From assembly GCF_002735695.1 (NCBI RefSeq), contig NZ_PDZH01000002.1, forward strand, positions 1 to 64,000: DNA of 64,000 bases, read 5' to 3'. Below the pieces are notes generated by a model, which was not told the origin of the DNA, ran no database searches, and saw only the letters and a list, made by a program, of their open reading frames with translations. Source of the stretch: Chitinimonas sp. BJB300. GTDB lineage: Bacteria; Pseudomonadota; Gammaproteobacteria; Burkholderiales; Chitinimonadaceae. Both the position numbers and the translations under genes were made by a program. Positions 1-64,000 of the stretch are shown here, in pieces. Every line of letters starts with the position of its first letter. The stretch's first letter is position 1.

Positions 1-1
1 T

Positions 2-118
2 GAATGCCTGAGCATCAAGACGCAGAAGAACCCATTCGCACTTTGCCGCAAGTTACTGATCAACGCCTCCCGCGCGGCTTATGATCAGTTACAGCTGCTT
101 CTCGCAGCTACTGCGTAA
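2..118 (+). CDS. 3' end of an unrecognised gene (partial)
   Basis: An open frame runs in from the left edge and ends with TAA at 116-118, giving 38 C-terminal residues rich in Leu, Ala, Arg and Lys (NPFALCRKLLINASRAAYDQ is near the middle). Its composition looks like real coding sequence, probably the helical end of a larger protein. I do not recognise the family; the tail of a transposase or of a DNA-binding protein is possible, but nothing visible decides this. Confidence 0.35.
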   Translation, partial: ECLSIKTQKNPFALCRKLLINASRAAYDQLQLLLAATA

Positions 119-159
119 CATCAGTTAGTTAGAAACACATTTAATCTAAGTTCATTGCG

Positions 160-381
160 ATGGCATACAAACTTGAAGATCGTCTTGTTATTGGAGTTGC
201 GTCCAGTGTAATGTTTGACCTTAAGGAGTCAGACTCAGTATTTCGGAGAAAGGGAGAGGCTGCATACCGTAAATACCAAGAAAAGAATCTAGATAATCCC
301 CTTCGGAAGGGAATTGCCTTTTCATTTGTGAAGCGGCTTCTTTCTCTAAATGAGTCAAAGTTTACAAATAATTGGCTCTGA
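160..381 (+). pseudogene. Truncated 5'-nucleotidase (N-terminal fragment)
   Basis: The 73-residue frame opens like the bacterial 5'-nucleotidase family Pfam PF06189: a VIGVASS strand, then FDLKESDSVF, a G..AYRKYQ segment and PLRKGIAFSFVKRLLSLN. Family members are about 300 residues and dephosphorylate nucleoside monophosphates. Here the similarity stops at about residue 64 and is followed by nine unrelated residues and TGA. I see no remainder of the family downstream, so I read this as a gene remnant, not a functional small protein. The family assignment is from memory of the N-terminal pattern. Neighbours are an unknown gene end and a hairpin typical of mobile-element ends, which fits loss by rearrangement. 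Confidence 0.6.
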
Positions 382-461
382 AATCGCTTTGTCATAAACC
401 CCCAGCAAACTGCACATACTTCGCTGATGTACTAGTTTGGTGAGTGGCTTTAGTCCGGTCG

Positions 462-515
462 AGCCCGATGTGCCGGGCACCAAATTTTCGCCCTCGTGCC
501 TTTAGCACGGGGGCG
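462..515. repeat. Two adjacent hairpins, the second an 11-bp stem with 5-nt loop
   Basis: At 489-499 and 505-515 an 11-bp inverted repeat (one G-U wobble) encloses the loop CTTTA. It is followed by GATTACTTTG, which is too weak a T-run for a classic terminator. A smaller GCCCG/CGGGC hairpin sits just before it at about 463-478. A stem of the type CCCCGTGC-loop-GCACGGGG is common at the ends of IS200/IS605-family elements, so this may be the right end of a lost element. It may equally be a terminator for the genes to its left. No transposase frame accompanies it. Confidence 0.4.
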
Positions 516-598
516 ATTACTTTGTTGGCGTGCTGAAGGTGATTACCGCGGCAAAGCGACCTAGCATATAAGATCAGAATCGAGCACCGGGGGTTAGT

Positions 599-2755
599 AT
601 GGCGGGCATAGCGCTCGATCCGTGGGTGGTGGAGGCTTTGTGCCGTGGTGAGCATAGCGATCCGTTTGCGATACTTGGCTGGCAGCATGATGGTGAATAC
701 TGGGTGCTGCGCTGTTGGCTGCCACAGGCGCAGTCGGTTGCTTTGCTGGATGCCAAAGGGCACTGGTTGGCCGATCTGGTTTGCCTTGATCCACGGGGTT
801 TGTTTGCTTACCCCCAGATAGCGAAGGAGCCTTTTGTCTATCGTCTGAAAGCAAGTTGGCTTGGTTGCACTCAAGAACGAGATGACCCCTATCGCTTTCC
901 GCTGATACTGACCAATGAAGAGGTCTGGCATCTCGCGGAAGGTAGCCATCGACGTTTGTGGCATAGCTTGGGAGCACACCCTCGGACATTGGATGGGGTA
1001 GCGGGGGTGACTTTTTGTGTTTGGGCACCGAATGCCAAGCGGGTGTCATTGGTTGGCGACTTCAATTTTTGGGATGGTTGTTGTCACCCAATGCGATTGC
1101 GACGGGAATGCGGGGTATGGGAGATTTTTATGCCCGGCCTTGGTGTTGGCGAGCCTTATAAGTACGAAGTGCTTGAATGGGATGGCCGCCGGATTCAGAA
1201 GGCTGATCCGCTGGCTTTTTACGCCGAGCTACGTCCTGCCACTGCCTCCATTGTGGTCGATTTGCCGGTTCCTCCAGAAGCGATACAGGTGCCTCAGCAT
1301 CGTTCTGCACCGGTCAGTATTTATGAAGTTCATCTTGGCTCTTGGCGTAAGCGCGGTTTTGATTGGCTGAGTTACAAAGAACTGGCCGAGACATTGATTC
1401 CTTACGCAGTGGATATGGGCTTTACCCATATTGAGTTGCTGCCCATCACCGAATATCCCTTTGATGGTTCGTGGGGCTATCAACCCACTGGCTTGTATGC
1501 ACCCACCAGTCGTTTTGGCTCGCCCGAGCATTTTCGTGACTTTGTCGCTGCGGCCCATCAGGCAGGCCTGGGTGTCATTCTCGATTGGGTGCCGGGCCAC
1601 TTCCCTGAAGATGAACATGGCCTGGGGAGTTTTGACGGTAGTCATTTATACGAACATGCCGACCCGCGTGAAGGTTTTCACCGTGACTGGCATACGCTGA
1701 TTTATCACTACGGGCGGCGTGAAGTAGCCAACTTTCTCAGCGCCAATGCGTTGTTTTGGCTGCAGTGCTATGGCATTGATGGCCTGCGTGTCGATGCGGT
1801 GGCTTCGATGCTTTACCGTGATTACAGCCGTGCTGCCGGGGATTGGATACCGAACGTGCATGGGGGACGGGAGAATCTGGAAGCCATTGCTTTTTTACAG
1901 CAGACCAATCACTGGGTGGGCGTGGAAAGCCCTGGTGCAATAACACTGGCCGAGGAATCGACTACATTTCCTGGAGTGAGCCGCCCGCCCGAATATGGTG
2001 GTCTGGGCTTTCATTACAAATGGAACATGGGCTGGATGCATGACACGTTGGCGTATATGCGGCACGAACCGATTTTCCGGCGTTATCACCAAGGTGAGTT
2101 GAGCTTTGGCTTGACCTATGCCTTTTCGGAAAATTACGTATTGCCCTTGTCGCACGATGAGGTTGTGCATGGAAAAGGCTCTTTGCTGACCAAAATGCCT
2201 GGTGATGCCTGGCAGCGCTTTGCCAATCTACGTGCGCTATTTGGCTTTATGTGGGCGCACCCCGGTAAGAAGCTATTGTTCATGGGTGGAGAGTTTGCCC
2301 AGGAGTCGGAATGGAACCACGATAACGGGTTGGATTGGCATCTGCTTGATGACCCTCGCCATGCCGGGGTACAAAAACTGGTACGTGACCTCAATCAGCT
2401 CTATCGGCAAACCTCGGCATTGCATGTGCTGGATTGCGATCCGGCTGGCTTTGAATGGGTATGTTGGGATGATGCTGACAACTCGGTATTCAGTTTTATC
2501 CGCCATGATGGATATGGGGGGCATGTGCTGGTGATGTGTAACTTCACGCCTTTGGTGCGGGATGATTACCGGGTTGGTGTGCCAAATGCTGGTCGCTGGC
2601 GTGAGGTGCTGAATACGGATGCGGCATGTTATGGCGGGAGCGATGTTGGCAATGGTGATGCCTGGGCCGAGCCGATATCAGCGCATAGCCGTGGTCAGTC
2701 GGTTCGGCTGCGATTGGCGCCCTTGGCAGTACAGTTCTTTATAAGGGAGACATGA
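599..2755 (+). CDS. glgB: 1,4-alpha-glucan branching enzyme
   Basis: GlgB moves alpha-1,4 oligoglucans to alpha-1,6 branch points during glycogen synthesis in the cytoplasm. The 718-residue protein has the family's usual length. It has an N-terminal branching-enzyme module beginning near residue 13 ([11 protein letters not shown]), a CBM48 module, and a GH13 barrel with [17 protein letters not shown], the nucleophile region GLRVDAV (Asp399), the acid/base region LAEES and the transition-state Asp in [12 protein letters not shown]. The ATG follows GGGGGTTAG, an acceptable ribosome-binding site. glgX begins one base after its stop, so the two form an operon that pairs branching with debranching. 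Confidence 0.97.
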
Positions 2756-2756
2756 G

Positions 2757-4826
2757 ATGGTGCAGGCCCTAGGGCTGGTTGCTGGTGATCCCTTCCGCCT
2801 TGGCAGCCATTTCGATGGTTATGGCGTCAACTTTGCCGTTTATGCATTAAATGCCGACTTGGTAGAGCTGTGTGTTTTCGATGCAGCGGGTAAGCGAGAG
2901 TTAGCGCGCTTACCACTGCCAGGTTGGCATGCCGGGGTTTGGCATGGTTACCTGCCTGGTGCCGAACCGGGGTTGATCTATGGCTATCGTGCCTATGGCC
3001 GGTTTGCTCCCGAGCATGGCCAGCGCTACAACTCCAGTAAGTTACTGTGTGACCCCTACGCCCGCCGCCTTCATGGTCGCTATACCAATCCGGCTGATTA
3101 TTGTGATCACCTTCCAGGCGACCCTAGCCGACTTGACCCACGCAACAATACGATTCAAGCCGTAAAGGCCGTTGTGTCTGATGATCATTTCGATTGGGGA
3201 GATGATCGCCCGCCTGCGGTTTCTTGGAACAACACTGTAATTTATGAGTTGCATGTGAAAGGGTTCAGCCAGTTGAATCCTGCTGTGCCGGCGGCGTTGC
3301 GGGGTACTTATGCCGGTTTGGCACACTCAGCAAGCATCGACTGGCTGAAATGGCTGGGGGTGACGACCGTAGAGTTGCTACCGGTGGCAGCGTGTGCTGA
3401 CGAGGGACATTTGCTCACGCGCGATATGGTGAACTACTGGGGCTACAACAGCCTGTGCTTTATGGCAGTTGAAAGGCGATATGCCTCGGCCGACGATGCA
3501 CTGGGGGAATTCAAAACCATGGTCAAACACCTGCACGAGGCAGGGTTGGAAGTGATTCTGGATGTGGTGCTCAACCATACCGGGGAGGGGGGCGTTGGGG
3601 GGCCAAGCTTTAATCTACGTGGCCTGGATAATCGTACCTATTACCGCCTGTGGCCCGATGGCCATTGCGAGAACTGGACCGGTTGCGGCAATACGTTGAA
3701 TGTTGCCGAACCACGTTGCCTGCAACTGGTGCTCGATACATTACGTTTCTGGGCTGTCGATTGCCATGTCGATGGCTTCCGCTTTGATTTGGCGCCTATC
3801 CTGGCGCGCGGCATGTTCGGCGGGTTTGAGGCTTGGTCTTCCTTCTTTGCCGCCATCCTGGCCGACCCCGTACTTTGTCGCCTCAAGTTGATCGCCGAGC
3901 CCTGGGACCTTGGCCCTGATGGTTATCGCGTTGGTGGCTTCCCACCCGGTTGGGCGGAGTGGACCGACCGTTATCGGGATAGCGTGCGTAGTTTTTGGCT
4001 GCACCATGGCGTGAGCCGCGGTGAGTTCGCCCGCCGTCTTACCGCCAGTAGCGACCTTTTTGAGCGGCGTGGACGCTTACCCTGGGCCTGCGTGAATTTT
4101 CTGACAGCACACGATGGCTTCAACCTGCGCGATGTGGTGAGCTACAGCAATAAGCATAACGAAGCCAATGGCGAAGATAACCGCGACGGCCATAGCCACA
4201 ATCACAGTTGGAACTGTGGTGTAGAAGGCGAAACCGATGATGTAGAAATCAAGGCCATCCGTACCCGACTGCGTCGCGCCATGCTGGCGACGCTGGTCTT
4301 CAGCCAGGGTACCCCCATGCTGTTGGCCGGTGACGAGCTGGGCCATACCCAGCAGGGCAATAACAACGCCTATTGTCAGGACGGGCCGATCAGTTGGCTA
4401 GACTGGGAACATGCTGATCAGAGCATGGCGGATTTCACGGCCCGGTTATTGTCACTGCGGCGTAGCTATCCAGCCTTGCGCCACGCACGCTGGTTGTCAG
4501 CCACTGGCCATGGTGGTTACGAGCGCGCTGATGTGTTGTGGCGTAATGCGGCTGGGGTGGCGATGACCCCGGCTGAATGGGATGGTTTGAACGCGTTCAG
4601 TCTATCGGTGGAGTTGAGCCCGGAAGGTGAGCGTCAACGCTGCCTGTTGCTGATTAATGCGGAGGCGCATTCAACGGTATTCCAATTGCGGCCAGGTCGT
4701 TGGGTGCGGGTGTTGGATACTGCCGAGCCCGAGGCGGGGGATGCATTGTTCCAAAACCAAGCAGAGGTGGTGGCCAATGCTATCTGGCTGTTGGTGTTGA
4801 GCACGGATGGCCGAGTGACTTGGTAG
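2757..4826 (+). CDS. glgX: Glycogen debranching enzyme GlgX (isoamylase type)
   Basis: GlgX hydrolyses the alpha-1,6 branches left on phosphorylase-limit glycogen. The 689-residue protein starts with a CBM48-like module (DPFRLGSHFDGYGVNFAVYA). The GH13 catalytic core follows, with VILDVVLNHTGEGG, the nucleophile strand VDGFRFDLA, the acid/base strand LIAEPWD and TAHDGFNLRDVVSY. The start codon lies one base after the glgB stop, and GGGAGA inside the glgB end serves as ribosome-binding site. A 145-bp family B repeat follows 50 bp after the stop. Nineteen bases just after the stop repeat a stretch near the 5' end of this same gene. Confidence 0.96.
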   Translation: MVQALGLVAGDPFRLGSHFDGYGVNFAVYALNADLVELCVFDAAGKRELARLPLPGWHAGVWHGYLPGAEPGLIYGYRAYGRFAPEHGQRYNSSKLLCDPYARRLHGRYTNPADYCDHLPGDPSRLDPRNNTIQAVKAVVSDDHFDWGDDRPPAVSWNNTVIYELHVKGFSQLNPAVPAALRGTYAGLAHSASIDWLKWLGVTTVELLPVAACADEGHLLTRDMVNYWGYNSLCFMAVERRYASADDALGEFKTMVKHLHEAGLEVILDVVLNHTGEGGVGGPSFNLRGLDNRTYYRLWPDGHCENWTGCGNTLNVAEPRCLQLVLDTLRFWAVDCHVDGFRFDLAPILARGMFGGFEAWSSFFAAILADPVLCRLKLIAEPWDLGPDGYRVGGFPPGWAEWTDRYRDSVRSFWLHHGVSRGEFARRLTASSDLFERRGRLPWACVNFLTAHDGFNLRDVVSYSNKHNEANGEDNRDGHSHNHSWNCGVEGETDDVEIKAIRTRLRRAMLATLVFSQGTPMLLAGDELGHTQQGNNNAYCQDGPISWLDWEHADQSMADFTARLLSLRRSYPALRHARWLSATGHGGYERADVLWRNAAGVAMTPAEWDGLNAFSLSVELSPEGERQRCLLLINAEAHSTVFQLRPGRWVRVLDTAEPEAGDALFQNQAEVVANAIWLLVLSTDGRVTW

Positions 4827-4875
4827 CGCCTGCCACTGCCAGGTTGGCATGGTCACGATAGAACCAAAAGCTGGG

Positions 4876-5021
4876 TAAGAACCTGTTTACGATCTTGCTG
4901 CGCAACCGTGATCAGGGCTCATGTGCTGCTCGAAAGCCTCATGTACCTATGTATATTCCGGTTTCTGCGCTGCGCTTCACCCCGCTGACGACTGCTCGCG
5001 ACAGATTGTAAACAGGTTTTA
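4876..5021 (+). repeat. Dispersed MITE-like repeat, family B, copy B1
   Basis: About 146 bp bounded by the inverted repeats TAAGAACCTGTTTACGATC and the complement-like GATTGTAAACAGGTTTTAA, with no coding capacity. The interior (GTGATCAGGGCTCATGTGCTGCTCG) recurs at 28325-28472 and 40863-40978, and inverted at 42984-43119. It lies between glgX and the S41 protease gene, both on the same strand, so a transcript reading through would carry it as a long imperfect hairpin. Confidence 0.85.
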
Positions 5022-5046
5022 AGACTATAGAAACGAGGAGGATGGG

Positions 5047-6507
5047 ATGCGTACGCGCTGCAGACGTATTTTTCTCGCTTTGGCCTTGTTTCTAGCCCTA
5101 TTTACACACGCATGGGCGGACGATGTTTCTCCCATGCTTAGCCCGGCTGCCCTACAGGCTGATGGCCGGCTGCTACGTGAGACCCTGCAGGCTTTACACC
5201 CTGGGCTTTATCGCTATAACAGCCCAAGCCAAATCGAAGCGCATTTCCAGCAATTGCAGGCACGTTTCAGAACCAGCCAAAGTGTGGCGCAGGCTTATCT
5301 CGCCTTTGCTGCCTTTACGGCACAGGTGAAGTGCAGCAATACAGGGCCCGATTTCGATAACCAGCCAGACCATGTACGGCATGCGGTACTGGAAGCGCCC
5401 CGCTTGCCGTTTTATTTCCGCTGGTTGAACGAACGAATGGTGATTACGCGCAGCTTTAACCCGGAATTACCCATTGGTACCCAAGTGCTCCGTCTTGATG
5501 GTGTACCGGTCGAGCAAATCTTGCAGGCTCTACTTCCCCTGGTGAGTGCCGATGGTAATAACGAAGCGCAGCGCTTTAGTGGGCTGGAGGTACAGGGGCG
5601 GCGCCCGGTGGAGGCCTTCGATGTGTATTGGCCGCTACGTTTCCCGTTGGAAGGCAGGCAGCTGCAGTTAAGCGTACTTAAGCCCAATGCCAGTCGTATT
5701 CAGCAAATCAAGTTGCCGTTACAAGCCTTTGCCGACCGTACTGCGATTCGTCAGGCAGACAACAATCCCCTAGCGCGCTGGCAATTGCGCTTCCCGAATC
5801 CCAGGATTGCCTTGTTGCAGATGCCAAGCTGGGCTGTAGGGGATTGGGATTGGCGCGGTTTCTTGCAGCAGAGTTTCCAGAAGCTGGCAGAAAAGCAAGT
5901 CAGCGAATTGGTGATTGATCTGCGAGGAAATGAAGGTGGGGCTGATGCCGTGGGCGATAGTTTGCTGGGCTATCTGATGGACCAATCTCCCTTACCTAAA
6001 CCTATGCTGGACAAAGTGCGCTACCAACAGGTCCCGGCACTCCTTCGGCCTCATCTGGAAACGGCAGACCCAAGCTTTTATCGCTGGAATACGGTGCCCG
6101 ATGCGGATGCTGATGGCTTGTTTGCGTTATTCAACGGCCAAACTGCCACCAATCCACTTACCTTGCTGGCGCCCGGTTTCCGGGGCCGGGTGGTGTTGCT
6201 GGTGGATGGCAGCAATCGCGCAGCCAGTTTCCAATTTGCACAGCGTGTTCGCGAACTTAGGCGCGGCCTGCTGTTTGGCCGCCCTACCGGTGGCAATCTG
6301 CGCGGCAGCAACGATGGTGCTTTCATGTATCTGCGCTTGCCGGGGTCTGGTATTGAAATCGATATCCCATTGGTAGCGCATTTTTCTACCAAACCCGAAG
6401 CCGAAGCGGGGTTGCTGCCCGACGTGACGATCAATACAACGCCAGCTCAGATAGCCGCAGGACGTGACTCGGAATGGGAGATGCTGTGGCGTTGGTTGGG
6501 GCGCTAG
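5047..6507 (+). CDS. Exported S41-family (C-terminal processing type) peptidase
   Basis: The 486-residue protein opens with a clear Sec signal peptide (basic RTRCRR, hydrophobic run, cleavage near HAWADD). The C-terminal half resembles S41 tail-specific proteases: ELVIDLRGNEGG, then VVLLVDGSNRAASFQFA, where the Ser in RAAS is the candidate nucleophile, then RRGLLFGRPTGG. The middle part (VLRLDGVPVEQIL) looks PDZ-like. A strong AGGAGG lies five bases before the ATG. It is probably periplasmic and its substrate is unknown. It sits alone between glycogen genes and I see no functional link to them. A hairpin after the stop separates it from the convergent binding-protein gene. Confidence 0.8.
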   Translation: MRTRCRRIFLALALFLALFTHAWADDVSPMLSPAALQADGRLLRETLQALHPGLYRYNSPSQIEAHFQQLQARFRTSQSVAQAYLAFAAFTAQVKCSNTGPDFDNQPDHVRHAVLEAPRLPFYFRWLNERMVITRSFNPELPIGTQVLRLDGVPVEQILQALLPLVSADGNNEAQRFSGLEVQGRRPVEAFDVYWPLRFPLEGRQLQLSVLKPNASRIQQIKLPLQAFADRTAIRQADNNPLARWQLRFPNPRIALLQMPSWAVGDWDWRGFLQQSFQKLAEKQVSELVIDLRGNEGGADAVGDSLLGYLMDQSPLPKPMLDKVRYQQVPALLRPHLETADPSFYRWNTVPDADADGLFALFNGQTATNPLTLLAPGFRGRVVLLVDGSNRAASFQFAQRVRELRRGLLFGRPTGGNLRGSNDGAFMYLRLPGSGIEIDIPLVAHFSTKPEAEAGLLPDVTINTTPAQIAAGRDSEWEMLWRWLGR

Positions 6508-6517
6508 GCTTCGAAAA

Positions 6518-6546
6518 GCAAAACACCCAGCTGGGTGGCTGGGTAT
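6518..6546 (-). terminator. Hairpin terminator of the 6609-7733 gene
   Basis: Read on the minus strand, ACCCAGC, a six-base loop and GCTGGGT are followed by GTTTTGCTTTTC. This is a 7-bp GC-rich stem with a T-rich tail, positioned about 65 bp after the stop of the minus-strand binding-protein gene and between two convergent genes. Confidence 0.55.
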
Positions 6547-6608
6547 CAGGGGCGGCGTTGTGCGGACTCACGATCAGCGTGTGAACTGCCGCGCTGTGCT
6601 ACGGTGTC

Positions 6609-7733
6609 TTAGCTGCGAATCTTGCCGGTGCGATCAAGTATGGTCATGTCGATGAACTGCGATCCGCTACGATTTGTGCCGGAGAAATTGACGCGGAATC
6701 CCCCCATATCATAGTTGTTCAGGCCTTCCAGCGCCGTGATGAGCTTCTCACGGTTCAAATCGCGGCCTGCACGCTTAATGCCTTCCACCAGTATCCGGGC
6801 ACCCAGATAGCCTTCCATACTGGGGTAGTCCACCGTGTTGATACCGGCTGCCTTCATGGTCTTCTGGTAGTCCTGTGCAACGGGTTTGATGGCGCTGTAG
6901 GGTGAGGGCACGACTTGGGTGACGATGACGCCATTGCCGTCTTGCTTGAGTTCGTTGACCAGCGCTTCTGTACCGACAAAGCTGACGTTATAGAAGGGGC
7001 CGACTGAATTACGCCCCCGCGCTGCCGAAATAAAGGCGGCGCTGCTCTTGTAGGTCGAGACGATGAATATCGCGTTGGCTGGTTTCCTAATGACCAGCTC
7101 TTCGACGGCACGTGAAACGTCCACGCTATTGCGCTTCACCGTTGCTGTCGCCGTGATGGTCAGCTTGTACTTGGCTGCGGCTTCCTGCATAGCTGCCAAG
7201 CCAGCAGAACCATAGGCATCGTCTTGATACAGGATATTGACTGTGCTCATGCCCATCTTGGACATGAACTCGGCGATTTCCATTGCTTCATCGCCATAGC
7301 TCGCGCGGATATTGAATACATTGCGGATAAATGGCGCACGTAGGCTATTGGCACCCGTATAAGGCGCAATAAATGGCACGCCGGATTGTTTGATTTGGGA
7401 CAACGAGGCATTCGAAGTAGGGGTGCCTACATAGCCGAACAAGGCAAATGCGTCTTCGGTTTCCAATAATTTCTTGGTATTTAACGCAGCACGTTCGGGT
7501 TCATAGCCATCGTCCAATGTTACCAGGCGAATTTTACGGCCATGTATACCACCTCGCTTGTTGATTTGGTCGAAATAGGCATTTGCGCCGCGAGAGACAC
7601 CTTTACCCAATTCGGCGGCGGCACCAGTTAATGCCGCAGATTGGCCAATAGTAATTTCACTATCTGTTACGCCTACCTCCGCTTGTGCAAACATACATAC
7701 CGCGGTTAGGCTTATATGCCACCATTTTTTCAT
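6609..7733 (-). CDS. ABC transporter substrate-binding protein, branched-chain amino-acid type (LivK-like)
   Basis: The 374-residue protein has a short signal peptide (MKKWWHISLTAVCMFAQAEV) and then the periplasmic-binding-protein type I pattern ITIGQSAALTGAAAELGKGVSRG, INKRGGIHGRKIRLVTLDDGYEPERAALNTKKL and VGTPTSNA. These are characteristic of Leu/Ile/Val or related amide and amino-acid binding proteins. The family delivers ligand to an inner-membrane ABC permease. No permease or ATPase gene is near, so it is an orphan that must share a transporter or act as a sensor. The actual ligand cannot be read from the sequence. Confidence 0.87.
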   Translation of the reverse strand: MKKWWHISLTAVCMFAQAEVGVTDSEITIGQSAALTGAAAELGKGVSRGANAYFDQINKRGGIHGRKIRLVTLDDGYEPERAALNTKKLLETEDAFALFGYVGTPTSNASLSQIKQSGVPFIAPYTGANSLRAPFIRNVFNIRASYGDEAMEIAEFMSKMGMSTVNILYQDDAYGSAGLAAMQEAAAKYKLTITATATVKRNSVDVSRAVEELVIRKPANAIFIVSTYKSSAAFISAARGRNSVGPFYNVSFVGTEALVNELKQDGNGVIVTQVVPSPYSAIKPVAQDYQKTMKAAGINTVDYPSMEGYLGARILVEGIKRAGRDLNREKLITALEGLNNYDMGGFRVNFSGTNRSGSQFIDMTILDRTGKIRS

Positions 7734-8442
7734 GATTTAACATTCCAATAATTAATTACGGCATCGCTCAAGCGATGCCGTATGTGTTGAATTCATTAGC
7801 TATGGGCGGCAAACATCTGATCTGTTCACCACCAAGCATGATTTGCTGATAGAAATTTCATAAAATCCTATCACAATGTCATTGCCATGCAATGTTGGGA
7901 ATTACCCAGATTGCAGGAGGGAGCATTGACTCCAGATGCTGTGTGCATGCGGCATAGGGCTGATATTGCTCTAGTAAGATTTGCTTGGTTTTGATGTAAA
8001 AAAGCGGTTGAGAATGAGTGATGTGGCGGTTGTTTAGGCATGCTTGGTTAAAGGTGAAGTGGAGGTTGTCGCGATATTTTCTCATTGCGTTTCGTGGCGG
8101 GATGTGGACGTATTTTCAGGTATGATAATGGAATGGGGGTAAATCTAAGTTTTTGATAGCAGAAGTATTGAAGCAAAGTATATTAATCCGTGCGATGTGA
8201 TTTTCCTGATTTCTTTATTGAAGATAGTTTGCCCGGTATTGACTTTTGTACAATTTATTTCAGTGCTATCTTTCCTGATGCTTGGCATTAAAGTGCCTTG
8301 TTGCCATAATGTTGGGGCAGTATTGAAGATTTAACGGCTGCCTGCCTTTTATATAAATTGGCAAGCAGTCGGTTGATTATGTTGATGTGTTTAGAGCACA
8401 GACTGGGTATTAAAAAGATAATTCCATCCACATGAAAAAATA
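7734..8442. other. 709-bp AT-rich intergenic region between divergent genes
   Basis: This stretch separates the minus-strand binding-protein gene from plus-strand pgm. It contains a perfect 10-bp inverted repeat with 2-nt loop at 7759-7780 (CGGCATCGCT/AGCGATGCCG). A possible but poorly spaced promoter lies near 8239-8269 (TTGACT, then TGCTAT after 19 bases). The rest is markedly AT-rich compared with the neighbours. The only open frame (7879-8085, minus) has no recognisable content and poor composition, so I do not call a gene. Promoters for both flanking genes are expected here. Confidence 0.5.
7759..7780. repeat. Perfect inverted repeat upstream of the LivK-like gene
   Basis: CGGCATCGCT, a 2-base loop and AGCGATGCCG make a strong hairpin 26 bp upstream of the minus-strand start codon. 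On the minus strand it is followed by TAATTAATTATT, so it could end a transcript starting further upstream, form a 5'-UTR structure, or be an operator. The sequence alone does not decide. Confidence 0.45.
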
Positions 8443-10074
8443 ATGCCTCATACAATACATGCCACGCAGCCTATTCAAGGCCAAAAACCTGGTACCTCTG
8501 GCTTACGTAAAAAGGTCGCGGTCTTCCAACAACCGCATTTTCTGGAAAATTTCGTCCAAGCCATTTTCCTGGCGGTGCCTGAACTCAAGGGTGGGACATT
8601 GATATTGGGCGGCGATGGCCGGTATCTCAATGAGATCGCGTTGCAAACCATCCTGAAGATGGCAGCGGCTAACGGTGTGGCGCGGTTGCTGGTGGGGCAG
8701 CATGGGCTGTTGTCCACGCCTGCGGCGTCGCATCTGATCCGGCTTCATCAGGCGGTGGGCGGCATCATTCTTTCGGCTTCGCATAACCCAGGTGGGCCGC
8801 AGGGTGACTTTGGCATCAAGTTCAATGCCGGCAATGGCGGCCCTGCGCCGGAAAAACTGACCGATGCAATCTACGCCGCTACGTTGCAGGTGCATGAATA
8901 CCATCTGAGCAATGCACCCGATATCGACCTCGCGGTGGTGGGGGAGGTTGAATTCGCAGGTATGCGCGTGAGCGTGGTAGACCCCGTGGCGGACTATGCC
9001 GTGCTGATGCAGCAGCTATTGGATTTTGATGCTATCCGGGCCTGGATTGCGGCTGGCCATACGCTACGCCTTGATGCGCTTCATGCGGTGGGTGGCCCGT
9101 ATGCGATCCGTCTTTTTGAAGACATGCTGGGTGCACCGATGAACAGCGTGCGTAATGCCGCACCCCAGCCAGATTTTGCCGGTGGCCATCCCGACCCTAA
9201 CCCGGTGTATTGCGCCGACTTGGTTGACACCATGCAAGGTAGAGGCGCACCTGACTTTGGCGCAGCCTTCGATGGCGATGCTGACCGCAATATGATTCTT
9301 GGCCGTGATTTTGTTTTGACCCCATCAGACAGCTTGGCGGTATTGGCCGCCAATGCGGCGCTTATTCCGCAGTTCAAGGGCCGGCTCACCGGCGTGGCCC
9401 GGTCAATGCCTACATCACGTGCGGTGGATAGCGTGGCTAAAGCACTGGGTATCGACTGCTATGAGACGCCGACTGGGTGGAAATTCTTCGGCAATCTGCT
9501 TGATGCCGGCCGCATTCAATTGTGTGGTGAGGAAAGTTACGGTACCGGCGCTGACCATGTGCGGGAAAAAGATGGCATCTGGGCGGCGCTGGCGTGGCTC
9601 AATCTGGTAGCGGTGCGTAAACAGTCGGTGGCGCAGATAGTGCAAGCGCACTGGGCGCAATTTGGGCGGCACTTTTATTCACGTCACGACTATGAGGGGT
9701 TGAGCGTTGCGGCGGGCGATGTGGTATTGGCTACCCTGCGCAGCAAGCTACCAGGCTTGGTTAACACCCTGGTGGCTGGTTTATGTGTGACGCTGGCCGA
9801 TGATTTTGCCTATACCGATTCTGTAGACGGCTCGCTTTCGCAGCAACAGGGGATTCGGATTGAATTTGCAGGCGGCTCACGCGTGGTCTTCCGATTGTCT
9901 GGTACCGGGACGGAGGGCGCCACGCTGCGAGTTTACCTGGAGCATTACACGGCGGAGGTGAGTGAGCAGGCGCAGGAAACCCAGTCTGCACTCAAGGCTG
10001 TGATTGCCGCCGCCGAGGAACTGGCAGGTATCTACGCCAACACAGGACGTACTGTGGCCGATGTCGTGACGTGA
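8443..10074 (+). CDS. pgm: Phosphoglucomutase, alpha-D-glucose specific
   Basis: The enzyme interconverts glucose 6-phosphate and glucose 1-phosphate, feeding GlgC with glucose 1-phosphate. The 543-residue protein has the usual length of the bacterial Pgm group. Visible motifs are the N-terminal KPGTSGLRKKV, the active-site loop ILSASHNPGGP with the phosphoserine at Ser113, the metal loop AAFDGDADRNMI, the sugar-binding loop CGEESYGTGADH and the phosphate-binding FRLSGTGTEGATLR near the C-terminus. It is followed 139 bp later by glgC on the same strand, which fits a pgm-glgC-glgA unit for glycogen synthesis. Confidence 0.96.
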   Translation: MPHTIHATQPIQGQKPGTSGLRKKVAVFQQPHFLENFVQAIFLAVPELKGGTLILGGDGRYLNEIALQTILKMAAANGVARLLVGQHGLLSTPAASHLIRLHQAVGGIILSASHNPGGPQGDFGIKFNAGNGGPAPEKLTDAIYAATLQVHEYHLSNAPDIDLAVVGEVEFAGMRVSVVDPVADYAVLMQQLLDFDAIRAWIAAGHTLRLDALHAVGGPYAIRLFEDMLGAPMNSVRNAAPQPDFAGGHPDPNPVYCADLVDTMQGRGAPDFGAAFDGDADRNMILGRDFVLTPSDSLAVLAANAALIPQFKGRLTGVARSMPTSRAVDSVAKALGIDCYETPTGWKFFGNLLDAGRIQLCGEESYGTGADHVREKDGIWAALAWLNLVAVRKQSVAQIVQAHWAQFGRHFYSRHDYEGLSVAAGDVVLATLRSKLPGLVNTLVAGLCVTLADDFAYTDSVDGSLSQQQGIRIEFAGGSRVVFRLSGTGTEGATLRVYLEHYTAEVSEQAQETQSALKAVIAAAEELAGIYANTGRTVADVVT

Positions 10075-10213
10075 ATAGCGCCCATTCCGGTTGCCCGTGA
10101 TGGGAGTTGCACCTGAAGTGGATACAGTCCAAGCCGCGTAAAACGGAACGCTGTAGAACCTGGGTGTGACTGGCGTTGCTGTTTGGTTCGCCAGAACAGA
10201 ACGGGAGGGTGGG

Positions 10214-11494
10214 ATGGACGACCTGATTATTGCTCGCCAGTTGCCCCGGCGTAGTATTGCCCTGGTGCTGGCTGGTGGTCGCGGAACAAGGCTCAAGCAG
10301 CTTACCGACAAGCGCGCCAAGCCGGCTGTCCACTTCGGCGGGAAGTTCCGCATCATCGACTTTGCCTTGTCCAATTGCCTGAATTCGGGCATTCGCCGGA
10401 TCGGCGTGGTCACACAATATAAGTCGCACTCGTTGTTGCGTCACCTCCAGCGCGGTTGGGCGATGTTCCGTTCCGAGATGGGGGAGTTCATCGATCTTCT
10501 ACCCGCCCAACAACGTGTGGACGATGGTAGTTGGTACCGTGGCACTGCCGACGCGGTCTACCAGAACCTGGATATTGTCCGAAGCTATCGACCTGAATAT
10601 GTGGTGATCCTCGCTGGCGACCATATCTACAAGATGGATTACGCCCGCATGCTGCTTGACCATGTCCAGAGCCTGGACAAGCTCGGCATCAAGAGTGGCG
10701 TCACCGTGGCGTGTATTGAAGTGCCCCTGCAAGAGGCTAGCGCTTTCGGCGTGATGGCGGTGGATGAGATGCGCAAGATCATCGACTTTGTCGAGAAGCC
10801 TGCCGACCCGCCGCCCATGCCCGATAAGCCTGGGCGGGCATTGGCCAGCATGGGTATCTATATCTTCGATGCGGACTATCTGTACCGGCTGCTGGAGGAA
10901 GATATTGACGATGCCGGTAGCGAACATGATTTCGGCAAGAACCTGATTCCAGCCGCCGTGAAGGCTGGTCGGGCTTTGGCGCATCCGTTTGGCCTTTCCT
11001 GCGTATCGAGTTATCCGCATGCACCCCCTTACTGGCGTGATGTCGGTACGGTGGATGCTTATTGGGCTGCGAATCTGGATTTGGCGTCGATTACGCCGGA
11101 GTTGGATTTATACGATCGAAGCTGGCCTATCTGGACCTACCAGGAACAGCTGCCCCCCGCCAAATTTGTGCAGGATGCGGGAGGTGAACACCGGGTGCAC
11201 AACGCCATCATTTCAGGTGGCTGTATTGTCTCGGTGGCACAGGTCACCAACTCGGTGCTTTTCAATAAGGTACGGGTGCACCCGCACTGTTTAATCGACC
11301 AAGCTGTGCTGCTGCCGGATGTGGATGTGGGCCAGGGAGCCCGGTTGCGTAAGGTGGTGGTGGACCGCGGTTGTAAGATTCCTGCGGGGATGGTGATTGG
11401 CGAGGATGCCGATAATGACACCAAACATTTCTATCGCAGCGAAGGCGGTGTGCTGTTGGTGACACGTGAGATGTTGCTGGGGATGAAAATCTGA
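10214..11494 (+). CDS. glgC: Glucose-1-phosphate adenylyltransferase (ADP-glucose pyrophosphorylase)
   Basis: GlgC makes ADP-glucose from ATP and glucose 1-phosphate, the committed step of glycogen synthesis. The protein begins [26 protein letters not shown], the usual N-terminus with the nucleotide-binding GGRGTRL, followed by [19 protein letters not shown] and the substrate segment [12 protein letters not shown] left-handed beta-helix with hexapeptide-like repeats closes the protein. The frame could open at 10166, but GGGAGGG lies four bases before the ATG at 10214 and that start gives the normal 426 residues. A 10-bp inverted repeat separates it from glgA. Confidence 0.96.
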
Positions 11495-11511
11495 TGGTTC
11501 CTGAGCGCCCG

Positions 11512-11572
11512 TTGTACCTCAATCTCCCACGCCTGGGCTTGTACTACCTGCTGTTAGCGGGGTGAGGTACAA
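11512..11572. repeat. Widely spaced 10-bp inverted repeat between glgC and glgA
   Basis: TTGTACCTCA (11512-11521) and TGAGGTACAA (11563-11572) are exact complements 41 bases apart, and the second arm runs into AAA. The pair could fold as a large stem-loop in the glgC-glgA transcript or mark a repressor site. No T-run follows on the plus strand, so it is not a simple terminator. Confidence 0.4.
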
Positions 11573-11603
11573 AAACCGGAATGAATTTATTTCTATTTAG
11601 GTT

Positions 11604-13064
11604 GTGGCTTTGAAAATTCTTCACGTGGCGGCGGAATGTTTTCCCTGGTTGAAAACGGGCGGGCTCGCCGATGTCATTGGCGCATTGCCTACTGCCCAGC
11701 GAGTGCAGGGGATGGATGCCAGGATATTGCTCCCGGGCTTTCCTGCCATCCGTGCAGGCTTGCTCGATGCAAAGCGTGTGGCGGTGGTGCCGCCGCATTT
11801 TGTCGCGTCGGAATGTGTGCTGTGGCAGGGAAAGTTGCCTGATGGCACGCCGGTGTATGTGATCGATGCGCCCAGTTTGTTCGACCGTCCTGGTAATCCT
11901 TATGCTGATGGTGATCAACGACCCTATCCAGACAACTATCGCCGCTTTGCGCTGTTGGGCTGGGTGGCTGTTCAATTGGCGGCGGGCCAGTTGGGTGGTT
12001 GGCGGCCCGATGTACTGCATGCGCACGACTGGCATGCCGGCCTTGCCGCCGCCTATTTGAAACATGCTGCGTTGTTGCGGGGTAGCAAGCTGGCTGCCAG
12101 TGTGTTTACCGTGCATAACCTCGCGTATCAGGGCTTGTTTCCCGGCGATGTATTTGGCGAACTGAGTTTGCCCGGAAATTTCTTTCAGTACGACGGTCTG
12201 GAGTTTCATGGCCAACTTGCCTTTATCAAATCCGGCCTGCAATTCAGCGATCGTATCGCTACGGTCAGCCCCACCTACGCGCGTGAGATTCAATCGGCTG
12301 AGCATGGCTGCGGGCTGGATGGGTTGTTGCGCTACCGGGTGGCCCACCTGACGGGAATTCTCAACGGTGTAGATGCCGCGAGTTGGAATCCCGCTGCAGA
12401 CCCGGCCTTGCCAGGGCATTTCGATGTGGAAAAGACGGTAGGTAAGGCGCGCTGCAAGGCGTGTCTGCAAAAGGAGCTGGGCTTGGCTTGTGCGCCCAAT
12501 GCATTGTTGTTTGGGGTGGTAAGCCGGTTGACCGAGCAGAAGGGGCTGAATCTGGTCTTGGCAGGAATGCAGAAGCTATTGGCCCAAGGTGGGCAACTGG
12601 TTGTGCTGGGTAGTGGTGAACCGGCATTGGAGGCAGGTTTCAAGCAAATGGAACAAGATCATCCCGGCAGCGTGGTGGTACGGCTTGGTTTTGAAGAGCC
12701 GCTTTCGCATCGCATCTTCGCAGGTGCTGATGTGATCATGGTGCCATCGCGTTTTGAGCCCTGTGGTCTGACGCAGATGTATGGCATGCGTTATGGCGCA
12801 CTACCCTTGGCGCGGCGCACAGGCGGGCTGGCCGATACGGTGGTCGATTGCAGCTTGGAAAACTTGGCGGATGGGACCGCATGCGGATTTGTCTTCGAGC
12901 GTTTTGAGCAGCCCGATTTCGATGCTGCCGTGCAACGCGCCTTTGTGCTCTATGCCAAGCCCCCAATATGGCGCGAGGTGCGCCGCCATGCCATGGGCCG
13001 TCAATTCGATTGGGCTGCGCCGGCACAAGCTTATTTGGCGTTATACCGTGCAGCACACAAGTAG
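11604..13064 (+). CDS. glgA: Glycogen synthase (ADP-glucose type, GT5)
   Basis: GlgA extends alpha-1,4-glucan with ADP-glucose. The 486-residue protein has the defining N-terminal KTGGLADVIGALP (ADP-glucose binding), HAHDWHAGL, FTVHNLAYQG, the C-terminal GT-B lobe with VSRLTEQKGLNLV, and the catalytic-site region PSRFEPCGLTQMYGMRYG. The first start codon is GTG at 11604. A TTG at 11610 would give the more typical MKILHVAAE start and has better spacing from the AGG at 11599-11601, so the start is uncertain by two codons. It is the last gene of the glycogen cluster. Confidence 0.95.
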   Translation: MALKILHVAAECFPWLKTGGLADVIGALPTAQRVQGMDARILLPGFPAIRAGLLDAKRVAVVPPHFVASECVLWQGKLPDGTPVYVIDAPSLFDRPGNPYADGDQRPYPDNYRRFALLGWVAVQLAAGQLGGWRPDVLHAHDWHAGLAAAYLKHAALLRGSKLAASVFTVHNLAYQGLFPGDVFGELSLPGNFFQYDGLEFHGQLAFIKSGLQFSDRIATVSPTYAREIQSAEHGCGLDGLLRYRVAHLTGILNGVDAASWNPAADPALPGHFDVEKTVGKARCKACLQKELGLACAPNALLFGVVSRLTEQKGLNLVLAGMQKLLAQGGQLVVLGSGEPALEAGFKQMEQDHPGSVVVRLGFEEPLSHRIFAGADVIMVPSRFEPCGLTQMYGMRYGALPLARRTGGLADTVVDCSLENLADGTACGFVFERFEQPDFDAAVQRAFVLYAKPPIWREVRRHAMGRQFDWAAPAQAYLALYRAAHK

Positions 13065-13101
13065 GTGCTGCACACTGGGCGTGTGTGCCCTGGTGTAGTC
13101 G

Positions 13102-13716
13102 CTAATGCTTTCCGCGCTGCTTATGCACCAGTGGGGCGGTGTGGTCACGGGCTTGCCAGTCGCTGTGTGTCAGGGCTGTCAATATATGGTCGCGCCAAAA
13201 GCCATCAATCAACAGATAGTCGCGTGCCATGCCCTCTCGTTGGAACCCCATCTTTTGAAGTAGACGTGCACTTCGCTCGTTGTCTGGCAAGTGGTTAGCA
13301 GCCACTCTGTGCAGGTTGAAGGTAGCGAATATCCACGGAATGGCCAATTGCAGCGCACGTTGCATACGCCCGTGCCCCCATTGCGTCTGCGCCAATGCGT
13401 AGCCCAGTGTGCAGCCATGGTGCGGATAGCCGCTGATATTGGTGAAGTTGATGTCACCGATGACAGTTTGATCGTTGGGCTCGAATACGAACAGACAGGC
13501 ATTGCGCGCTTGTTCGTAATGGCTCAGGTTCAAGGCGATGCGCATCTCCCAAAAGGAGACGGTGTAGAAATTATCCGGCCTGCGTGGCTCGACCGGCCCT
13601 AGCGCTTCGCGGTTGGCGGTGAAGAACGCCAGGATGGCAGGAATGTCATCGGACGTTGCCAGCCGGATGATCAAACTACCATCAGTGAGGTAAGGAAGAG
13701 GAATGATGCTGTTCAT
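13102..13716 (-). CDS. GNAT acetyltransferase, RimJ/ribosomal-protein alanine acetyltransferase type
   Basis: The 204-residue protein, taken from ATG 13716 (MNSIIPLPYL), has the acetyl-CoA-binding GNAT fold of the RimJ/RimL group. It shows LIIRLATSDDIPAILAFF, a long GDINFTNISG strand, LGYALAQTQWGHGRMQRAL (pyrophosphate loop) and the closing NERSARLLQKMGFQREGMARDYLLIDGFWRDHILTAL, which is very typical of RimJ (N-terminal acetylation of ribosomal protein S5 in E. coli). The frame stays open upstream but that part has no family similarity. A terminator-like hairpin lies between it and the cytochrome genes upstream, so it is probably transcribed separately. Confidence 0.85.
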   Translation of the reverse strand: MNSIIPLPYLTDGSLIIRLATSDDIPAILAFFTANREALGPVEPRRPDNFYTVSFWEMRIALNLSHYEQARNACLFVFEPNDQTVIGDINFTNISGYPHHGCTLGYALAQTQWGHGRMQRALQLAIPWIFATFNLHRVAANHLPDNERSARLLQKMGFQREGMARDYLLIDGFWRDHILTALTHSDWQARDHTAPLVHKQRGKH

Positions 13717-13737
13717 TACAGACGTTGGCGTTAAGTT

Positions 13738-13775
13738 AAAAAAGAAAGCACTACGCCCGGCAAGCCGGGCGTAGT
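13738..13775 (-). terminator. Rho-independent terminator after the cytochrome c pair
   Basis: A perfect 12-bp GC-rich inverted repeat (ACTACGCCCGGC/GCCGGGCGTAGT) with a 2-nt centre is followed on the minus strand by GCTTTCTTTTTT. It sits 25 bp after the stop of the cytochrome gene ending at 13800 and just upstream of the acetyltransferase. Confidence 0.8.
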
Positions 13776-13799
13776 GGCATACATCACAACCATAGGTGC

Positions 13800-14123
13800 C
13801 TAGCGTTTCATGTTCAAACCGCTTTGCTGCGAGGCGAACCAATCGGCGAGGTTGGCGATATCGTCTTTGGTCAATGGCTTGGCCATCCCCGCCATGATGG
13901 CGTTGGTGCGGACACCCGTCTGATAGTCGTGCAGTGCACGCGCTATATAGTCACCATGCTGGCCAGCCAGTACAGGATATTGTGGATTGGTGCTGTTGCC
14001 ATCCACATTGTGGCAGCTGGCACATACTTGTTCGGATTTGGCTTTGCCGGCGTTCAAGTCAGCAGCCTGTGTTGCCAATGTCGTGCCGGCAATGACGAGC
14101 AGGGAAAGGCATCGGGCATTCAT
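13800..14123 (-). CDS. Small periplasmic cytochrome c (class I, single heme)
   Basis: From ATG 14123 (with AAGAGG seven bases before it) the product is 107 residues: a signal peptide ending near TQAADL, the heme site CASCH, and a distal segment VLAGQHGDYIARALHDYQTG followed by MAGMAKPLTKDDIANLADWFASQ. The Met in this last part is the likely sixth ligand. It resembles one half of cytochrome c4 or a c553-type electron carrier. It lies 10 bp after a second cytochrome of similar design, and both share a promoter region upstream of 14454. The redox partner is unknown. Confidence 0.87.
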   Translation of the reverse strand: MNARCLSLLVIAGTTLATQAADLNAGKAKSEQVCASCHNVDGNSTNPQYPVLAGQHGDYIARALHDYQTGVRTNAIMAGMAKPLTKDDIANLADWFASQQSGLNMKR

Positions 14124-14133
14124 CGTAAACCTC

Positions 14134-14454
14134 TTAGCGTTTGCCAGTGTAGTAAGCGGCCAGATCGGCAATATCTTGTTCAGATAGCTGTGCGGCGATA
14201 GCGGTCATTGTCGGGTGCTTACGTGCGCCGGTCTTATACGCAGTCAAAGCCGCAACGATGTACTCGGCATGCTGGCCGCCGATTTTGGGTACGTGGTAAA
14301 CGCTGGGGAATGCTGTTTTGTAGCCGTCGATGCCATGACAGCCAATGCACATCGAATTCTTCTTTGCCCCGGTTTGCGGGTCGCCCGCTGCTTGCACGGC
14401 TAATGGCAGGCTAATAACCAGCCCCAATGCGAGCCATGTTGGCTTGTTAAACAT
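14134..14454 (-). CDS. Small periplasmic cytochrome c (class I, single heme)
   Basis: The start is ATG 14454, preceded by GGGAGGTGACG, giving 106 residues. There is a signal peptide (FNKPTWLALGLVISLPLAVQAAG), the heme motif CIGCH, the conserved segment KIGGQHAEYIVAALTAYKTG with a possible Met ligand in HPTMTAIAAQL, and LSEQDIADLAAYYTG at the end. The two neighbouring cytochromes are clear paralogues; as a pair they resemble the two halves of a cytochrome c4 on separate chains. They probably carry electrons between the quinol-oxidising and terminal oxidase complexes. Confidence 0.87.
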   Translation of the reverse strand: MFNKPTWLALGLVISLPLAVQAAGDPQTGAKKNSMCIGCHGIDGYKTAFPSVYHVPKIGGQHAEYIVAALTAYKTGARKHPTMTAIAAQLSEQDIADLAAYYTGKR

Positions 14455-14620
14455 CGTCACCTCCCATATTGGTATCTTGCTCCAGCGGCGGGAAGTCGCC
14501 AGAGTCCGCAGCATTGTAGCGATGCCAAAGTCGCTGCGCCACGCTGGCATTATGGCCTTAAAAGCAACTATTTATGGACGTTGAAGGCAAGTAAAGCTGT
14601 TGATTCAGCTAGTTGCAGTG

Positions 14621-14636
14621 CGAATAGCGCTATTCG
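14621..14636. promoter_or_regulatory. Perfect 16-bp palindrome between the methyltransferase and cytochrome genes
   Basis: CGAATAGCGCTATTCG is an exact palindrome, set within a looser outer repeat (TTGCAGTGC before, GCGCTGCAC after). It lies about 170 bp upstream of the first cytochrome start and about 100 bp after the methyltransferase stop. It could be an operator or a hairpin ending methyltransferase transcription; no T-run follows on the minus strand. Confidence 0.35.
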
Positions 14637-14732
14637 GGTTGCGCTGCACCGGTATGCCGGGTATGCAACGGCGACTGAAAGGTGTTGTATGACAAGCTGT
14701 AAGCGGTGTTGGCAATAGCTGTCTCAAGCCAA

Positions 14733-15500
14733 TCAATGCTGCTTACGTTGGTTCACCAGCTTGGGTTGGCGTCTGTCTGCTGCACCGACGGCGACCGCCC
14801 GGCCAACCGGCTTCGCTTTCTTCCAGGCTGGGGTAATCAAGCGCATGCCTCGCACACGTTTGACACTTTCAAGGCAATAAACGCCGCCGTTGATTGGCCA
14901 CCAACGTTCGCCTGCATGTTCCATGAAGTGAAAACTTTCGCGCCAGTTGTCACGCAGAATAGGTGGAGAGTGACAACAGGTTTTACTGACGGCCGGTTCA
15001 AGGCACAGTAACGCCAGCCAATCCTTCAGCCGTGGCAAGCTGATGAACTGACCCTGCCAAGGCATACCTTGACGCCGCTTGGTCAGGCGGGTTGCTCCCC
15101 ACAGGCTCCAGGGGTTGAAACCACTCAGTATCAGTCGGCCCTCCGGTACCAATACGCGTTCTGCTTCGCGCAATACCGAATGGGGATCAGGATGGAAGTC
15201 CAAGGTATGCGGTAAAATCAGTAAATCGATGCTGGCTGCCGGAAAAGGAAGCTGGGTAGGGTCGCTGGCCAGTTTGCAGCCTCTTGCCGTACCGGCAATG
15301 ATGCGGGTGGGCATGCGGTTGCTACGCAGCAAATCCAGCCCAGGTAGTTCCAGCTGCACTGCGTAATAACCAAACACATCGGCTACGGCGTTATCAAAAA
15401 ACGCCTGCTCATGCATAGCGACATACTGCCCAAGTGGACTAGCCAGCCAAGCTGCGAAGGCTTCGCTGGCGCAAGTACCTGGATGATTGGAGAGGTTCAT
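14733..15500 (-). CDS. Class I SAM-dependent methyltransferase (YafS-like)
   Basis: The 255-residue protein contains the methyltransferase-11 type core FPAASIDLLILPHTLDFHPDPHSVLREAERVLVPEGRLILSGFNPWSLWG. The classical glycine loop (motif I) is weak or absent. The gene is divergent to gloB and followed across it by mltD, the same neighbourhood as yafS-gloB-mltD in E. coli, which supports the YafS assignment. The substrate is not known. The start at ATG 15500 has AGGA eight bases upstream, and its codon shares two bases with the gloB ATG on the other strand. The C-terminal 30 residues are basic and probably disordered. Confidence 0.82.
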   Translation of the reverse strand: MNLSNHPGTCASEAFAAWLASPLGQYVAMHEQAFFDNAVADVFGYYAVQLELPGLDLLRSNRMPTRIIAGTARGCKLASDPTQLPFPAASIDLLILPHTLDFHPDPHSVLREAERVLVPEGRLILSGFNPWSLWGATRLTKRRQGMPWQGQFISLPRLKDWLALLCLEPAVSKTCCHSPPILRDNWRESFHFMEHAGERWWPINGGVYCLESVKRVRGMRLITPAWKKAKPVGRAVAVGAADRRQPKLVNQRKQH

Positions 15501-16254
15501 GTTGAACATCCTGCCAGTTCCTATTCTGAAGGACAACTATGTCTGGCTGGCGCATCAAGCCGGCCGTGCATTGGTGGTTGATCCGGGTGACGCTGGCCCA
15601 GTTCGCGCCAAGCTCAGCGAGTTGGGCCTGGACTTGGCGTCCATCTTAATTACTCATCACCATGCTGATCATATAGCGGGTCTTGCGGAACTGATTGCCG
15701 CTTATCGCTGTCCAGTATTCGGGCCCGCTGGCATTGCCGGTATAGACCATGTCGTAGACGATGGTGCGCAGTTAAAGGTGCCGGAGCTTGATGTGCAATT
15801 CGTCGTGATGTCGGTACCAGGGCATACACAAGACCACTTGGCTTACTATGGTGAAGGTGTACTGTTTTGCGGCGATACTTTATTTGCCTGTGGTTGCGGG
15901 CGGCTGTTTGAAGGCTCCGCGCTACAGATGCAGGCTTCGCTGGCGCGCTTGGCCGCCTTGCCCGATGAAACCTTGGTTTGCTGTACGCATGAATATACCC
16001 TCGCCAACCAGCGTTTTGCCTTGGCGGCGGAGCCTGGCAATGCGGTCTTGCAGCAGCGGGTGGGGCAGGATGCGGCCCGACGAGCGGGTGGCGAGCCTAC
16101 TTTGCCGAGCAGCATAGGGTGGGAAAAAGCGACGAATCCCTTTCTGCGATGGTCGTCGCCAGAATTGATAACGGTTGCTGCTCAGCAAGGCGCAATGAAT
16201 AGTAGCCCGGTGGAAGTTTTTGCAGCGCTACGTCGTTGGAAAGATGTTTTTTAA
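15499..16254 (+). CDS. gloB: Hydroxyacylglutathione hydrolase (glyoxalase II)
   Basis: GloB hydrolyses S-lactoylglutathione to lactate and glutathione, completing methylglyoxal detoxification. The 251-residue protein has the metallo-beta-lactamase zinc motif ITHHHADHIAGL, the third ligand region VPGHTQDH, LFCGDTLFACGCGRLFEG and CTHEYTLANQRFA, all typical of glyoxalase II. ATG 15499 is preceded by GGAGAGG; a longer start at 15487 is possible. The close divergent arrangement with the methyltransferase gene leaves no room for two ordinary promoters between the start codons, so each promoter must lie within the other gene. Confidence 0.96.
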   Translation: MLNILPVPILKDNYVWLAHQAGRALVVDPGDAGPVRAKLSELGLDLASILITHHHADHIAGLAELIAAYRCPVFGPAGIAGIDHVVDDGAQLKVPELDVQFVVMSVPGHTQDHLAYYGEGVLFCGDTLFACGCGRLFEGSALQMQASLARLAALPDETLVCCTHEYTLANQRFALAAEPGNAVLQQRVGQDAARRAGGEPTLPSSIGWEKATNPFLRWSSPELITVAAQQGAMNSSPVEVFAALRRWKDVF

Positions 16255-16291
16255 GCCTGAAAAACGGGCTTGTGTTGATCGGAAATCGTAG

Positions 16292-16320
16292 CCTTAATAT
16301 TGATTATTAAGGAAGTTTTT
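16292..16320 (+). terminator. Candidate terminator after gloB
   Basis: CCTTAATA, a 5-base loop and TATTAAGG form an 8-bp AT-rich stem followed by AAGTTTTT. It lies 40 bp after gloB and upstream of mltD. The stem is weak, so termination would be partial. Confidence 0.4.
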
Positions 16321-16421
16321 GGTTGACGCTCTCGGTGGTCGCCGTTACTATCCGGCCAGTTTTTGACGTCAGCATGTCCAGAGTTACGCCTGCCAAGACA
16401 TGCTTTTTTGCTTTTCGGTAC

Positions 16422-18020
16422 ATGCACATTATTCCTTTCCATTTACTTTCCCTATTTGCTTTCGCTGCGTCGCTGTTTGTGCCGCCGGCGATGGCTGATG
16501 ACGCTGGTGTGCCCACCAATGATACTGGTTTGCCAATGCAGGCCCCCGTTGATGTCGCACAACCTATTCTTTCGTTGACGCCTACCGAACAAGCCGATTT
16601 ATGGGCCCGGGTACGGCATGGATTCAAGATGGAAAACCTGGACAATGCCCAAGTGCGTGCCCAGGAACAGTTCTACGCCAAGAACCCCGAGTACATGCGG
16701 CGAGTAGTGGAGCGCAGCCGGCGTTATCTTTATTTCATCGTGGGTGAAGTTGAACGCCGTGGCATGCCCACTGAATTGGCGTTGTTACCCATCGTAGAAA
16801 GCGCCTTTGTTCCTAAAGCTCAGTCGCACGCCATGGCTTCGGGCCTTTGGCAGTTCATTCCTGCGACGGGTCAGCGTTATGGTTTGGAGCGTACCTGGTG
16901 GTATGACGGTCGCCAGGATGTCATGGCGGCAACCTATGCTGCGCTCGACTATTTGCAAGACCTATATAACCAGTTTGGTGATTGGCAACTTGCCTTGGCT
17001 GCTTACAACTGGGGTGAAGGCGGGGTAGGCCGGGCTTTGGCGAAGACCCGCGCCAAGGGTTTGGATGACGATTTCGAGAGCATCAGAAAGCCGCGCGAGA
17101 CGGAGAACTACGTTCCCAAGCTGATTGCTGTGCGCAATATCATTGCCAACCCTGCTGCTTATGGATTGACCCTTCCTTCTGTACCGGACAAACCTTATTT
17201 CCAACCCGTCGCCACTGGTCGGCACATGGATTTGCAGGTAGTTGCCAAGCTTGCCGGTACAACCATGGAAGAATTGTTGATGCTGAACCCCGGCCTTATC
17301 CGTCCGGTGTTTGCGCATAAGGAAGACCGTAAGTTACTGCTGCCGATCGATAACGTTGAAAAATTTGAGCAGAATCTCAAGAGCTATGATGCGCCGCTCT
17401 TGTCGTGGCAGCCCTATGTAACGAAGCGTGGGGAGTCGCTTGAGGCCATTGCCAGTAGGTTCAATATCCAGATGGCTGAGCTGAAGGATGTGAACAAGCT
17501 AGGTAATATCCGAGCAGCAAACGGTCAAACCATTCTGGTGCCGATTCGTGCGGATATGAACATAAGCGACCGGCAGAACTTGGCTTCCATTATTTCAAGC
17601 GCCGTTGCAACCGTTGGCGATAGCAACGAGATAGCCCCCAGCAAACCGAAGACAACGCTCATTCAGCATAAGGTTGGCAAGGGCGAGACGTTGTTCAGTA
17701 TCGCCAAGCATTACGGCATGCCGGTAGCTGAATTGAAAGTGCTGAATGGTTTAAGTTCAAACGGTGTATCGATCGGCAATAACCTTAAAGTAAGTGCGGG
17801 TGCGATGACTGCGTCTTTGCCAAGTAACAGCAAAACTGCCGAAAAAGAAGGGGTAAAGCATGCCAAGACCCGTCTGTATATCGTACGTAACGGCGATACC
17901 TTGGACGAGATAGCACGCAAGCATGATGTAAGCGTGGGCGAGCTGAGGAAATGGAATCGCCCGGCAGCCCGTGGAATGTTAAGGGCGGGTTACAAGTTAC
18001 AGATACCGCACATGCGTTGA
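16422..18020 (+). CDS. mltD: Membrane-bound lytic murein transglycosylase D with three LysM domains
   Basis: MltD cleaves the glycan chain of peptidoglycan to 1,6-anhydromuropeptides. From ATG 16422 the product is 532 residues with a signal peptide ending at PPAMADD. No lipobox Cys is visible, so it may be soluble in the periplasm, unlike lipoprotein MltD. The SLT domain carries the catalytic Glu in LPIVESAFVPKAQS, then ASGLWQFIPATGQRYGL and ALAAYNWGEGGV. Three LysM repeats follow: YVTKRGESLEAIASRF, HKVGKGETLFSIAKHYG and YIVRNGDTLDEIARKH. Its position after gloB matches the E. coli order. A strong terminator follows. Confidence 0.94.
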   Translation: MHIIPFHLLSLFAFAASLFVPPAMADDAGVPTNDTGLPMQAPVDVAQPILSLTPTEQADLWARVRHGFKMENLDNAQVRAQEQFYAKNPEYMRRVVERSRRYLYFIVGEVERRGMPTELALLPIVESAFVPKAQSHAMASGLWQFIPATGQRYGLERTWWYDGRQDVMAATYAALDYLQDLYNQFGDWQLALAAYNWGEGGVGRALAKTRAKGLDDDFESIRKPRETENYVPKLIAVRNIIANPAAYGLTLPSVPDKPYFQPVATGRHMDLQVVAKLAGTTMEELLMLNPGLIRPVFAHKEDRKLLLPIDNVEKFEQNLKSYDAPLLSWQPYVTKRGESLEAIASRFNIQMAELKDVNKLGNIRAANGQTILVPIRADMNISDRQNLASIISSAVATVGDSNEIAPSKPKTTLIQHKVGKGETLFSIAKHYGMPVAELKVLNGLSSNGVSIGNNLKVSAGAMTASLPSNSKTAEKEGVKHAKTRLYIVRNGDTLDEIARKHDVSVGELRKWNRPAARGMLRAGYKLQIPHMR

Positions 18021-18024
18021 AGCA

Positions 18025-18062
18025 AATAAATAACCCCCGTTTTTGCGGGGGTTATTTATTTG
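18025..18062. terminator. Bidirectional terminator after mltD
   Basis: AAATAACCCCCG, a TTTTTG loop and CGGGGGTTATTTATTT form a long perfect stem with A-rich left and T-rich right flanks, immediately after the mltD stop. It ends mltD and could also stop transcription arriving from the right. Confidence 0.9.
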
Positions 18063-18087
18063 GTGTGAGTTGTTTCAATTACTGCAC

Positions 18088-18221
18088 TAGACCCTGTTCA
18101 ATACCGGTTTTGTTTCGGTGATGCGGCGTTGCTAGCCTCCTCGGAATGCTTGATGACCACGCGTAAACGCCGCTCCCTCTGTTGTCCTGCTCAAGCCTGC
18201 GAGACTTTGAACAGGTACTTA
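18088..18221 (+). repeat. Degenerate family A repeat (copy A0)
   Basis: A diverged plus-oriented family A element: the ends TAGACCCTGTTCAA and TTGAACAGGTACTTA are still recognisable, as is the internal CTCGGAATGCT. It shares its right-hand TA with copy A1, which follows in opposite orientation, so the two form a head-to-head tandem. Confidence 0.55.
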
Positions 18222-18364
18222 GAACCTGTCTAATGTCTCGCGAGCTAGGGCAAGATAAGGCGAAAACAGCTGAGGAAGCGGAGTTTACAAGTGGTAAATG
18301 AGCATTCCGAGGGTGTTTTCAACGCCATATTGCCGACGCACAGCAGACTTTAGACAGGCTCTTA
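18220..18364 (-). repeat. Dispersed MITE-like repeat, family A, copy A1
   Basis: A 145-bp inverted copy bounded by TAGAACCTGTCTAATGTCT and AGACTTTAGACAGGCTCTTA. The interior (TTGCCGACGC, GGAATGCTCATTT read on the minus strand) is nearly identical to the copies at 19.6, 48.3, 50.4, 52.9 and 56.7 kb. Its right end TTA at 18362-18364 is the stop codon of the msrC gene read on the minus strand. Confidence 0.9.
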
Positions 18365-18841
18365 GAAATCTGTCGCTTTAACGAAGCGGGCTATCAGCAT
18401 TTGCAACCCTGCTTCATCTGCATCGCTAAACCGGTGTGTTTCCGGGCTGTCGATATCAAATACCCCAATCAGTTTTCCTGCCGCAATGATGGGTAGAACG
18501 ATTTCCGAATTGGACGCTGAATCACAAGCAATATGACCAGGGAAGAGGTGGACATCGTCCACCCTTAGGGTTTTTTGCATGGCGGCAACCGTACCGCAAA
18601 CACCGCGCCCAAATGGAATCCGTACGCAGGCAACCTTGCCTTGGAAGGGGCCGAGTATGAGTTCTTCATTACGCACCAAGTAAAAACCTGCCCAGTTCAG
18701 GGCCGCTAATGTTTGATAAATAAAGGCAGAAAATTGTGCCGCATTGGCGATAAAGTTGCGCTCGCCTTCGAACAGGCTGGCCAATTGTCTGTCCAGTTCG
18801 TGGTAATTGGGGCTGCGGCTCGGGTCTGTGGTATTGAACAT
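18362..18841 (-). CDS. msrC: Free methionine-(R)-sulfoxide reductase (GAF domain)
   Basis: The enzyme reduces free L-methionine-(R)-sulfoxide in the cytoplasm using thioredoxin. From ATG 18841 (AGGA nine bases before) the product is 159 residues, close to E. coli MsrC (about 165). The GAF core shows LNWAGFYLV, LGPFQGKVACVRIPFGRGVCGT and GHIACDSASNSEIVLPI; the three Cys in these segments match the catalytic and resolving cysteines of the family. Its TAA stop is formed by the first bases of repeat copy A1, so the natural stop region has been replaced or restored by the element. Confidence 0.93.
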   Translation of the reverse strand: MFNTTDPSRSPNYHELDRQLASLFEGERNFIANAAQFSAFIYQTLAALNWAGFYLVRNEELILGPFQGKVACVRIPFGRGVCGTVAAMQKTLRVDDVHLFPGHIACDSASNSEIVLPIIAAGKLIGVFDIDSPETHRFSDADEAGLQMLIARFVKATDF

Positions 18842-18940
18842 GCGGCTGAATCCTGAAAGGCAGGCCAACGATGATAGCACTGGCATGGAACGGCGGCCGG
18901 CGAACCCTGTCTATGGCCCATGTTATGGAGGAATGTTGGT

Positions 18941-19615
18941 GTGAATGAGCGAAGTCAGGGGGTATTGCTGGGCTGTGTGTTATCGCTATTGCTGCATGGG
19001 CTGCTGTTTTGGCTGTGGCCCACACAACGTATGGGCGTGCGTCAGAAGTCAGTTAGCCTGGAGGTAGCGCTAAGGTCATTACCTGCTGTAGACCAGCCAG
19101 CGCAACCGATCTATATTGACCCACCGCGGCCGGAGAAACCGATAGCGCCCAAAGCGATTAAGCCATCCCAAGTCCATCGTAGAACTGAGCCTCAAGTCGT
19201 TTTGCAAGCTAAACCATCTCAGCCATCGGATGATCTGCCTTCCGAAAAAGTGGTTAATGAAGCGCCTTCAGCACCGTTACTGAGCCTGACTGAACGTGCT
19301 TTGGCAGGTGTGAAAGCGGCAGACCAAACGGTAAGAGCTGAACAAGGGGGGCAACGCGATTTGCTGGCTGTGCCTACTCAGCATCGGAATTTGTTCAAGC
19401 TATCGCCCTCCCTTCAAACAGCCTTGGCGCGTAGCTTTGAAAATGAATTGGCCGAGTTGGTTATCTTGGAGAAAACAGAATCGCAAGAAGGGTCGGACAG
19501 AGTGACCAAGATTCGAACCAACAAGGGCACCTATTGCTTGCGGGAAATGCTGGTCAAACCCGCTTACCTTCGCGGTATGGTGACGGTGCCACGTTTTGGT
19601 GGTTGTGGGCCTTAG
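18941..19615 (+). CDS. Single-pass, proline-rich periplasmic protein (TonB-like layout), function unknown
   Basis: The start is probably GTG 18941, which has GGAGGAA seven bases before it; the frame also opens at ATG 18920. The 224-residue product has an N-terminal membrane anchor (LLGCVLSLLLHGLLFWLWP), then a Pro/Lys-rich periplasmic stretch (DPPRPEKPIAPKAIKPSQ) and a globular C-terminal part with SLTERALAGVKAADQ, GTYCLREM and a closing CGP. The anchor plus Pro-rich linker resembles TonB, but the C-terminal TonB fold and YPxxA motif are not seen. The TAG stop lies inside the end of repeat A2. Confidence 0.7.
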   Translation: MNERSQGVLLGCVLSLLLHGLLFWLWPTQRMGVRQKSVSLEVALRSLPAVDQPAQPIYIDPPRPEKPIAPKAIKPSQVHRRTEPQVVLQAKPSQPSDDLPSEKVVNEAPSAPLLSLTERALAGVKAADQTVRAEQGGQRDLLAVPTQHRNLFKLSPSLQTALARSFENELAELVILEKTESQEGSDRVTKIRTNKGTYCLREMLVKPAYLRGMVTVPRFGGCGP

Positions 19616-19757
19616 AACTTGTCTAAAGTCTGCTGCGCGTCGGCAATCTGGCGTTGAAAACGTCCTCGAAATGCTCATTTACCCTGTGTAAACTCCGCTT
19701 CCTCAGCTGTTTTCGCCTTATCTTGCATTAGCTCGCGAGACTTTAGACAGGCTCTTA
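19613..19757 (+). repeat. Dispersed MITE-like repeat, family A, copy A2
   Basis: A 145-bp plus-oriented element from TAGAACTTGTCTAAAGTCT to AGACTTTAGACAGGCTCTTA. Its first TAG is the stop codon of the upstream gene. The interior carries the typical GCGTCGGCAAT, TTGAAAAC, TGCTCATTTACC and CAGCTGTTTTCGCC segments. Confidence 0.9.
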
Positions 19758-19800
19758 GAGTCTGTATAAAGCGTGCTCAAAAGACTTTAAACAGATTCCG
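19756..19800 (+). repeat. Internally deleted family A/B derivative
   Basis: About 45 bp directly after A2 and sharing its terminal TA: TAGAGTCTGTATAAAG, a short centre, then AGACTTTAAACAGATTCCG. Only the two inverted ends remain, as expected of a deletion derivative that could still be cut and moved. Confidence 0.5.
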
Positions 19801-19837
19801 GGACTTGGAACCTGTTTTTCGTTTATAGCGACTAGCT

Positions 19838-20794
19838 TCACTTAGGCGGTTCGATTTCCCAGCCTTGATAGTCGTCCAGGTTGTCTTGGGTAAGCAGCGT
19901 TGGTTTGAGGTGGATGGTTGTTTGCGGCACAGTTTTGCCAGCAAGAAATGTCACCGCCAACTCTACTGCTTTTTGCGCCATGGCATAGGGGTCTTGTTTC
20001 GAAGAGCCTAATACCTTGGGTTTACGACGCATCAAGTCGGCAATTTCTGGCGAGCCATCCACGCTGATCAAAAATACGTCTTTGCGTCCGGCATCGCTTA
20101 AGGCTTTGTCCGACCCAACTGCTTGGCGATCATTGATGGTGAATACGCCTTTAACGGCTGGGTCGGCCTTCAGGATTTGGGCCATCGCACTACGTCCCCC
20201 CGCGGGCGAGCCTTTACCGTTGTAGTCGCCGGGCACCAGTTGTATGTCTGGGTAGCGAAGCCACGCTTGTTTGCAGCCGCTGACGCGTTCTCGGACAGAA
20301 GAAACATCCGGGCCGGTTTGAATGGCGACTTTCCCCCGGCCTTGCATGCTGCGCGCCAAGTAGTCACAAGCAATCTGACCTGCTAGCAGGTTGTCGGTCA
20401 TCACCGTGGCATGTGCGCCTTCTGCGGCGACATCGACTGCAATCACGATGATGCCGGCCATGCGTGCCTGGGCAATCATAGGGCCGATATCGGTGGTGCT
20501 GGCAGCATTCAAGAAGAGCACGCGAACCTTGCGTGTCAGTAACTGATCAAGGTTGGATTGGTTGCGTTGAGAATCGTATTCGTTTTGCAGAGTAACGACT
20601 TCGACAGCGGGGTCGACGACGCGGGCATAGTGCACTATGCCGCGAACCAGGGCTTGGAAGAAGGGGTTGGCCAGGGAGCTGGCCTCAATACCGATCACAC
20701 CGAGACTGCCTGCCAATGACGCTGGCGATGCAATCAGCAGGCAGAGCACCAGCAGGGCTTGGCGTCGAAGGTGGGAATAGAAAATTTTAAACAT
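19838..20794 (-). CDS. Sugar-type ABC transporter substrate-binding protein (RbsB-like)
   Basis: The 318-residue protein has a signal peptide (SHLRRQALLVLCLLIASPASLAGS) and the type I periplasmic binding fold of ribose and galactose binders: ANPFFQALVRGIVHYA, DQLLTRKVRVLFLNAAS, GIIVIAVDVAAEGAHATVMTDN, VFTINDRQAVGSDKAL and FLISVDGSPEIADLMR. The family binds pentoses, hexoses or AI-2-like ligands. No permease or ATPase gene is adjacent, so it is an orphan. AGGG lies six bases before the ATG, and four heptamer repeats sit just upstream of that. Confidence 0.85.
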   Translation of the reverse strand: MFKIFYSHLRRQALLVLCLLIASPASLAGSLGVIGIEASSLANPFFQALVRGIVHYARVVDPAVEVVTLQNEYDSQRNQSNLDQLLTRKVRVLFLNAASTTDIGPMIAQARMAGIIVIAVDVAAEGAHATVMTDNLLAGQIACDYLARSMQGRGKVAIQTGPDVSSVRERVSGCKQAWLRYPDIQLVPGDYNGKGSPAGGRSAMAQILKADPAVKGVFTINDRQAVGSDKALSDAGRKDVFLISVDGSPEIADLMRRKPKVLGSSKQDPYAMAQKAVELAVTFLAGKTVPQTTIHLKPTLLTQDNLDDYQGWEIEPPK

Positions 20795-20803
20795 TTTGAC
20801 CCT

Positions 20804-20831
20804 GCGTGCGGCGTGCGGCGTGCGGCGTGTG
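20804..20831. repeat. Four tandem GCGTGCG heptamers in the 5' UTR
   Basis: Three exact GCGTGCG units and one GCGTGTG lie 10 bp upstream of the RbsB-like start codon on the minus strand, just before its ribosome-binding site. Short tandem repeats in this position can change copy number by slippage and alter leader length or promoter spacing. Confidence 0.6.
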
Positions 20832-21005
20832 GACCGCGCCGTGTGATGTCTGATCTACGTTGGATAGCTCTACTATAGATATACAGCTAAACACGGTGTT
20901 TTTTCCTAATCGAATCAGATTGTATGAGAGAGGCAAACGATTGCGTGCCAGAATGATCGCGCGGCTGATTAGATAGGCGGCGCGCAATCGAGCGGACTGA
21001 TGTAT

Positions 21006-22304
21006 TTATTCGGCAGTCTGAAATAGCGCTAAGGCTGCGATAACTTCCTCGCGGCTGATGCCATCAGCCAATTGGATCGGCGCATCAACCAGTGCCCCGC
21101 CGTCCTGCTTGAGCCGGCTTACCCATTGGCCCGCATCCTTGCCGTGCTCAAAACCTTGGCTTTGCAGCAATAGTCGGCCATCGGCTGCATTCAGCTTGAA
21201 ATAGAATTGGCCATCGGCTTCGCGGTATTGCTTAAATATCGGTAACGTTGACTTGGCAATTTCGACTGTGTTGCTGCTAATGGGTACAGCGGTAAAGCTG
21301 CCCAGGCCCACCGCTTGACGCAGGGTGGCGAGAAAGGGCGCGGCAATCGCACGCGCTTTGGCTGCGCCTTTTTGCAATGTGGCTTCAATCTTCTCGGGGT
21401 TGGCGATTAGCGCTTCATAGCGTTCACGCATTGGCCCGATCTCTTGTTCGATCCGCTCGAAAAGACGCCGCTTTGCCACACCCCAGCCAAGGCCTGCCAC
21501 CAATTCAGCCCTGAATGCGGCGGTTTCCTCGGCGTTGGCGAAGGCGGCATACAAGGTGATGAGAGAGTTGCTGTCGGGGTCTTTTGCTTCGCCCGGCATA
21601 CGGGAATCGGTAACGATTTTGGCAATGGCTTCCTGCAAGCCTTTGGCGCCACCTTGGAACAAGGGGATCGTGTTGTCGTAGCTTTTGCTCATCTTGCGGC
21701 CATCAAGACCCGGCAAAAGCGCGATCTCGTCGCTGATCTTGGCTTCTGGCAGCACAAACAGTTCTTTGCCCTGACCAAACAGATAATTGAAGCGTTGGGC
21801 GATGTCACGCGCCATTTCCAGGTGCTGAGCCTGATCACGGCCCACCGGCACCTGGTGTGCATTGAACATCAAGATGTCGGCCGTCATCAGTACTGGATAG
21901 CAAAACAGGCCCATGGTGATGCCATGGTCGGTTTCTTCGCCCGCCGCTTCGTTGATATCTGTAGAGGCTTTGTAGGCATGGGCCCGGTTCATCAGGCCCT
22001 TGGCGGTAACACAGGTCAACAACCAGTTCAGTTCTGTAATCTCAGGGATGTCGCTTTGGCGATAGATGGTAACCCGTTCCGGATCGAGACCAGCCGCCAA
22101 CCAGATGGCCGCCATTTCCAAACGGGAACGCGCAACGCGTGCGGGGTCATCGCACTTAACCAGCGCATGGAAATCAGCCAGGAAGAAGAAACCTTCGGTT
22201 CCGTCTTGATAACTGGCGGCGATAGCTGGGCGGATAGCCCCTACGTAATTGCCAAGGTGGGGCGTGCCGGTCGTGGTAACGCCGGTCAAAACGCGGGTGG
22301 TCAT
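21006..22304 (-). CDS. trpS: Tryptophanyl-tRNA synthetase with extra C-terminal DUF1508-like domain
   Basis: TrpRS charges tRNA-Trp. From ATG 22304 the product is 432 residues, about 100 longer than the usual 330. The catalytic part has TGVTTTGTPHLGNYVGAI (the HIGH-type signature), GLMNRAHAYK, PVGRDQAQHLEMARDIA and GLDGRKMSKSYDN (KMSKS loop). The added C-terminus, from about residue 340, contains QFYFKLNAADGRLLLQSQGFEHGKDA, which resembles the YegP/DUF1508 repeat (a small beta-beta-alpha unit). Whether it binds tRNA is unknown. A start at 22328 is also open but adds no conserved residues. Confidence 0.94.
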   Translation of the reverse strand: MTTRVLTGVTTTGTPHLGNYVGAIRPAIAASYQDGTEGFFFLADFHALVKCDDPARVARSRLEMAAIWLAAGLDPERVTIYRQSDIPEITELNWLLTCVTAKGLMNRAHAYKASTDINEAAGEETDHGITMGLFCYPVLMTADILMFNAHQVPVGRDQAQHLEMARDIAQRFNYLFGQGKELFVLPEAKISDEIALLPGLDGRKMSKSYDNTIPLFQGGAKGLQEAIAKIVTDSRMPGEAKDPDSNSLITLYAAFANAEETAAFRAELVAGLGWGVAKRRLFERIEQEIGPMRERYEALIANPEKIEATLQKGAAKARAIAAPFLATLRQAVGLGSFTAVPISSNTVEIAKSTLPIFKQYREADGQFYFKLNAADGRLLLQSQGFEHGKDAGQWVSRLKQDGGALVDAPIQLADGISREEVIAALALFQTAE

Positions 22305-22386
22305 GGTGGGAGTGTCCTTACACTTCAATGCAGGCAGGCAGTCTAGCTTGCCAAAGGGGTGGGTGGCTATGGGGGCACAAGCTAAA

Positions 22387-23853
22387 TCAAAGGTGCTGGT
22401 GCGTGCTTAACACACGTCCAACTTCGCTCGCCACCTCGTCTGCAAGGGTGACCAAACCACCTGTACGCGCTACCAATTGGTCGCTCGCCTTGCCATGCGC
22501 CCATACCCCCAAATTCGCGGCTTGCCATGCATTCAAGCCTTGTGCCAAAAGCGCGCCGATAAGCCCGCTTAGCACATCGCCTTGGCCGACATTGGCCATG
22601 GCGGCGCTGCCACCGGTATTGACGGCGATTTGTGTCTCGTCTGCGACGAGGCTGCCGGCGCCCTTGAGCACTACCGTAGCGTGAAATCGCGTGGCCAGTG
22701 TCTGGGCGGCATCGAAGCGTTGTGCTTGGATGGTGGCAGTACTGCAAGCCAGCAGCCGGGCTGCTTCACTGGGGTGGGGGGTAAGCACGGTTGGAGACTT
22801 GCGTGCCCGTACTTGTTCCGCCAGGTCGGTATCGGCGGCGATAAGGTTCAGCGCATCCGCATCTATCAGCAGGGGTTTGGGCGCTTGCAACGCCTGGGTC
22901 ACTACGTTCTTTGCCATATCGCTTTGACCTAGTCCGGGGCCAAGCACGATCACGTCAGCAGATTCACTTAGCTGGGAAACGGTTTTTATAACTGTAAGCT
23001 GGCGAAACATCAGTTCTGGGCGAAGGAGATCGATACTGGGGCCATGTGGGTCCAGCTGGCCGACAAACACCTTGCCACAGCCCGCATGTAAGGCCGCGCG
23101 GCCTGCCAGCATGCTGGCACCCGCCATACCGGCCGCCCCACCTAGGATCAGGACGCTGCCAAAGCTGCCTTTGTGGCTGTCGGATTCCCGTTTAAGCGAT
23201 ACCGACTGGGCAATCTCCTGGCTCGCCTGTAATTCGCCGTTGGGGAGCTGATCTGGTGATAGTCCCAGCGTCGCCAACTGTCGTTCGCCTACGTGGTTAC
23301 AGGCTGCTCCGGTGAGGAGACCACGCGCCGTGGCAATGAAGCTTAGCGTCCAACGGGCATAGATCGCGACGCTGGGCAGCGCACCACTATCAGCCAAAAT
23401 GCCGCTGGGGACATCAAGCGCCAGCACAGGCAAGCCAAGCCCATTCACACTGTTGATGAGTGTTTCCCACTCAGAGTCGAGTCGCCGATTCAAGCCGATA
23501 CCGAAAAGGCCATCTATCACCACATGGTAGGGGCTGGCTGGCAGATGATGGACTTCTACGCCGCCACTGGTGCGCCAGTCACGGTAGGCTAAAGTAGCAT
23601 CGATAGGTAGCTTGCTTGGCCCGCTGGGCAATACAACGGTGACGGGGTAGCCCAGCTCACGTAGCAAGCGCGCTGCCACCAATGCATCACCCCCGTTATT
23701 CCCTGGCCCGGCTAATATCAGCACATGTGCTTGTTGACCAAAGCGTTGGCGGATGAAATCAGCTGCCGCCAAGCCAGCCCGTTGCATTAATGGCAGGCCC
23801 TGCGCTTGCGCAGCGTGTTCAATCTGGCGAAGTTGGGCTACTGAGTAGAACAT
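22387..23853 (-). CDS. nnr: Bifunctional NAD(P)H-hydrate epimerase / ADP-dependent NAD(P)H-hydrate dehydratase
   Basis: The protein repairs damaged NADHX and NADPHX: the N-terminal domain epimerises the R and S forms, and the C-terminal domain dehydrates the S form using ADP. From ATG 23853 there are 488 residues. The epimerase part shows LPLMQRAGLAAADF, LILAGPGNNGGDALVAARLL and VIDGLFGIGLNR; the dehydratase part shows GSVLILGGAAGMAGASMLAGRAAL, VLGPGLGQS, LLIDADALNLIA, LTPHPSEAARLL, VVLKGAGSLVAD and GDVLSGLIGALLAQG. It is equivalent to E. coli NnrD/YjeF. Its 5' end lies close to the divergent flavodoxin-like gene. Confidence 0.95.
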   Translation of the reverse strand: MFYSVAQLRQIEHAAQAQGLPLMQRAGLAAADFIRQRFGQQAHVLILAGPGNNGGDALVAARLLRELGYPVTVVLPSGPSKLPIDATLAYRDWRTSGGVEVHHLPASPYHVVIDGLFGIGLNRRLDSEWETLINSVNGLGLPVLALDVPSGILADSGALPSVAIYARWTLSFIATARGLLTGAACNHVGERQLATLGLSPDQLPNGELQASQEIAQSVSLKRESDSHKGSFGSVLILGGAAGMAGASMLAGRAALHAGCGKVFVGQLDPHGPSIDLLRPELMFRQLTVIKTVSQLSESADVIVLGPGLGQSDMAKNVVTQALQAPKPLLIDADALNLIAADTDLAEQVRARKSPTVLTPHPSEAARLLACSTATIQAQRFDAAQTLATRFHATVVLKGAGSLVADETQIAVNTGGSAAMANVGQGDVLSGLIGALLAQGLNAWQAANLGVWAHGKASDQLVARTGGLVTLADEVASEVGRVLSTHQHL

Positions 23854-23900
23854 GGGAGCATACAAATAAGGGCAATGCAGGGATTGTAGCGGGGGTGGAT

Positions 23901-24359
23901 ATGAAACGATTACTGATTCTGCATGCGGGCCAAACCGAGGCTGGGCCAGTCCATGCTTTGGCTTGTGCCGCATTGGCTGGCGCGGAGGTTGAAGCCATTG
24001 AAGTGAAATTGCTGCGCGCGCTCAATGCCGACATTGAAGACTTGTTGGCTGCCCATGCCGTCTTGTTTGTCACTCCCGAAAAATTTGGCTACATGGCTGG
24101 CGCACTGAAGGACTTTTTCGACCGTACCTTCTACCCAGCCCAGGGTAAAGTCGAAGGTCTGCCCTATGCCTTGATTGTCGGGGCAGGTAACGATGGCGTG
24201 GGTGCAGCAACCGCCGTTGCGCGCATTGCACAGGGTTACCCACTCAAAGCCGTGGCCGAGCCCCTTATCGTGCGTGGCGTGCCGACCACCGAAGATACCC
24301 AGGCAGCACAGGAATTAGGTGCTGCGCTGGCTGGTGGACTTGTGTTGGGGATTTTTTAG
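23901..24359 (+). CDS. Flavodoxin-fold NAD(P)H-dependent FMN reductase-like protein
   Basis: From ATG 23901 (GGGGGTGG upstream) the product is 152 residues with a flavodoxin-like layout: KRLLILHAGQTEAG at the first beta-alpha (phosphate-binding) loop, a central AHAVLFVTPEKFGYMAGALKDFFDRTFYPAQGKVEGLPYALIVGAGNDG, and a C-terminal helix. The segment G.LKDFFDR matches the flavin-binding part of NADPH-dependent FMN reductases and WrbA-like proteins. The electron acceptor is unknown. The frame is open upstream into the nnr gene, but there it only shadows the opposite strand. Confidence 0.75.
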   Translation: MKRLLILHAGQTEAGPVHALACAALAGAEVEAIEVKLLRALNADIEDLLAAHAVLFVTPEKFGYMAGALKDFFDRTFYPAQGKVEGLPYALIVGAGNDGVGAATAVARIAQGYPLKAVAEPLIVRGVPTTEDTQAAQELGAALAGGLVLGIF

Positions 24360-24443
24360 TTAAATCTTGCTTATCCATTGTGTTTAGTGTGAGCGTTGGT
24401 TTTGCTGCTGCGTAGACCATCAACGGACAAGCATAATGGCGTG

Positions 24444-24743
24444 ATGACGAATGAAGCCCTAACAAGTTGGTGCGTCTACCTGCTCCGTTGCGCGGACGAT
24501 AGCCTGTATTGCGGTATTACCAATGATCTTGCCAAGCGCATTGCTACTCACAATACCGGCAAAGGGGCGCGCTATACCCGGGTGAGGTTGCCTGTAGTTG
24601 TTGCTTATGTGGAGCCTTGTGCCGACCGATCCGAGGCTTCCAAACGCGAAGCAGCAATCAAGTTGCTGTCCCGGTCCTCAAAGTTGGCGCTTATTGCCAA
24701 TCAGGGCGAGGTCGCTCTCGTCCTTCAAACCAATCCCGCTTAG
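24444..24743 (+). CDS. GIY-YIG domain protein (YhbQ/UPF0213 type)
   Basis: The 99-residue product carries the single GIY-YIG nuclease-like fold: SWCVYLLRCADDSLYCGITNDLAKRIATHNTGKGARYTR, with the motif here as VYLL/CGI, and KREAAIKLLSRSSKLALI. This matches the small YhbQ family, which resembles UvrC and homing endonuclease domains; its role is probably in DNA or nucleic-acid processing. The last 66 bases overlap the 3' end of eutC on the opposite strand. The start at 24444 is chosen because the family begins there; the frame opens at 24396. Confidence 0.85.
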   Translation: MTNEALTSWCVYLLRCADDSLYCGITNDLAKRIATHNTGKGARYTRVRLPVVVAYVEPCADRSEASKREAAIKLLSRSSKLALIANQGEVALVLQTNPA

Positions 24744-25439
24744 TCCCCGTTGCCTTGCCGCGCGCAGCAGCCACACAAGTTTTGCCGCAGCTTGTGCTGG
24801 CGGCAGGCCTTGCGGGCGAATGTTCGAGACACAATTTCGGTCTGCATCCAGGCGACCAAGGCGGGGGGCAAAGGTGAGATAGGCGCCGAGGCTGTCGGGT
24901 GAGGATAAGCCTGGCCGCTCGCCGAGTAGCATCAGCACCTGACGTGCGCCCAGCAACTCGCCAGCCTCATCGGCCAGTGCAACCCGTGCCTGTTCGGCCA
25001 GCACGATGGGGGCCACGGTAAAGTCAGCCAACAATGGCAAGAGAGCATTGAGGGTAACAACGGCTTGGCGTTCCACTGCCAGGGCTGAGAGGCCATCGGC
25101 CAGGATGATGGCGAGATCGTAGTCGCCGACATGCTGGCCTAACGCAATGGCGCTGTTTTCACTTAGTCGCCGGCCCAAATCCGGCCGTTGCAAATAGATG
25201 CGGCGGTCATCGGCCCGGCTGGTGACGTGTAAGCAGGTTTGGCCCAGTTCGGCCAATTGATTACGGATGGTTTCCACGGCAAGCGGTAGGTGAACCGCAT
25301 CGCGTGCTTGTGCGTGCGCAAGGCCAAAGGACAATACTTCCCGGGTAGGTAGGCCTGTGCCGGCTCGCCCCAGTGCGATTCGGGCTTGCGTGTGGGCTGC
25401 AAGCTTGTCCCAGGGGTCACGTGGGAGGAGTTTGCTCAT
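24678..25439 (-). CDS. eutC: Ethanolamine ammonia-lyase small subunit
   Basis: EutC is the light chain of the adenosylcobalamin-dependent enzyme that splits ethanolamine to acetaldehyde and ammonia. The 253-residue protein begins DPWDKLAAHTQARIALGRAGTGLPTREVLSFGLAHAQARDAVH and ends with GLSGIGLKDES, both family hallmarks; it also shows VLMLLGERPGLSSPDSLGAYLTF and NCVSNIRPQGL. It overlaps eutB by four bases (ATGA), so the two are translationally coupled. Its last 66 bases overlap the convergent GIY-YIG gene. Confidence 0.96.
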   Translation of the reverse strand: MSKLLPRDPWDKLAAHTQARIALGRAGTGLPTREVLSFGLAHAQARDAVHLPLAVETIRNQLAELGQTCLHVTSRADDRRIYLQRPDLGRRLSENSAIALGQHVGDYDLAIILADGLSALAVERQAVVTLNALLPLLADFTVAPIVLAEQARVALADEAGELLGARQVLMLLGERPGLSSPDSLGAYLTFAPRLGRLDADRNCVSNIRPQGLPPAQAAAKLVWLLRAARQRGLSGIGLKDESDLALIGNKRQL

Positions 25440-26824
25440 AGCACACCCGTGGAAAAGTCAGCCAGGAGGCGGTGGTCGGCACGCGCGGGCAGTAGCTGGC
25501 CGGTTTGGTTGGTCAACCGCATTTCAGCAAGCCAGGCTTCGAATTCCGGTGCACGTTTCAGCCCCAGTACCTCTCGTAGGAAGAGCTGGTCGTGGAAGGA
25601 GGTGCTTTGGTAATTGAGCATGATGTCGTCCGCACCCGGCACCCCCATGATGAAGTTGATCCCCGCCGTGCCCAGCAGCACCAGCAGGTTGTCCATATCG
25701 TCCTGGTCAGCTTCGGCATGGTTGGTGTAGCAGATGTCGCAACCCATCGGCACGCCAAGCAACTTGCCGCAGAAGTGGTCTTCAAGGCCGGCGCGGATAA
25801 TCTGCTTGCCATCGTAAAGGTATTCCGGCCCGATAAATCCGACGACGGTATTAACCAGCAGTGGCTTGAAGTGGCGGGCAACGGCATAGGCGCGTGCTTC
25901 GCAGGTTTGCTGGTCGACACCATGATGGGCGTTGGCTGACAACGCACTGCCTTGGCCGGTTTCGAAGTACATGACATTGTCGCCCACCGTGCCGCGTTTT
26001 AGCGACAGCGCAGCGTGATAGGCCTCTTCGAGCAATGCGAGGTTGATGCCAAAGCCTGCGTTGGCAGCTTCGGTGCCGGCGATAGACTGGAAAACTAGGT
26101 CCAGCGGCACGCCAGCCTCGATGGCGCGGATTTGGTTACTCACATGCGTGAGTACACAGCTCTGAGTAGGGATGGCATAGCGTTGAATCAGTTCATCCAG
26201 CATACGCCACAAGGTGGTAAGCGCCGGGATGCTGTCCGATGCTGGGTTGATGCCGATCACCGCGTCGCCCACGCCGTACATCAAGCCATCTAGCAGCGAC
26301 GCAGCAATGCCACGCGCGTCGTCGGTCGGGTGGTTCGGTTGCAGACGCACGGCCATGTGGCCCGGCAGGCCCAGGGTATTGCGAAAGGCTGTGACGACAT
26401 GGCATTTGCGCGCCACCGCAATCAAGTCCTGATTTCGCATCAGCTTGCTGACAGCCGCAGCCATTTCGGGTGTGATGCCGGGGGCGACAGTTGCCAACGT
26501 TGCACTATCGGTCTGTTCACTCAACAGCCATTCACGGAATTCACCGACGGCGAGTGATGCGATAACCGCGAAGGCAGCCGCATCGTGGCTGTCGATAATC
26601 AGGCGGGTGATTTCATCCGACTCGTATGGCACCAGCGCTTCATCAAGGAACCGGCGCAACGGCAGGTCTGCCAGGACGAACCTGGCCGCCATGCGTTGCT
26701 CGGCGCTTTGGGCGGCCACACCTGCCAGGTAGTCGCCCGAACGCGCTGGGCTGGCTTTGGCCAGCAGGTCTTTCAGGTCGACAAAATGGTGCTGGGTATG
26801 GCCCAGCTGGCAGGTGAATTTCAT
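25436..26824 (-). CDS. eutB: Ethanolamine ammonia-lyase large subunit
   Basis: EutB carries the active site and the cobalamin pocket of ethanolamine ammonia-lyase. From ATG 26824 the protein is 462 residues, the usual length. Conserved stretches include LGLPGHMAVRLQPNHPTDD, DAVIGINPASDS, VCDICYTNHAEADQDDMDNLLVLL (here GCDICYTNHAEADQDD), YFETGQGSALSANAHHG and FIMGVPGADDIMLNYQSTSFHD. The start is five bases after the permease stop, and it is coupled to eutC. No shell proteins, EutA reactivase or aldehyde dehydrogenase are nearby, so this is the simple eat-eutBC type using free enzyme rather than a microcompartment. Confidence 0.97.
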   Translation of the reverse strand: MKFTCQLGHTQHHFVDLKDLLAKASPARSGDYLAGVAAQSAEQRMAARFVLADLPLRRFLDEALVPYESDEITRLIIDSHDAAAFAVIASLAVGEFREWLLSEQTDSATLATVAPGITPEMAAAVSKLMRNQDLIAVARKCHVVTAFRNTLGLPGHMAVRLQPNHPTDDARGIAASLLDGLMYGVGDAVIGINPASDSIPALTTLWRMLDELIQRYAIPTQSCVLTHVSNQIRAIEAGVPLDLVFQSIAGTEAANAGFGINLALLEEAYHAALSLKRGTVGDNVMYFETGQGSALSANAHHGVDQQTCEARAYAVARHFKPLLVNTVVGFIGPEYLYDGKQIIRAGLEDHFCGKLLGVPMGCDICYTNHAEADQDDMDNLLVLLGTAGINFIMGVPGADDIMLNYQSTSFHDQLFLREVLGLKRAPEFEAWLAEMRLTNQTGQLLPARADHRLLADFSTGVL

Positions 26825-26829
26825 GGGCG

Positions 26830-28251
26830 TCAAGCCTGTTTGGGCTCTAGGCGTTCTGGCGATGCATTTTCTGTGGCGCCGACCTTGGCGGAATGCAACA
26901 TTGCATCGCTGGGTGCGGCTGCTCTTTGCCGGCTGGTAAAGAAGAAGTAAGTAAAGGCAGCGGCCAGGAAGCCGACGAAGACCAGGGCCAGCAGCTGGTT
27001 GTAATACACCAGAGCGGCAAGGCAGATGCAGGCGGCCAACAGGGCAAAAGCGGGCACCACGGGGTAGCCGGGGGCGAGGAAGGTGCGTTCAAGTTGGGGC
27101 TCGGTCACCCGAAGCTTGAACAAACTGGCCATTGAGATGATGTACATCACAATCGCGCCGAATACCGACAAGGTGACGATATTGGCGGTGAGGGGCTGAC
27201 CGCCGATGGTGATCAGGTTGTCACTGAAGATAGCGGCAATGCCCACTACACCGCCGGCCAGGATGGCACGATGTGGCGTTCGAAAGCGCGGGTGGATGGC
27301 AGCCAGGCTTTTAGGCAGATAGCCGGCTCTGCCCAAGGCGAAGATCTGGCGAGAGTAGCCCAGGATGATGCCGTGGAAGCTGGCAACAAGGCCGAACATC
27401 CCGATCCAGACCAACATATGCAGCCAGCCGCTATTGTCACCCACAATCATCTTCATGGCTTGCGGCAACGGGTCGTTGATATTGGCGAGCTTGCGCCAAT
27501 CGCCTGCGCCACCCGCAAAAATCATGACGCTTACCGCCAGCACCAGCAAGGTGACGATGCCGCCGATATAAGCTCGTGGAATGGTGCGCTTGGGGTCCTT
27601 GGCCTCTTCTGCGGCCATGGCTGCGCCTTCGATTGCCAGGAAAAACCAGATGGCGAAGGGGATGGCAGCAAACATGCCACCGAAGGCAGCAACGCTGAAA
27701 TGATCGTTACCACTCCAACCGCCTTGTACAAAGTTCGCCATGCTGAAGCCCGGCGCGACCACACCCATGAACACCAGCAGCTCGCCAATGGCGATAAGGG
27801 TGACGAAGAGTTCGAACGTGGCGGCGATTTGAACACCGACGATATTCAACGTCATGAAGACGAGATAGGCCCCCACCGCAGCGTATTTGGGATTGATGTC
27901 AGGAAATTGCACATTCAGATACGCGCCGATGGCCAAGGCAATGGCCGGGGGGGCGAAGACGAATTCAATCAGGGTGGCGATGCCAGCCAGGAATCCCCCT
28001 GCGGGGCCAAAAGCGCGTGTGGCATAGGCGAAGGGGCCGCCGGCATGGGGTATGGCGCTGGTCAGTTCGGTATAGCTGAATATAAATGCCATATACATGG
28101 CGGCGACAAAGAGCGAGGTAACCAAAAAGCCAAGGGTGCCAGCTTGTGCCCAGCCATAACTCCAACCGAAGTATTCACCGGAGATCACCAGCCCTACCGC
28201 GATACCCCATAAATGCCATACACCCAAGGTTTTCTTGAGTTGTTGTCCCAT
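26830..28251 (-). CDS. eat: Ethanolamine permease (APC superfamily)
   Basis: This inner-membrane carrier imports ethanolamine for EutBC. The 473-residue protein has about twelve hydrophobic segments and the ethanolamine permease pattern WHLWGIAVGLVISGEYFGWSYGW, SAIPHAGGPFAYATRAFGPAGGFLAG, IWFFLAIEGAAMAAEEAKDPKRTIPRAY and ASFHGIILGYSRQIFALGRAGYLP. ATG 28251 is chosen because the family begins near GQQLKKTLG. It is the first gene of the operon. An 8-bp inverted repeat lies 17-36 bases upstream and a family B repeat lies about 75 bases upstream, so the promoter is probably in or near the repeat. Confidence 0.95.
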   Translation of the reverse strand: MGQQLKKTLGVWHLWGIAVGLVISGEYFGWSYGWAQAGTLGFLVTSLFVAAMYMAFIFSYTELTSAIPHAGGPFAYATRAFGPAGGFLAGIATLIEFVFAPPAIALAIGAYLNVQFPDINPKYAAVGAYLVFMTLNIVGVQIAATFELFVTLIAIGELLVFMGVVAPGFSMANFVQGGWSGNDHFSVAAFGGMFAAIPFAIWFFLAIEGAAMAAEEAKDPKRTIPRAYIGGIVTLLVLAVSVMIFAGGAGDWRKLANINDPLPQAMKMIVGDNSGWLHMLVWIGMFGLVASFHGIILGYSRQIFALGRAGYLPKSLAAIHPRFRTPHRAILAGGVVGIAAIFSDNLITIGGQPLTANIVTLSVFGAIVMYIISMASLFKLRVTEPQLERTFLAPGYPVVPAFALLAACICLAALVYYNQLLALVFVGFLAAAFTYFFFTSRQRAAAPSDAMLHSAKVGATENASPERLEPKQA

Positions 28252-28267
28252 GATTATGTTCCCGAAT

Positions 28268-28287
28268 TTGACGGCAATCGCCGTCAA
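28268..28287. promoter_or_regulatory. Inverted repeat just upstream of the eat start
   Basis: TTGACGGC, AATC, GCCGTCAA is a perfect 8-bp inverted repeat with a four-base loop, centred 26 bp upstream of the permease start codon. It can fold as a hairpin in the leader or act as a regulator site for the eat-eutBC operon. Which protein would bind is unknown. Confidence 0.4.
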
Positions 28288-28324
28288 TGGCGCTGAAGTG
28301 GGTAGTTGTCGTCGGGCAAGCTCT

Positions 28325-28472
28325 CAGAACCTGTTTACGAGCAGACAGCGCAGCCGTGATCAAGCCTCATGTGCTGCTCAAAACCCCTCATATGCCTCTA
28401 AGTGCATGTCGAGTTTTTGCGCTGCGCGTCATTCTGCTGACGGCTGCTTGTGACTGTTCGTAATAAGCGCTA
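28325..28472 (+). repeat. Dispersed MITE-like repeat, family B, copy B2
   Basis: About 148 bp with ends CAGAACCTGTTTACGA and TCGTAATAAGCGCTA; the right end has diverged. The interior (GCAGCCGTGATC, CTCATGTGCTGCTC, TTGCGCTGCGC, CTGCTGACGGCTGCT) matches copy B1. It lies upstream of the eat-eutBC operon. Confidence 0.8.
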
Positions 28473-28783
28473 AGGTGTTCAAACCAGAAGAAGTGGCGTT
28501 GGCCAGCAGGCTGTATACGTAGCCCTAAATGAAGCTTGCTGGCAGCCTGCGCACTCTAACAATTTGCTAGCATCCAACACCATAAAAGCTCGCGAGGGTA
28601 GGGCTGGCGTTGCAAATAGGGTGCAGGAGTGTCGCAGAGTGCACAAATTCGGGGTGGCAGCAATCTATGCGTAGTCTGGTGGGACGGTGCCGGTTGTTGG
28701 TCTGATGCCATAGCCACAACAAATGCGTCATTGCGGTTCAGATTGGAATTCGCCCAATTGAATGTGGATTCGCCCAGTTAAAA
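28473..28783. other. Intergenic stretch between the eat operon and the diguanylate cyclase gene
   Basis: I see no gene in these 311 bases. Near the right edge two direct copies of ATTCGCCCARTT (28748-28759 and 28768-28779) lie 20 bp apart, ending four bases before the cyclase stop codon. Nothing else is recognisable. Confidence 0.5.
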
Positions 28784-29863
28784 TTACTGGCTGGTGAGTT
28801 TTGATTTTTTATAGGTTGTTTTCATTTGATACATTCGTTCATCTGCCAGTTGAATAAGTTCGTCTGCGGATAAATGCTCATCAGGGCCAGAAGAGGCACA
28901 ACCAATACTTAACGATACGACTTCTTCTGATTTGTACATTTCCTCTAAAAGCCGGCGGCTGAATATTTCTTGTGCCTGTTCCTCATCGCAATTAGGCAAA
29001 ATAATACAAAACTCATCGCCACCATTACGAAAACTAAAATCTTCGCGACGACAACAGGTTTTTATTGCTTCAGACACAAAACGCAGAACCTGATCTCCTT
29101 TACGGTGTCCTTTTGTATCATTTAGATTTTTAAAATCATTGACGTCAATATAAACAGCGGTCACCGTCTGGCTGTGGCGCTCAGCATATCGAAGTACTTT
29201 GGTAAGAATTTCATTCAAATGTCTTACATTAAGCAGGCCAGTTAATGGGTCGGTTCTGGATAACTCTTCCAACTCTTTGGTTCTTTGCCCGACTTTATCT
29301 TCAAGCGAACGTGCATATTGCTCAGATTTGTTTTTTGATATTTCTATTTCTGAAACAAGACTTCGTATATAGGTTTCAAAGACCAAAGAAACGTCAAACA
29401 TAAATAGTTTTGCGAGGGCGTTTGTTGTCGCGATTCTTTCCTCACTTTGCTTGAGAGTGGAAGCAATATATTCATTAAGCAGTGTATTTAATGAATAAAC
29501 GGCGGCAAGGTAGAGTTTCGGTTCAACACCAATCCGTTTGTGTATTAGGCCAATACGCAAACGGTTGTTGACGTACTCCAAATCGTATACACCACTAAAT
29601 ATATCTATAATATATTTTCTTTGCGCGTTGCGAAGCCTGTTTAAGGTGTCGGCATCGCCAATCAGCAATGCAATTTCAGGTATGGCAGTTTGCTCTAGGT
29701 AAAACGCATTTACAATTTTTTCTAATTCTTTTTCGATGGTAAATTTAAAGTCGCCTAGGCATTTAGCATCTTGTTCTGAAAATGTGAATAGAGACTTTCG
29801 ATTCTCTATTTCGAAATCGGTAATTCGCAATTGCTCAAGTAAGGTCTGATCCGTTTGTTTCAT
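28784..29863 (-). CDS. Globin-coupled diguanylate cyclase (DosC-like oxygen sensor)
   Basis: Diguanylate cyclases make c-di-GMP from two GTP. The 359-residue protein has an N-terminal protoglobin sensor (residues about 15-160) with the proximal heme ligand His108 in LIHKRIGVEPKLYLAAVYSLN, a short linker helix, and a C-terminal GGDEF domain: SRTDPLTGLLN at 202-212, VYIDVNDFKNLND and GGDEF at 281-285. An RxxD product-inhibition site (Arg272-Asp275) lies five residues before GGDEF. The layout matches E. coli DosC. The gene is distinctly AT-richer than its neighbours, which suggests acquisition by transfer. Confidence 0.9.
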   Translation of the reverse strand: MKQTDQTLLEQLRITDFEIENRKSLFTFSEQDAKCLGDFKFTIEKELEKIVNAFYLEQTAIPEIALLIGDADTLNRLRNAQRKYIIDIFSGVYDLEYVNNRLRIGLIHKRIGVEPKLYLAAVYSLNTLLNEYIASTLKQSEERIATTNALAKLFMFDVSLVFETYIRSLVSEIEISKNKSEQYARSLEDKVGQRTKELEELSRTDPLTGLLNVRHLNEILTKVLRYAERHSQTVTAVYIDVNDFKNLNDTKGHRKGDQVLRFVSEAIKTCCRREDFSFRNGGDEFCIILPNCDEEQAQEIFSRRLLEEMYKSEEVVSLSIGCASSGPDEHLSADELIQLADERMYQMKTTYKKSKLTSQ

Positions 29864-30036
29864 ATTGCACCGGGCAATTTTTCTTATGTTTGAAATTAAA
29901 TTTCATTTGAATGAGCATAATCTATGATCATTCAATTTTATAAGTGGCAGCGATGCAATTGTCAAGTTGGTTTGCGTGACAATTAAAAGGCGAGGCAGTT
30001 TAAAGCGCCTTGAAATAGTCAAGCCAAAAACATCAA

Positions 30037-31593
30037 TTATTTCATACATTTACTTTTGCTTAAGTTGTCAAGGTGAGTTCCCCAATTAAGGGAGTCTCGT
30101 ACGTAATAGCAAAGCTTATCGTTGCCGTCCTCGCCTGTTTGCTCATATAAATAGAGTGCTCGGCCTATGCTACGGCGGCGATAGCCATAATTGGCTTTTG
30201 GAAAGATTTGGCCACGCCATGCACCGGTGTTGATGTAACTATAGTTTGGCCGCTGCGGTGGGGTATCGAATTGAAGGTCTGCCTCCAGTGCGACGTGTGT
30301 ATGGCCTTCGGTGTGAATGCTGAAGCCGTATTCACGGTATGCCGCATGAAAACCTGCCAGGCTGATGAGGTCTTTTAGCGCAATGCCGGACTTGGGTTCT
30401 TGTACCCATGCCATCAGCTTCATGACGCCCAGGCTGACAATTTCCTCGCGCAGGCGGCTCAGTATCCAGAGTATTGGCAGGAATACGATGATGGGAAAGG
30501 GGGCTCTTTGCCACGTGGTGCCATGCGATAACCAGCGGCGTAGATTGTTGCGGAAGTTGGTGGAAATCGCCCGCAGGATATGCTCATCCGTCCCTTTACT
30601 GCGCTGTGCGCGGGCTTCTTGCAAGATACGCACGATGCCCTTGGTAGCTGGGCGGTAAAGGTCCATTTCGTCCAGAATGCTGCACAGCCGGCTGATTGCC
30701 TTGGAATCCGTCCGGTTGGCGGCTTCCTGCAGGTGAAGCGCGTTTTTTGCGTCCCAGATAAAGCCGGATAACAGACCAGCCGCTACCGTGTCACCAAAGC
30801 AGGCATCGGTAAAAGGGGCAAAGTGCAGGGCTTTCCAATGGGCTGGGTGCCATTTCCCGACTTTCCAGCCTCCGGTGGGCACTGAGTTGCTGCTGTCGCG
30901 CCATTGGCCATGCGTGGCAAACAGCTGGAAGCCACGGTCGCCAAAATAAAAGGGGAGCCATGGGGCTTCACCGGGGGTGGCTCGGCCGTACATGGCGGTA
31001 ATCCACTGTGTGTACTCGGCATCCTGCTCGGTGTCCCAATCCAGGCATTCCAGGTAGAACCGCTTGCGGGCGTGGCTGACCAGCAGCAACTCTTTGTCGT
31101 GGTTGCCCACGATGGGAATCACCTTCATGGTAACGCCAGCGTTTTTCAGGCGTGCTTTCAATTGCCGCAGCAGCTCAAAAAACCCATCTACGCCAAACAG
31201 TCCGCTCGGCCGGGCATGCTGGTCGATGATGCCGCCCATGATCTTGTCGATCAGCTCGACAAAACGGGGGTGGTCGCGCTCCCATGGGTAGACGCCGGCT
31301 TCGGTCCAGATGGCACTGCGGATCAGGTCTATGATGTCGCCGTTGAGCACAAACACAAGCTCTTGCTGGCCTTGCGCTGCCTGCTCGACCTGCTGAAAGA
31401 AGAACAGCCAGTCTTCACCTTCGCCGCTTTGGTTGCCCACGGTGCCATCTGTGCAATGGATGTCACTGATGACGATGCACAGGCGTTTGGACGCGGTGGA
31501 GGCCGGCAGAAAAGCCAAGTGGGGCAGGCTGCGTACACCGCTGCGTGCTTTCAGCAGCAGTTTCTGAAGCAATGGTTGGTTGGCGCTAGGCAT
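30037..31593 (-). CDS. Calcineurin-like metallophosphoesterase
   Basis: The 518-residue protein shows the five metal motifs of the family: VISDIHCTDG, LNGDIIDLI, VGNHDKELL, FATHGQWRD and EGHTHVALE. The segment about 380-420 (WQRAPFPIIVFLPILWILSRL) is hydrophobic and may anchor it to the membrane. The substrate is unknown. It is the last of three minus-strand genes (oxidoreductase, hydrolase, phosphoesterase) and overlaps the hydrolase gene by 8 bp, so they are expressed together. A large insertion (about 230-330) between motifs is unusual for small phosphoesterases. Confidence 0.8.
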   Translation of the reverse strand: MPSANQPLLQKLLLKARSGVRSLPHLAFLPASTASKRLCIVISDIHCTDGTVGNQSGEGEDWLFFFQQVEQAAQGQQELVFVLNGDIIDLIRSAIWTEAGVYPWERDHPRFVELIDKIMGGIIDQHARPSGLFGVDGFFELLRQLKARLKNAGVTMKVIPIVGNHDKELLLVSHARKRFYLECLDWDTEQDAEYTQWITAMYGRATPGEAPWLPFYFGDRGFQLFATHGQWRDSSNSVPTGGWKVGKWHPAHWKALHFAPFTDACFGDTVAAGLLSGFIWDAKNALHLQEAANRTDSKAISRLCSILDEMDLYRPATKGIVRILQEARAQRSKGTDEHILRAISTNFRNNLRRWLSHGTTWQRAPFPIIVFLPILWILSRLREEIVSLGVMKLMAWVQEPKSGIALKDLISLAGFHAAYREYGFSIHTEGHTHVALEADLQFDTPPQRPNYSYINTGAWRGQIFPKANYGYRRRSIGRALYLYEQTGEDGNDKLCYYVRDSLNWGTHLDNLSKSKCMK

Positions 31594-33331
31594 TGCTGTG
31601 TATGCGCAGGAAGTCGAGCATGCGGGGGAAGGTGTCTTGCGCTACGTTTTTGCCCATGAAGACATCCTGATGGCCATAGCTGGGGTAGACATGCAACTGG
31701 TGGCGGCCGGGGACGATTTTTTCAAGCCGCTGGTGACACAGGATGTTGGAATCCGCGAAGACGCCGTTTTCCTGGCCGGTGGTCAACAGGAGGGGCGTCG
31801 TGACATTGGCGATGTTGGTGAAATAGTTGTCGGGCAGGGCTGCGTAGCGTGGGTTGCCGGGCTCGAATTTTACCGGGTCGTGGTTGGCGTTCACCATCTT
31901 CAGCACATGGCGGTAATAATTGACGCTGATGCCGCCAAACAGGTCGCCAAGCCGGTTATGGGTTTCCGCCGCCATGTTCTGGTGCAGGAAGAGGGCGGGT
32001 TTGCCCGCCCCCCACATGAAGCTGAGCATATGGCATTCACTCGAATCACACTCATGGTGGAACCAGTCCACTCCCATGGCCAGCAGCTTGCCGGGCGACC
32101 AACCCGGCTGGTGCCGCCAGCGTGGATTGACGTATTCGACTCCCAGTAAGTAGTCGCAAGCCAGTGGCCCGAGGCCAAGCTTGAGTTTGGAGAAGGGCGG
32201 CACATTGGTTGTCAGGGCGATGCTGTTGAGGATGGCGCTTTGGATGCTGCCAACCTGCCCGGCTGCGAGGCTCATGCCGAAAGTCAGTGCGCCTACGCAA
32301 TGGGCAATCACATGCAGGCGTTTGTTTTGGCCAATGATCTGGCGCAAGGTGGCGATAGCGGCTGGGTGGTCGTACAACGCCAGGTCGTCCAGGTTGGCGT
32401 GGCCGCGGATCAGGTTGTAGGGAAAGCGGTTGCTGCCGCGGTGGTCCAGCGTAAAGACATCGCTGTACCCATGGTTGAGCAGGTGCTGTACCAGATTTTC
32501 GTGCTCGGGCATGATGAACATATCTGAAGACGTGGTAAGGCCATGGATGATCAGCACCACATCGTTACATGGCGCGCGCTGGAAGCGTGTCAGCTTCAGG
32601 CCTAGCCCATCGCCTGTGCTGAATGGATGTTCGGTGATGGTGGCGCCACGTACGCCTTCGGTGGTGGAGCGCGCATAGATGCGAGTTGCTTCGTAAGGCC
32701 GGGGGGGGAGTGAAGGTCCGTAGATTTGCCAAAGCGAGCCGGCAAAGAATTCTCCAAATGCTGCCATGCCCTTGATGCTGTTATTACCTTGCGCATCGGT
32801 TGCGCGCACGGTGCGCAGCACCTTGGCGAAATCGACAACGCCCAAACTGAGTATCCCCGTAGCGAGCAAATTAGCCTGTGGCGCTTGTTCTGGGGTGATG
32901 TGACCCACGAAAAGATTCGTATACAGCGTGGTGGTGTCATGCCAAAGGTCAAAGCCGAAGTGGTGCTGCACTTCTTTCTGACCGGCCAGGGTAAAGCGGT
33001 TACCCTCTGCATTCACGCAATACACCCGGTAGTTCATGACCTTGCGGTCGAGGTCAGCCGTGTTCGGCATCAGCATGAAACGCCCCGACTCTACCGTGGC
33101 CTGGCCGCCTACCAATGGGCCTTCGATGAAGCCTGTCAGCCTGGCACCGTGTTCGCTGGACGTCAGAAAGACGGCAAGATCATCGACATCGACATTCACA
33201 TGTATGGCCAGTGGCAGATTGGCTTTACGTCCTTCCTCGAAACCATCGGCAAAGCTGTTTCCACCCAGGCTGGCATAGCCGCTCATGGTTTCAGCGAAAT
33301 GGATCTTGATACCCTGCAACTCGGTACGCAT
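31586..33331 (-). CDS. Large alpha/beta-hydrolase with Cys in the nucleophile elbow
   Basis: The N-terminal 250 residues resemble the beta-rich segment that accompanies GMC cholesterol-oxidase-like enzymes (ESGRFMLMPNTADLDRKVMNYRVYC). An alpha/beta-hydrolase domain follows: VVLIIHGLTTSSDMF, FTLDHRGSNRFPYN and IAHCVGALTFGMSLAAG. The nucleophile position is Cys345 (AHCVG) instead of Ser in GxSxG, as in polyhydroxyalkanoate synthases. Candidate Asp and His are in GVFADSN and YPSYGHQD. In some bacteria the oxidoreductase and this hydrolase appear to be fused; here they are separate neighbours. The substrate is probably lipophilic, by inference. Confidence 0.75.
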   Translation of the reverse strand: MRTELQGIKIHFAETMSGYASLGGNSFADGFEEGRKANLPLAIHVNVDVDDLAVFLTSSEHGARLTGFIEGPLVGGQATVESGRFMLMPNTADLDRKVMNYRVYCVNAEGNRFTLAGQKEVQHHFGFDLWHDTTTLYTNLFVGHITPEQAPQANLLATGILSLGVVDFAKVLRTVRATDAQGNNSIKGMAAFGEFFAGSLWQIYGPSLPPRPYEATRIYARSTTEGVRGATITEHPFSTGDGLGLKLTRFQRAPCNDVVLIIHGLTTSSDMFIMPEHENLVQHLLNHGYSDVFTLDHRGSNRFPYNLIRGHANLDDLALYDHPAAIATLRQIIGQNKRLHVIAHCVGALTFGMSLAAGQVGSIQSAILNSIALTTNVPPFSKLKLGLGPLACDYLLGVEYVNPRWRHQPGWSPGKLLAMGVDWFHHECDSSECHMLSFMWGAGKPALFLHQNMAAETHNRLGDLFGGISVNYYRHVLKMVNANHDPVKFEPGNPRYAALPDNYFTNIANVTTPLLLTTGQENGVFADSNILCHQRLEKIVPGRHQLHVYPSYGHQDVFMGKNVAQDTFPRMLDFLRIHSNA

Positions 33332-33457
33332 CGTTATTTCCCCCTACAAATTTAAATACACCCTGGCGATCGCGCTTTATTTGGCCTGTCCTCGCATAGC
33401 TACCGGGCCGCGGGGCTAGGCTGGCATTCAATTGCAGGGTGGGTGTTTTGATTTTTG

Positions 33458-35227
33458 CTACCTTAACGAGCTGTCGGGTTGTTGGCCGGTGATGCCATGG
33501 GCAATCCATTCAGAGAGTGCGGTAATCGTGGCGGCGGGATTGGCACCCAGCGCACCGGGGATGATGGAGCCATCGGCTACATACAGCCCGGTGTAGCCGA
33601 AAACCTGGCCCCGATCTTGTTCGCCGGCACTTACCACGCCTTCGCTTGGGCTATCGGCCAGGGTACAGCCACCGAGCGGATGTACCGAGACGTTATGCCG
33701 CATCGGCCATAGCCAGTTCGGCATAGGGAGGAAATACCGGCCACCGCTGAATGTCTTGAATCGTTCTCCTATGGCCAGGATGGCGTCGTACAGCTTTTGG
33801 CTGGTCTTTTGCGGCCAGTCCAAATCAAGAAAGCCGGCTGGGTTGAGTGAAAAGCGCCCATCAGATTTATCGATGCCCATGCAGAGCAGAACAGAACTGT
33901 ATTGGGTGATGTCTTGACTGAGCAACTGATTGATCAGACCACCCATGCGCCGGCTATTGTGGCCGGGGTAGAGCGAGCAAATGGCCTCTTTGACGACGCT
34001 GAGCAAGATTTTGAAACGGTCCCAAGGGTCGAGAACAGGTTCCAGCGTCGCCATGGCCCAGCCTGCATGCGTGGGGACGCTGGCGTCTTCGAGCAGGAAG
34101 GCGCGGTCGGGATCGTGGTTTTCAAACAGGTGGTGGTCGGTGTATTGCGTAATCACCGGCCCGTAGGTGGAGTTGATTTCCTTTTTGCCGTCCAATACAA
34201 ACGACAGGAAATCGCCATTGCCCGAGAAGCGGTATCCCAGCCGTGGGCTGATGGCAGGCAGGCTGTGGAAGACATCGCGACAGCGCAGCAGCAATTCGTT
34301 GCTGCCCAATGTACCAGCTGATACCACGACGCGTTGTGTCGTCACCGAGCCGGGCTGGTTGGAGCTGTAGTCGACATAATAGACCCGATACCCATGTTCA
34401 CCGTGTGCAGTGGCGTCGTCTTCGCCTGCTGCATTCAGCGGGATTATCCAGTTGACCTGGGTTTGGGTCTGAACCTTGGCGCCATGGTATTCGCGGGCTG
34501 CATGGATATAGTTCAGATCGGTTGAATTCTTGGCATGGACATTACAGCCAATGTCGCACTCGCCGCAGTAGGTGCAGGAGGTTTGTACCGCACCGTAGCG
34601 GTTTTTTTCCTGTAGCCCGATTTCGGAGGGCTGGGGTTGGTTGGCGTAGCTATAGTCGTGGCCGAAGAAAACGGCGATGTCAGCAAGCTTGCTGGGCAGG
34701 TTCTGCTCGGCGGCGAAGCGTTGGAATGCCTGTGTACGCAGTATGAATCGTGTGTCGTTTTCATCCCGATGAGGGGGGATCGTGCGTGCGCCCAATACAG
34801 ACTGTGCCACATCGTAATAGGGTGCCAGGGTTTGCAGGTTCAGCCCCTTGGGCCAATTTTGTTCGAACAGCCGGGCGGATGGGCGCAGGAAGACATTGGC
34901 GTAGATGAGCGAGCCGCCGCCCAGGCCGGCGCAGGTGACCGTGTCCATGCGTGGGAAGCTGCGGACATCGAACATCCCCAGCAGCATGTTTTTGTTGGTT
35001 TTTTGCTGAAGGACATGGCTGGGACGTACGCTTTTGTCGTCGGCGGGGCTCCAGAAGTTACTGGCCAGGTCATTGGGGCTGCGGGGGAATCGGCCCTTGG
35101 GGTAGGCCTTGCCTCTTTCAAGCAACAGCACCTTGCCAGGCCAGCGTTTGCTCAGTCTGGCGCACATAGTGCCGCCGCCAAAGCCACTGCCGATAATAAG
35201 GGCTTCGTGCTCCATCACAATAGACAT
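33458..35227 (-). CDS. GMC-family FAD oxidoreductase (cholesterol-oxidase-like)
   Basis: The 589-residue protein begins with the FAD-binding EALIIGSGFGGGTMCARLSKRWPGKVLLLERG. It carries GLGGGSLIYANVFLRP, VVSAGTLGSNELLLR, the conserved HPLGGCTLADSPSEGVV and the closing YVADGSIIPGALGANPAATITALSEWIA, all features of the GMC fold. A Cys-rich insert CTYCGECDIGCN (ferredoxin-like) occurs in the cholesterol-oxidase-like branch. The family oxidises alcohols and sterols. I cannot tell the substrate; bacteria of this kind do not make sterols, so a hopanoid, terpenoid or long-chain alcohol is possible. The start may be Met1 or Met5. It heads the three-gene operon and is divergent to the kinase gene. Confidence 0.85.
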   Translation of the reverse strand: MSIVMEHEALIIGSGFGGGTMCARLSKRWPGKVLLLERGKAYPKGRFPRSPNDLASNFWSPADDKSVRPSHVLQQKTNKNMLLGMFDVRSFPRMDTVTCAGLGGGSLIYANVFLRPSARLFEQNWPKGLNLQTLAPYYDVAQSVLGARTIPPHRDENDTRFILRTQAFQRFAAEQNLPSKLADIAVFFGHDYSYANQPQPSEIGLQEKNRYGAVQTSCTYCGECDIGCNVHAKNSTDLNYIHAAREYHGAKVQTQTQVNWIIPLNAAGEDDATAHGEHGYRVYYVDYSSNQPGSVTTQRVVVSAGTLGSNELLLRCRDVFHSLPAISPRLGYRFSGNGDFLSFVLDGKKEINSTYGPVITQYTDHHLFENHDPDRAFLLEDASVPTHAGWAMATLEPVLDPWDRFKILLSVVKEAICSLYPGHNSRRMGGLINQLLSQDITQYSSVLLCMGIDKSDGRFSLNPAGFLDLDWPQKTSQKLYDAILAIGERFKTFSGGRYFLPMPNWLWPMRHNVSVHPLGGCTLADSPSEGVVSAGEQDRGQVFGYTGLYVADGSIIPGALGANPAATITALSEWIAHGITGQQPDSSLR

Positions 35228-35264
35228 GCTCTATCCTTCTTATGTTCATCTCTATTCGAAGCAG

Positions 35265-35285
35265 TCTAGCCAAGGCTAGGCTAGA
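35265..35285. promoter_or_regulatory. Inverted repeat in the divergent GMC/kinase promoter region
   Basis: TCTAGCC, seven bases, GGCTAGA form an exact inverted repeat 38-58 bp upstream of the GMC start codon and before the kinase gene. It is a candidate operator for either gene. Confidence 0.35.
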
Positions 35286-35368
35286 AGCCAGCGCAAGTGC
35301 TTATTGTTCATCTGCTAGGATTAAGCGCTAATCGCCCATTGCTGCAGGACCGGCCTACTTTATTGTTG

Positions 35369-38300
35369 ATGCAGACCATGCTCCCTTCTTTGTCCATCTT
35401 GGCTGGCTGCCGGTACTTGCTGCGAGGCTTGTTGGTGCTTGGCGTCTGTTGTTCTGCGATGGCATTGGAAAGCAAGGGATTGGTGTTGGGTGACGCGGAG
35501 AATGAAGGCCTTTCGCTGCTGCCTTATCTGACCGTATTGGAAGACCGCGGCCAAACGATGACGCTGGAGCAGGTGCGCACTGCAGATCGCAGCCATTTGT
35601 TCGAATCACGCTCGGGTGGTGGGCAGTCACTTAATTTTGGCCTGTCTCGCTCAGCGTTCTGGCTCAAACTGACATTACGCAACCCCAGCAATACATCGTT
35701 GGACCGATTGATTGAGATCGCCTACGCGCACCACGATAAGCTGGTTCTCTACCAACCGGGGCCAGATGGTCGTTACCATGGCTTGCATAGTGGCGGCGAG
35801 CTGCCATTTGCGGAGCGGCCGTATCCGAGCCGTTTTTTCGTATTGCCTGTGACCTTGCCGGCCGGTGCCGAGCAGACGCTTTATCTGCGTATGGCATCTG
35901 ATTCGTCGATGGATATTCCCATCAAGCTCTGGTCCCATTCCGCCTTTGAACAGCACCAGCTCATAGACTATATCGGCCAAGCTTTGTATTTCGGCATGGC
36001 GATGGCGATGGGCCTGTTCAACCTGCTGCTCTTTTTGGTCCTGCGCGATCGTTCCTACCTGCTTTATGTTGGCTTTGTTGTTGCTGCGGCGTTGTCCCTG
36101 GCTTGCTACAACGGCGTCGCCTATGAATTTCTGTGGCCAGCTTCTCCCCGCTGGGCCAAGACGTCCACCATGATATTTTTTGCCATGAGTACATGGTTGT
36201 TACTGCTGTTCATGCGCAATCTGCTCGAAACCGAACGGTATGTGCCTAGGTTTGATAAGGCTCTGAAGGTCTTTGCGTTGATAAATCCGCTGCAGGTGCT
36301 GGGTTTGATGTTGGCCTTCCGGTCTACCTTGCCGATTGCCATTTTGATTGATTCGGTCACCATGCTGATGTTGCTGGTCACCAGCATCGCCTGCGTTTTC
36401 AAAGGCCAGCGCAGCGCCAAGTATTTTCTGGCTGCCTTTAGCTTCCTGATACTTGCCGCAGCTATGACTGGCATGCGCAGCTTTGGTGTTTTGCCGACCA
36501 ACTTCCTCACCGTCAACGGCATGCAGTTTGGGTCTGCCTTGGAAATGCTGCTGTTGGCGTTTGCCTTGGCCGAACGCTTCAATGCGATACGGCTTGAGAA
36601 GGAAAAGGCCCAGGCCGAGGCATTGGCGGTGAATCTTGCATTGGTCGAGACCCTGCAATCGTCCGAACGGCTGTTGGAAGAGCGGGTGGAGCAGCGTACG
36701 CATGAACTCATTGAGGCGAATGAGCGTCTGCAGGAACAGGAAATGGCGCTACGCCATGCCATGCACGTGGCGGAAGATGCATCGCGCTTGAAGTCCGAAT
36801 TCCTGGCCAATATGAGCCATGAAATACGTACGCCGATGAATGCGGTGATCGGCATGGCTTTTCTGGCGTTGAAGACCGATTTGAGCGTCAAGCAGCGCGA
36901 CTATGTGAGCAAGATCCACACTGCCGGCAATTCCCTGCTGTCCGTGATCAACGACGTGCTCGACTTCACCAAGATTGAAGCCGGCAAGCTGGATATGGAG
37001 CAAGTCAGCTTCTCACTTGATGAGGTATTGGGCAATGTCGCCACGGTGACAGCCCAGAAAGCCCAGGATAAGCAGCTCGAATACCTTTTCCAGATTCCAC
37101 CTGAGGTGCCACGCCAATTGATTGGTGATCCCCTGCGCTTGGGGCAGGTATTGATCAACGTTGCCAATAACGCGATCAAGTTCACCGAGGAAGGGGAAAT
37201 CCTCCTCAGTTGTCATGTATTGCACCAGACTCAGGCGGAGGTCGGCTTGGAGTTTGTGATTCACGATACAGGCATAGGCATGACCGATAGCCAAGCTGCC
37301 AATCTTTTCCAGCCTTTTACGCAGGCAGATGGTTCTACCACGCGTAAATATGGTGGCACGGGGCTGGGGTTGGCGATCTGCAAGCGCTTGGTGAACATGA
37401 TGGGTGGTGAGATTGGCCTTGAGAGTGCACCAGGAAAGGGGTCGACTTTCCATTTCACTACTTGCTTTGGCCTTGCCAGTGCGACTCCCCCCATCAGCGC
37501 CGCCAATTTACAAGCATGGAAAGGTCTGAACGCATTGGTGGCTGACGACAACCACGTGGCCTGTGAAATATTGGTCGATGCATTGCAGACCCTGGGTATT
37601 CATGCAGATGTTGCATACGATGGTGCAGAAGCCTTGACGGCTATTAGGGAAGCGGACGCCAAGCATCCTTACCAGTTGGTGTTCTGTGACTGGAAAATGC
37701 CGCAGCTGGATGGCTTGGAGGTAGCGAAAGCGCTGCAGAAGCTGCATCTGCGACATAGGCCGAATTTTGTGCTGGTGACAGCATTTGGCCGCGAAGAGGT
37801 GCGCCAGCAGGCAGAGTTCGCCATGGTGGATGGCATCATGACCAAACCCATCAACCAAGCCAGCGTGGCGGAAACGCTTGCCTCGATATTGCATGCGCCG
37901 ACCAAGGTGGTAATCGCAATGCCGAGTGCCCAGGAAAGCGTGCCGCGCTGGTCGGGTGAACGCATATTGTTGGCCGAGGACAACGAGATCAATCAGCAGA
38001 TTGCTATTGAATTGCTGCAAGGCGAGGGGTTGCAGATTGAAGTTGCCGAAACAGGTGTCGAGGCACTTACGATGTTGCAAACTCAGTCATCCGACTATTA
38101 CCAGATGGTGCTGATGGATGTGCAGATGCCGGATATGGATGGCCACGAGGCAACAATTCAGATACGTTCGATGGCCCGTTTCAATGATTTGCCTATCCTC
38201 GCCATGACGGCACATGCGATGGTGGAAGAGCGTGAGCGTTGCCTGCTTGAAGGCATGCAGGATGTCATTACCAAACCGATTGATCCGCTGCGTATGTTCC

Positions 38301-38788
38301 TGACTTTGGAAAAATGGCTGCCGCCGCATAGTCATGCATCCGAGGCCAAACTTGCACCGCCGCAGGAGATAGACTCCGTGACAGAAGCGCCAAAGCCAGT
38401 GGTTGTAGCTGTGTCGCCCGATGAACCTAGCAAAACCGAAGTAGTGCTGAAGGGTTTTGACACAGAAACAGCATTGCGCCGAATGGGCGGCCGGCTGGAG
38501 TTTTACCATCGCATGCTCGCCAAATTGCCCAAGACGCTGGGCAATAACAGCGCCCAGCTGCATGCTGCCTTGGCTGACGCCGATCGGGCCACTGCTGAAC
38601 GTATAGCCCACACTACGCTGGGTGTGGCAGGGAATGTGGGGGCAGTGGAGCTGGCCGATATTGCCCGTACGCTTGAACAAGCGCTGCACGATGGTAATGA
38701 AACAGAAGCCTTGTTGGGCGAATTCGATACGTGTCTGGCTGGTGTGTTGGCGCAGATCGAAGTGCAATTTCCGCAGCCCGCCAGCTAA
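35369..38788 (+). CDS. Hybrid sensor histidine kinase: 7TM-DISM sensor, kinase, two receivers, HPt
   Basis: About 1139 residues from ATG 35369 (35297 and 35378 are alternatives; none has a clear ribosome-binding site). Order: signal or anchor segment, a periplasmic 7TMR-DISMED2 carbohydrate-binding-like domain ([16 protein letters not shown]), seven membrane helices (7TM-DISM), a coiled coil, HisKA with the phospho-His484 in [14 protein letters not shown], HATPase with [16 protein letters not shown] and [14 protein letters not shown], receiver 1 ([12 protein letters not shown]), receiver 2 ([11 protein letters not shown]) and an HPt domain with [13 protein letters not shown]. No output regulator is adjacent. 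The ligand may be a carbohydrate, by analogy with the family. Confidence 0.93.
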
Positions 38789-39481
38789 CCGCATGCGTGT
38801 GGCGGTGTTGAAAACAACACGCGTTGTTTAATTGGCTGCTTGACGGCCTTCGCTGCCAGAGGGACAATCCGGGTTCCCTTCCCAACTCTACAGGAGATAG
38901 CGATGACCAAATTTGACCTTTTCCTCCTGTCGGCCGTTGCTTCAGAACACGCTCAGCGTTCATAGCGTCCCTCCGGGCCAATGCGCTGCCGGAAAAAGTG
39001 TGCAAGCTAGGCAAGTGCTCGTTTTCGCTGTTTAGCGAGTTTATTCCTCAAGCACTCTCTTTCCTGTGTCTATGCCGCGTGTAACAGCCTCATCGGTTGT
39101 TCGCAGCAGATACCTAAGCGTGTTCCAAGCTGCCTCTCGCCCCTTGCTTGCCATGTACCGTCATGTCGCAGGGCACCCCTAAAACTTCGTCTTCGCTGTG
39201 ATACGGCGTCGAAAAAATATCGTCGGGCAAAACCCGCCCAAACTGCATCGGTATTTTTTGTTTACAGCATTGTTTTGGCTGTAGTCGAAGTTCTTCGAGT
39301 CCCCTTGTAATGCATCTCTGCAAGCTAGGCGCGTAGTCCCTGCCGTTGCTCGGCCGACTTCCGTGTTTTTCGTGCTATGCGCTTTACGCGCCATGGCGGG
39401 GCCGACGCATGTCGTTGGCGAATGGCAAAGATGATGGCTGTGACAGGGTCTGATTCGTGCCGCTTCTGGACGATAAGACAA
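38789..39481. other. 693-bp region between the kinase gene and rsgA
   Basis: There is no ordinary gene. It holds a 20-codon frame with a good ribosome-binding site (38903-38965), then a nested hairpin at 39014-39056 (outer AGTGCT/AGCACT, inner CGCTGTTTAGCG). The 12-base direct repeat TGCAAGCTAGGC occurs at about 39001 and 39318, and the palindrome TCGAAGTTCTTCGA at 39285-39298. The layout resembles a leader peptide followed by a structured RNA, but the next gene is rsgA, for which such control is not known to me. Confidence 0.4.
38903..38965 (+). CDS. Possible 20-residue leader peptide
   Basis: ATG follows CAGGAGATAGCG (AGGAG eight bases before the start) and encodes MTKFDLFLLSAVASEHAQRS with a TAG stop. 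The ribosome-binding site is among the best in this part of the window. A nested hairpin begins about 50 bases after the stop. The peptide is short, hydrophobic in its centre and matches nothing I know. It may be a regulatory leader, or the frame may be accidental. Confidence 0.35.
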   Translation: MTKFDLFLLSAVASEHAQRS

Positions 39482-40555
39482 ATGAACGAGTTCGATTTCG
39501 AAACCCTGTGTGCAATCGGTTTGAACCATAACCTGGCTACGCAATGGTTTTCCCTGCCGCAAGCCGAGACTTGCAGCCTGATGCGGGTCATCGAGGTGCA
39601 ACGCGACTGGTTGCATGTACACGATGGCCATACCGAGTACGCCGGCCGCGTCTTGCCGGCGTTATCGGCGGAACTGTACGCCGCAGGCACGGGTTTGGCA
39701 GTCGGTGATTGGGTTGGGGTAAAGGCCCAACCGCAAGGGGAATGGTGGGTGCATTGCCAGCTGGCACCCCAAAGCCACCTGGCTCGCCGAGCCAATGATG
39801 GCCGACGTCAGCCGTTGGCAAGCAATATCGACACGGCATTGCTGGTGATGGGTTTGGACCATGACTTCAACCTGCGGCGTATTGAGCGTTATCTGGCGTT
39901 AGTGCAGGCCGCGGGGGTGATGGGTGTAGTGGTATTCACCAAGGTGGATATCGGCCACGAGGTGGAGGCACGCATGGCCCAACTGCATGAACGCCTACCA
40001 CGCAATGTGCCAACTTATGCGGTAAATGCATTGGCTTTGGCCACACAGCAGGAGCTTGCGCCATGGCTAGGGAGGGGCCAAACCTTGGTCCTATTGGGTT
40101 CCTCAGGTGCCGGGAAATCCACACTGACCAATACCCTGAGTGGCAGCAGCGTGCAGCAAACCGGTGGTCTACGGCAGGGGGATGGACGAGGACGGCATAC
40201 CACTACCGCCCGGTCGCTGCATCTTTGCCCAGAAGGCGCATGCATTATCGACACGCCGGGTTTGCGGACATGGCGACCCGATGCGGATGCAGACAGTTTG
40301 GCGGCGACTTTTGAGGACATTGAGGCGCTGGCTCAGCACTGTCATTTTCGTGATTGCCAGCATGGTGATGAACCTGGCTGCGCGGTAAGGGATGTCATAC
40401 CCGCAGACCGTCTACTCAATTATCACAAACTATTACGTGAGGTTCGCCGTAGCCAGCAGACACCGTTGGAGCGTAAAGCCCAGCAGGCGAAATGGAAGGT
40501 AATCGGCAAGGCAGGCAAGCAACGTAATCAAGAAAAACGACGAGGAAATTTATGA
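39482..40555 (+). CDS. rsgA: Ribosome small-subunit-dependent GTPase A
   Basis: RsgA is a late 30S maturation GTPase. The 357-residue protein has the family's circularly permuted order: an OB-fold (WLHVHDGHTEYAGRVLPAL), then G4 FTKVD, G1 [16 protein letters not shown] and G3 IDTPGLRTW, then a zinc-binding tail HCHFRDCQHGDEPGCAV. The start ATG 39482 (MNEFDFETLCAIG) is chosen by family similarity; the frame opens at 39377. The stop overlaps the next small gene by four bases (ATGA). Confidence 0.94.
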   Translation: MNEFDFETLCAIGLNHNLATQWFSLPQAETCSLMRVIEVQRDWLHVHDGHTEYAGRVLPALSAELYAAGTGLAVGDWVGVKAQPQGEWWVHCQLAPQSHLARRANDGRRQPLASNIDTALLVMGLDHDFNLRRIERYLALVQAAGVMGVVVFTKVDIGHEVEARMAQLHERLPRNVPTYAVNALALATQQELAPWLGRGQTLVLLGSSGAGKSTLTNTLSGSSVQQTGGLRQGDGRGRHTTTARSLHLCPEGACIIDTPGLRTWRPDADADSLAATFEDIEALAQHCHFRDCQHGDEPGCAVRDVIPADRLLNYHKLLREVRRSQQTPLERKAQQAKWKVIGKAGKQRNQEKRRGNL

Positions 40556-40740
40556 TCAGTCAATTGCAAATGAAGATGTTTAGACCGAAAGCCAAGGCGG
40601 CTTTGGTTAAGACTGAGGCCGCCAGGAAGCTTGGCCACCATGCTGTGGTGGGCACAACGGCGAGTGAAAGCCAGGAAAGAATCGTACGGGAAGAGAACCA
40701 AGTCCTGCAGGCGAATGCACTGATGTTTCGCTACTGGTAA
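40552..40740 (+). CDS. Small hypothetical protein coupled to rsgA
   Basis: A 62-residue frame whose ATG overlaps the rsgA stop as ATGA, the usual sign of translational coupling. The product is charged and probably helical (RPKAKAALVKTEAARKLGHH, SESQERIVREENQVLQANALMFRYW), with no signal peptide or membrane segment. I do not recognise it. The coupling and typical codon use support a real gene. A chimeric A/B repeat follows the stop by about 90 bp. Confidence 0.55.
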   Translation: MISQLQMKMFRPKAKAALVKTEAARKLGHHAVVGTTASESQERIVREENQVLQANALMFRYW

Positions 40741-40831
40741 TTTGCCCATACATGGCACAAACTCGGATACGTGTTATGGCAAGGCAATGGGGTAAGGTGC
40801 TGTTGCTGGTGGTACTTCCTCCTTGCCTTGC

Positions 40832-40978
40832 CATAGCTCGCGAGACTTTTGACAGGTTCTTACTGCGCAGCTGTGATCAGGGCTCATGTGCTGCTCGAAA
40901 TCCTTATGTACATTCCGGTTTCTGTGCTGTGCTTCACCCTGCTGACAGCTGCTCGTGACAGATCGTAAACAGGCTCTA
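40832..40978 (+). repeat. Chimeric repeat: right end of family A joined to family B (copy B4)
   Basis: It begins with the family A right half (ATAGCTCGCGAGACTTTTGACAGGTTCTTA) and continues directly into the interior and right end of family B (CTGCGCAGCTGTGATCAGGG to GATCGTAAACAGGCTCTAA). The left end of B is missing. This looks like recombination between, or insertion of, one family into the other. It sits between two convergent genes. Confidence 0.75.
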
Positions 40979-41011
40979 AGGACATACTCATTCAACTCCA
41001 GGGCCGTTAAC

Positions 41012-41413
41012 CTAGGGTTTTAGCTTGGCGAGGCGGTCTCGTTCCGCTTGCAGGATATAGCGTTGGATTAGGTTCTGCGCCGGTGTGCCCAGATTGAGAA
41101 ACTGGGCCCCGCTGCGAGTGGTGCGAATACCATTGCGCAAAGTGATGTCATTGACGACACGAATCTCTATATCGGCAACCAGCGTGCCAAGTTTGGGTAG
41201 TTCGATACGAATGCCACGGTACTTTACCCCAGGCCGAAGCAAGAGGCCGGGCATATAGCCAAGGATACCGAGACCACCGGCGCTCAAGTCCACCAAATCG
41301 ATTTCCACTTCGTCGCCCTGCACGGGTACAAAGCAGGACAAAGGTGCAACTTCCAAGGTCATCAGCCGATAGTACGCACGCCTTTGCTCGGGCGTCTGGT
41401 CGTGTTGGCTCAT
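41012..41413 (-). CDS. PilZ-domain protein (c-di-GMP receptor)
   Basis: From ATG 41413 (GGAG seven bases before) the product is 133 residues, essentially one PilZ domain. It has the c-di-GMP-binding RRAYYR (RxxxR) near the N-terminus, LSAGGLG (DxSxxG type, here DLSAGG), and a following beta-barrel (GVKYRGIRIELPKLGTLVADIEIRVVND). The first part, before the RRAYYR, is short, so it lacks the YcgR N-domain. A terminator for the porin gene lies upstream, which excludes the longer start at 41488. It could answer c-di-GMP made by the globin-coupled cyclase in this window. Confidence 0.85.
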   Translation of the reverse strand: MSQHDQTPEQRRAYYRLMTLEVAPLSCFVPVQGDEVEIDLVDLSAGGLGILGYMPGLLLRPGVKYRGIRIELPKLGTLVADIEIRVVNDITLRNGIRTTRSGAQFLNLGTPAQNLIQRYILQAERDRLAKLKP

Positions 41414-41485
41414 GCGCATGCTCCAGAATTGGGGGCTATTGGGAATTGTAGTGCAGGGCCATGGCGCTTGGCGGCTGAAAAGAAG

Positions 41486-41505
41486 CACCCCGCTTCAGCG
41501 GGGTG
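41486..41505 (-). terminator. Rho-independent terminator after the porin gene
   Basis: CACCCCGC, a four-base loop and GCGGGGTG form a GC-rich stem followed on the minus strand by CTTCTTTTC. It lies about 30 bp after the porin stop and upstream of the PilZ gene. Confidence 0.75.
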
Positions 41506-41536
41506 ATGGTGTGACAGATCAACCAATCCTTGGTGT

Positions 41537-42586
41537 TTAGAACAGGTGAATCAGACCCGTTGTCCAAGTGCTGTTCTTGCGTGCAGTGGCGGCTTGTCCT
41601 GCGGAGGTTTGAAGCAGGCCACCTGCATTCTGGTCATTTTTAGCTTGTGTGAACTCGGTGTAGACAATGCTGCGCTTGGACAGAGCGTAATCAACCCCCA
41701 ATGCCCAGTAGGTGCCGCCGGTATCACTAAGTGTTCCCGAACTTTTGATGTTGCCGAGTTTGGTGAAGCCAAGGCGCGCAGTGAGATCACCAAATGGTTG
41801 GGTGATGACGGTGATGAAACTATTTCGCTTAAGAGATACGCCAGAGACGTTGACTTGCGCACGCCGTACGGCAACCTTCAGGTTGGTGCCCATTGGCAAG
41901 GTGTAACCACCGCCAAACAGGTAGTTTTTGACGGTAGTGCCTGCTACCGGTGTCTTGGTGCCATCTGCGCCATTATTGGTAGGGTCCAAGTCCTTTTGGT
42001 TTTCAAAAGCAAACACGGCGGTGATGGGGCCACCTGCGTAGTCGATAGCGCCAATGACGGCACGGGGTGATACACCGCTGGTCTTGCCTTCCATATCGGC
42101 ATATTGCAGCTTGCCAGTGAAGCCCGAGATAGAGGGTGATTCGTAAGCGATACTATTGCTAATGCGGTAGTAGGCACCATCGATCAGCAAGCTGTTGATC
42201 ATGGTCGAATTGCCATTAAAGCCATCAAAGCCTTCCTGGGCCAGATCGAAGTAAGTCTTGCCACGACCTAGCTTGGCCTTACCCCAGCTGTCAGCCTTGA
42301 AGCCGAGCCAGCCTTCACGATTTGCAAACCCCGCTTTGCTGGCGTCATCCATCGCTACTTTGCTCTCAATCTGGAAGAACGCCTTCAAGCCGCCGTCCAA
42401 CGCCTCTTCACCCTTGAAACCAATGCGTGACCCAGTGTCTTCCACCAGCATCTTGGTGGTAACGCCATCGTTGGCCCGGGTAACAGCAAGCTGGGCAATA
42501 CCGTAGATAACGACATTATCATCGGCATGTACTGCCTGTGCTGCAAACAGACTGGCGAGAACGGCAGCAATTGCGGTGAATTTCAT
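41537..42586 (-). CDS. Outer-membrane general porin (Gram-negative porin family)
   Basis: The 349-residue protein forms a 16-stranded trimeric barrel for passive solute entry. It has a signal peptide (KFTAIAAVLASLFAAQAVHA), the N-terminal strand DDNVVIYGIAQLAV, EDTGSRIGFKGEEALDGGLKAFFQIES, the loop-3 region GRGKTYFDLAQEGFDGF, and the C-terminal WTTGLIHLF ending in Phe, which is the BAM recognition signal. AGGAG lies eight bases before the ATG. It is of the type common in Burkholderiales and Neisseriales. A terminator follows the gene. Confidence 0.93.
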   Translation of the reverse strand: MKFTAIAAVLASLFAAQAVHADDNVVIYGIAQLAVTRANDGVTTKMLVEDTGSRIGFKGEEALDGGLKAFFQIESKVAMDDASKAGFANREGWLGFKADSWGKAKLGRGKTYFDLAQEGFDGFNGNSTMINSLLIDGAYYRISNSIAYESPSISGFTGKLQYADMEGKTSGVSPRAVIGAIDYAGGPITAVFAFENQKDLDPTNNGADGTKTPVAGTTVKNYLFGGGYTLPMGTNLKVAVRRAQVNVSGVSLKRNSFITVITQPFGDLTARLGFTKLGNIKSSGTLSDTGGTYWALGVDYALSKRSIVYTEFTQAKNDQNAGGLLQTSAGQAATARKNSTWTTGLIHLF

Positions 42587-42983
42587 TCGGAAGCTCCTGA
42601 TTATCTTTTGTTGCGTCAGTTGATGGCGGATTGGCAGGACGCTTTAACCCACGTTACCTGTACAGGAAATTAGGACAGGCGCAAGCGTGCTATCGGCAGT
42701 CCATTGTTCGGCGCGAATGAATGCAGGCTGCATTAGGGAAATCCCGGGGGTTAATTTGAAAAGCATGAAAACTACGTGCCCACGGTCAGCTAATTGGGTG
42801 TCAAACCGCCGGCTAAACCGCACCTATGAAGGGTTTCCGGTGTTCTTTTCAGTAGTGGATGTACTTTGGGCTTACAGCGTCGAACGGGACATTTCGCATC
42901 AGATTTTGTTGCAAATATACAAATTGTTGCTTTTTTGTTATTGAAACTGATGTGAAATTTCGCGAGCTAACCAAAGACAGCCT
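42587..42983. other. Upstream region of the porin gene
   Basis: About 400 bp of non-coding DNA containing the porin ribosome-binding site (AGGAG at the left edge, minus strand) and an AT-rich tract near 42900-42950 (TTTGTTGCAAATATACAAATTG). No certain gene is seen; short frames here have no recognisable content. The porin promoter is expected within the first 150 bp. Confidence 0.45.
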
Positions 42984-43119
42984 TACAACTGGTTTACGAT
43001 CTGTCGCGAGCAGTCGTCAGCGCAGCGCAGAAACCGGAATGTACGCTGGTACATGAGGACTTCGAGCAGCACATGAGCCCTGATCATGGCTGCGCAGTAA
43101 GTTCGTAAACAAGTTCTTA
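42984..43119 (-). repeat. Dispersed MITE-like repeat, family B, copy B3 (inverted)
   Basis: About 136 bp in the opposite orientation to B1: TACAACTGGTTTACGATCTG at the left and TTCGTAAACAAGTTCTTA at the right, with GAGCAGTCGTCAGCGCAGCGCAGAAACCGGAAT and GCAGCACATGAGCCCTGATCATGGCTGCGCA between. Directly after the right TA a second tip (TAGAACTTGTTTTAC) begins, probably a remnant of another copy. Confidence 0.85.
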
Positions 43120-43258
43120 GAACTTGTTTTACCTCGCTTGGTTTGGGACTAAGCCTTGTTGACGTTACCTAGCGTGCTACAGGCGGCATTAGTCGTAAGC
43201 ACAGGACTTTGGCTTAGGCGAGACGGGAGGGAGAATACCAGTCAGGCAGCAGATGGCT

Positions 43259-44035
43259 TCAATAGAGCCCGGCGGGTTCAATCAGCGGCAGCCGCTCGCC
43301 CGGGTCTTGCCGATAAAATTGGCGCAGTTGCTCGTAAATGGCTGGGTATTGGTCGTGCAGCAAGTGGGGGAGTTCGAAGAAGTATTCGGATAGCACCGCA
43401 AAAAATTCAGCAGGATTCTCAGCGGCGTAGGGGTCGATGGAAACGGCCTCACCCTGTGCGATTCGTCCTGAAAAATCGGCAAAGCCTGCTTCAAAGGCGC
43501 GTGTCCAGTCGGCAGCGTGCATGCTGGCATGCAGGGGTGGAAAGCCATTGGCCGTGCCATTCATCATATCGAGCTTGTGCGCGCATTCATGGATGACAAC
43601 ATTTCTGCCGTCCAGAGCCGGCCCGCGTTGGGCATCGGGCCAAGCCAACAATATAGGGCCATCCTGGCGTGCTTGGCCTGCTATTACCCATTCACCTTCA
43701 TGCACCAGTCCGGCTTGGTCGTGCCAGGGGATGCGGCTGACAAATGCCGTGGGGTAAAGAATGATTTCTTTCCAGTCGGCATAGGCCTTGTCGCCCAGGT
43801 TGATAATGGGCAGGCAGGCTTGCGCGGCAACTTGCAGCAACCGGCGTTGGCTCAGGGCAAAGCCTTGTACGCCGTGGAAGACCTTGTGGGCGAGGAAGTG
43901 ACGCATGCGGGCTTCCAGCCGCCACCATTCACAGTCACTTAATCCTGCGAGCAATGGCATTTGCCGGCCCAGTTCGGGCCAGGCGGGGTTGGCGAGCGGA
44001 TCGGCCGGAGGGGTGCGGCGCAACAAGTTCAGCAT
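43259..44035 (-). CDS. mtfA: Zinc-dependent peptidase, MtfA/M90 family
   Basis: The 258-residue protein has the zinc motif NVVIHECAHKLDMMNGTANGFP (HECAH) and a following NPAEFFAVLSEYFFELP supplying the third Glu ligand, as in MtfA. In E. coli MtfA cleaves peptides and binds the glucose PTS repressor Mlc; no Mlc is seen here. The N-terminal ACEWWRLEARMRHFLAHK-like segment is also typical. It begins 29 bp after the bufferin gene bufC on the same strand and may be transcribed with it, which is an unusual partner for a bufferin operon. Confidence 0.9.
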   Translation of the reverse strand: MLNLLRRTPPADPLANPAWPELGRQMPLLAGLSDCEWWRLEARMRHFLAHKVFHGVQGFALSQRRLLQVAAQACLPIINLGDKAYADWKEIILYPTAFVSRIPWHDQAGLVHEGEWVIAGQARQDGPILLAWPDAQRGPALDGRNVVIHECAHKLDMMNGTANGFPPLHASMHAADWTRAFEAGFADFSGRIAQGEAVSIDPYAAENPAEFFAVLSEYFFELPHLLHDQYPAIYEQLRQFYRQDPGERLPLIEPAGLY

Positions 44036-44064
44036 GAGTACTATCCAAGTTTGGCAACTGGACC

Positions 44065-44871
44065 TTAGATGCTGGCGGGGTGGGTAATCTCAACTACCGT
44101 TTGTAGGTTGCTGATCCAACCATCGTGCAGCCATTGGCTTAACAGTGCAACGGCGCGATTGGGTGCTTCATCGGCGGAATGCCAAGCCAACAAGGCTGCG
44201 CAGGCATCGCCGAAGGGTTGCCCGGCCTGCATACTCAGGAGCAAAGCCGCTTCATCGTCTGCCAACGATCGATAGCAAGGCTGTAAGGAGTCGCGCCATA
44301 TTGCCCAATAGCTTGGTATGGTTTGCGGGTCTGGCGGAGCCTCATCGGCATCCAGCGCGCGCCAAATCGCCAGCGTATTCCAGTTGAACGCCATTACGCT
44401 CAGGCTGGGATGCCAGTTGGGTTGTATTTCCTGCCAGTCTTCATCTGCCAAGGTACTGAGGATGGCTGGACCAGGTGTGGAGGTGTCGGCTGCATCGAAG
44501 GCGAGCCCCAATGCCCACTCGAAACGCGCCAACTCGGCGAAGGCTGGGACATCGGCATAAGGCGTCTGATTGTCGAGCAGCACCGCTAGCTGGTCACCAA
44601 ACCAACGGATATTCGGCTGACGTGACGGTTGGGTGTCAAGATAGCGCCGTGTCAACGCCAGAAAATCGTCGTCACCTAACAACAAATGCAGCTTGGGATA
44701 GTTGCTGCGCAGGGCCTCGTCCAGCCGCAAGAGGTAGGCGTCCGCATAGATGCCAATTCGAATAGGGCGTGGTACAGCTGCGGTTTCCAAGATCAAGTCA
44801 TTCAGCATGTCACTGCCATGGCGGATAGTCTGCGCCACCCTTTTTTGCAGACGGGCCAGTTGGGTATTCAT
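44065..44871 (-). CDS. bufC: Bufferin-maturation partner protein (DUF2063, BufC/HvfC-like)
   Basis: The 268-residue protein matches the DUF2063/HvfC pattern: an N-terminal helical part with [46 protein letters not shown], then a second helical bundle with [15 protein letters not shown] and [20 protein letters not shown]. In related systems (MbnC, BufC) it presents the precursor peptide to the iron oxygenase BufB. It overlaps bufB by four bases (ATGA), so the two are translationally coupled, as expected of a heterodimer. Confidence 0.87.
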
Positions 44872-45698
44872 GCAACCAACTCCGTGGTGATAGCGCGGGC
44901 GATGTCCAATTCCGCCAGTAGTGTGGAAAGCGGTGGGATGTTGTCGTCACGTTCAATCATGGTGGCTACGCCGGGAAAGCGTTTGGCCGCGGTACGGTAT
45001 AGGTCCCACACGGCAGGCGGGACAGGTGCGTCATGTGTGTCGATAAGGTATTGGCCTCGATTCGCATGCCCTGCCAGATGAATCTGCCGCACGCGCTCGA
45101 CCGGTATGGCTGCCAAATAGGTTTGGGGGTCGAAGCCATGATTAACGCTGCTCACGTAGATGTTATTGACGTCAAGCAGCAGCAAGCAGTCGGCCCGGCG
45201 GGCGATTTCGGTCAGGAAATCCCACTCTGGCATCTCGTCGATGTTGTAGCTCAGATAGCTCGATACGTTCTCGATGAGCAGACGCTGACCAATCGTATCC
45301 TGTACGCGCGCAATCCGGTCGGCGACATGAGTAATCACGGCTTCGGTATACGGCAGCGGCAAGAGATCGTGTAGGTTGACGCCATCCACCCCGGTCCAGC
45401 ACAGGTGGTCGGACACCCACATTGGTTCCACCCGGTCGACCAATGCGCGTAATGACTTGAGATAGGTGGCATCCAATGGGTCGGTACCGCCTAGCGACAT
45501 GGCGACGCCATGCAGCGCCATAGGGTATTCAATCCGTAGGCGGTCCAGAAAATGCAGGGGTTTGCCGCCAGGGAGTAAATAGTTGTCTGTCAACGCTTCC
45601 AGCCAGTCAACGCAGCCGGGTGTGGTCAACAAGTCTTGATAATGGTCAGGGCGCAAGCCCAGACCAAAGGCCGGGCTAGGTGTTTTAGGGGCATTCAT
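44868..45698 (-). CDS. bufB: Multinuclear non-heme iron oxygenase (DUF692, BufB/MbnB-like)
   Basis: BufB-type enzymes modify Cys residues of bufferin precursors to thiooxazole-type rings. The 276-residue TIM-barrel protein carries the metal-ligand segments: [82 protein letters not shown] and [10 protein letters not shown]. These supply the His, Asp and Glu ligands of the iron cluster. The start at 45698 is preceded by a poor ribosome-binding site; the frame is open to 45749. It follows the precursor gene bufA by 200 bp that can fold into two hairpins. Confidence 0.92.
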
Positions 45699-45823
45699 GG
45701 GAAGGGAGAAAGCTGACAAGCTACAGGTGCGTGCTCCATCGGAGAGCAAATCATTTCACCAAGGAAGACACGATAGGCCTTGTGAAGGTTGATGGTCTTT
45801 TGGAATCAAACCTTGGCAAGGTT

Positions 45824-45898
45824 GGATGCAGCACAGAATTGACCGGTACATTGGTACACGGAGACTTTCTGCTGCATCCATGTCCTGCAGCAGCAGGA
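45824..45898 (-). promoter_or_regulatory. Two stem-loops between bufA and bufB
   Basis: On the minus strand, right after the bufA stop, TCCTGC-TGCT-GCAGGA forms a short hairpin (45883-45898). Next GGATGCAGCA (arm at 45870-45879) pairs with TGCTGCATCC (arm at 45824-45833) as an exact 10-bp repeat enclosing 36 bases that contain a further small palindrome. No T-run follows. Such structure between precursor and enzyme genes could slow or partly end transcription, or protect the bufA message so that precursor exceeds enzyme. Confidence 0.5.
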
Positions 45899-45899
45899 C

Positions 45900-46151
45900 T
45901 TACTCTTTCACTTCCTTGCCGCCTTTTGTTTTGCACTCTTTGGCGCTGGCTTCTACCCAGCCATGGCCTTTGCAGCTGTTTTGGCCCTTACAGGCGTTTT
46001 CAGCTGTCTTGCAGCTCGACGTTCCTTTGCAGCTGTTGATGCCTTCGCACTTCACTTTTGCATGCTCTTTTTCGGCGGCAAGTGTTGGGGTAGCGCTAAG
46101 TGCAAGGGTGGCAACTGCAGCAGCGGCAAAGGCGGCGGAACTGAATTTCAT
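45900..46151 (-). CDS. bufA: Bufferin precursor (BufA2-type Cys-rich secreted peptide)
   Basis: ATG 46151 has AGGAGA seven bases before it. The 83-residue product has a signal peptide cleaved near TPTLAAE, then a mature Lys-rich peptide with six Cys (35, 41, 47, 54, 60, 73). Five of them are followed by Lys (CKG, CKT, CKG, CKG, CKT), in the pattern GINSCKG, SSCKT, NACKG, QNSCKGHGW. This is the hallmark of one class of bufferins (often called BufA2), ribosomally made copper-binding peptides matured by BufB and BufC before export. The exact class is from memory. The modified residues cannot be told from sequence. Confidence 0.85.
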   Translation of the reverse strand: MKFSSAAFAAAAVATLALSATPTLAAEKEHAKVKCEGINSCKGTSSCKTAENACKGQNSCKGHGWVEASAKECKTKGGKEVKE

Positions 46152-46201
46152 TATGACTCTCCTGGTTGTGGATAACTGAAGCACAGCGCTTCTGTCCCGT
46201 T

Positions 46202-46228
46202 GGTCGTACAGTTACGCTGCGCCTTACA
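46202..46228 (-). promoter_or_regulatory. Possible ECF-sigma-type promoter of bufA
   Basis: On the minus strand TGTAAG (46223-46228), 16 bases and CGACC (46202-46206) lie 51-77 bp upstream of the bufA start. Bufferin operons are often under extracytoplasmic-function sigma factors recognising elements of this general form. The match is by eye only and no sigma-factor gene is near. Confidence 0.25.
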
Positions 46229-46284
46229 CCTTAGGTGAGAAATTCTTGAATCGCTGAAAACATTAGAGTTAGCGGCAGCAACGA

Positions 46285-47103
46285 TTAGGCAATAAACACA
46301 TCCATCTGTTCTGCGGGTAGGTCTGTCTTGGGCGAAGGCTGATGGTTAGCCAGCTGCCAGCGGATAATCTTCAGTTCCCCCTCAATGGTTTCTACCAGTG
46401 CTGTGAGGCTTTCCACCCAATCCCCGTCGTTACAATAGAGGACGCCGTCAATCTCACGCATTTCGGCTTTGTGGATATGCCCGCAAATCACGCCATCCAG
46501 CCCACGTGTCTTAGCCTCTCTGGCGACAGCCTCTTCGAACTGGCTGACGAAGCTCACTGCTTTCTTTACTTTGTGCTTTAAAAATTGCGAGAGTGACCAA
46601 TACGGCAAACCCAGTTTGCCGCGGATATGGTTGAACCAGCGATTGAGCTTGAGCGTGATGGTATAGGCATGGTCGCCCACAATCGCCAGCCAACGTGCGC
46701 ACTGGATCACGCCGTCAAACAAGTCGCCATGCAGCACCAGAAAACGGCGGCCGTCAGCCATGGTATGGATCAACTCATCCTGGATGTCGATGCCACCAAA
46801 TGCGAGACCGATAAACTGCCGCACCGCTTCGTCATGGTTGCCTGCGATGTAAACCACCTGCGTTCCTTTACGCGCTTTGCGCAGAATCTTCTGCACCACA
46901 TCGTTATGTTCCTGATTCCAGTACCATGTGCGTTTCAAGGCCCAGCCATCGATGATGTCGCCCACAAGATAGAGATGATCGGACTCGGTATGCCGGAGGA
47001 AATCAAGCAGATAGGCCGCTTGGCAGCCTTGGGTGCCCAAATGTAGGTCCGATATCCAGATAGTGCGAAAATGCTGGCTGGGTTGGTCGCTCACGGTTGT
47101 CAC
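46285..47103 (-). CDS. UDP-2,3-diacylglucosamine pyrophosphatase-like metallophosphoesterase (LpxH-like)
   Basis: The 272-residue protein has TIWISDLHLGTQGC, LVGDIIDGWALKRTWYWNQEHNDVVQKI, VYIAGNHDEAVRQF, FLVLHGDLFDG and VICGHIHKAEMREIDGVLYCNDGDWVESLTALVE. This is the complete set of the LpxH/LpxH2 group, which in lipid A synthesis cleaves UDP-2,3-diacylglucosamine. The spacing (AGNHDEAVRQF, NDGDWVES) fits the LpxH2 side branch more than LpxH itself. True LpxH may be elsewhere, so the exact substrate is uncertain. It is a cytoplasmic, probably membrane-associated enzyme. Confidence 0.85.
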   Translation of the reverse strand: MTTVSDQPSQHFRTIWISDLHLGTQGCQAAYLLDFLRHTESDHLYLVGDIIDGWALKRTWYWNQEHNDVVQKILRKARKGTQVVYIAGNHDEAVRQFIGLAFGGIDIQDELIHTMADGRRFLVLHGDLFDGVIQCARWLAIVGDHAYTITLKLNRWFNHIRGKLGLPYWSLSQFLKHKVKKAVSFVSQFEEAVAREAKTRGLDGVICGHIHKAEMREIDGVLYCNDGDWVESLTALVETIEGELKIIRWQLANHQPSPKTDLPAEQMDVFIA

Positions 47104-47220
47104 AGGAGATGGCGATCATGTGAGCATGCCGTCTAAATGTGACAGTATCTTGAAAAGCACCGAGGGCCGCCCTGATGCCATCAGTGCAGCCCTCGCATGT
47201 CATGACTTGATAGATAGTGT

Positions 47221-48132
47221 TTACTTGCTCTCAAGCACTTCGCGGTCATTCAACGGTTGCAAAGGCCGCGCGTTCATGGGGTATTCCTGCCGAAAGCGTT
47301 CAATCTGTGCGCTGGATATCTCGACGGGTGTTTTTAAAACCAGCCAACGTACTTCCTCTGAACACGGCGGTGTGGTTAATGAGCCTTTGAAGGTATAGAA
47401 CGTCAAATTGTCCGGCAGCAGGCTGGCCGGGCTCAATATTCTTTCGCTATAGCTGCGGGTTTCATTGTGCTCTGTCGGGATGCGAGGCCAGATTGCCTCA
47501 AGCGTTGGGTTGGGGCGGCCTTCCTTGAAGAGCACGGCAATGACGGCCAACGTGCCTGCCTCGCTCATATGCACCATATGGGCTACAAGTGGATACCGCC
47601 GCCCATTGATGGCTTCTTCGCTTGGAGTATGGAAATGAAATTGCTTGAGTTCATAGCGTTCACCTAGTGCCTCCAGCCAACTGCCTGGCTCGATATTCAC
47701 TTGGATGGTATGGCCGTTGTTGGTGATGGCAAGCTTACTCAGGCCATAGGCAATCTTCAGCGGGTCGAGCTTTTGCTGCACGGCTCCTTCTATATTGATA
47801 GGGGATTGGGTCTTGCCTTCTACGCACTGTGAATAGGCCGAATTCATCGTGCCCCATCTTGCGGGCCCGGTCAGCTTGCCTTCATAGCTCCAATGGCTCA
47901 GGTCTTCTTCCTCATGCTCTACCAGCGACGGTTTTTTATTGGCCGTGGCGTTTTCACCATGCTTTGTCGCAGCGGGTTTGACGGCCCTGATATTTGCACG
48001 AAGTTGCGCTTTGGTTGGGGCCAGCGCCTTGTCTGTCTTAATAATGCTATTTGCGGCTGTGGCGTGGGGTGGGTCGTTAGCCAATGTGACGAGTGATGTA
48101 GCCAACAGACAAAGCGAGGTCATGAATCGCAT
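47221..48132 (-). CDS. Periplasmic alpha-carbonic anhydrase
   Basis: The enzyme interconverts CO2 and bicarbonate. From ATG 48132 the product is 303 residues: a signal peptide (RFMTSLCLLATSLVTLANDP), a roughly 70-residue low-complexity Ala/Lys/Glu linker, then the alpha-CA domain HWSYEGKLTGPARWG, KTQSPINIEGAV, the zinc ligands in LKQFHFHTPSEEAINGRRYPLVAHMVH, and LPDNLTFYTFKGSLTTPPCSEEVRWLVLKTPVEIS. All three zinc His are present. The long linker before the domain is unusual and may tether it. The frame is open upstream to 48183. Confidence 0.93.
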   Translation of the reverse strand: MRFMTSLCLLATSLVTLANDPPHATAANSIIKTDKALAPTKAQLRANIRAVKPAATKHGENATANKKPSLVEHEEEDLSHWSYEGKLTGPARWGTMNSAYSQCVEGKTQSPINIEGAVQQKLDPLKIAYGLSKLAITNNGHTIQVNIEPGSWLEALGERYELKQFHFHTPSEEAINGRRYPLVAHMVHMSEAGTLAVIAVLFKEGRPNPTLEAIWPRIPTEHNETRSYSERILSPASLLPDNLTFYTFKGSLTTPPCSEEVRWLVLKTPVEISSAQIERFRQEYPMNARPLQPLNDREVLESK

Positions 48133-48282
48133 GGTGACAAGATCCCTGGTAAGAGGAGTCTTGAGCTTAGTTGGTGAAATCAAACGGACTATCGTAAATC
48201 GGCAGTTTCTTGCGGATTGTTATCTGGTACGTTGTCCTTTTGCATCGATGACAACTTCGCCGTCTTCCTTGGTGAAAGGTTT

Positions 48283-48427
48283 TAAGAACCGGTCTAATGT
48301 CTCGCGAGCTAGGGCAAGATAAGGCGAAAACAGCCGAGGAAGCGGAGTTTACAAGTGGTAAATGAGCATTCCGAGGGTGTATTCAACGCCATATTGCCGA
48401 CGCGTAGCAGACTTTATACCGGTTTTA
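48283..48427 (-). repeat. Dispersed MITE-like repeat, family A, copy A3 (inverted)
   Basis: A 145-bp inverted copy with ends TAAGAACCGGTCTAATGTCT and AGACTTTATACCGGTTTTA. Both ends carry ACCGGT where other copies have ACCTGT or ACAGGT, so the two arms changed together. The interior matches A1 closely. The last codons and stop of arsC are read from its right end. Confidence 0.9.
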
Positions 48428-48788
48428 AGAATTGCTTGGGCAATAGATCCAACACCACTTCCGAAGGCCGGCACAATTTCACGCCAGATGCTGTAACCAC
48501 AATGGGACGGTTGATCAACACCGGGTGCTGCAACATGAAGTCGATGAGCTGCTCGTTCGTCCATTTGGCATCATCAAGGCCGAGCTCTTCATAGAGCGGA
48601 CCTTTCTGGCGTAACAGGTCACGCGGGGTGATATGCATTGCTGCGATCAGCCCCACCAGTGTGTCATGGTCTGGCGGGTTGTCCAGGTAGCGGATAACCT
48701 CGGGCTCCACGCCAGCATGGCGAATCAATGCCAGCACATTGCGTGAAGTGCCACAAGCCGGATTGTGGTAGATGGTAACTTTGCTCAT
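48414..48788 (-). CDS. arsC: Arsenate reductase, glutaredoxin-coupled (ArsC)
   Basis: ArsC reduces arsenate to arsenite with glutathione and glutaredoxin. The 124-residue protein has the catalytic loop YHNPACGTSRNVL (Cys12), RYLDNPPDHDTLVGLI, LLRQKGPLYEELGL and NRPIVVTASGVKLCRPSEVVLDLLP, in which the Arg residues bind the oxyanion. No arsB, arsR or acr3 is adjacent, so it may be one of the general ArsC/Spx-fold proteins. The final FLKPV and the TAA stop lie in the end of repeat A3, so the natural C-terminus has been replaced by element sequence. Confidence 0.92.
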   Translation of the reverse strand: MSKVTIYHNPACGTSRNVLALIRHAGVEPEVIRYLDNPPDHDTLVGLIAAMHITPRDLLRQKGPLYEELGLDDAKWTNEQLIDFMLQHPVLINRPIVVTASGVKLCRPSEVVLDLLPKQFLKPV

Positions 48789-48830
48789 GTTTCCAGAATT
48801 TCCAATGGGGCTATTACGGTGGGCAACCGT

Positions 48831-49736
48831 TCAGGTATCAAGCAGGCGTAAATGCTTGCGTACAGACAAGGAAGCGCCAGCCAGGCTGAGTGCCGCAACA
48901 CATAACAGGCTCAATGCCAGTGTGGCGAGAGCAGGTAACGACAACTGGAATGATTGCCCATACAGTCCTGCCAACTTTGCAACTGGTCCATTGAGACGGC
49001 TTAGGCCCACTGCCACCAAGCCTATGCCCACCAAACTGCCTAGCACGCCCTGAACGGCGGCCAGATACAGAAAGGGTCGGCGGATAAAGCTGTCGGTAGC
49101 GCCTATTAGCTTGCTGACCTCGATTTCTTCACGCCGAGTGAGGATTTGCATACGGATCAGGTTGGCGGTGATCAATAACAGCGCAGCCCCGAAGAGTCCC
49201 GCTACCGTAATCGCCGCTTCATGCCCCAGGCTGACGATGCTGCTAAGGCGTTGCGCCCATTCCGAGTCGAGCTGGATATGCTCAACTGCCGAGTCCGCTT
49301 TCAGCCGCGTGCTCAATTCCGCCAGGGTATTGGCATCGCCCTGCTTGAGGGTGAGTTCAAAACTATCGGGTAGCGGGTTATTACCCAGGCCGGCCAGCAG
49401 GTCGCCCATGCCACTGGTTTGTTCCAAATCCTTGAGGGCCTGAGTCTTATCGATGTGGCGGCTTTGCTTCACATTGGCATCGCTGGCGAGCAACGCCTGG
49501 ATGCGGGCGACATCGGCGGCGCTGGCATCGGTTTGCAGAAAGACGCTGGCTTGCGGCTCGGTGGGCAACTGGCCCGCCATACCTTGTAGATTGCTGACCA
49601 AGGTGTAAAGGCCCAGAGGCAACGCAACGGCGATTCCGATGACCAGCAGGTTGAATAGCGAACTCAGCGGATTGGTCGCCAGTAGCCGCAAGGTGGTAAG
49701 GAGGGCCAGATAATGGAGACGGAGCCAGTGGGTCAT
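48831..49736 (-). CDS. ftsX: Cell-division protein FtsX (ABC transporter-like membrane subunit)
   Basis: FtsX with FtsE controls periplasmic amidases at the septum. The 301-residue protein has four membrane segments: one near residue 30 (LSSLFNLLVIGIAVALPLGLYTL), and three at the C-terminus (AITVAGLFGAALLLITANLI, FLYLAAVQGVLGSLVGIGLVAVGL, LALSLLCVAALSLAGASLSV). A periplasmic domain with QASVFLQTDASAADVARIQALL lies between. IRMQILTRREEIEVSKLIGATDSFIRRPF is the conserved FtsX coupling segment. It overlaps ftsE by four bases and is translated with it. AmiC, one target of this pathway, is encoded in the same window. Confidence 0.95.
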   Translation of the reverse strand: MTHWLRLHYLALLTTLRLLATNPLSSLFNLLVIGIAVALPLGLYTLVSNLQGMAGQLPTEPQASVFLQTDASAADVARIQALLASDANVKQSRHIDKTQALKDLEQTSGMGDLLAGLGNNPLPDSFELTLKQGDANTLAELSTRLKADSAVEHIQLDSEWAQRLSSIVSLGHEAAITVAGLFGAALLLITANLIRMQILTRREEIEVSKLIGATDSFIRRPFLYLAAVQGVLGSLVGIGLVAVGLSRLNGPVAKLAGLYGQSFQLSLPALATLALSLLCVAALSLAGASLSVRKHLRLLDT

Positions 49737-50386
49737 TGGGTAAATTGCCCTTTGTTAAGTCGCAAGATACGGCGGCCGTAATCGGCCATCAGGCTTTCAT
49801 CGTGGGCTGAAATCACAATGGTGACGCCTACCTGGTGGAAGCTTTTGAAAAGTTCCATGATGTCAAGCGCATAGGCTCGGTCCAGGTTGCCGGTTGGCTC
49901 ATCCGCCAGCAGCACGGATGGCCGATGCACCACCGCGCGGGCGATGCACAGCCGTTGTTGCTCGCCGCCCGATAATGAGATCGGACTCATCTTCTCACGT
50001 CCCAACAGCCCGACTTTATCCAGGGCTGCACGCGCCCGCCGTCCGGCTTCGCGGCGGTCGTAGCCCACAATATCGAGTGGCAACATCACATTGTCGAATA
50101 CCGTGCGGTCGAACAGGATTTTGTGGTCCTGGAAGATCAAGCCGATATGCCGGCGTAGAAAGGGTAGGGCGCCACTACGAATGCTGGCCAGATTTTGCCC
50201 GTTGACGACTACCGAGCCGGCAGTAGGGCGGTCGATGCCTGCTACCAGCCTGAGCAATGTAGATTTGCCTGCACCGGAGTGTCCGGCCAGGAAGACGAGC
50301 TCACCGGTTTCGATTTGAAAGCTGAGATTCTTCAGCGCCTCAAAGCCGCCGGTATAGCGTTTGCTGACTTGGTTGAACTGGATCAT
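49733..50386 (-). CDS. ftsE: Cell-division ATP-binding protein FtsE
   Basis: FtsE is the ATPase of the FtsEX complex. The 217-residue protein has the Walker [15 protein letters not shown]-loop [20 protein letters not shown], signature [17 protein letters not shown], Walker [13 protein letters not shown] and H-loop ISAHD. It overlaps ftsX (ATGA). A family A repeat (50403-50548) lies between it and ftsY, which precedes it on the same strand, so the usual close ftsY-ftsE-ftsX coupling is broken up by 145 bp of hairpin-forming DNA. Confidence 0.97.
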
Positions 50387-50402
50387 GGTAGCTCGGGCCT
50401 TC

Positions 50403-50548
50403 GTAAGAACCTGTCTAAAGTCTGCTGCGCGTCAGCAATACGGTGTTGAAAACATCCTCGGAATGCTCATTTACCACTTGTAAACTCCTCTTCCTCGGCC
50501 GTTTCTGCCTTGTCTTGCTATAGCACGCAAGACTTTAGACAGATTCTA
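50403..50548 (+). repeat. Dispersed MITE-like repeat, family A, copy A4, inside the ftsY-ftsE-ftsX operon
   Basis: A 146-bp plus-oriented element from TAAGAACCTGTCTAAAGTCTG to AGACTTTAGACAGATTCTA. It starts 17 bp upstream of the ftsE start codon and ends 12 bp after the ftsY stop, so nearly the whole gap between the two genes is repeat. If ftsY and ftsE are cotranscribed, the message contains it as a long hairpin. Confidence 0.9.
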
Positions 50549-50560
50549 AGGCCTTGGTCC

Positions 50561-51769
50561 TCACTCGATTAAGGCGTCCACATAGTCTTTGGCTTCAAAC
50601 GGGCGTAAGTCATCAATCCCTTCGCCCACGCCGATAAAGCGTAGCGGAATCGGGTTCTGTTTGGCGATGCCTGCAATCACCCCGCCCTTGGCGGTACCGT
50701 CGAGCTTCGTCAGCACCAAGCCGGTCAGGCCCAGTGCGTCGTTAAAGGCTTTGACCTGCTGCAGCGCGTTTTGGCCGGTGTTGGCATCAAGCACCAGCAA
50801 TACTTCGTGCGGGCCGGTTGGGTCTGCCTTGGCGATGACCCGTTTGACCTTGGCAATTTCATCCATCAGGTGCAGCTGGGTGGGCAGGCGACCGGCGGTA
50901 TCCGCCAATACAATGTCGATACCACGTGCCTTGGCGGCGTTGATGGCATCGAAGCAGACCGCGGCGGAATCGCCACCATCTTGTGCGATGACGGTGACGT
51001 TGTTGCGTTCACCCCACGCCATAAGTTGTTCGCGTGCGGCAGCGCGGAAGGTATCACCCGCGGCGAGTAGGACGCTTTTCCCCTGGCTCTGAAAGTACTT
51101 GGCCAGCTTGCCGATACTGGTGGTTTTACCTGCCCCGTTGACGCCTGCCACCATGATGATGAATGGCGTGTGGCCTTCCACCTGCAAAGGTTTTTCCAAA
51201 GGTGCAATCAAGTCGGTCAACGCGCCTTTGAGGGCACCACGTAATTCGCTGGCATCTTTGAGCCCTGATAGGCTGACCCGTTGGCGCACATCTTTCAGCA
51301 GGTGGACGGTGGCATCCACGCCCATATCGGCGGTGAGCAGCACGGTTTCCAGCTCTTCATAGAGGTTCTCGTCAATCTGGCCGCCGCCGAAGAGCGCTGC
51401 CAACTCTTTGCCAAACTTATCGCGGGTCTTGGCCAAGCCGGCTTTCAGTTTGTATTGCCAGACCTCCTTTGACGCTTGGGCGACATCCTTTGCCAATACC
51501 GTTACATCGGTATTGAGCACCTCGACGGTTTTTTGCCAGAAGGATTTTTCTTCCACTGCCGCTACAGCAGGGGCCGTTGTAGCTACCATTACGGGCGCTG
51601 GCGTCACGGTTTGCGGGGCGGCTACCGTAACAGTCTCCAGTACGGTTTCTGGCGCAGGCGTAGCAGGCTTTTCCGCTGTGACAAGCCCGCCCAGGTCGGT
51701 ATTGAGGGCCTTCCAGAGCTTTCTGCCCCAGCCGGTATCGTTGTTTTGTGTTGGTGTTTGTTCAGACAT
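50561..51769 (-). CDS. ftsY: Signal-recognition particle receptor FtsY
   Basis: FtsY is the membrane-docked GTPase that receives ribosome-SRP complexes. From ATG 51769 the product is 402 residues. The N-terminal 100 residues are Ala/Thr/Pro-rich with a repeated WGRKLWKALNTDLGG / FWQKTVEVLNTDVTV motif (membrane-targeting A domain). The NG domain carries GVNGAGKTTSIGKLA, DTFRAAAREQL, DTAGRLPTQLHLM, TKLDGTAKGG and FIGVGEGIDDLRPF. The frame is open to 51832 but the family start is later. It is divergent to rsmD. Confidence 0.96.
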   Translation of the reverse strand: MSEQTPTQNNDTGWGRKLWKALNTDLGGLVTAEKPATPAPETVLETVTVAAPQTVTPAPVMVATTAPAVAAVEEKSFWQKTVEVLNTDVTVLAKDVAQASKEVWQYKLKAGLAKTRDKFGKELAALFGGGQIDENLYEELETVLLTADMGVDATVHLLKDVRQRVSLSGLKDASELRGALKGALTDLIAPLEKPLQVEGHTPFIIMVAGVNGAGKTTSIGKLAKYFQSQGKSVLLAAGDTFRAAAREQLMAWGERNNVTVIAQDGGDSAAVCFDAINAAKARGIDIVLADTAGRLPTQLHLMDEIAKVKRVIAKADPTGPHEVLLVLDANTGQNALQQVKAFNDALGLTGLVLTKLDGTAKGGVIAGIAKQNPIPLRFIGVGEGIDDLRPFEAKDYVDALIE

Positions 51770-51852
51770 GCAATCGTAGCTTTCCAGTGCCGGCTTAACC
51801 GGTGAATTGGGGTAGGATTCTAGCCTGTTCAATCCCTTATCCCAACCTTCGC

Positions 51853-52446
51853 ATGCCGAAGCTCGCGCCTAAAACTACCAAACCCATCCGTGGTACCAAT
51901 CAATTACGCATCATTGGGGGCGACTATCGCCGCCGTATCCTGCCTTTTCCGGATGGTGAGGGCTTGCGGCCCACGCCCGATCGTGTACGGGAAACCCTAT
52001 TCAACTGGCTGGGGCAAGACCTTGATGGCCGGGTTTGTCTTGATCTGTTCGCCGGCAGTGGTGCGTTGGGTTTTGAAGCAGCATCGAGGGGTGCACGCCG
52101 CGTTGTCATGGTGGAAATGGCACGCCCTGCGCTGGCGGCGTTGCAGTCGAACCGAGCCTTGCTTCAGGCAGAAGTAGTCGAGGTGGTTGGGGCGGATGCG
52201 TTGGCTTGGTTGGGTCGTAGCAGCGAGCAGTTTGATGTGGTTTTTCTTGACCCGCCCTTTGCCAGTGACTTCCTGGTCAAGGTATTGGCCGTAATTGCGC
52301 CGTGTTTGCACGAAGATGGCTTGGTATATATCGAAACAGCTGATTGGCCAGCGCTAACTGGTTGGGAAGTATTACGTAAAGGCAAGGCTGGTGTGGTGCA
52401 CTATGGGTTGTTGCGTCTGACGCCTGTGGTGCACATTGCAGGCTAG
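51853..52446 (+). CDS. rsmD: 16S rRNA (guanine966-N2)-methyltransferase
   Basis: RsmD methylates G966 of 16S rRNA with SAM. From ATG 51853 the protein is 197 residues: LRIIGGDYRRRILPFPDGEGLRPTPDRVRETLFNWL, the SAM motif CLDLFAGSGALGFEAASRGA, VVMVEMARPALAAL, the catalytic DPPF in VVFLDPPFASD, and YIETADWPALTGWEVLRKGKAGVVHYGLLRL. The pairing rsmD/ftsY head to head is common in proteobacteria. No clear ribosome-binding site precedes the start. Confidence 0.95.
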   Translation: MPKLAPKTTKPIRGTNQLRIIGGDYRRRILPFPDGEGLRPTPDRVRETLFNWLGQDLDGRVCLDLFAGSGALGFEAASRGARRVVMVEMARPALAALQSNRALLQAEVVEVVGADALAWLGRSSEQFDVVFLDPPFASDFLVKVLAVIAPCLHEDGLVYIETADWPALTGWEVLRKGKAGVVHYGLLRLTPVVHIAG

Positions 52447-52586
52447 ACTAGCGATGGGGGCAGTGGGGTGCTCTATTTTGCTGCTTTTTCTTGCCTGCCA
52501 TTGGCGCAATTAAGACGCCATAAGTTAGCAAGCCGTTTCTTTGGCATACTGGCCGAACAAACCTCAATCCCTAGGGAATAATAAGC

Positions 52587-52868
52587 ATGCTCACGGTAAA
52601 CGAGTACTTCGGCGGCGCGGTTAAATCCATTGCTTTTGGCATGGCGGAAGGCCCTGCTACGGTAGGTGTGATGGCGCCAGGCGATTATGAGTTTGGTACT
52701 ACCCAGCGCGAAGTGATGCATGTGGTGGTCGGGGCGCTGATGGTGAAGTTGCCAGGCAAGGATGGGTGGGAAACGTTTGCAGCAGGCAGCCAATTCGTGG
52801 TGCCGGCAGACAGTAAGTTCCAGCTCAAGGTAGTGCAGAATACTGCCTACCTGTGCGAATACCGCTAG
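52587..52868 (+). CDS. ppnP: Pyrimidine/purine nucleoside phosphorylase (PpnP, cupin)
   Basis: PpnP phosphorolyses many nucleosides to base and ribose 1-phosphate. The 93-residue protein is the full family length and matches the cupin of DUF1255: [69 protein letters not shown] and TAYLCEYR at the end. AGGGAA lies seven bases before the ATG. It is monocistronic and followed by repeat A5. Confidence 0.94.
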
Positions 52869-52906
52869 CCGTTCCACCTAACGGTTTGTTCTGCTCTGTA
52901 TGGATC

Positions 52907-53051
52907 TAAGAACCTGTCTAAAGTCTGCTACGCGTCGGCAATATGGCGTTGAAAACACCCTCGGAATGCTCATTTACCCTGTGTAAACTCCGCTTCCTCG
53001 GCTGTTTTCGCCTTGTCTCGCCCTAGCTCGCGAGACTTTGAACAGGTTCTA
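52907..53051 (+). repeat. Dispersed MITE-like repeat, family A, copy A5
   Basis: A 145-bp plus-oriented copy from TAAGAACCTGTCTAAAGTCTG to CTTTGAACAGGTTCTA, between the convergent ppnP and DUF945 genes. It is nearly identical to A6 through the interior (GCGTTGAAAACACCCTCGG, TTTACCCTGTGTAAACTCC, CCTCGGCTGTTTTCGCCTT). Confidence 0.9.
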
Positions 53052-53080
53052 ATAGACCTGTATCTGAACGAGTGGCCAGG

Positions 53081-53111
53081 AAAAAGCCCGATCGTGTGAT
53101 CGGGCTTTTTT
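53081..53111. terminator. Bidirectional terminator between ppnP and the DUF945 gene
   Basis: AAAAAGCCCGATC, GTGT, GATCGGGCTTTTTT is an exact stem with A- and T-runs on both sides, placed between convergent genes and eight bases from the DUF945 stop. Confidence 0.9.
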
Positions 53112-53118
53112 GCGCTGC

Positions 53119-54618
53119 TTACTTTTTAGCAGGGGCTTCTTTGACTAATTTGGCAGCATCAGCTGCTGCCTGCCAAGGTAATGGTATGGCGCTGCCGTTG
53201 ACATTGAGTTGGCCGGAATTCCATTGGGCGTTGGTGCTGAGCGTATCGCCATCGGCCTTGATCAGATTTTGTGCCGTCAGTTTACGGATCTGACTTTCCA
53301 TCAGGTTGCGCGCCAGATTGTCCAGATCAGCCGTATCCGGATGTTCCCCTTCCTCAGTGTCCACAGCGATCATGCCACGCGCTTGCCAAAGGACATAGGT
53401 TTCGATGACCTGTTTGGGCACCTTCAAATCCGCGCTGGCTTGCAAACGTTCCAATAGCTTGATCGGTGCATCCAGATCAGCATCTTGGAATCCTTTGAGG
53501 GCTAGATTGGCCTTGAGGAATACTTCACCTTCTGGCAGCTTGATCGATAGCTTTTTTACCAACAGGGCAGGGTCATTGCGCAGTAGTGGTAGGCCTTCCT
53601 TCCGTAGGATGGAGAAGATTTTCGCCGCCTGGTCAGTTGGGTCGGCCACCTTCCGTTGGATGTCGCCGATAGTCTTGGACAGTTTAGCCAGGGTGGGGGC
53701 GTGCAAATGGTTGGCTGCTACCGATAACACCGCAGGCCCATAGTGCTTGCCATTTAGGGTCAATGCCTGCAGGTTGATATCACCGCTGGAATCCAGGAAA
53801 TCGCCTGCCTCATTCGTATTGACCAGGTAGCTGAACTTTTCCAGGGCGATATCGAGTTCAGGCGCTTCATCTGCGCGCTTGAAAGTGGCGGAAGCCAGCG
53901 TCAACTTGCCATCGCCTAACATCAACCCGGCTTTGCCACGCGTATTGTGCGCTTCAAAGCGGAAGTCCTTCACATCCAAAGTGCCTTTGGTGCCTGCCTC
54001 GAAATGCAATCCTGGCGCCAAGGCAGTAATGTCGACCTTATTGAAGTCGCCGCCATAGGCAATGGTCGCATCCAAACCTTGCCAAACGGATTTCACCTTG
54101 GCGAGCGTTTCTTCATAGGTGAAGTTCGGTATTTTGATCCGTACAACACCGTCGTCATTGAAGGCGATCTGGTTTTCGATCTGTAATGCTTGCTGATCGC
54201 CAAATATCTTTTTCAATAGTGTCTGGGTATCAGGATTGAAATCGATCTGGGTGGTGACGGCCGCCTTCAGTGGCGTTGGACTCCCCTTACTCAACAGCGG
54301 CAGCGGGCCGTGCTTGATAGTCTGGGTGTAGGTCAGTTCCAGCTTCACATCACCCAGCTCTTGCAGTTGCAGCAACTGGTAGGGTTTGAGCAAATTGGGA
54401 CTCAAGGCAACCGTGGTGCGCTCATAGGAACTGAAGATCCCACGTTGGTAGTCGCGTGACTTGACCACGAAATAGGGCAGGTCGGCCAAGAGCTGGTGTT
54501 GCTTGGCCAATGTGGTTTCTGTCTCTTTGCCTGCCCACCAGCTCGTACCGGTGTAGGCGATGGCAAGCGCGCCGACCACGGCGCCGGCAATTAGGGGAAT
54601 CTTCAGCTTGGGAGTCAC
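53119..54618 (-). CDS. DUF945 (YdgA-like) envelope protein
   Basis: The 499-residue protein has an N-terminal membrane anchor (IPLIAGAVVGALAIAYTG) and a long extracytoplasmic region of the YdgA/DUF945 type: TLAKQHQLLADLPYFVVKSRDYQRGIFSSYERTTVAL, then LELTYTQTIKHGPLPLLSKGSP, and a C-terminus ending with LNVNGSAIPLP. Members are conserved in proteobacteria and of unknown biochemical role, sometimes linked to AsmA-like envelope proteins. The gene ends at a strong terminator and follows purB on the same strand by 21 bp, so purB and this gene are probably cotranscribed. Confidence 0.87.
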   Translation of the reverse strand: MTPKLKIPLIAGAVVGALAIAYTGTSWWAGKETETTLAKQHQLLADLPYFVVKSRDYQRGIFSSYERTTVALSPNLLKPYQLLQLQELGDVKLELTYTQTIKHGPLPLLSKGSPTPLKAAVTTQIDFNPDTQTLLKKIFGDQQALQIENQIAFNDDGVVRIKIPNFTYEETLAKVKSVWQGLDATIAYGGDFNKVDITALAPGLHFEAGTKGTLDVKDFRFEAHNTRGKAGLMLGDGKLTLASATFKRADEAPELDIALEKFSYLVNTNEAGDFLDSSGDINLQALTLNGKHYGPAVLSVAANHLHAPTLAKLSKTIGDIQRKVADPTDQAAKIFSILRKEGLPLLRNDPALLVKKLSIKLPEGEVFLKANLALKGFQDADLDAPIKLLERLQASADLKVPKQVIETYVLWQARGMIAVDTEEGEHPDTADLDNLARNLMESQIRKLTAQNLIKADGDTLSTNAQWNSGQLNVNGSAIPLPWQAAADAAKLVKEAPAKK

Positions 54619-54639
54619 GGACGTGAGGGCCTTGGGGGG

Positions 54640-56043
<1,404 letters not shown>

Positions 56044-56125
56044 CTAGCATGGCCGGCTTTCCTGCCGAACCATGACAGACAAAAGCAGCCCGAAGGCTGC
56101 TCGTTGGTTGATATCGATCAATAGC

Positions 56126-56551
56126 TTACTGTCTAACGACGCGAATCGTACCGTGGTAAGTACCGCTTTTGCCAACATAGACCAATGGGCCTGCCATGTG
56201 AGGCCGGTGTTCCTTTTCGCTGAACGACAGTACATAGCTGACGTTGTTGCCGTGCTTGACGTTGAGTTTGGCCCCGTCGAAAGCAGCTGGGGAAAATGCT
56301 TGTGTCAGGTCGCCAAAGGGAGTGTTGAACATCGTGGTGTGCCCGGTTACGGTACCGCCGATCACCGTTTCAATAACCAATTGTGCTTTACCTTCAAAGC
56401 CCGTGCTGTCGATAGCCCATTTGCCCTCCCAGTTGCCAACAAGCATGCTTGTCGGATCGGCAACGGCTGGCGCAATGGGTGTATTGGCGCAGCTGGTTAG
56501 GCCGAGCAAGCTGGCCAGAAGGGTTATGGTAAGAAGGCATGAGTAGCGCAT
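56126..56551 (-). CDS. Predicted lipoprotein, function unknown
   Basis: The 141-residue protein has a lipoprotein signal with lipobox LTSC (Cys21), then Ala/Pro linker residues and a single small beta-rich domain (LVGNWEGKWAIDSTGFEGKAQLVIETVIGGTVTGHTTMFNTPFGD, YVLSFSEKEHRPHMAGPLVYVGKSGTYHGTIRVV). The strand pattern suggests a small barrel or lipocalin-like fold, but I do not recognise the family. The residue after the lipidated Cys is Ala, not Asp, so sorting to the outer membrane is expected. Confidence 0.7.
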   Translation of the reverse strand: MRYSCLLTITLLASLLGLTSCANTPIAPAVADPTSMLVGNWEGKWAIDSTGFEGKAQLVIETVIGGTVTGHTTMFNTPFGDLTQAFSPAAFDGAKLNVKHGNNVSYVLSFSEKEHRPHMAGPLVYVGKSGTYHGTIRVVRQ

Positions 56552-56618
56552 GTTGGACTTTCCATTTAAGTGGTAAGCCTATCGCAAGTGAATCAGGGAT
56601 GAACTGAATAGCCTAGTC

Positions 56619-56656
56619 TAAGAACCTGTTTACGACTGCTCGTAAACAGAGTTCTA
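56619..56656 (+). repeat. Internally deleted family B element (38 bp)
   Basis: TAAGAACCTGTTTACG is followed at once by ACTGCT and CGTAAACAGAGTTCTA: both family B ends with almost no interior. Its right TA is shared with the left end of copy A6, so a B derivative and an A copy are in tandem. Confidence 0.75.
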
Positions 56657-56801
56657 AGAACCTGTCTAAAGTCTGCTGCGCGTCGGCAATATGGCGTTGA
56701 AATCACCCTCGGAATGCTCATTTACCCTGTGTAAACTCCGCTTCCTCGGCTGTTTTCGCCTTATCTTGCCCTAGCTCGCAAGACTTTCTAGTCAGGTCCT
56801 A
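56655..56801 (+). repeat. Dispersed MITE-like repeat, family A, copy A6
   Basis: A 147-bp plus-oriented copy from TAAGAACCTGTCTAAAGTCTG to CAAGACTTTCTAGTCAGGTCCTA. Its right-hand bases 56799-56801 are the TAG stop of murI on the minus strand. Confidence 0.9.
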
Positions 56802-57608
56802 AAGCTGAACCATTTCAAGATGCTTAAGACTGCGCCCAAGGAAGCGTTCGCCAACGGTTTGAAAGCGTAGGGGAATATCGGTGACGTAATAGCGATAAAT
56901 CGGTTCACCACGCTGCGGATTGGCTAAATCCAGTTCCACCAGCGTGGCGGCGACTTGTTCTGCGACGCTGATCGCAGAGTCAACCAACCGAATCTGAGCG
57001 CCCACTTCCTGTGCCAGCAGGGGCTTGAGCAGGGGGTAATGGGTGCAACCGAGCACGAGGGTATCAATGCCTTCGGCCAATACCGGTTTCAGATATTCCT
57101 GCACGGTCAAACGCGTGACAGGGTGATCCAGCCAACCTTCTTCTACCAGCGGCACCAGCAGCGGGCAGGATTGCGAAAAGACGCGTGCTTCGGCATTCAG
57201 CGCATGCACACCACGGGCATAGGCATTCGAGTTGACAGTGGTTGGGGTGGCAATCACGCCTATGGCGTCGTTACGGGTAAATGCCACGGCATCATGGGCA
57301 CCCGCTTCGATCACATCGATAACGGGTATGTTGACGCGGCTGCGGATTTTGTTCGCAGCCACTGCCGAGATGGTGTTGCAGGCAATTACCAGCAGTTTCA
57401 CTTCCTGTTGCATCAGAAAATCAACGATCTGTTGAGTGAATTGCTCGATGGTTGCAACCGACTTCACGCCATACGGCACCCGGGCGGTATCGCCAAAGTA
57501 GACGATGTCCTCGAAGGGCAGGCGCTCCATCAGTGCGCGGGTAACGGTCAGGCCGCCGATACCGGAATCAAAGACACCAATTGGGCGGGATGCTTGCTGG
57601 GCGGGCAT
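56799..57608 (-). CDS. murI: Glutamate racemase
   Basis: MurI makes D-glutamate for peptidoglycan. From ATG 57608 the product is 269 residues. It has IGVFDSGIGGLTVTRALMERLP (first active-site Asp/Ser region), VYFGDTARVPYG, the catalytic Cys in VIACNTISAVA and the second in LVLGCTHYPLLKPLL, plus LVDSAISVAEQVAATL. Its stop codon is the last three bases of repeat A6; the protein appears full length, ending GRSLKHLEMVQL. Confidence 0.96.
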   Translation of the reverse strand: MPAQQASRPIGVFDSGIGGLTVTRALMERLPFEDIVYFGDTARVPYGVKSVATIEQFTQQIVDFLMQQEVKLLVIACNTISAVAANKIRSRVNIPVIDVIEAGAHDAVAFTRNDAIGVIATPTTVNSNAYARGVHALNAEARVFSQSCPLLVPLVEEGWLDHPVTRLTVQEYLKPVLAEGIDTLVLGCTHYPLLKPLLAQEVGAQIRLVDSAISVAEQVAATLVELDLANPQRGEPIYRYYVTDIPLRFQTVGERFLGRSLKHLEMVQL

Positions 57609-57647
57609 GGGGAGCAATGCGGTAATGGAGAGATGGATATTCTACGT

Positions 57648-57675
57648 TAGAACCTGTTTACGATCTGTCGCGGGC
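57648..57675 (+). repeat. Solo end of a family B element
   Basis: TAGAACCTGTTTACGATCTGTCGCG matches the left end of family B exactly and then stops. It lies between the queG stop (57688) and the murI start (57608) on the minus strand. It is a relic left by deletion. Confidence 0.65.
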
Positions 57676-57687
57676 CATGGATGAGGT

Positions 57688-58785
57688 TCATGTCGGTGCA
57701 TCAAGGTGGCGCGCCAGTGCCCAGGCCACGTGTTCGCGTACCAGTTCTGAAGCGTCATCTTGACGGCTGCGCAAGGCGTTGACGACGGCGGGACTAGTGG
57801 GGGCATTCCCCAGTCCAACCGCGATGTTCCGCAGCCAGCGTTCATAGCCGATCCGGTAGATGGCCGTGCCGGCGAGTTTGTTGAGGAAATCTTGTTCACG
57901 CCAGGCAAACAGTTCGACGAGGCTGACATCATCCAATCCATTACGCACCGCAAAGTCGCTTTCCTTGCTATCGACGGCAAAGCGGTTCCACGGGCAGGTA
58001 AGTTGGCAGTCATCGCAGCCATAGACCCGGTTGCCGATCAATGGGCGCAGTTCGGTAGGAATGGCGCCTTTGAGTTCAATGGTGAGATAAGACACACAAC
58101 GGCGGGCATCGACCTGATACGGGGCGACAATGGCTTGGGTAGGGCAGATATCAATGCAGCGTGTACAACGGCCGCAGTGTTCTTGCGCCAGTGGTGGGTC
58201 GATGGGCAGGGGCAGGTCGGTGAATAGCTCGCCCAGGAAAAAGAACGAGCCATGCTCGCGGGTCAGCAATAGTGTATGTTTTCCGCGCCAACCGAGGCCC
58301 GCCCGCTCAGCGGCAGCAACTTCCATGACGGGGGCAGAGTCTACAAATGCCCGATAGCCGAAATCGCCTGCTGCGGTGATGATACGTTCAGCCAGTTTTT
58401 TAATACGGCTGCGCAAAACCTTGTGATAATCGCGTCCCAGGGCGTAGCGCGAGATAAACGCAGCTTCGCCATTCACTAACACTGCCTCGCTTGATTTGGC
58501 CGCGGGAGGGCGGTAATTCATCCGTAGTGAGATCACCCGTCGCGTGCCGGGCACCAGTTCGGCAGGCCGGGCGCGCTTGCTGCCATGGGCGGCCATATAA
58601 TCCATTTCGCCATGATTGCCAGCCGCCAGCCACGCTTGCAGATCCTGTTCGGTTTTAGCGCCCAGGTCCGCATCGCCGATCATGGCTGCGTCAAAGCCGA
58701 GCGCGGTAGCCCAGCGCTTGATATCGCTGGCCAAGGCGGCCCAATCTCGTTCAACTCCAGGTTTACTCACATTTACATCATGCAT
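57688..58785 (-). CDS. queG: Epoxyqueuosine reductase
   Basis: QueG converts epoxyqueuosine to queuosine in tRNA, using cobalamin and two [4Fe-4S] clusters. The 365-residue protein has MNYRPPAAKSSEA-like N-terminal core, DSAPVMEVAAAERAGLGWRGKHTLLLTREHGSFFFLGELFTDLPLP, and the cluster motifs CGRCTRCIDICPTQAI and CDDCQLTCPWNRFA, with a helical HEAT-like C-terminus. ATG 58785 is chosen by family length; its codon lies next to the tsaE ATG on the other strand (ATGCAT). queG beside tsaE (yjeE) is common. Confidence 0.95.
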   Translation of the reverse strand: MHDVNVSKPGVERDWAALASDIKRWATALGFDAAMIGDADLGAKTEQDLQAWLAAGNHGEMDYMAAHGSKRARPAELVPGTRRVISLRMNYRPPAAKSSEAVLVNGEAAFISRYALGRDYHKVLRSRIKKLAERIITAAGDFGYRAFVDSAPVMEVAAAERAGLGWRGKHTLLLTREHGSFFFLGELFTDLPLPIDPPLAQEHCGRCTRCIDICPTQAIVAPYQVDARRCVSYLTIELKGAIPTELRPLIGNRVYGCDDCQLTCPWNRFAVDSKESDFAVRNGLDDVSLVELFAWREQDFLNKLAGTAIYRIGYERWLRNIAVGLGNAPTSPAVVNALRSRQDDASELVREHVAWALARHLDAPT

Positions 58786-59277
58786 AGCCAAGATCATACC
58801 CTGAGCGTCTTCCTGACCGATGAAGCGGCGACCTTGGGTATGGGGAAAACCCTGGCGCCATCAATGCGCGGCGGGCTAACGATTTTTCTGCAAGGCGACC
58901 TCGGAGCCGGAAAAACCACGCTGACTCGTGGCATATTGCATGCCCTTGGTCACCAGGGTCGGGTCAAGAGTCCGACCTATACCTTGGTTGAACCTTATGT
59001 AATTTCTAATTTACACTTCCATCACTTTGATTTATATAGGTTTGGAGATCCAGGTGAATGGGAGGATGCTGGGTTCCGGGAAATGTTCAATCCCGACAGT
59101 ATCTGCTTGGTGGAATGGCCGGATAAAGCAGCCGGTTTGTTACCCCAGCCCGACTGGATCATTCGCCTTGAACCTGAAGCCGATGGCCGGCGCCTTACGC
59201 TGCTGGCGCTTACGCTTACTGGAAAAGCATGTTTAGCAAGTTTGACCGATTTTCCCCCCAGCCCCAACGCCGCCTGA
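58780..59277 (+). CDS. tsaE: tRNA threonylcarbamoyladenosine biosynthesis ATPase TsaE
   Basis: TsaE is the ATPase partner of TsaB/TsaD for t6A37 in tRNA. From ATG 58780 the protein is 165 residues with the Walker A GDLGAGKTTLTRG, the family's LGHQGRVKSPTYTLVEPY, FHHFDLYRFGDPGEWEDAGFREMF and LVEWPDKAAGLLPQPD. Its 3' end overlaps amiC by 49 bp, so the two are translated together. The ATG and the divergent queG ATG are adjacent within the palindrome ATGCAT. Confidence 0.93.
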   Translation: MHSQDHTLSVFLTDEAATLGMGKTLAPSMRGGLTIFLQGDLGAGKTTLTRGILHALGHQGRVKSPTYTLVEPYVISNLHFHHFDLYRFGDPGEWEDAGFREMFNPDSICLVEWPDKAAGLLPQPDWIIRLEPEADGRRLTLLALTLTGKACLASLTDFPPSPNAA

Positions 59278-60503
59278 TCTTGCAGGGGGCGGTAGCCACA
59301 CTGCTTTTGGGCTTGGCCCCGTGTGCCATTGCCGGCAGTGCGGTGGTGGCGGTGCGCGTGTGGCCCGCGAAGGCCTATACCCGTATTACGCTGGAAGCCA
59401 ACGCCCCATTGCAATTCAAACACTTTTTTGTGCCCGATCCAGACCGGTTGGTGATCGACCTCGAAGGGGCCGATTGGGGTGAAGAGCTGAATAACATCGC
59501 GGCGCGGATCGGTACGGACGACCCTTATGTCAAGCAATTGCGGGCAGGCCGCTACAAACCGGGTACGGTGCGGGTGGTGCTAGACTTGAAGACCGAAGTC
59601 AAACCCCAGGTGTTTTCTTTGGAGCCGTTTGGTGAATACAAGCATCGGTTGGTGATCGATCTTTACCCCGCCAAGTCCGACGACCCATTGCTGAGCCTGT
59701 TGGATGACAACAAGCTGCCGGCGGTGCAGCCGGAAAAACCATCCAATAAAGAGCCCGGCACAAACGGAAAAGACAGACTGCAGGTTGATCGCCTGGTTAC
59801 CATTGCGATTGATCCCGGTCATGGCGGCGAAGACCCTGGCGCGGTTGGTAAAGGGGGCACTTACGAAAAAACCGTGACGCTGGCTATCGGCAAGAAGCTT
59901 AAATCGCTAATCGACAAAGAGCCGAACATGCGTGCGGTGTTGACGCGGGATGATGACTACTTTGTGCCACTGGCCCAACGTGTGGTGAAGGCGCGCAAGG
60001 TGAATGCCGACCTGTTCATGTCAATCCACGCGGATGCCTTTGTACGGCCCGATGCGAATGGCTCGTCCGTATTTGCCCTTAGCGAAGGGGGTGCCACCAG
60101 TACTGCCGCCAAATGGTTGGCCAAGACCCAGAACGAATCGGATTTGATCGGCGGGGTGCGTCTGGATGTGAGGGACCCCCACTTGGCCAAGACGCTACTT
60201 GATCTGACCCAGACCGCCACCATCAACGACAGCCTCAAGCTGGGCAAGGCGATGCTGATGTCGCTGGGCGAGATCAACCGCCTGCATAAACCGCATGTCG
60301 AGCAAGCCGGCTTTGCCGTGCTGAAGTCGCCGGATATCCCTTCGGTTTTGGTAGAGACGGCGTTTATCTCCAACCCGTCTGAAGAGAAAAAACTGGCTGA
60401 TGATGCCTACCAAACCAAGATGGCCGAGAGCCTTTTGGCCGGCATCAAACGTTATCTGTCCAAAAACCCACCCCTGGCGCGAAATAAGCTGGCACAAGGT
60501 TGA
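59229..60503 (+). CDS. amiC: N-acetylmuramoyl-L-alanine amidase with AMIN domain (AmiC-like)
   Basis: The enzyme removes stem peptides from peptidoglycan during daughter-cell separation. The 424-residue protein has a probable Tat signal (QRRLILQGAVATLLLGLAP), an AMIN targeting domain (RVWPAKAYTRITLEANAPLQFKHFFVPDPDRLVIDLEG), a linker, and an Amidase_3 domain. The zinc and catalytic segments are AIDPGHGGEDPGAVGKGGTYEKTVTLAIG, LTRDDDYFVPLAQRVVKARKVNADLFMSIHADAF and IPSVLVETAFISNP (catalytic Glu). Amidases of this type are activated at the septum by the FtsEX pathway. Confidence 0.95.
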   Translation: MFSKFDRFSPQPQRRLILQGAVATLLLGLAPCAIAGSAVVAVRVWPAKAYTRITLEANAPLQFKHFFVPDPDRLVIDLEGADWGEELNNIAARIGTDDPYVKQLRAGRYKPGTVRVVLDLKTEVKPQVFSLEPFGEYKHRLVIDLYPAKSDDPLLSLLDDNKLPAVQPEKPSNKEPGTNGKDRLQVDRLVTIAIDPGHGGEDPGAVGKGGTYEKTVTLAIGKKLKSLIDKEPNMRAVLTRDDDYFVPLAQRVVKARKVNADLFMSIHADAFVRPDANGSSVFALSEGGATSTAAKWLAKTQNESDLIGGVRLDVRDPHLAKTLLDLTQTATINDSLKLGKAMLMSLGEINRLHKPHVEQAGFAVLKSPDIPSVLVETAFISNPSEEKKLADDAYQTKMAESLLAGIKRYLSKNPPLARNKLAQG

Positions 60504-60639
60504 AAAGCAGGGGCGAGTGTCTGCTTGATGGATCCTCGGCTATTAACTGGTGGCGCTCGGAACCCAGCCTGGCGCCGCCATGTCCAGGGTAACCAGGGTG
60601 GCTGATATACTGCCGGCCTGAATCCAAAGTGGTTGTTCG

Positions 60640-62490
60640 ATGTCCAAAATCCGTCTTTTACCCGACCATCTCGTCAACCAGATTGCTGCTGGCGAAGTGG
60701 TCGAACGCCCTGCGTCTGCGCTGAAAGAGTTGCTGGAAAATAGCCTGGATGCCGATGCCGGCGTGATCACCGTTGATTTGGCCGAAGGCGGCAGCAAGTT
60801 GATACGCGTTTGTGACGATGGTTACGGCATCGATCGAGCCGAACTGGCACTTGCCCTCAGCCGCCACGCCACCAGTAAGATCGCTTCGCTCGAAGACCTG
60901 CACAAGGTGCGTACCCTAGGGTTCCGTGGCGAGGGCCTTGCCAGCATCGCGTCGGTATCGCAGCTGATCATGACCAGCCGCCAGCAAGGCAGTGAGCAGG
61001 CTTGGCGTGTGGAAGCCGATAACGGCGTCATTCACGATGCCGAGCCAGCCTCCTTGTTGGCGGGGACCGCGGTAGAAGTACGTGACCTGTATTTCAATGT
61101 CCCGGCCCGGCGAAAATTCCTGAAGACCCAGGCGACCGAATACGCCCACTGCGAGGACGTATTCAAGCGCGTGGCGTTGTCTCGGCCTGATCTGGCATTG
61201 ACGCTGACACACAATGGCAAGGTGCAATGGCGGCTTAAGTCAGAGACCACGGCCGAGCGTATGCGCGCCATATTGGGCAATGAGTTTGCCGATGGCATGC
61301 TCACTATTGAAGAGGCGGCGGGTGGTTTGCGCTTGGCGGGTTTTGCCGGATCGCCCACGCTTTCCCGGTCTGGCCGTGATGCGCAGTTTGTATTCGTGAA
61401 CGGCCGCTTCGTGCGCGACAAGGTCGTGCTGCATGCGGTGCGCCAAGCCTATCAGGATGTGCTGCATCTCGATCGCCAGCCACTATATGTGCTGTTTATC
61501 GAACTGGAGCCTGAGTCTGTCGATGTCAATGTGCACCCTACCAAGACCGAGGTTCGCTTTCGTGAGTCGCAAGCGGTGCATCGCTTCTTGTTCCATTCGT
61601 TGAACAAAGCATTGGCTGAGACCCGTGCAGGTGCTCAGCCTGTTGCTGTTGTGGGTGAAGCGCCCGTTAGCGCCCCCCTGGCCAGTTATGCCAAGCCCAG
61701 TTTCCAGCAAGTACGCATGCCGTTGCATGTCAGCGAAAGCGCCACGAGCGACTTCTACGGCGCGATGTTTGGCGGCTTGCGAGAAGCCTCGCGGGCTGAA
61801 CACGGTGGCGCGGATGATATCACCCTCATGCCTACGCCAACTGTGGCTAGGCCTGGGCTAGGCAGCCAGCCTATCCGTACTTCGCTGCCGCCGAGTGATG
61901 ATGATTTCCCACCGTTGGGCTTTGCTTTGGCGCAATTGCATGGCGTGTATGTGCTTGCCCAGATACGTGAAGGCCTGATTGTGGTTGATATGCATGCCGC
62001 CCACGAACGGGTGGTGTACGAAAAACTCAAGACGGCGCTCGATACCGCTGAAATGCCTACGCAACCGCTGCTGATTCCGTTGGCTTTTCCGGCGGACAGG
62101 CTGGATGTCGCGACGGTAGAAGAACACGCGGATATCTTGCGACAGATGGGATTTGAAATGGCGGTACTCGGCCCGAACCAGTTGGCTGTACGGGCCATCC
62201 CCATGTTGTTGCGCGATGCCGACCCGGTAGAGCTTGCGCGTTCGCTGCTGGCCGATATTCGTACCACCGGCGCCAGCCGCATGCTGACTGAAAAGCGAGA
62301 TGAGCTGCTGGCAAGCATGGCCTGCCATGGCGCGGTGCGCGCCAATCGCAGCCTCACCTTGCAGGAAATGAACGCCTTGCTGCGTGAGATGGAGGCTACC
62401 GAGCGTTCGGGCCAATGCAATCATGGCCGACCAACCTGGTTTCGCCTAAGCATGGGGGAGCTGGATAAGCTCTTCATGCGGGGGCAATAA
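60640..62490 (+). CDS. mutL: DNA mismatch repair protein MutL
   Basis: The 616-residue protein has the GHKL ATPase motifs AGEVVERPASALKELLENSLDADAG, CDDGYGIDR and TLGFRGEGLASIASVS, the middle transducer domain, a Pro/Ala-rich linker around 330-430 and a C-terminal dimerisation domain. The latter carries DMHAAHERVVYEKLK, MACHGAVRANRSL and CNHGRPTW. These match the metal-binding motifs of endonuclease-active MutL (as in Neisseria), which is usual in organisms without MutH. The stop overlaps the next start (TAATG). Confidence 0.96.
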   Translation: MSKIRLLPDHLVNQIAAGEVVERPASALKELLENSLDADAGVITVDLAEGGSKLIRVCDDGYGIDRAELALALSRHATSKIASLEDLHKVRTLGFRGEGLASIASVSQLIMTSRQQGSEQAWRVEADNGVIHDAEPASLLAGTAVEVRDLYFNVPARRKFLKTQATEYAHCEDVFKRVALSRPDLALTLTHNGKVQWRLKSETTAERMRAILGNEFADGMLTIEEAAGGLRLAGFAGSPTLSRSGRDAQFVFVNGRFVRDKVVLHAVRQAYQDVLHLDRQPLYVLFIELEPESVDVNVHPTKTEVRFRESQAVHRFLFHSLNKALAETRAGAQPVAVVGEAPVSAPLASYAKPSFQQVRMPLHVSESATSDFYGAMFGGLREASRAEHGGADDITLMPTPTVARPGLGSQPIRTSLPPSDDDFPPLGFALAQLHGVYVLAQIREGLIVVDMHAAHERVVYEKLKTALDTAEMPTQPLLIPLAFPADRLDVATVEEHADILRQMGFEMAVLGPNQLAVRAIPMLLRDADPVELARSLLADIRTTGASRMLTEKRDELLASMACHGAVRANRSLTLQEMNALLREMEATERSGQCNHGRPTWFRLSMGELDKLFMRGQ

Positions 62491-63260
62491 TGTCGGTTGT
62501 TTTCCTGGTAAAGGTATTGGCGGCCCCGTTGATGATTGCGGCGGCCAGTTTGGCGGGCAAACGATGGGGGCCGAATATTGCCGGTTTGATGGGCGGCTTG
62601 CCCTTGGTGGGCGGCCCGGTGGTGCTGGCCCTATGGCTAAGCCAGGGGTCGGCATTCGCTACTCAAGTTACCTTGGCTGCGCCGGTTGGGGTCTGGGCCA
62701 ATATTGCTTATATGTTGTTGATGGCCTACGCCAGTGCACGTTTTGCTTGGTATATCGCCATCCCCATTGGCTGGTTGGGCTATGTGCTGGCAGGTTTGTT
62801 GTTGAATGAAATGGGGTTGGCGCATTCACTCTGGTTTGGCCTTGCTGTATTGCCGGGCCTATGGTTTGCCGCAACGCGTGGCTTGCCAAAGCCTGCCGCG
62901 TTGCCGCGGGTTGCGCATTTACCGCAAATCGAAATTTTTACCCGCATGGCTGCTGCGGCGGCGCTGGTGTTGTCACTCACCGCGGTTTCCAGCCTGTTTG
63001 GCCCTACGCTGACGGGCATTTTTACAGGCGCGCCGGTGGCAGCCACCGTCATTCCTGCCTTCACGTTTGCCAATGCCGGGCGCGATGCGCTCTTGTTGGC
63101 GCTGCGTGGTTTCTTGACTGGGCTGATGGGTTTTACCGTGTTTTTCTATGTGTTGGCTTACACCATTCCACTGCTGGACTACTGGGCGTTTTTGCCTGCG
63201 TTGTTAGCCGGTGTGGCGGTGGGGCTATTGGCGACGAAAATGGCGAGGCGAGCAGGATGA
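62490..63260 (+). CDS. Multi-pass membrane protein, function unknown
   Basis: The 256-residue protein has about eight hydrophobic segments and few charged residues. Features include [27 protein letters not shown] near the N-terminus and [43 protein letters not shown] in the C-terminal half. The two Gly/Pro-rich segments are similar in layout and suggest an inverted internal duplication, as in small transporters. It overlaps mutL by one base and miaA by three bases, so it is translated with both. No family is recognised. Confidence 0.7.
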
Positions 63261-64000
63261 ACACCCTACCCAAAGCCATTTTCCTGATGGGCCCGACAGC
63301 CAGTGGTAAGACAGCCATTGCCGTAGAGTTGGCCCAGCGCTTGCCGGTTGAGCTGATTTCGGTGGACTCGGCGCTGGTGTTCCGCGATATGGACATTGGT
63401 ACCGCCAAGCCCGATGCCGCGACGCTTGCGGTTGCTCCCCATCATCTGATCGACATCATTTCCCCTACCGAGGTCTATTCGGCAGCGCAGTTCCGTACCG
63501 ATGCATTACGTTTGATGGCTGAGATCACGGCGCGTGGCAATGTGCCGCTTCTGGTAGGTGGAACAATGCTCTATTTCAATGCGCTTCAGCATGGGCTACA
63601 TGATTTACCCCGAGCCGATGTGGCAATCCGCGCTGAGCTGGAGGCGGAAGCTACCACGCTCGGGTGGCCCGCCATGCATGCCAAGCTGGCCCAAGTAGAC
63701 CCCGTTACCGCCGCAAGGCTGAGCCCTAACGACAGTCAACGTTTGGGCCGGGCACTGGAGATCTATCGCATCAGTGGTAAGCCGATGTCGCAATGGTTGG
63801 CGGAACAAACCAACGAGTCACTTCCGTACGACTTACTCAAGCTTGCGCTATTGGCAGCCGACAGGGCCATCCTGCACGAACGCATTGCCTTGCGTTTTGA
63901 GCAGATGCTGGCGGGTGGCTTAATCGACGAAGTGGCAGGGCTGCGCGAAAACTACCCACTCCAGCCCGATATGCCCTCCATGCGCTGCGTTGGTTACCGG
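63257..64000 (+). CDS. miaA: tRNA dimethylallyltransferase (cut by window end)
   Basis: MiaA adds a dimethylallyl group to A37 of tRNAs reading UNN codons. The first 248 residues are present: P-loop [42 protein letters not shown], the dimethylallyl-diphosphate pocket [52 protein letters not shown] and [14 protein letters not shown]. The last visible residues are RCVGYR, typical of the region before the C-terminal tail. ATG overlaps the previous stop (ATGA). mutL-miaA order is widely conserved, and hfq usually follows. Confidence 0.95.

Follow-up and report, generated by a model that had tools for sequence, protein, structure and literature searches.

A canonical Buf2-type bufferin operon, probably seated within an older lpxH-mtfA gene neighbourhood, in Chitinimonas sp. 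BJB300

According to the available part of PMC12452194, six Cys residues are conserved in 90% of Buf2 precursors. Cys-Lys precursors are one of three named groups in the available part of PMC13097082, where their BufB enzymes are described as having an Asp instead of a Phe at one site. The locus studied here lies in a window of 64,000 nucleotides (contig NZ_PDZH01000002.1, positions 1 to 64,000) from Chitinimonas sp. BJB300. It is an ordinary Buf2 operon, a further representative of a copper-defence system that is widespread, and its first-pass annotation as a bufferin operon is borne out by matches to both BufA2 and MNIO_BufB above the curated cut-offs.

All genes of the locus are on the minus strand. 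The precursor gene bufA (45900..46151; ATG at 46151, 83 aa), found as an ORF and by the NCBIfam model NF050166, is followed by bufB (44868..45698), encoding an MNIO (DUF692-type) maturase, and by the gene of its DUF2063 partner, bufC (44065..44871), which overlaps bufB by 4 nt. The listed bufB ORF begins at TTG 45749; alignment of relatives favours the ATG at 45698, and because the start was set there, the bufA-bufB gap (45699..45899) amounts to 201 bp. Strong predicted stem-loops occupy this gap from just past the bufA stop codon. Next comes mtfA (43259..44035), which encodes an M90 zinc peptidase with a HECAH motif; the spacing of 29 bp between bufC and mtfA given in the first-pass annotation was reproduced from the ORF coordinates. 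On the bufA side, the operon is flanked by a gene for an lpxH-like metallophosphoesterase (46285..47103), the other edge of the presumed older lpxH-mtfA neighbourhood. Its product matched Metallophos families in Pfam, yet stayed under the NCBIfam LpxH cut-offs.

Additionally, positions 42982-43120 of the window carry a dispersed repeat of some 130 bp whose 21-nt ends are imperfectly inverted copies of each other (81%). Among 145 candidates in the same genome, at least 40 other places of substantial length resemble it at 80-86% identity, one of them within the window at 4876-5013, and there is one short match in addition; the repeat is possibly a MITE-like element. It matched the Xanthomonas sRNA family sX9 of Rfam with 32.2 bits, below the gathering threshold of 44. 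This was the sole Rfam match up to an E value of 0.1, and none fell in the operon.

The BufA protein scored 98.2 bits against the NCBIfam BufA2 model (NF050166; cut-off 60), and its N-terminus, judged by eye, resembles a Sec-type signal peptide. Counting in the ORF translation confirmed six Cys residues, five of them followed by Lys, as first described. The repeated S/N-x-CK unit that had been proposed around these pairs holds for four of the five Cys-Lys pairs and fails for one. The idea that the precursor is unusual was not borne out, given the BufA2 score and six Cys residues, a number typical of Buf2; a new precursor type was ruled out by the match to the BufA2 model over its cut-off.

Like BufA, BufB was assigned above threshold, with 375.6 bits against MNIO_BufB (NF050167; cut-off 310) and 360.6 bits against PF05114 (cut-off 25). 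BufC matched DUF2063 (PF09836) with 63.8 bits (cut-off 27.2) and scored 57.8 bits against the NCBIfam HvfC model, under the cut-off of 142. In the window BufB, an Asp (D252) stands right after the ERD motif. This residue is Asp in 71 of 87 Buf2-type BufB proteins, the remainder having Ala (11) or Gly (5), and in none of nine other MNIOs of the family. We read the D252 column as the site described in the available part of PMC13097082, equating the two via the numbering of that paper (Asp251) rather than by alignment to FonB. The BufA2 score, the published six-Cys class, the Cys-Lys group and the Asp of BufB together mark the precursor as canonical Buf2. Other MNIO genes were also seen: two weaker matches are located on contig C155 of the same genome, and loci L014 and L015 (genomes G003 and G006) contain an additional, long-branched MNIO with an LEWDGNIP motif, preceded in L014 by a 172-aa Cys-rich ORF.

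The absence of a DoxX-like membrane protein, also reported in the first-pass annotation, holds for the ORF list and for the window proteins scanned against NCBIfam (seven) or Pfam (five). In 80 related loci, a profile built from two DoxX-like ORFs detected such an ORF in 10, some of these matches looking doubtful; the search reached up to 3.5 kb ahead of bufB and 4.5 kb past it, a range that was complete downstream in 60 and upstream in 67 of the loci. Since a DoxX-like ORF accompanies so few of the related loci, its absence here is nothing special.

The gene neighbourhood was compared in seven genomes of the genus (G000-G006), six of which carry buf2. The MtfA protein of the window scored 261.3 bits against Peptidase_M90 (PF06167; cut-off 26.2) and, with 197.1 bits, stayed under the cut-off of 400 set for the NCBIfam equivalog of the DgsA anti-repressor MtfA. 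In six of the seven genomes, that is, in all six with buf2, the operon has the lpxH-like gene on one side and mtfA on the other, so that the adjacency of buf2 and mtfA is non-random within the genus. Its orientation differs: bufABC is on the same strand as mtfA in G000, G001 and G002 and on the opposite strand in G003, G005 and G006. In G004 there is no buf2 at this place; here 1.4 kb separates the lpxH-like gene from mtfA, which share a strand, and one gene was recognised in this space. Likewise, in G007, from another genus, both genes are on the same strand about 0.15 kb apart without buf2. G009 has mtfA and no lpxH-like match within the 13 kb taken; G008, a genome 87% complete, has Buf2 and no mtfA match.

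A gene on the strand opposite to mtfA, which may be DUF3617-like, adjoins mtfA in G001, G003, G004, G006 and G009; the examined stretches of G000, G002, G005, G007 and G008 did not reveal it. It separates bufC from mtfA in G001, and a relative of it sits between bufA and mtfA in G003 and G006. In G002 (L024, 5541-6286), the mtfA match is split over two frames, by decay or by sequencing error, and bufA, bufB and bufC are each in one piece. Scans for promoters and terminators gave no more sites than shuffled sequences, and inspection by eye revealed no recognisable operator upstream of bufA in the genus (the regions of G003 and G006 were misplaced, a Met within the signal peptide having been used as the start). 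The short gap between bufC and mtfA contains no terminator-like site, and cotranscription of the two genes is therefore possible in this strain.

Beyond the genus, the order was sampled with 150 genomes, 20 of which had a BufA2 match over the cut-off, three of these within the genus. Among the 17 BufA2-bearing genomes outside the genus, 16 carry mtfA, and in none of the 17 does mtfA lie within 10 kb of bufA2; the shortest distance, 16 kb, was found in G088 at a contig end. No mtfA match was present among the named BufB loci examined, which were the best 80 of at least 568, several of them short. Thus the adjacency of mtfA and bufC in relatives, a survey of which had been suggested in the first-pass annotation, fails outside the genus. 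Matches to the lpxH-like gene (E up to 1e-60) and to mtfA occurred together in 52 of the 150 order genomes; the two genes start within 10 kb of each other on one contig in seven of the 52: four of the genus and three (G013, G062, G106) of one other family, the latter without a BufA2 match over the cut-off. The linkage was hence seen in two families only. In the other 10 genomes with both genes on one contig they are at least 23 kb apart, and in 35 of the 52 they are on different contigs; because of this, and because many assemblies are drafts, the linkage may be undercounted. Since the lpxH-mtfA neighbourhood exists without bufferin genes, buf2 probably lies inside an older interval. MtfA as a general bufferin partner was ruled out, the adjacency having been seen only in the genus among the genomes and loci sampled and the lpxH-mtfA pair occurring without buf2.

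The two orientations of buf2 raise the question of its history. They could go back to two arrivals, in which different Buf2 operons reached the lpxH-mtfA gap separately, instead of one arrival followed by an inversion, and we put the chances of this at about even. The window BufB shares 78-81% identity with the codirectional set and 57-59% with the inverted set, and the LpxH-like protein is 82-86% identical to its seven counterparts in the genus and sample, except for that of G007 (78%). In a BufB tree of 96 rows the two sets fall into different clades (SH-aLRT 88 and 80-99). Two arrivals are suggested because BufB, and likewise BufC, splits into codirectional and inverted sets while MtfA joins G000 with G005 (93/90); BufB joins G000 with G001 and G002 (100/100). 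On the other hand, a single clade of the six BufB proteins was not rejected by the AU test (p-AU 0.295), support is weak at several forks, and the one in the MtfA tree remained below the starred level of the tool.

We also studied the RNA folding potential downstream of bufA. In the window, 45750-45905 folds at -56.7 kcal/mol (z -6.0), and the first 70 nt past the bufA stop codon reach z -4.2; the gap sequence 45750-45899 has no second match in the same genome. The survey covered those 85 of the 87 Buf2 loci in which bufA could be recognised, using 70 nt past the bufA stop and dinucleotide-preserving shuffles; at the named loci (the best 80 of at least 568), bufA was recovered in 78 of 80 by tblastn and in 59 of 80 by the ORF filter. 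The median z was -3.0, and 66 of the 85 loci, counts that are not independent because the loci are related, fell below z -2. Single-base shuffles reached a simple stem score of 20 in 8.8% of cases, the loci in 67 of 85, where the stem started at a median of 13 nt past the stop codon. Only eight of the 85 stems have a T-rich tail (at least five T in the next eight bases), and a plain intrinsic terminator is therefore not the general reading. We infer that the stem past bufA is a partial terminator or a 3' stabiliser that raises the precursor over the enzyme. A broader proposal, evenly poised in our judgement, is that the stem-loop acts generally in Buf2 operons, and in some Buf1 operons, as a control element of diverse sequence by which the metal-binding precursor is kept in excess over the iron enzyme; expression may respond to copper or to processing at this point.

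That the stem-loop is instead an ordinary result of intergenic composition, and not an element of expression, seems rather unlikely to us. The modest stem of the window, which scores 19 and thus just misses the cut-off of 20, would fit such an origin, as would the failure of three of six genus members (G001, G003 and G005) to reach z -2; a low value (z -3.0) was likewise obtained for the window's control inside bufB. However, the effect persisted against dinucleotide-preserving shuffles and was missing from four control regions, where z below -2 was found inside bufB in 8 of 85 loci, downstream of bufC in 13 of 79, ahead of bufA in 12 of 78 and at the bufA end in 5 of 78. The Buf1 loci of the family likewise argue against a mere compositional effect: z was below -2 past the precursor gene in 8 of 11, and a CCCGTTTT run occurs within the 70 nt in 7 of 11. 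As a separate observation, a GC-rich hairpin and a CCCGTTTT run are located just past the Buf1-like precursor gene in L002, L011, L016, L017, L018, L019 and L021; such hairpins with a CCCGTTTT run resemble an intrinsic terminator within the operon. By term search, neither hairpin nor terminator nor stem-loop is used in the main text of PMC12452194, PMC12538549 or PMC13097082.

It is very improbable that MtfA is a working bufferin part within the genus, degrading unmodified or misfolded precursor and kept adjacent by selection despite flipping or replacement of the cluster: its position next to buf2 in all six buf2 genomes, in two orientations, and the 29-bp gap of the window would fit, but in G004 and G007, which have no buf2 there, mtfA lies near the same lpxH-like gene. 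In three genomes it is on the strand opposite to buf2, in G001 an opposite-strand gene stands between it and bufC, and in G002 its match is broken. It is linked to buf2 in none of the 17 order genomes that carry BufA2 outside the genus and in none of the 80 named BufB loci (the best 80 of at least 568), and by term search is named neither in the main text of PMC12452194 (MtfA, M90) nor in that of PMC13097082 (MtfA, protease). A functional link between mtfA and the bufferin is thus unlikely. Of the two roles first envisaged for mtfA, peptide turnover left no sign, and the fallback, that the gene is unrelated, is better supported by the neighbourhood comparison.

Altogether, we hold it very probable that the locus is a canonical Buf2 operon inside an older lpxH-mtfA neighbourhood and that it operates as follows. 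BufA2 would be synthesised in the cytoplasm. If the analogy to characterised relatives holds, BufB together with BufC would oxidise some Cys residues in the Cys-Lys motifs of BufA2, yielding thiooxazoles. The modified BufA2 would then be exported and, as the literature on the family suggests, bind copper in the periplasm. The stem-loop past bufA probably lets the output of precursor exceed that of the enzyme. The buf2 operon would have come to sit within the older lpxH-mtfA gene neighbourhood, and mtfA would accompany it by inheritance of the site, with readthrough from bufC as a possible event in this strain. The tempting link between MtfA and the bufferin is weakened by the neighbourhood comparison, and a cassette in an old interval shows that gene neighbourhoods can mislead. 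The stem-loop survey offers a modest new lead, a simple testable idea on the balance between peptide and enzyme in bufferin operons.

With regard to known systems, MtfA acts with Mlc in E. coli. The window protein shares the Peptidase_M90 domain and the HECAH motif with this M90 peptidase, but falls short of the DgsA anti-repressor equivalog cut-off (197 vs 400 bits). Systems with EGKCG precursors (oxazolin, fontiphorin, gonophorin) have in common with the locus an MNIO with a DUF2063 partner and a Cys-rich precursor, as far as the available part of PMC13097082 describes them; according to the same part they differ in having Lys-Cys repeats and Phe, not Asp, at the BufB site, and the EGKCG motif is absent from the bufA ORF. 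Buf1 (DUF2282) uses the same MNIO enzyme family, whereas its precursor has four conserved Cys residues (available part of PMC12452194). The genome itself contains a second MNIO locus (L002; C220 24448-28257) with an 88-aa Buf1-like precursor, typed by eye, and the MNIO of this locus belongs to a different clade from the window BufB. The closest counterpart is Buf2 (Buf_6/12Cys; BufA2, NF050166), with which the locus shares the six Cys residues, the Cys-Lys pairs, the gene order bufABC and, as far as can be judged by eye, a signal-peptide-like N-terminus; nothing essential differs, and the locus adds its long bufA-bufB gap (201 bp) and mtfA as a neighbour.
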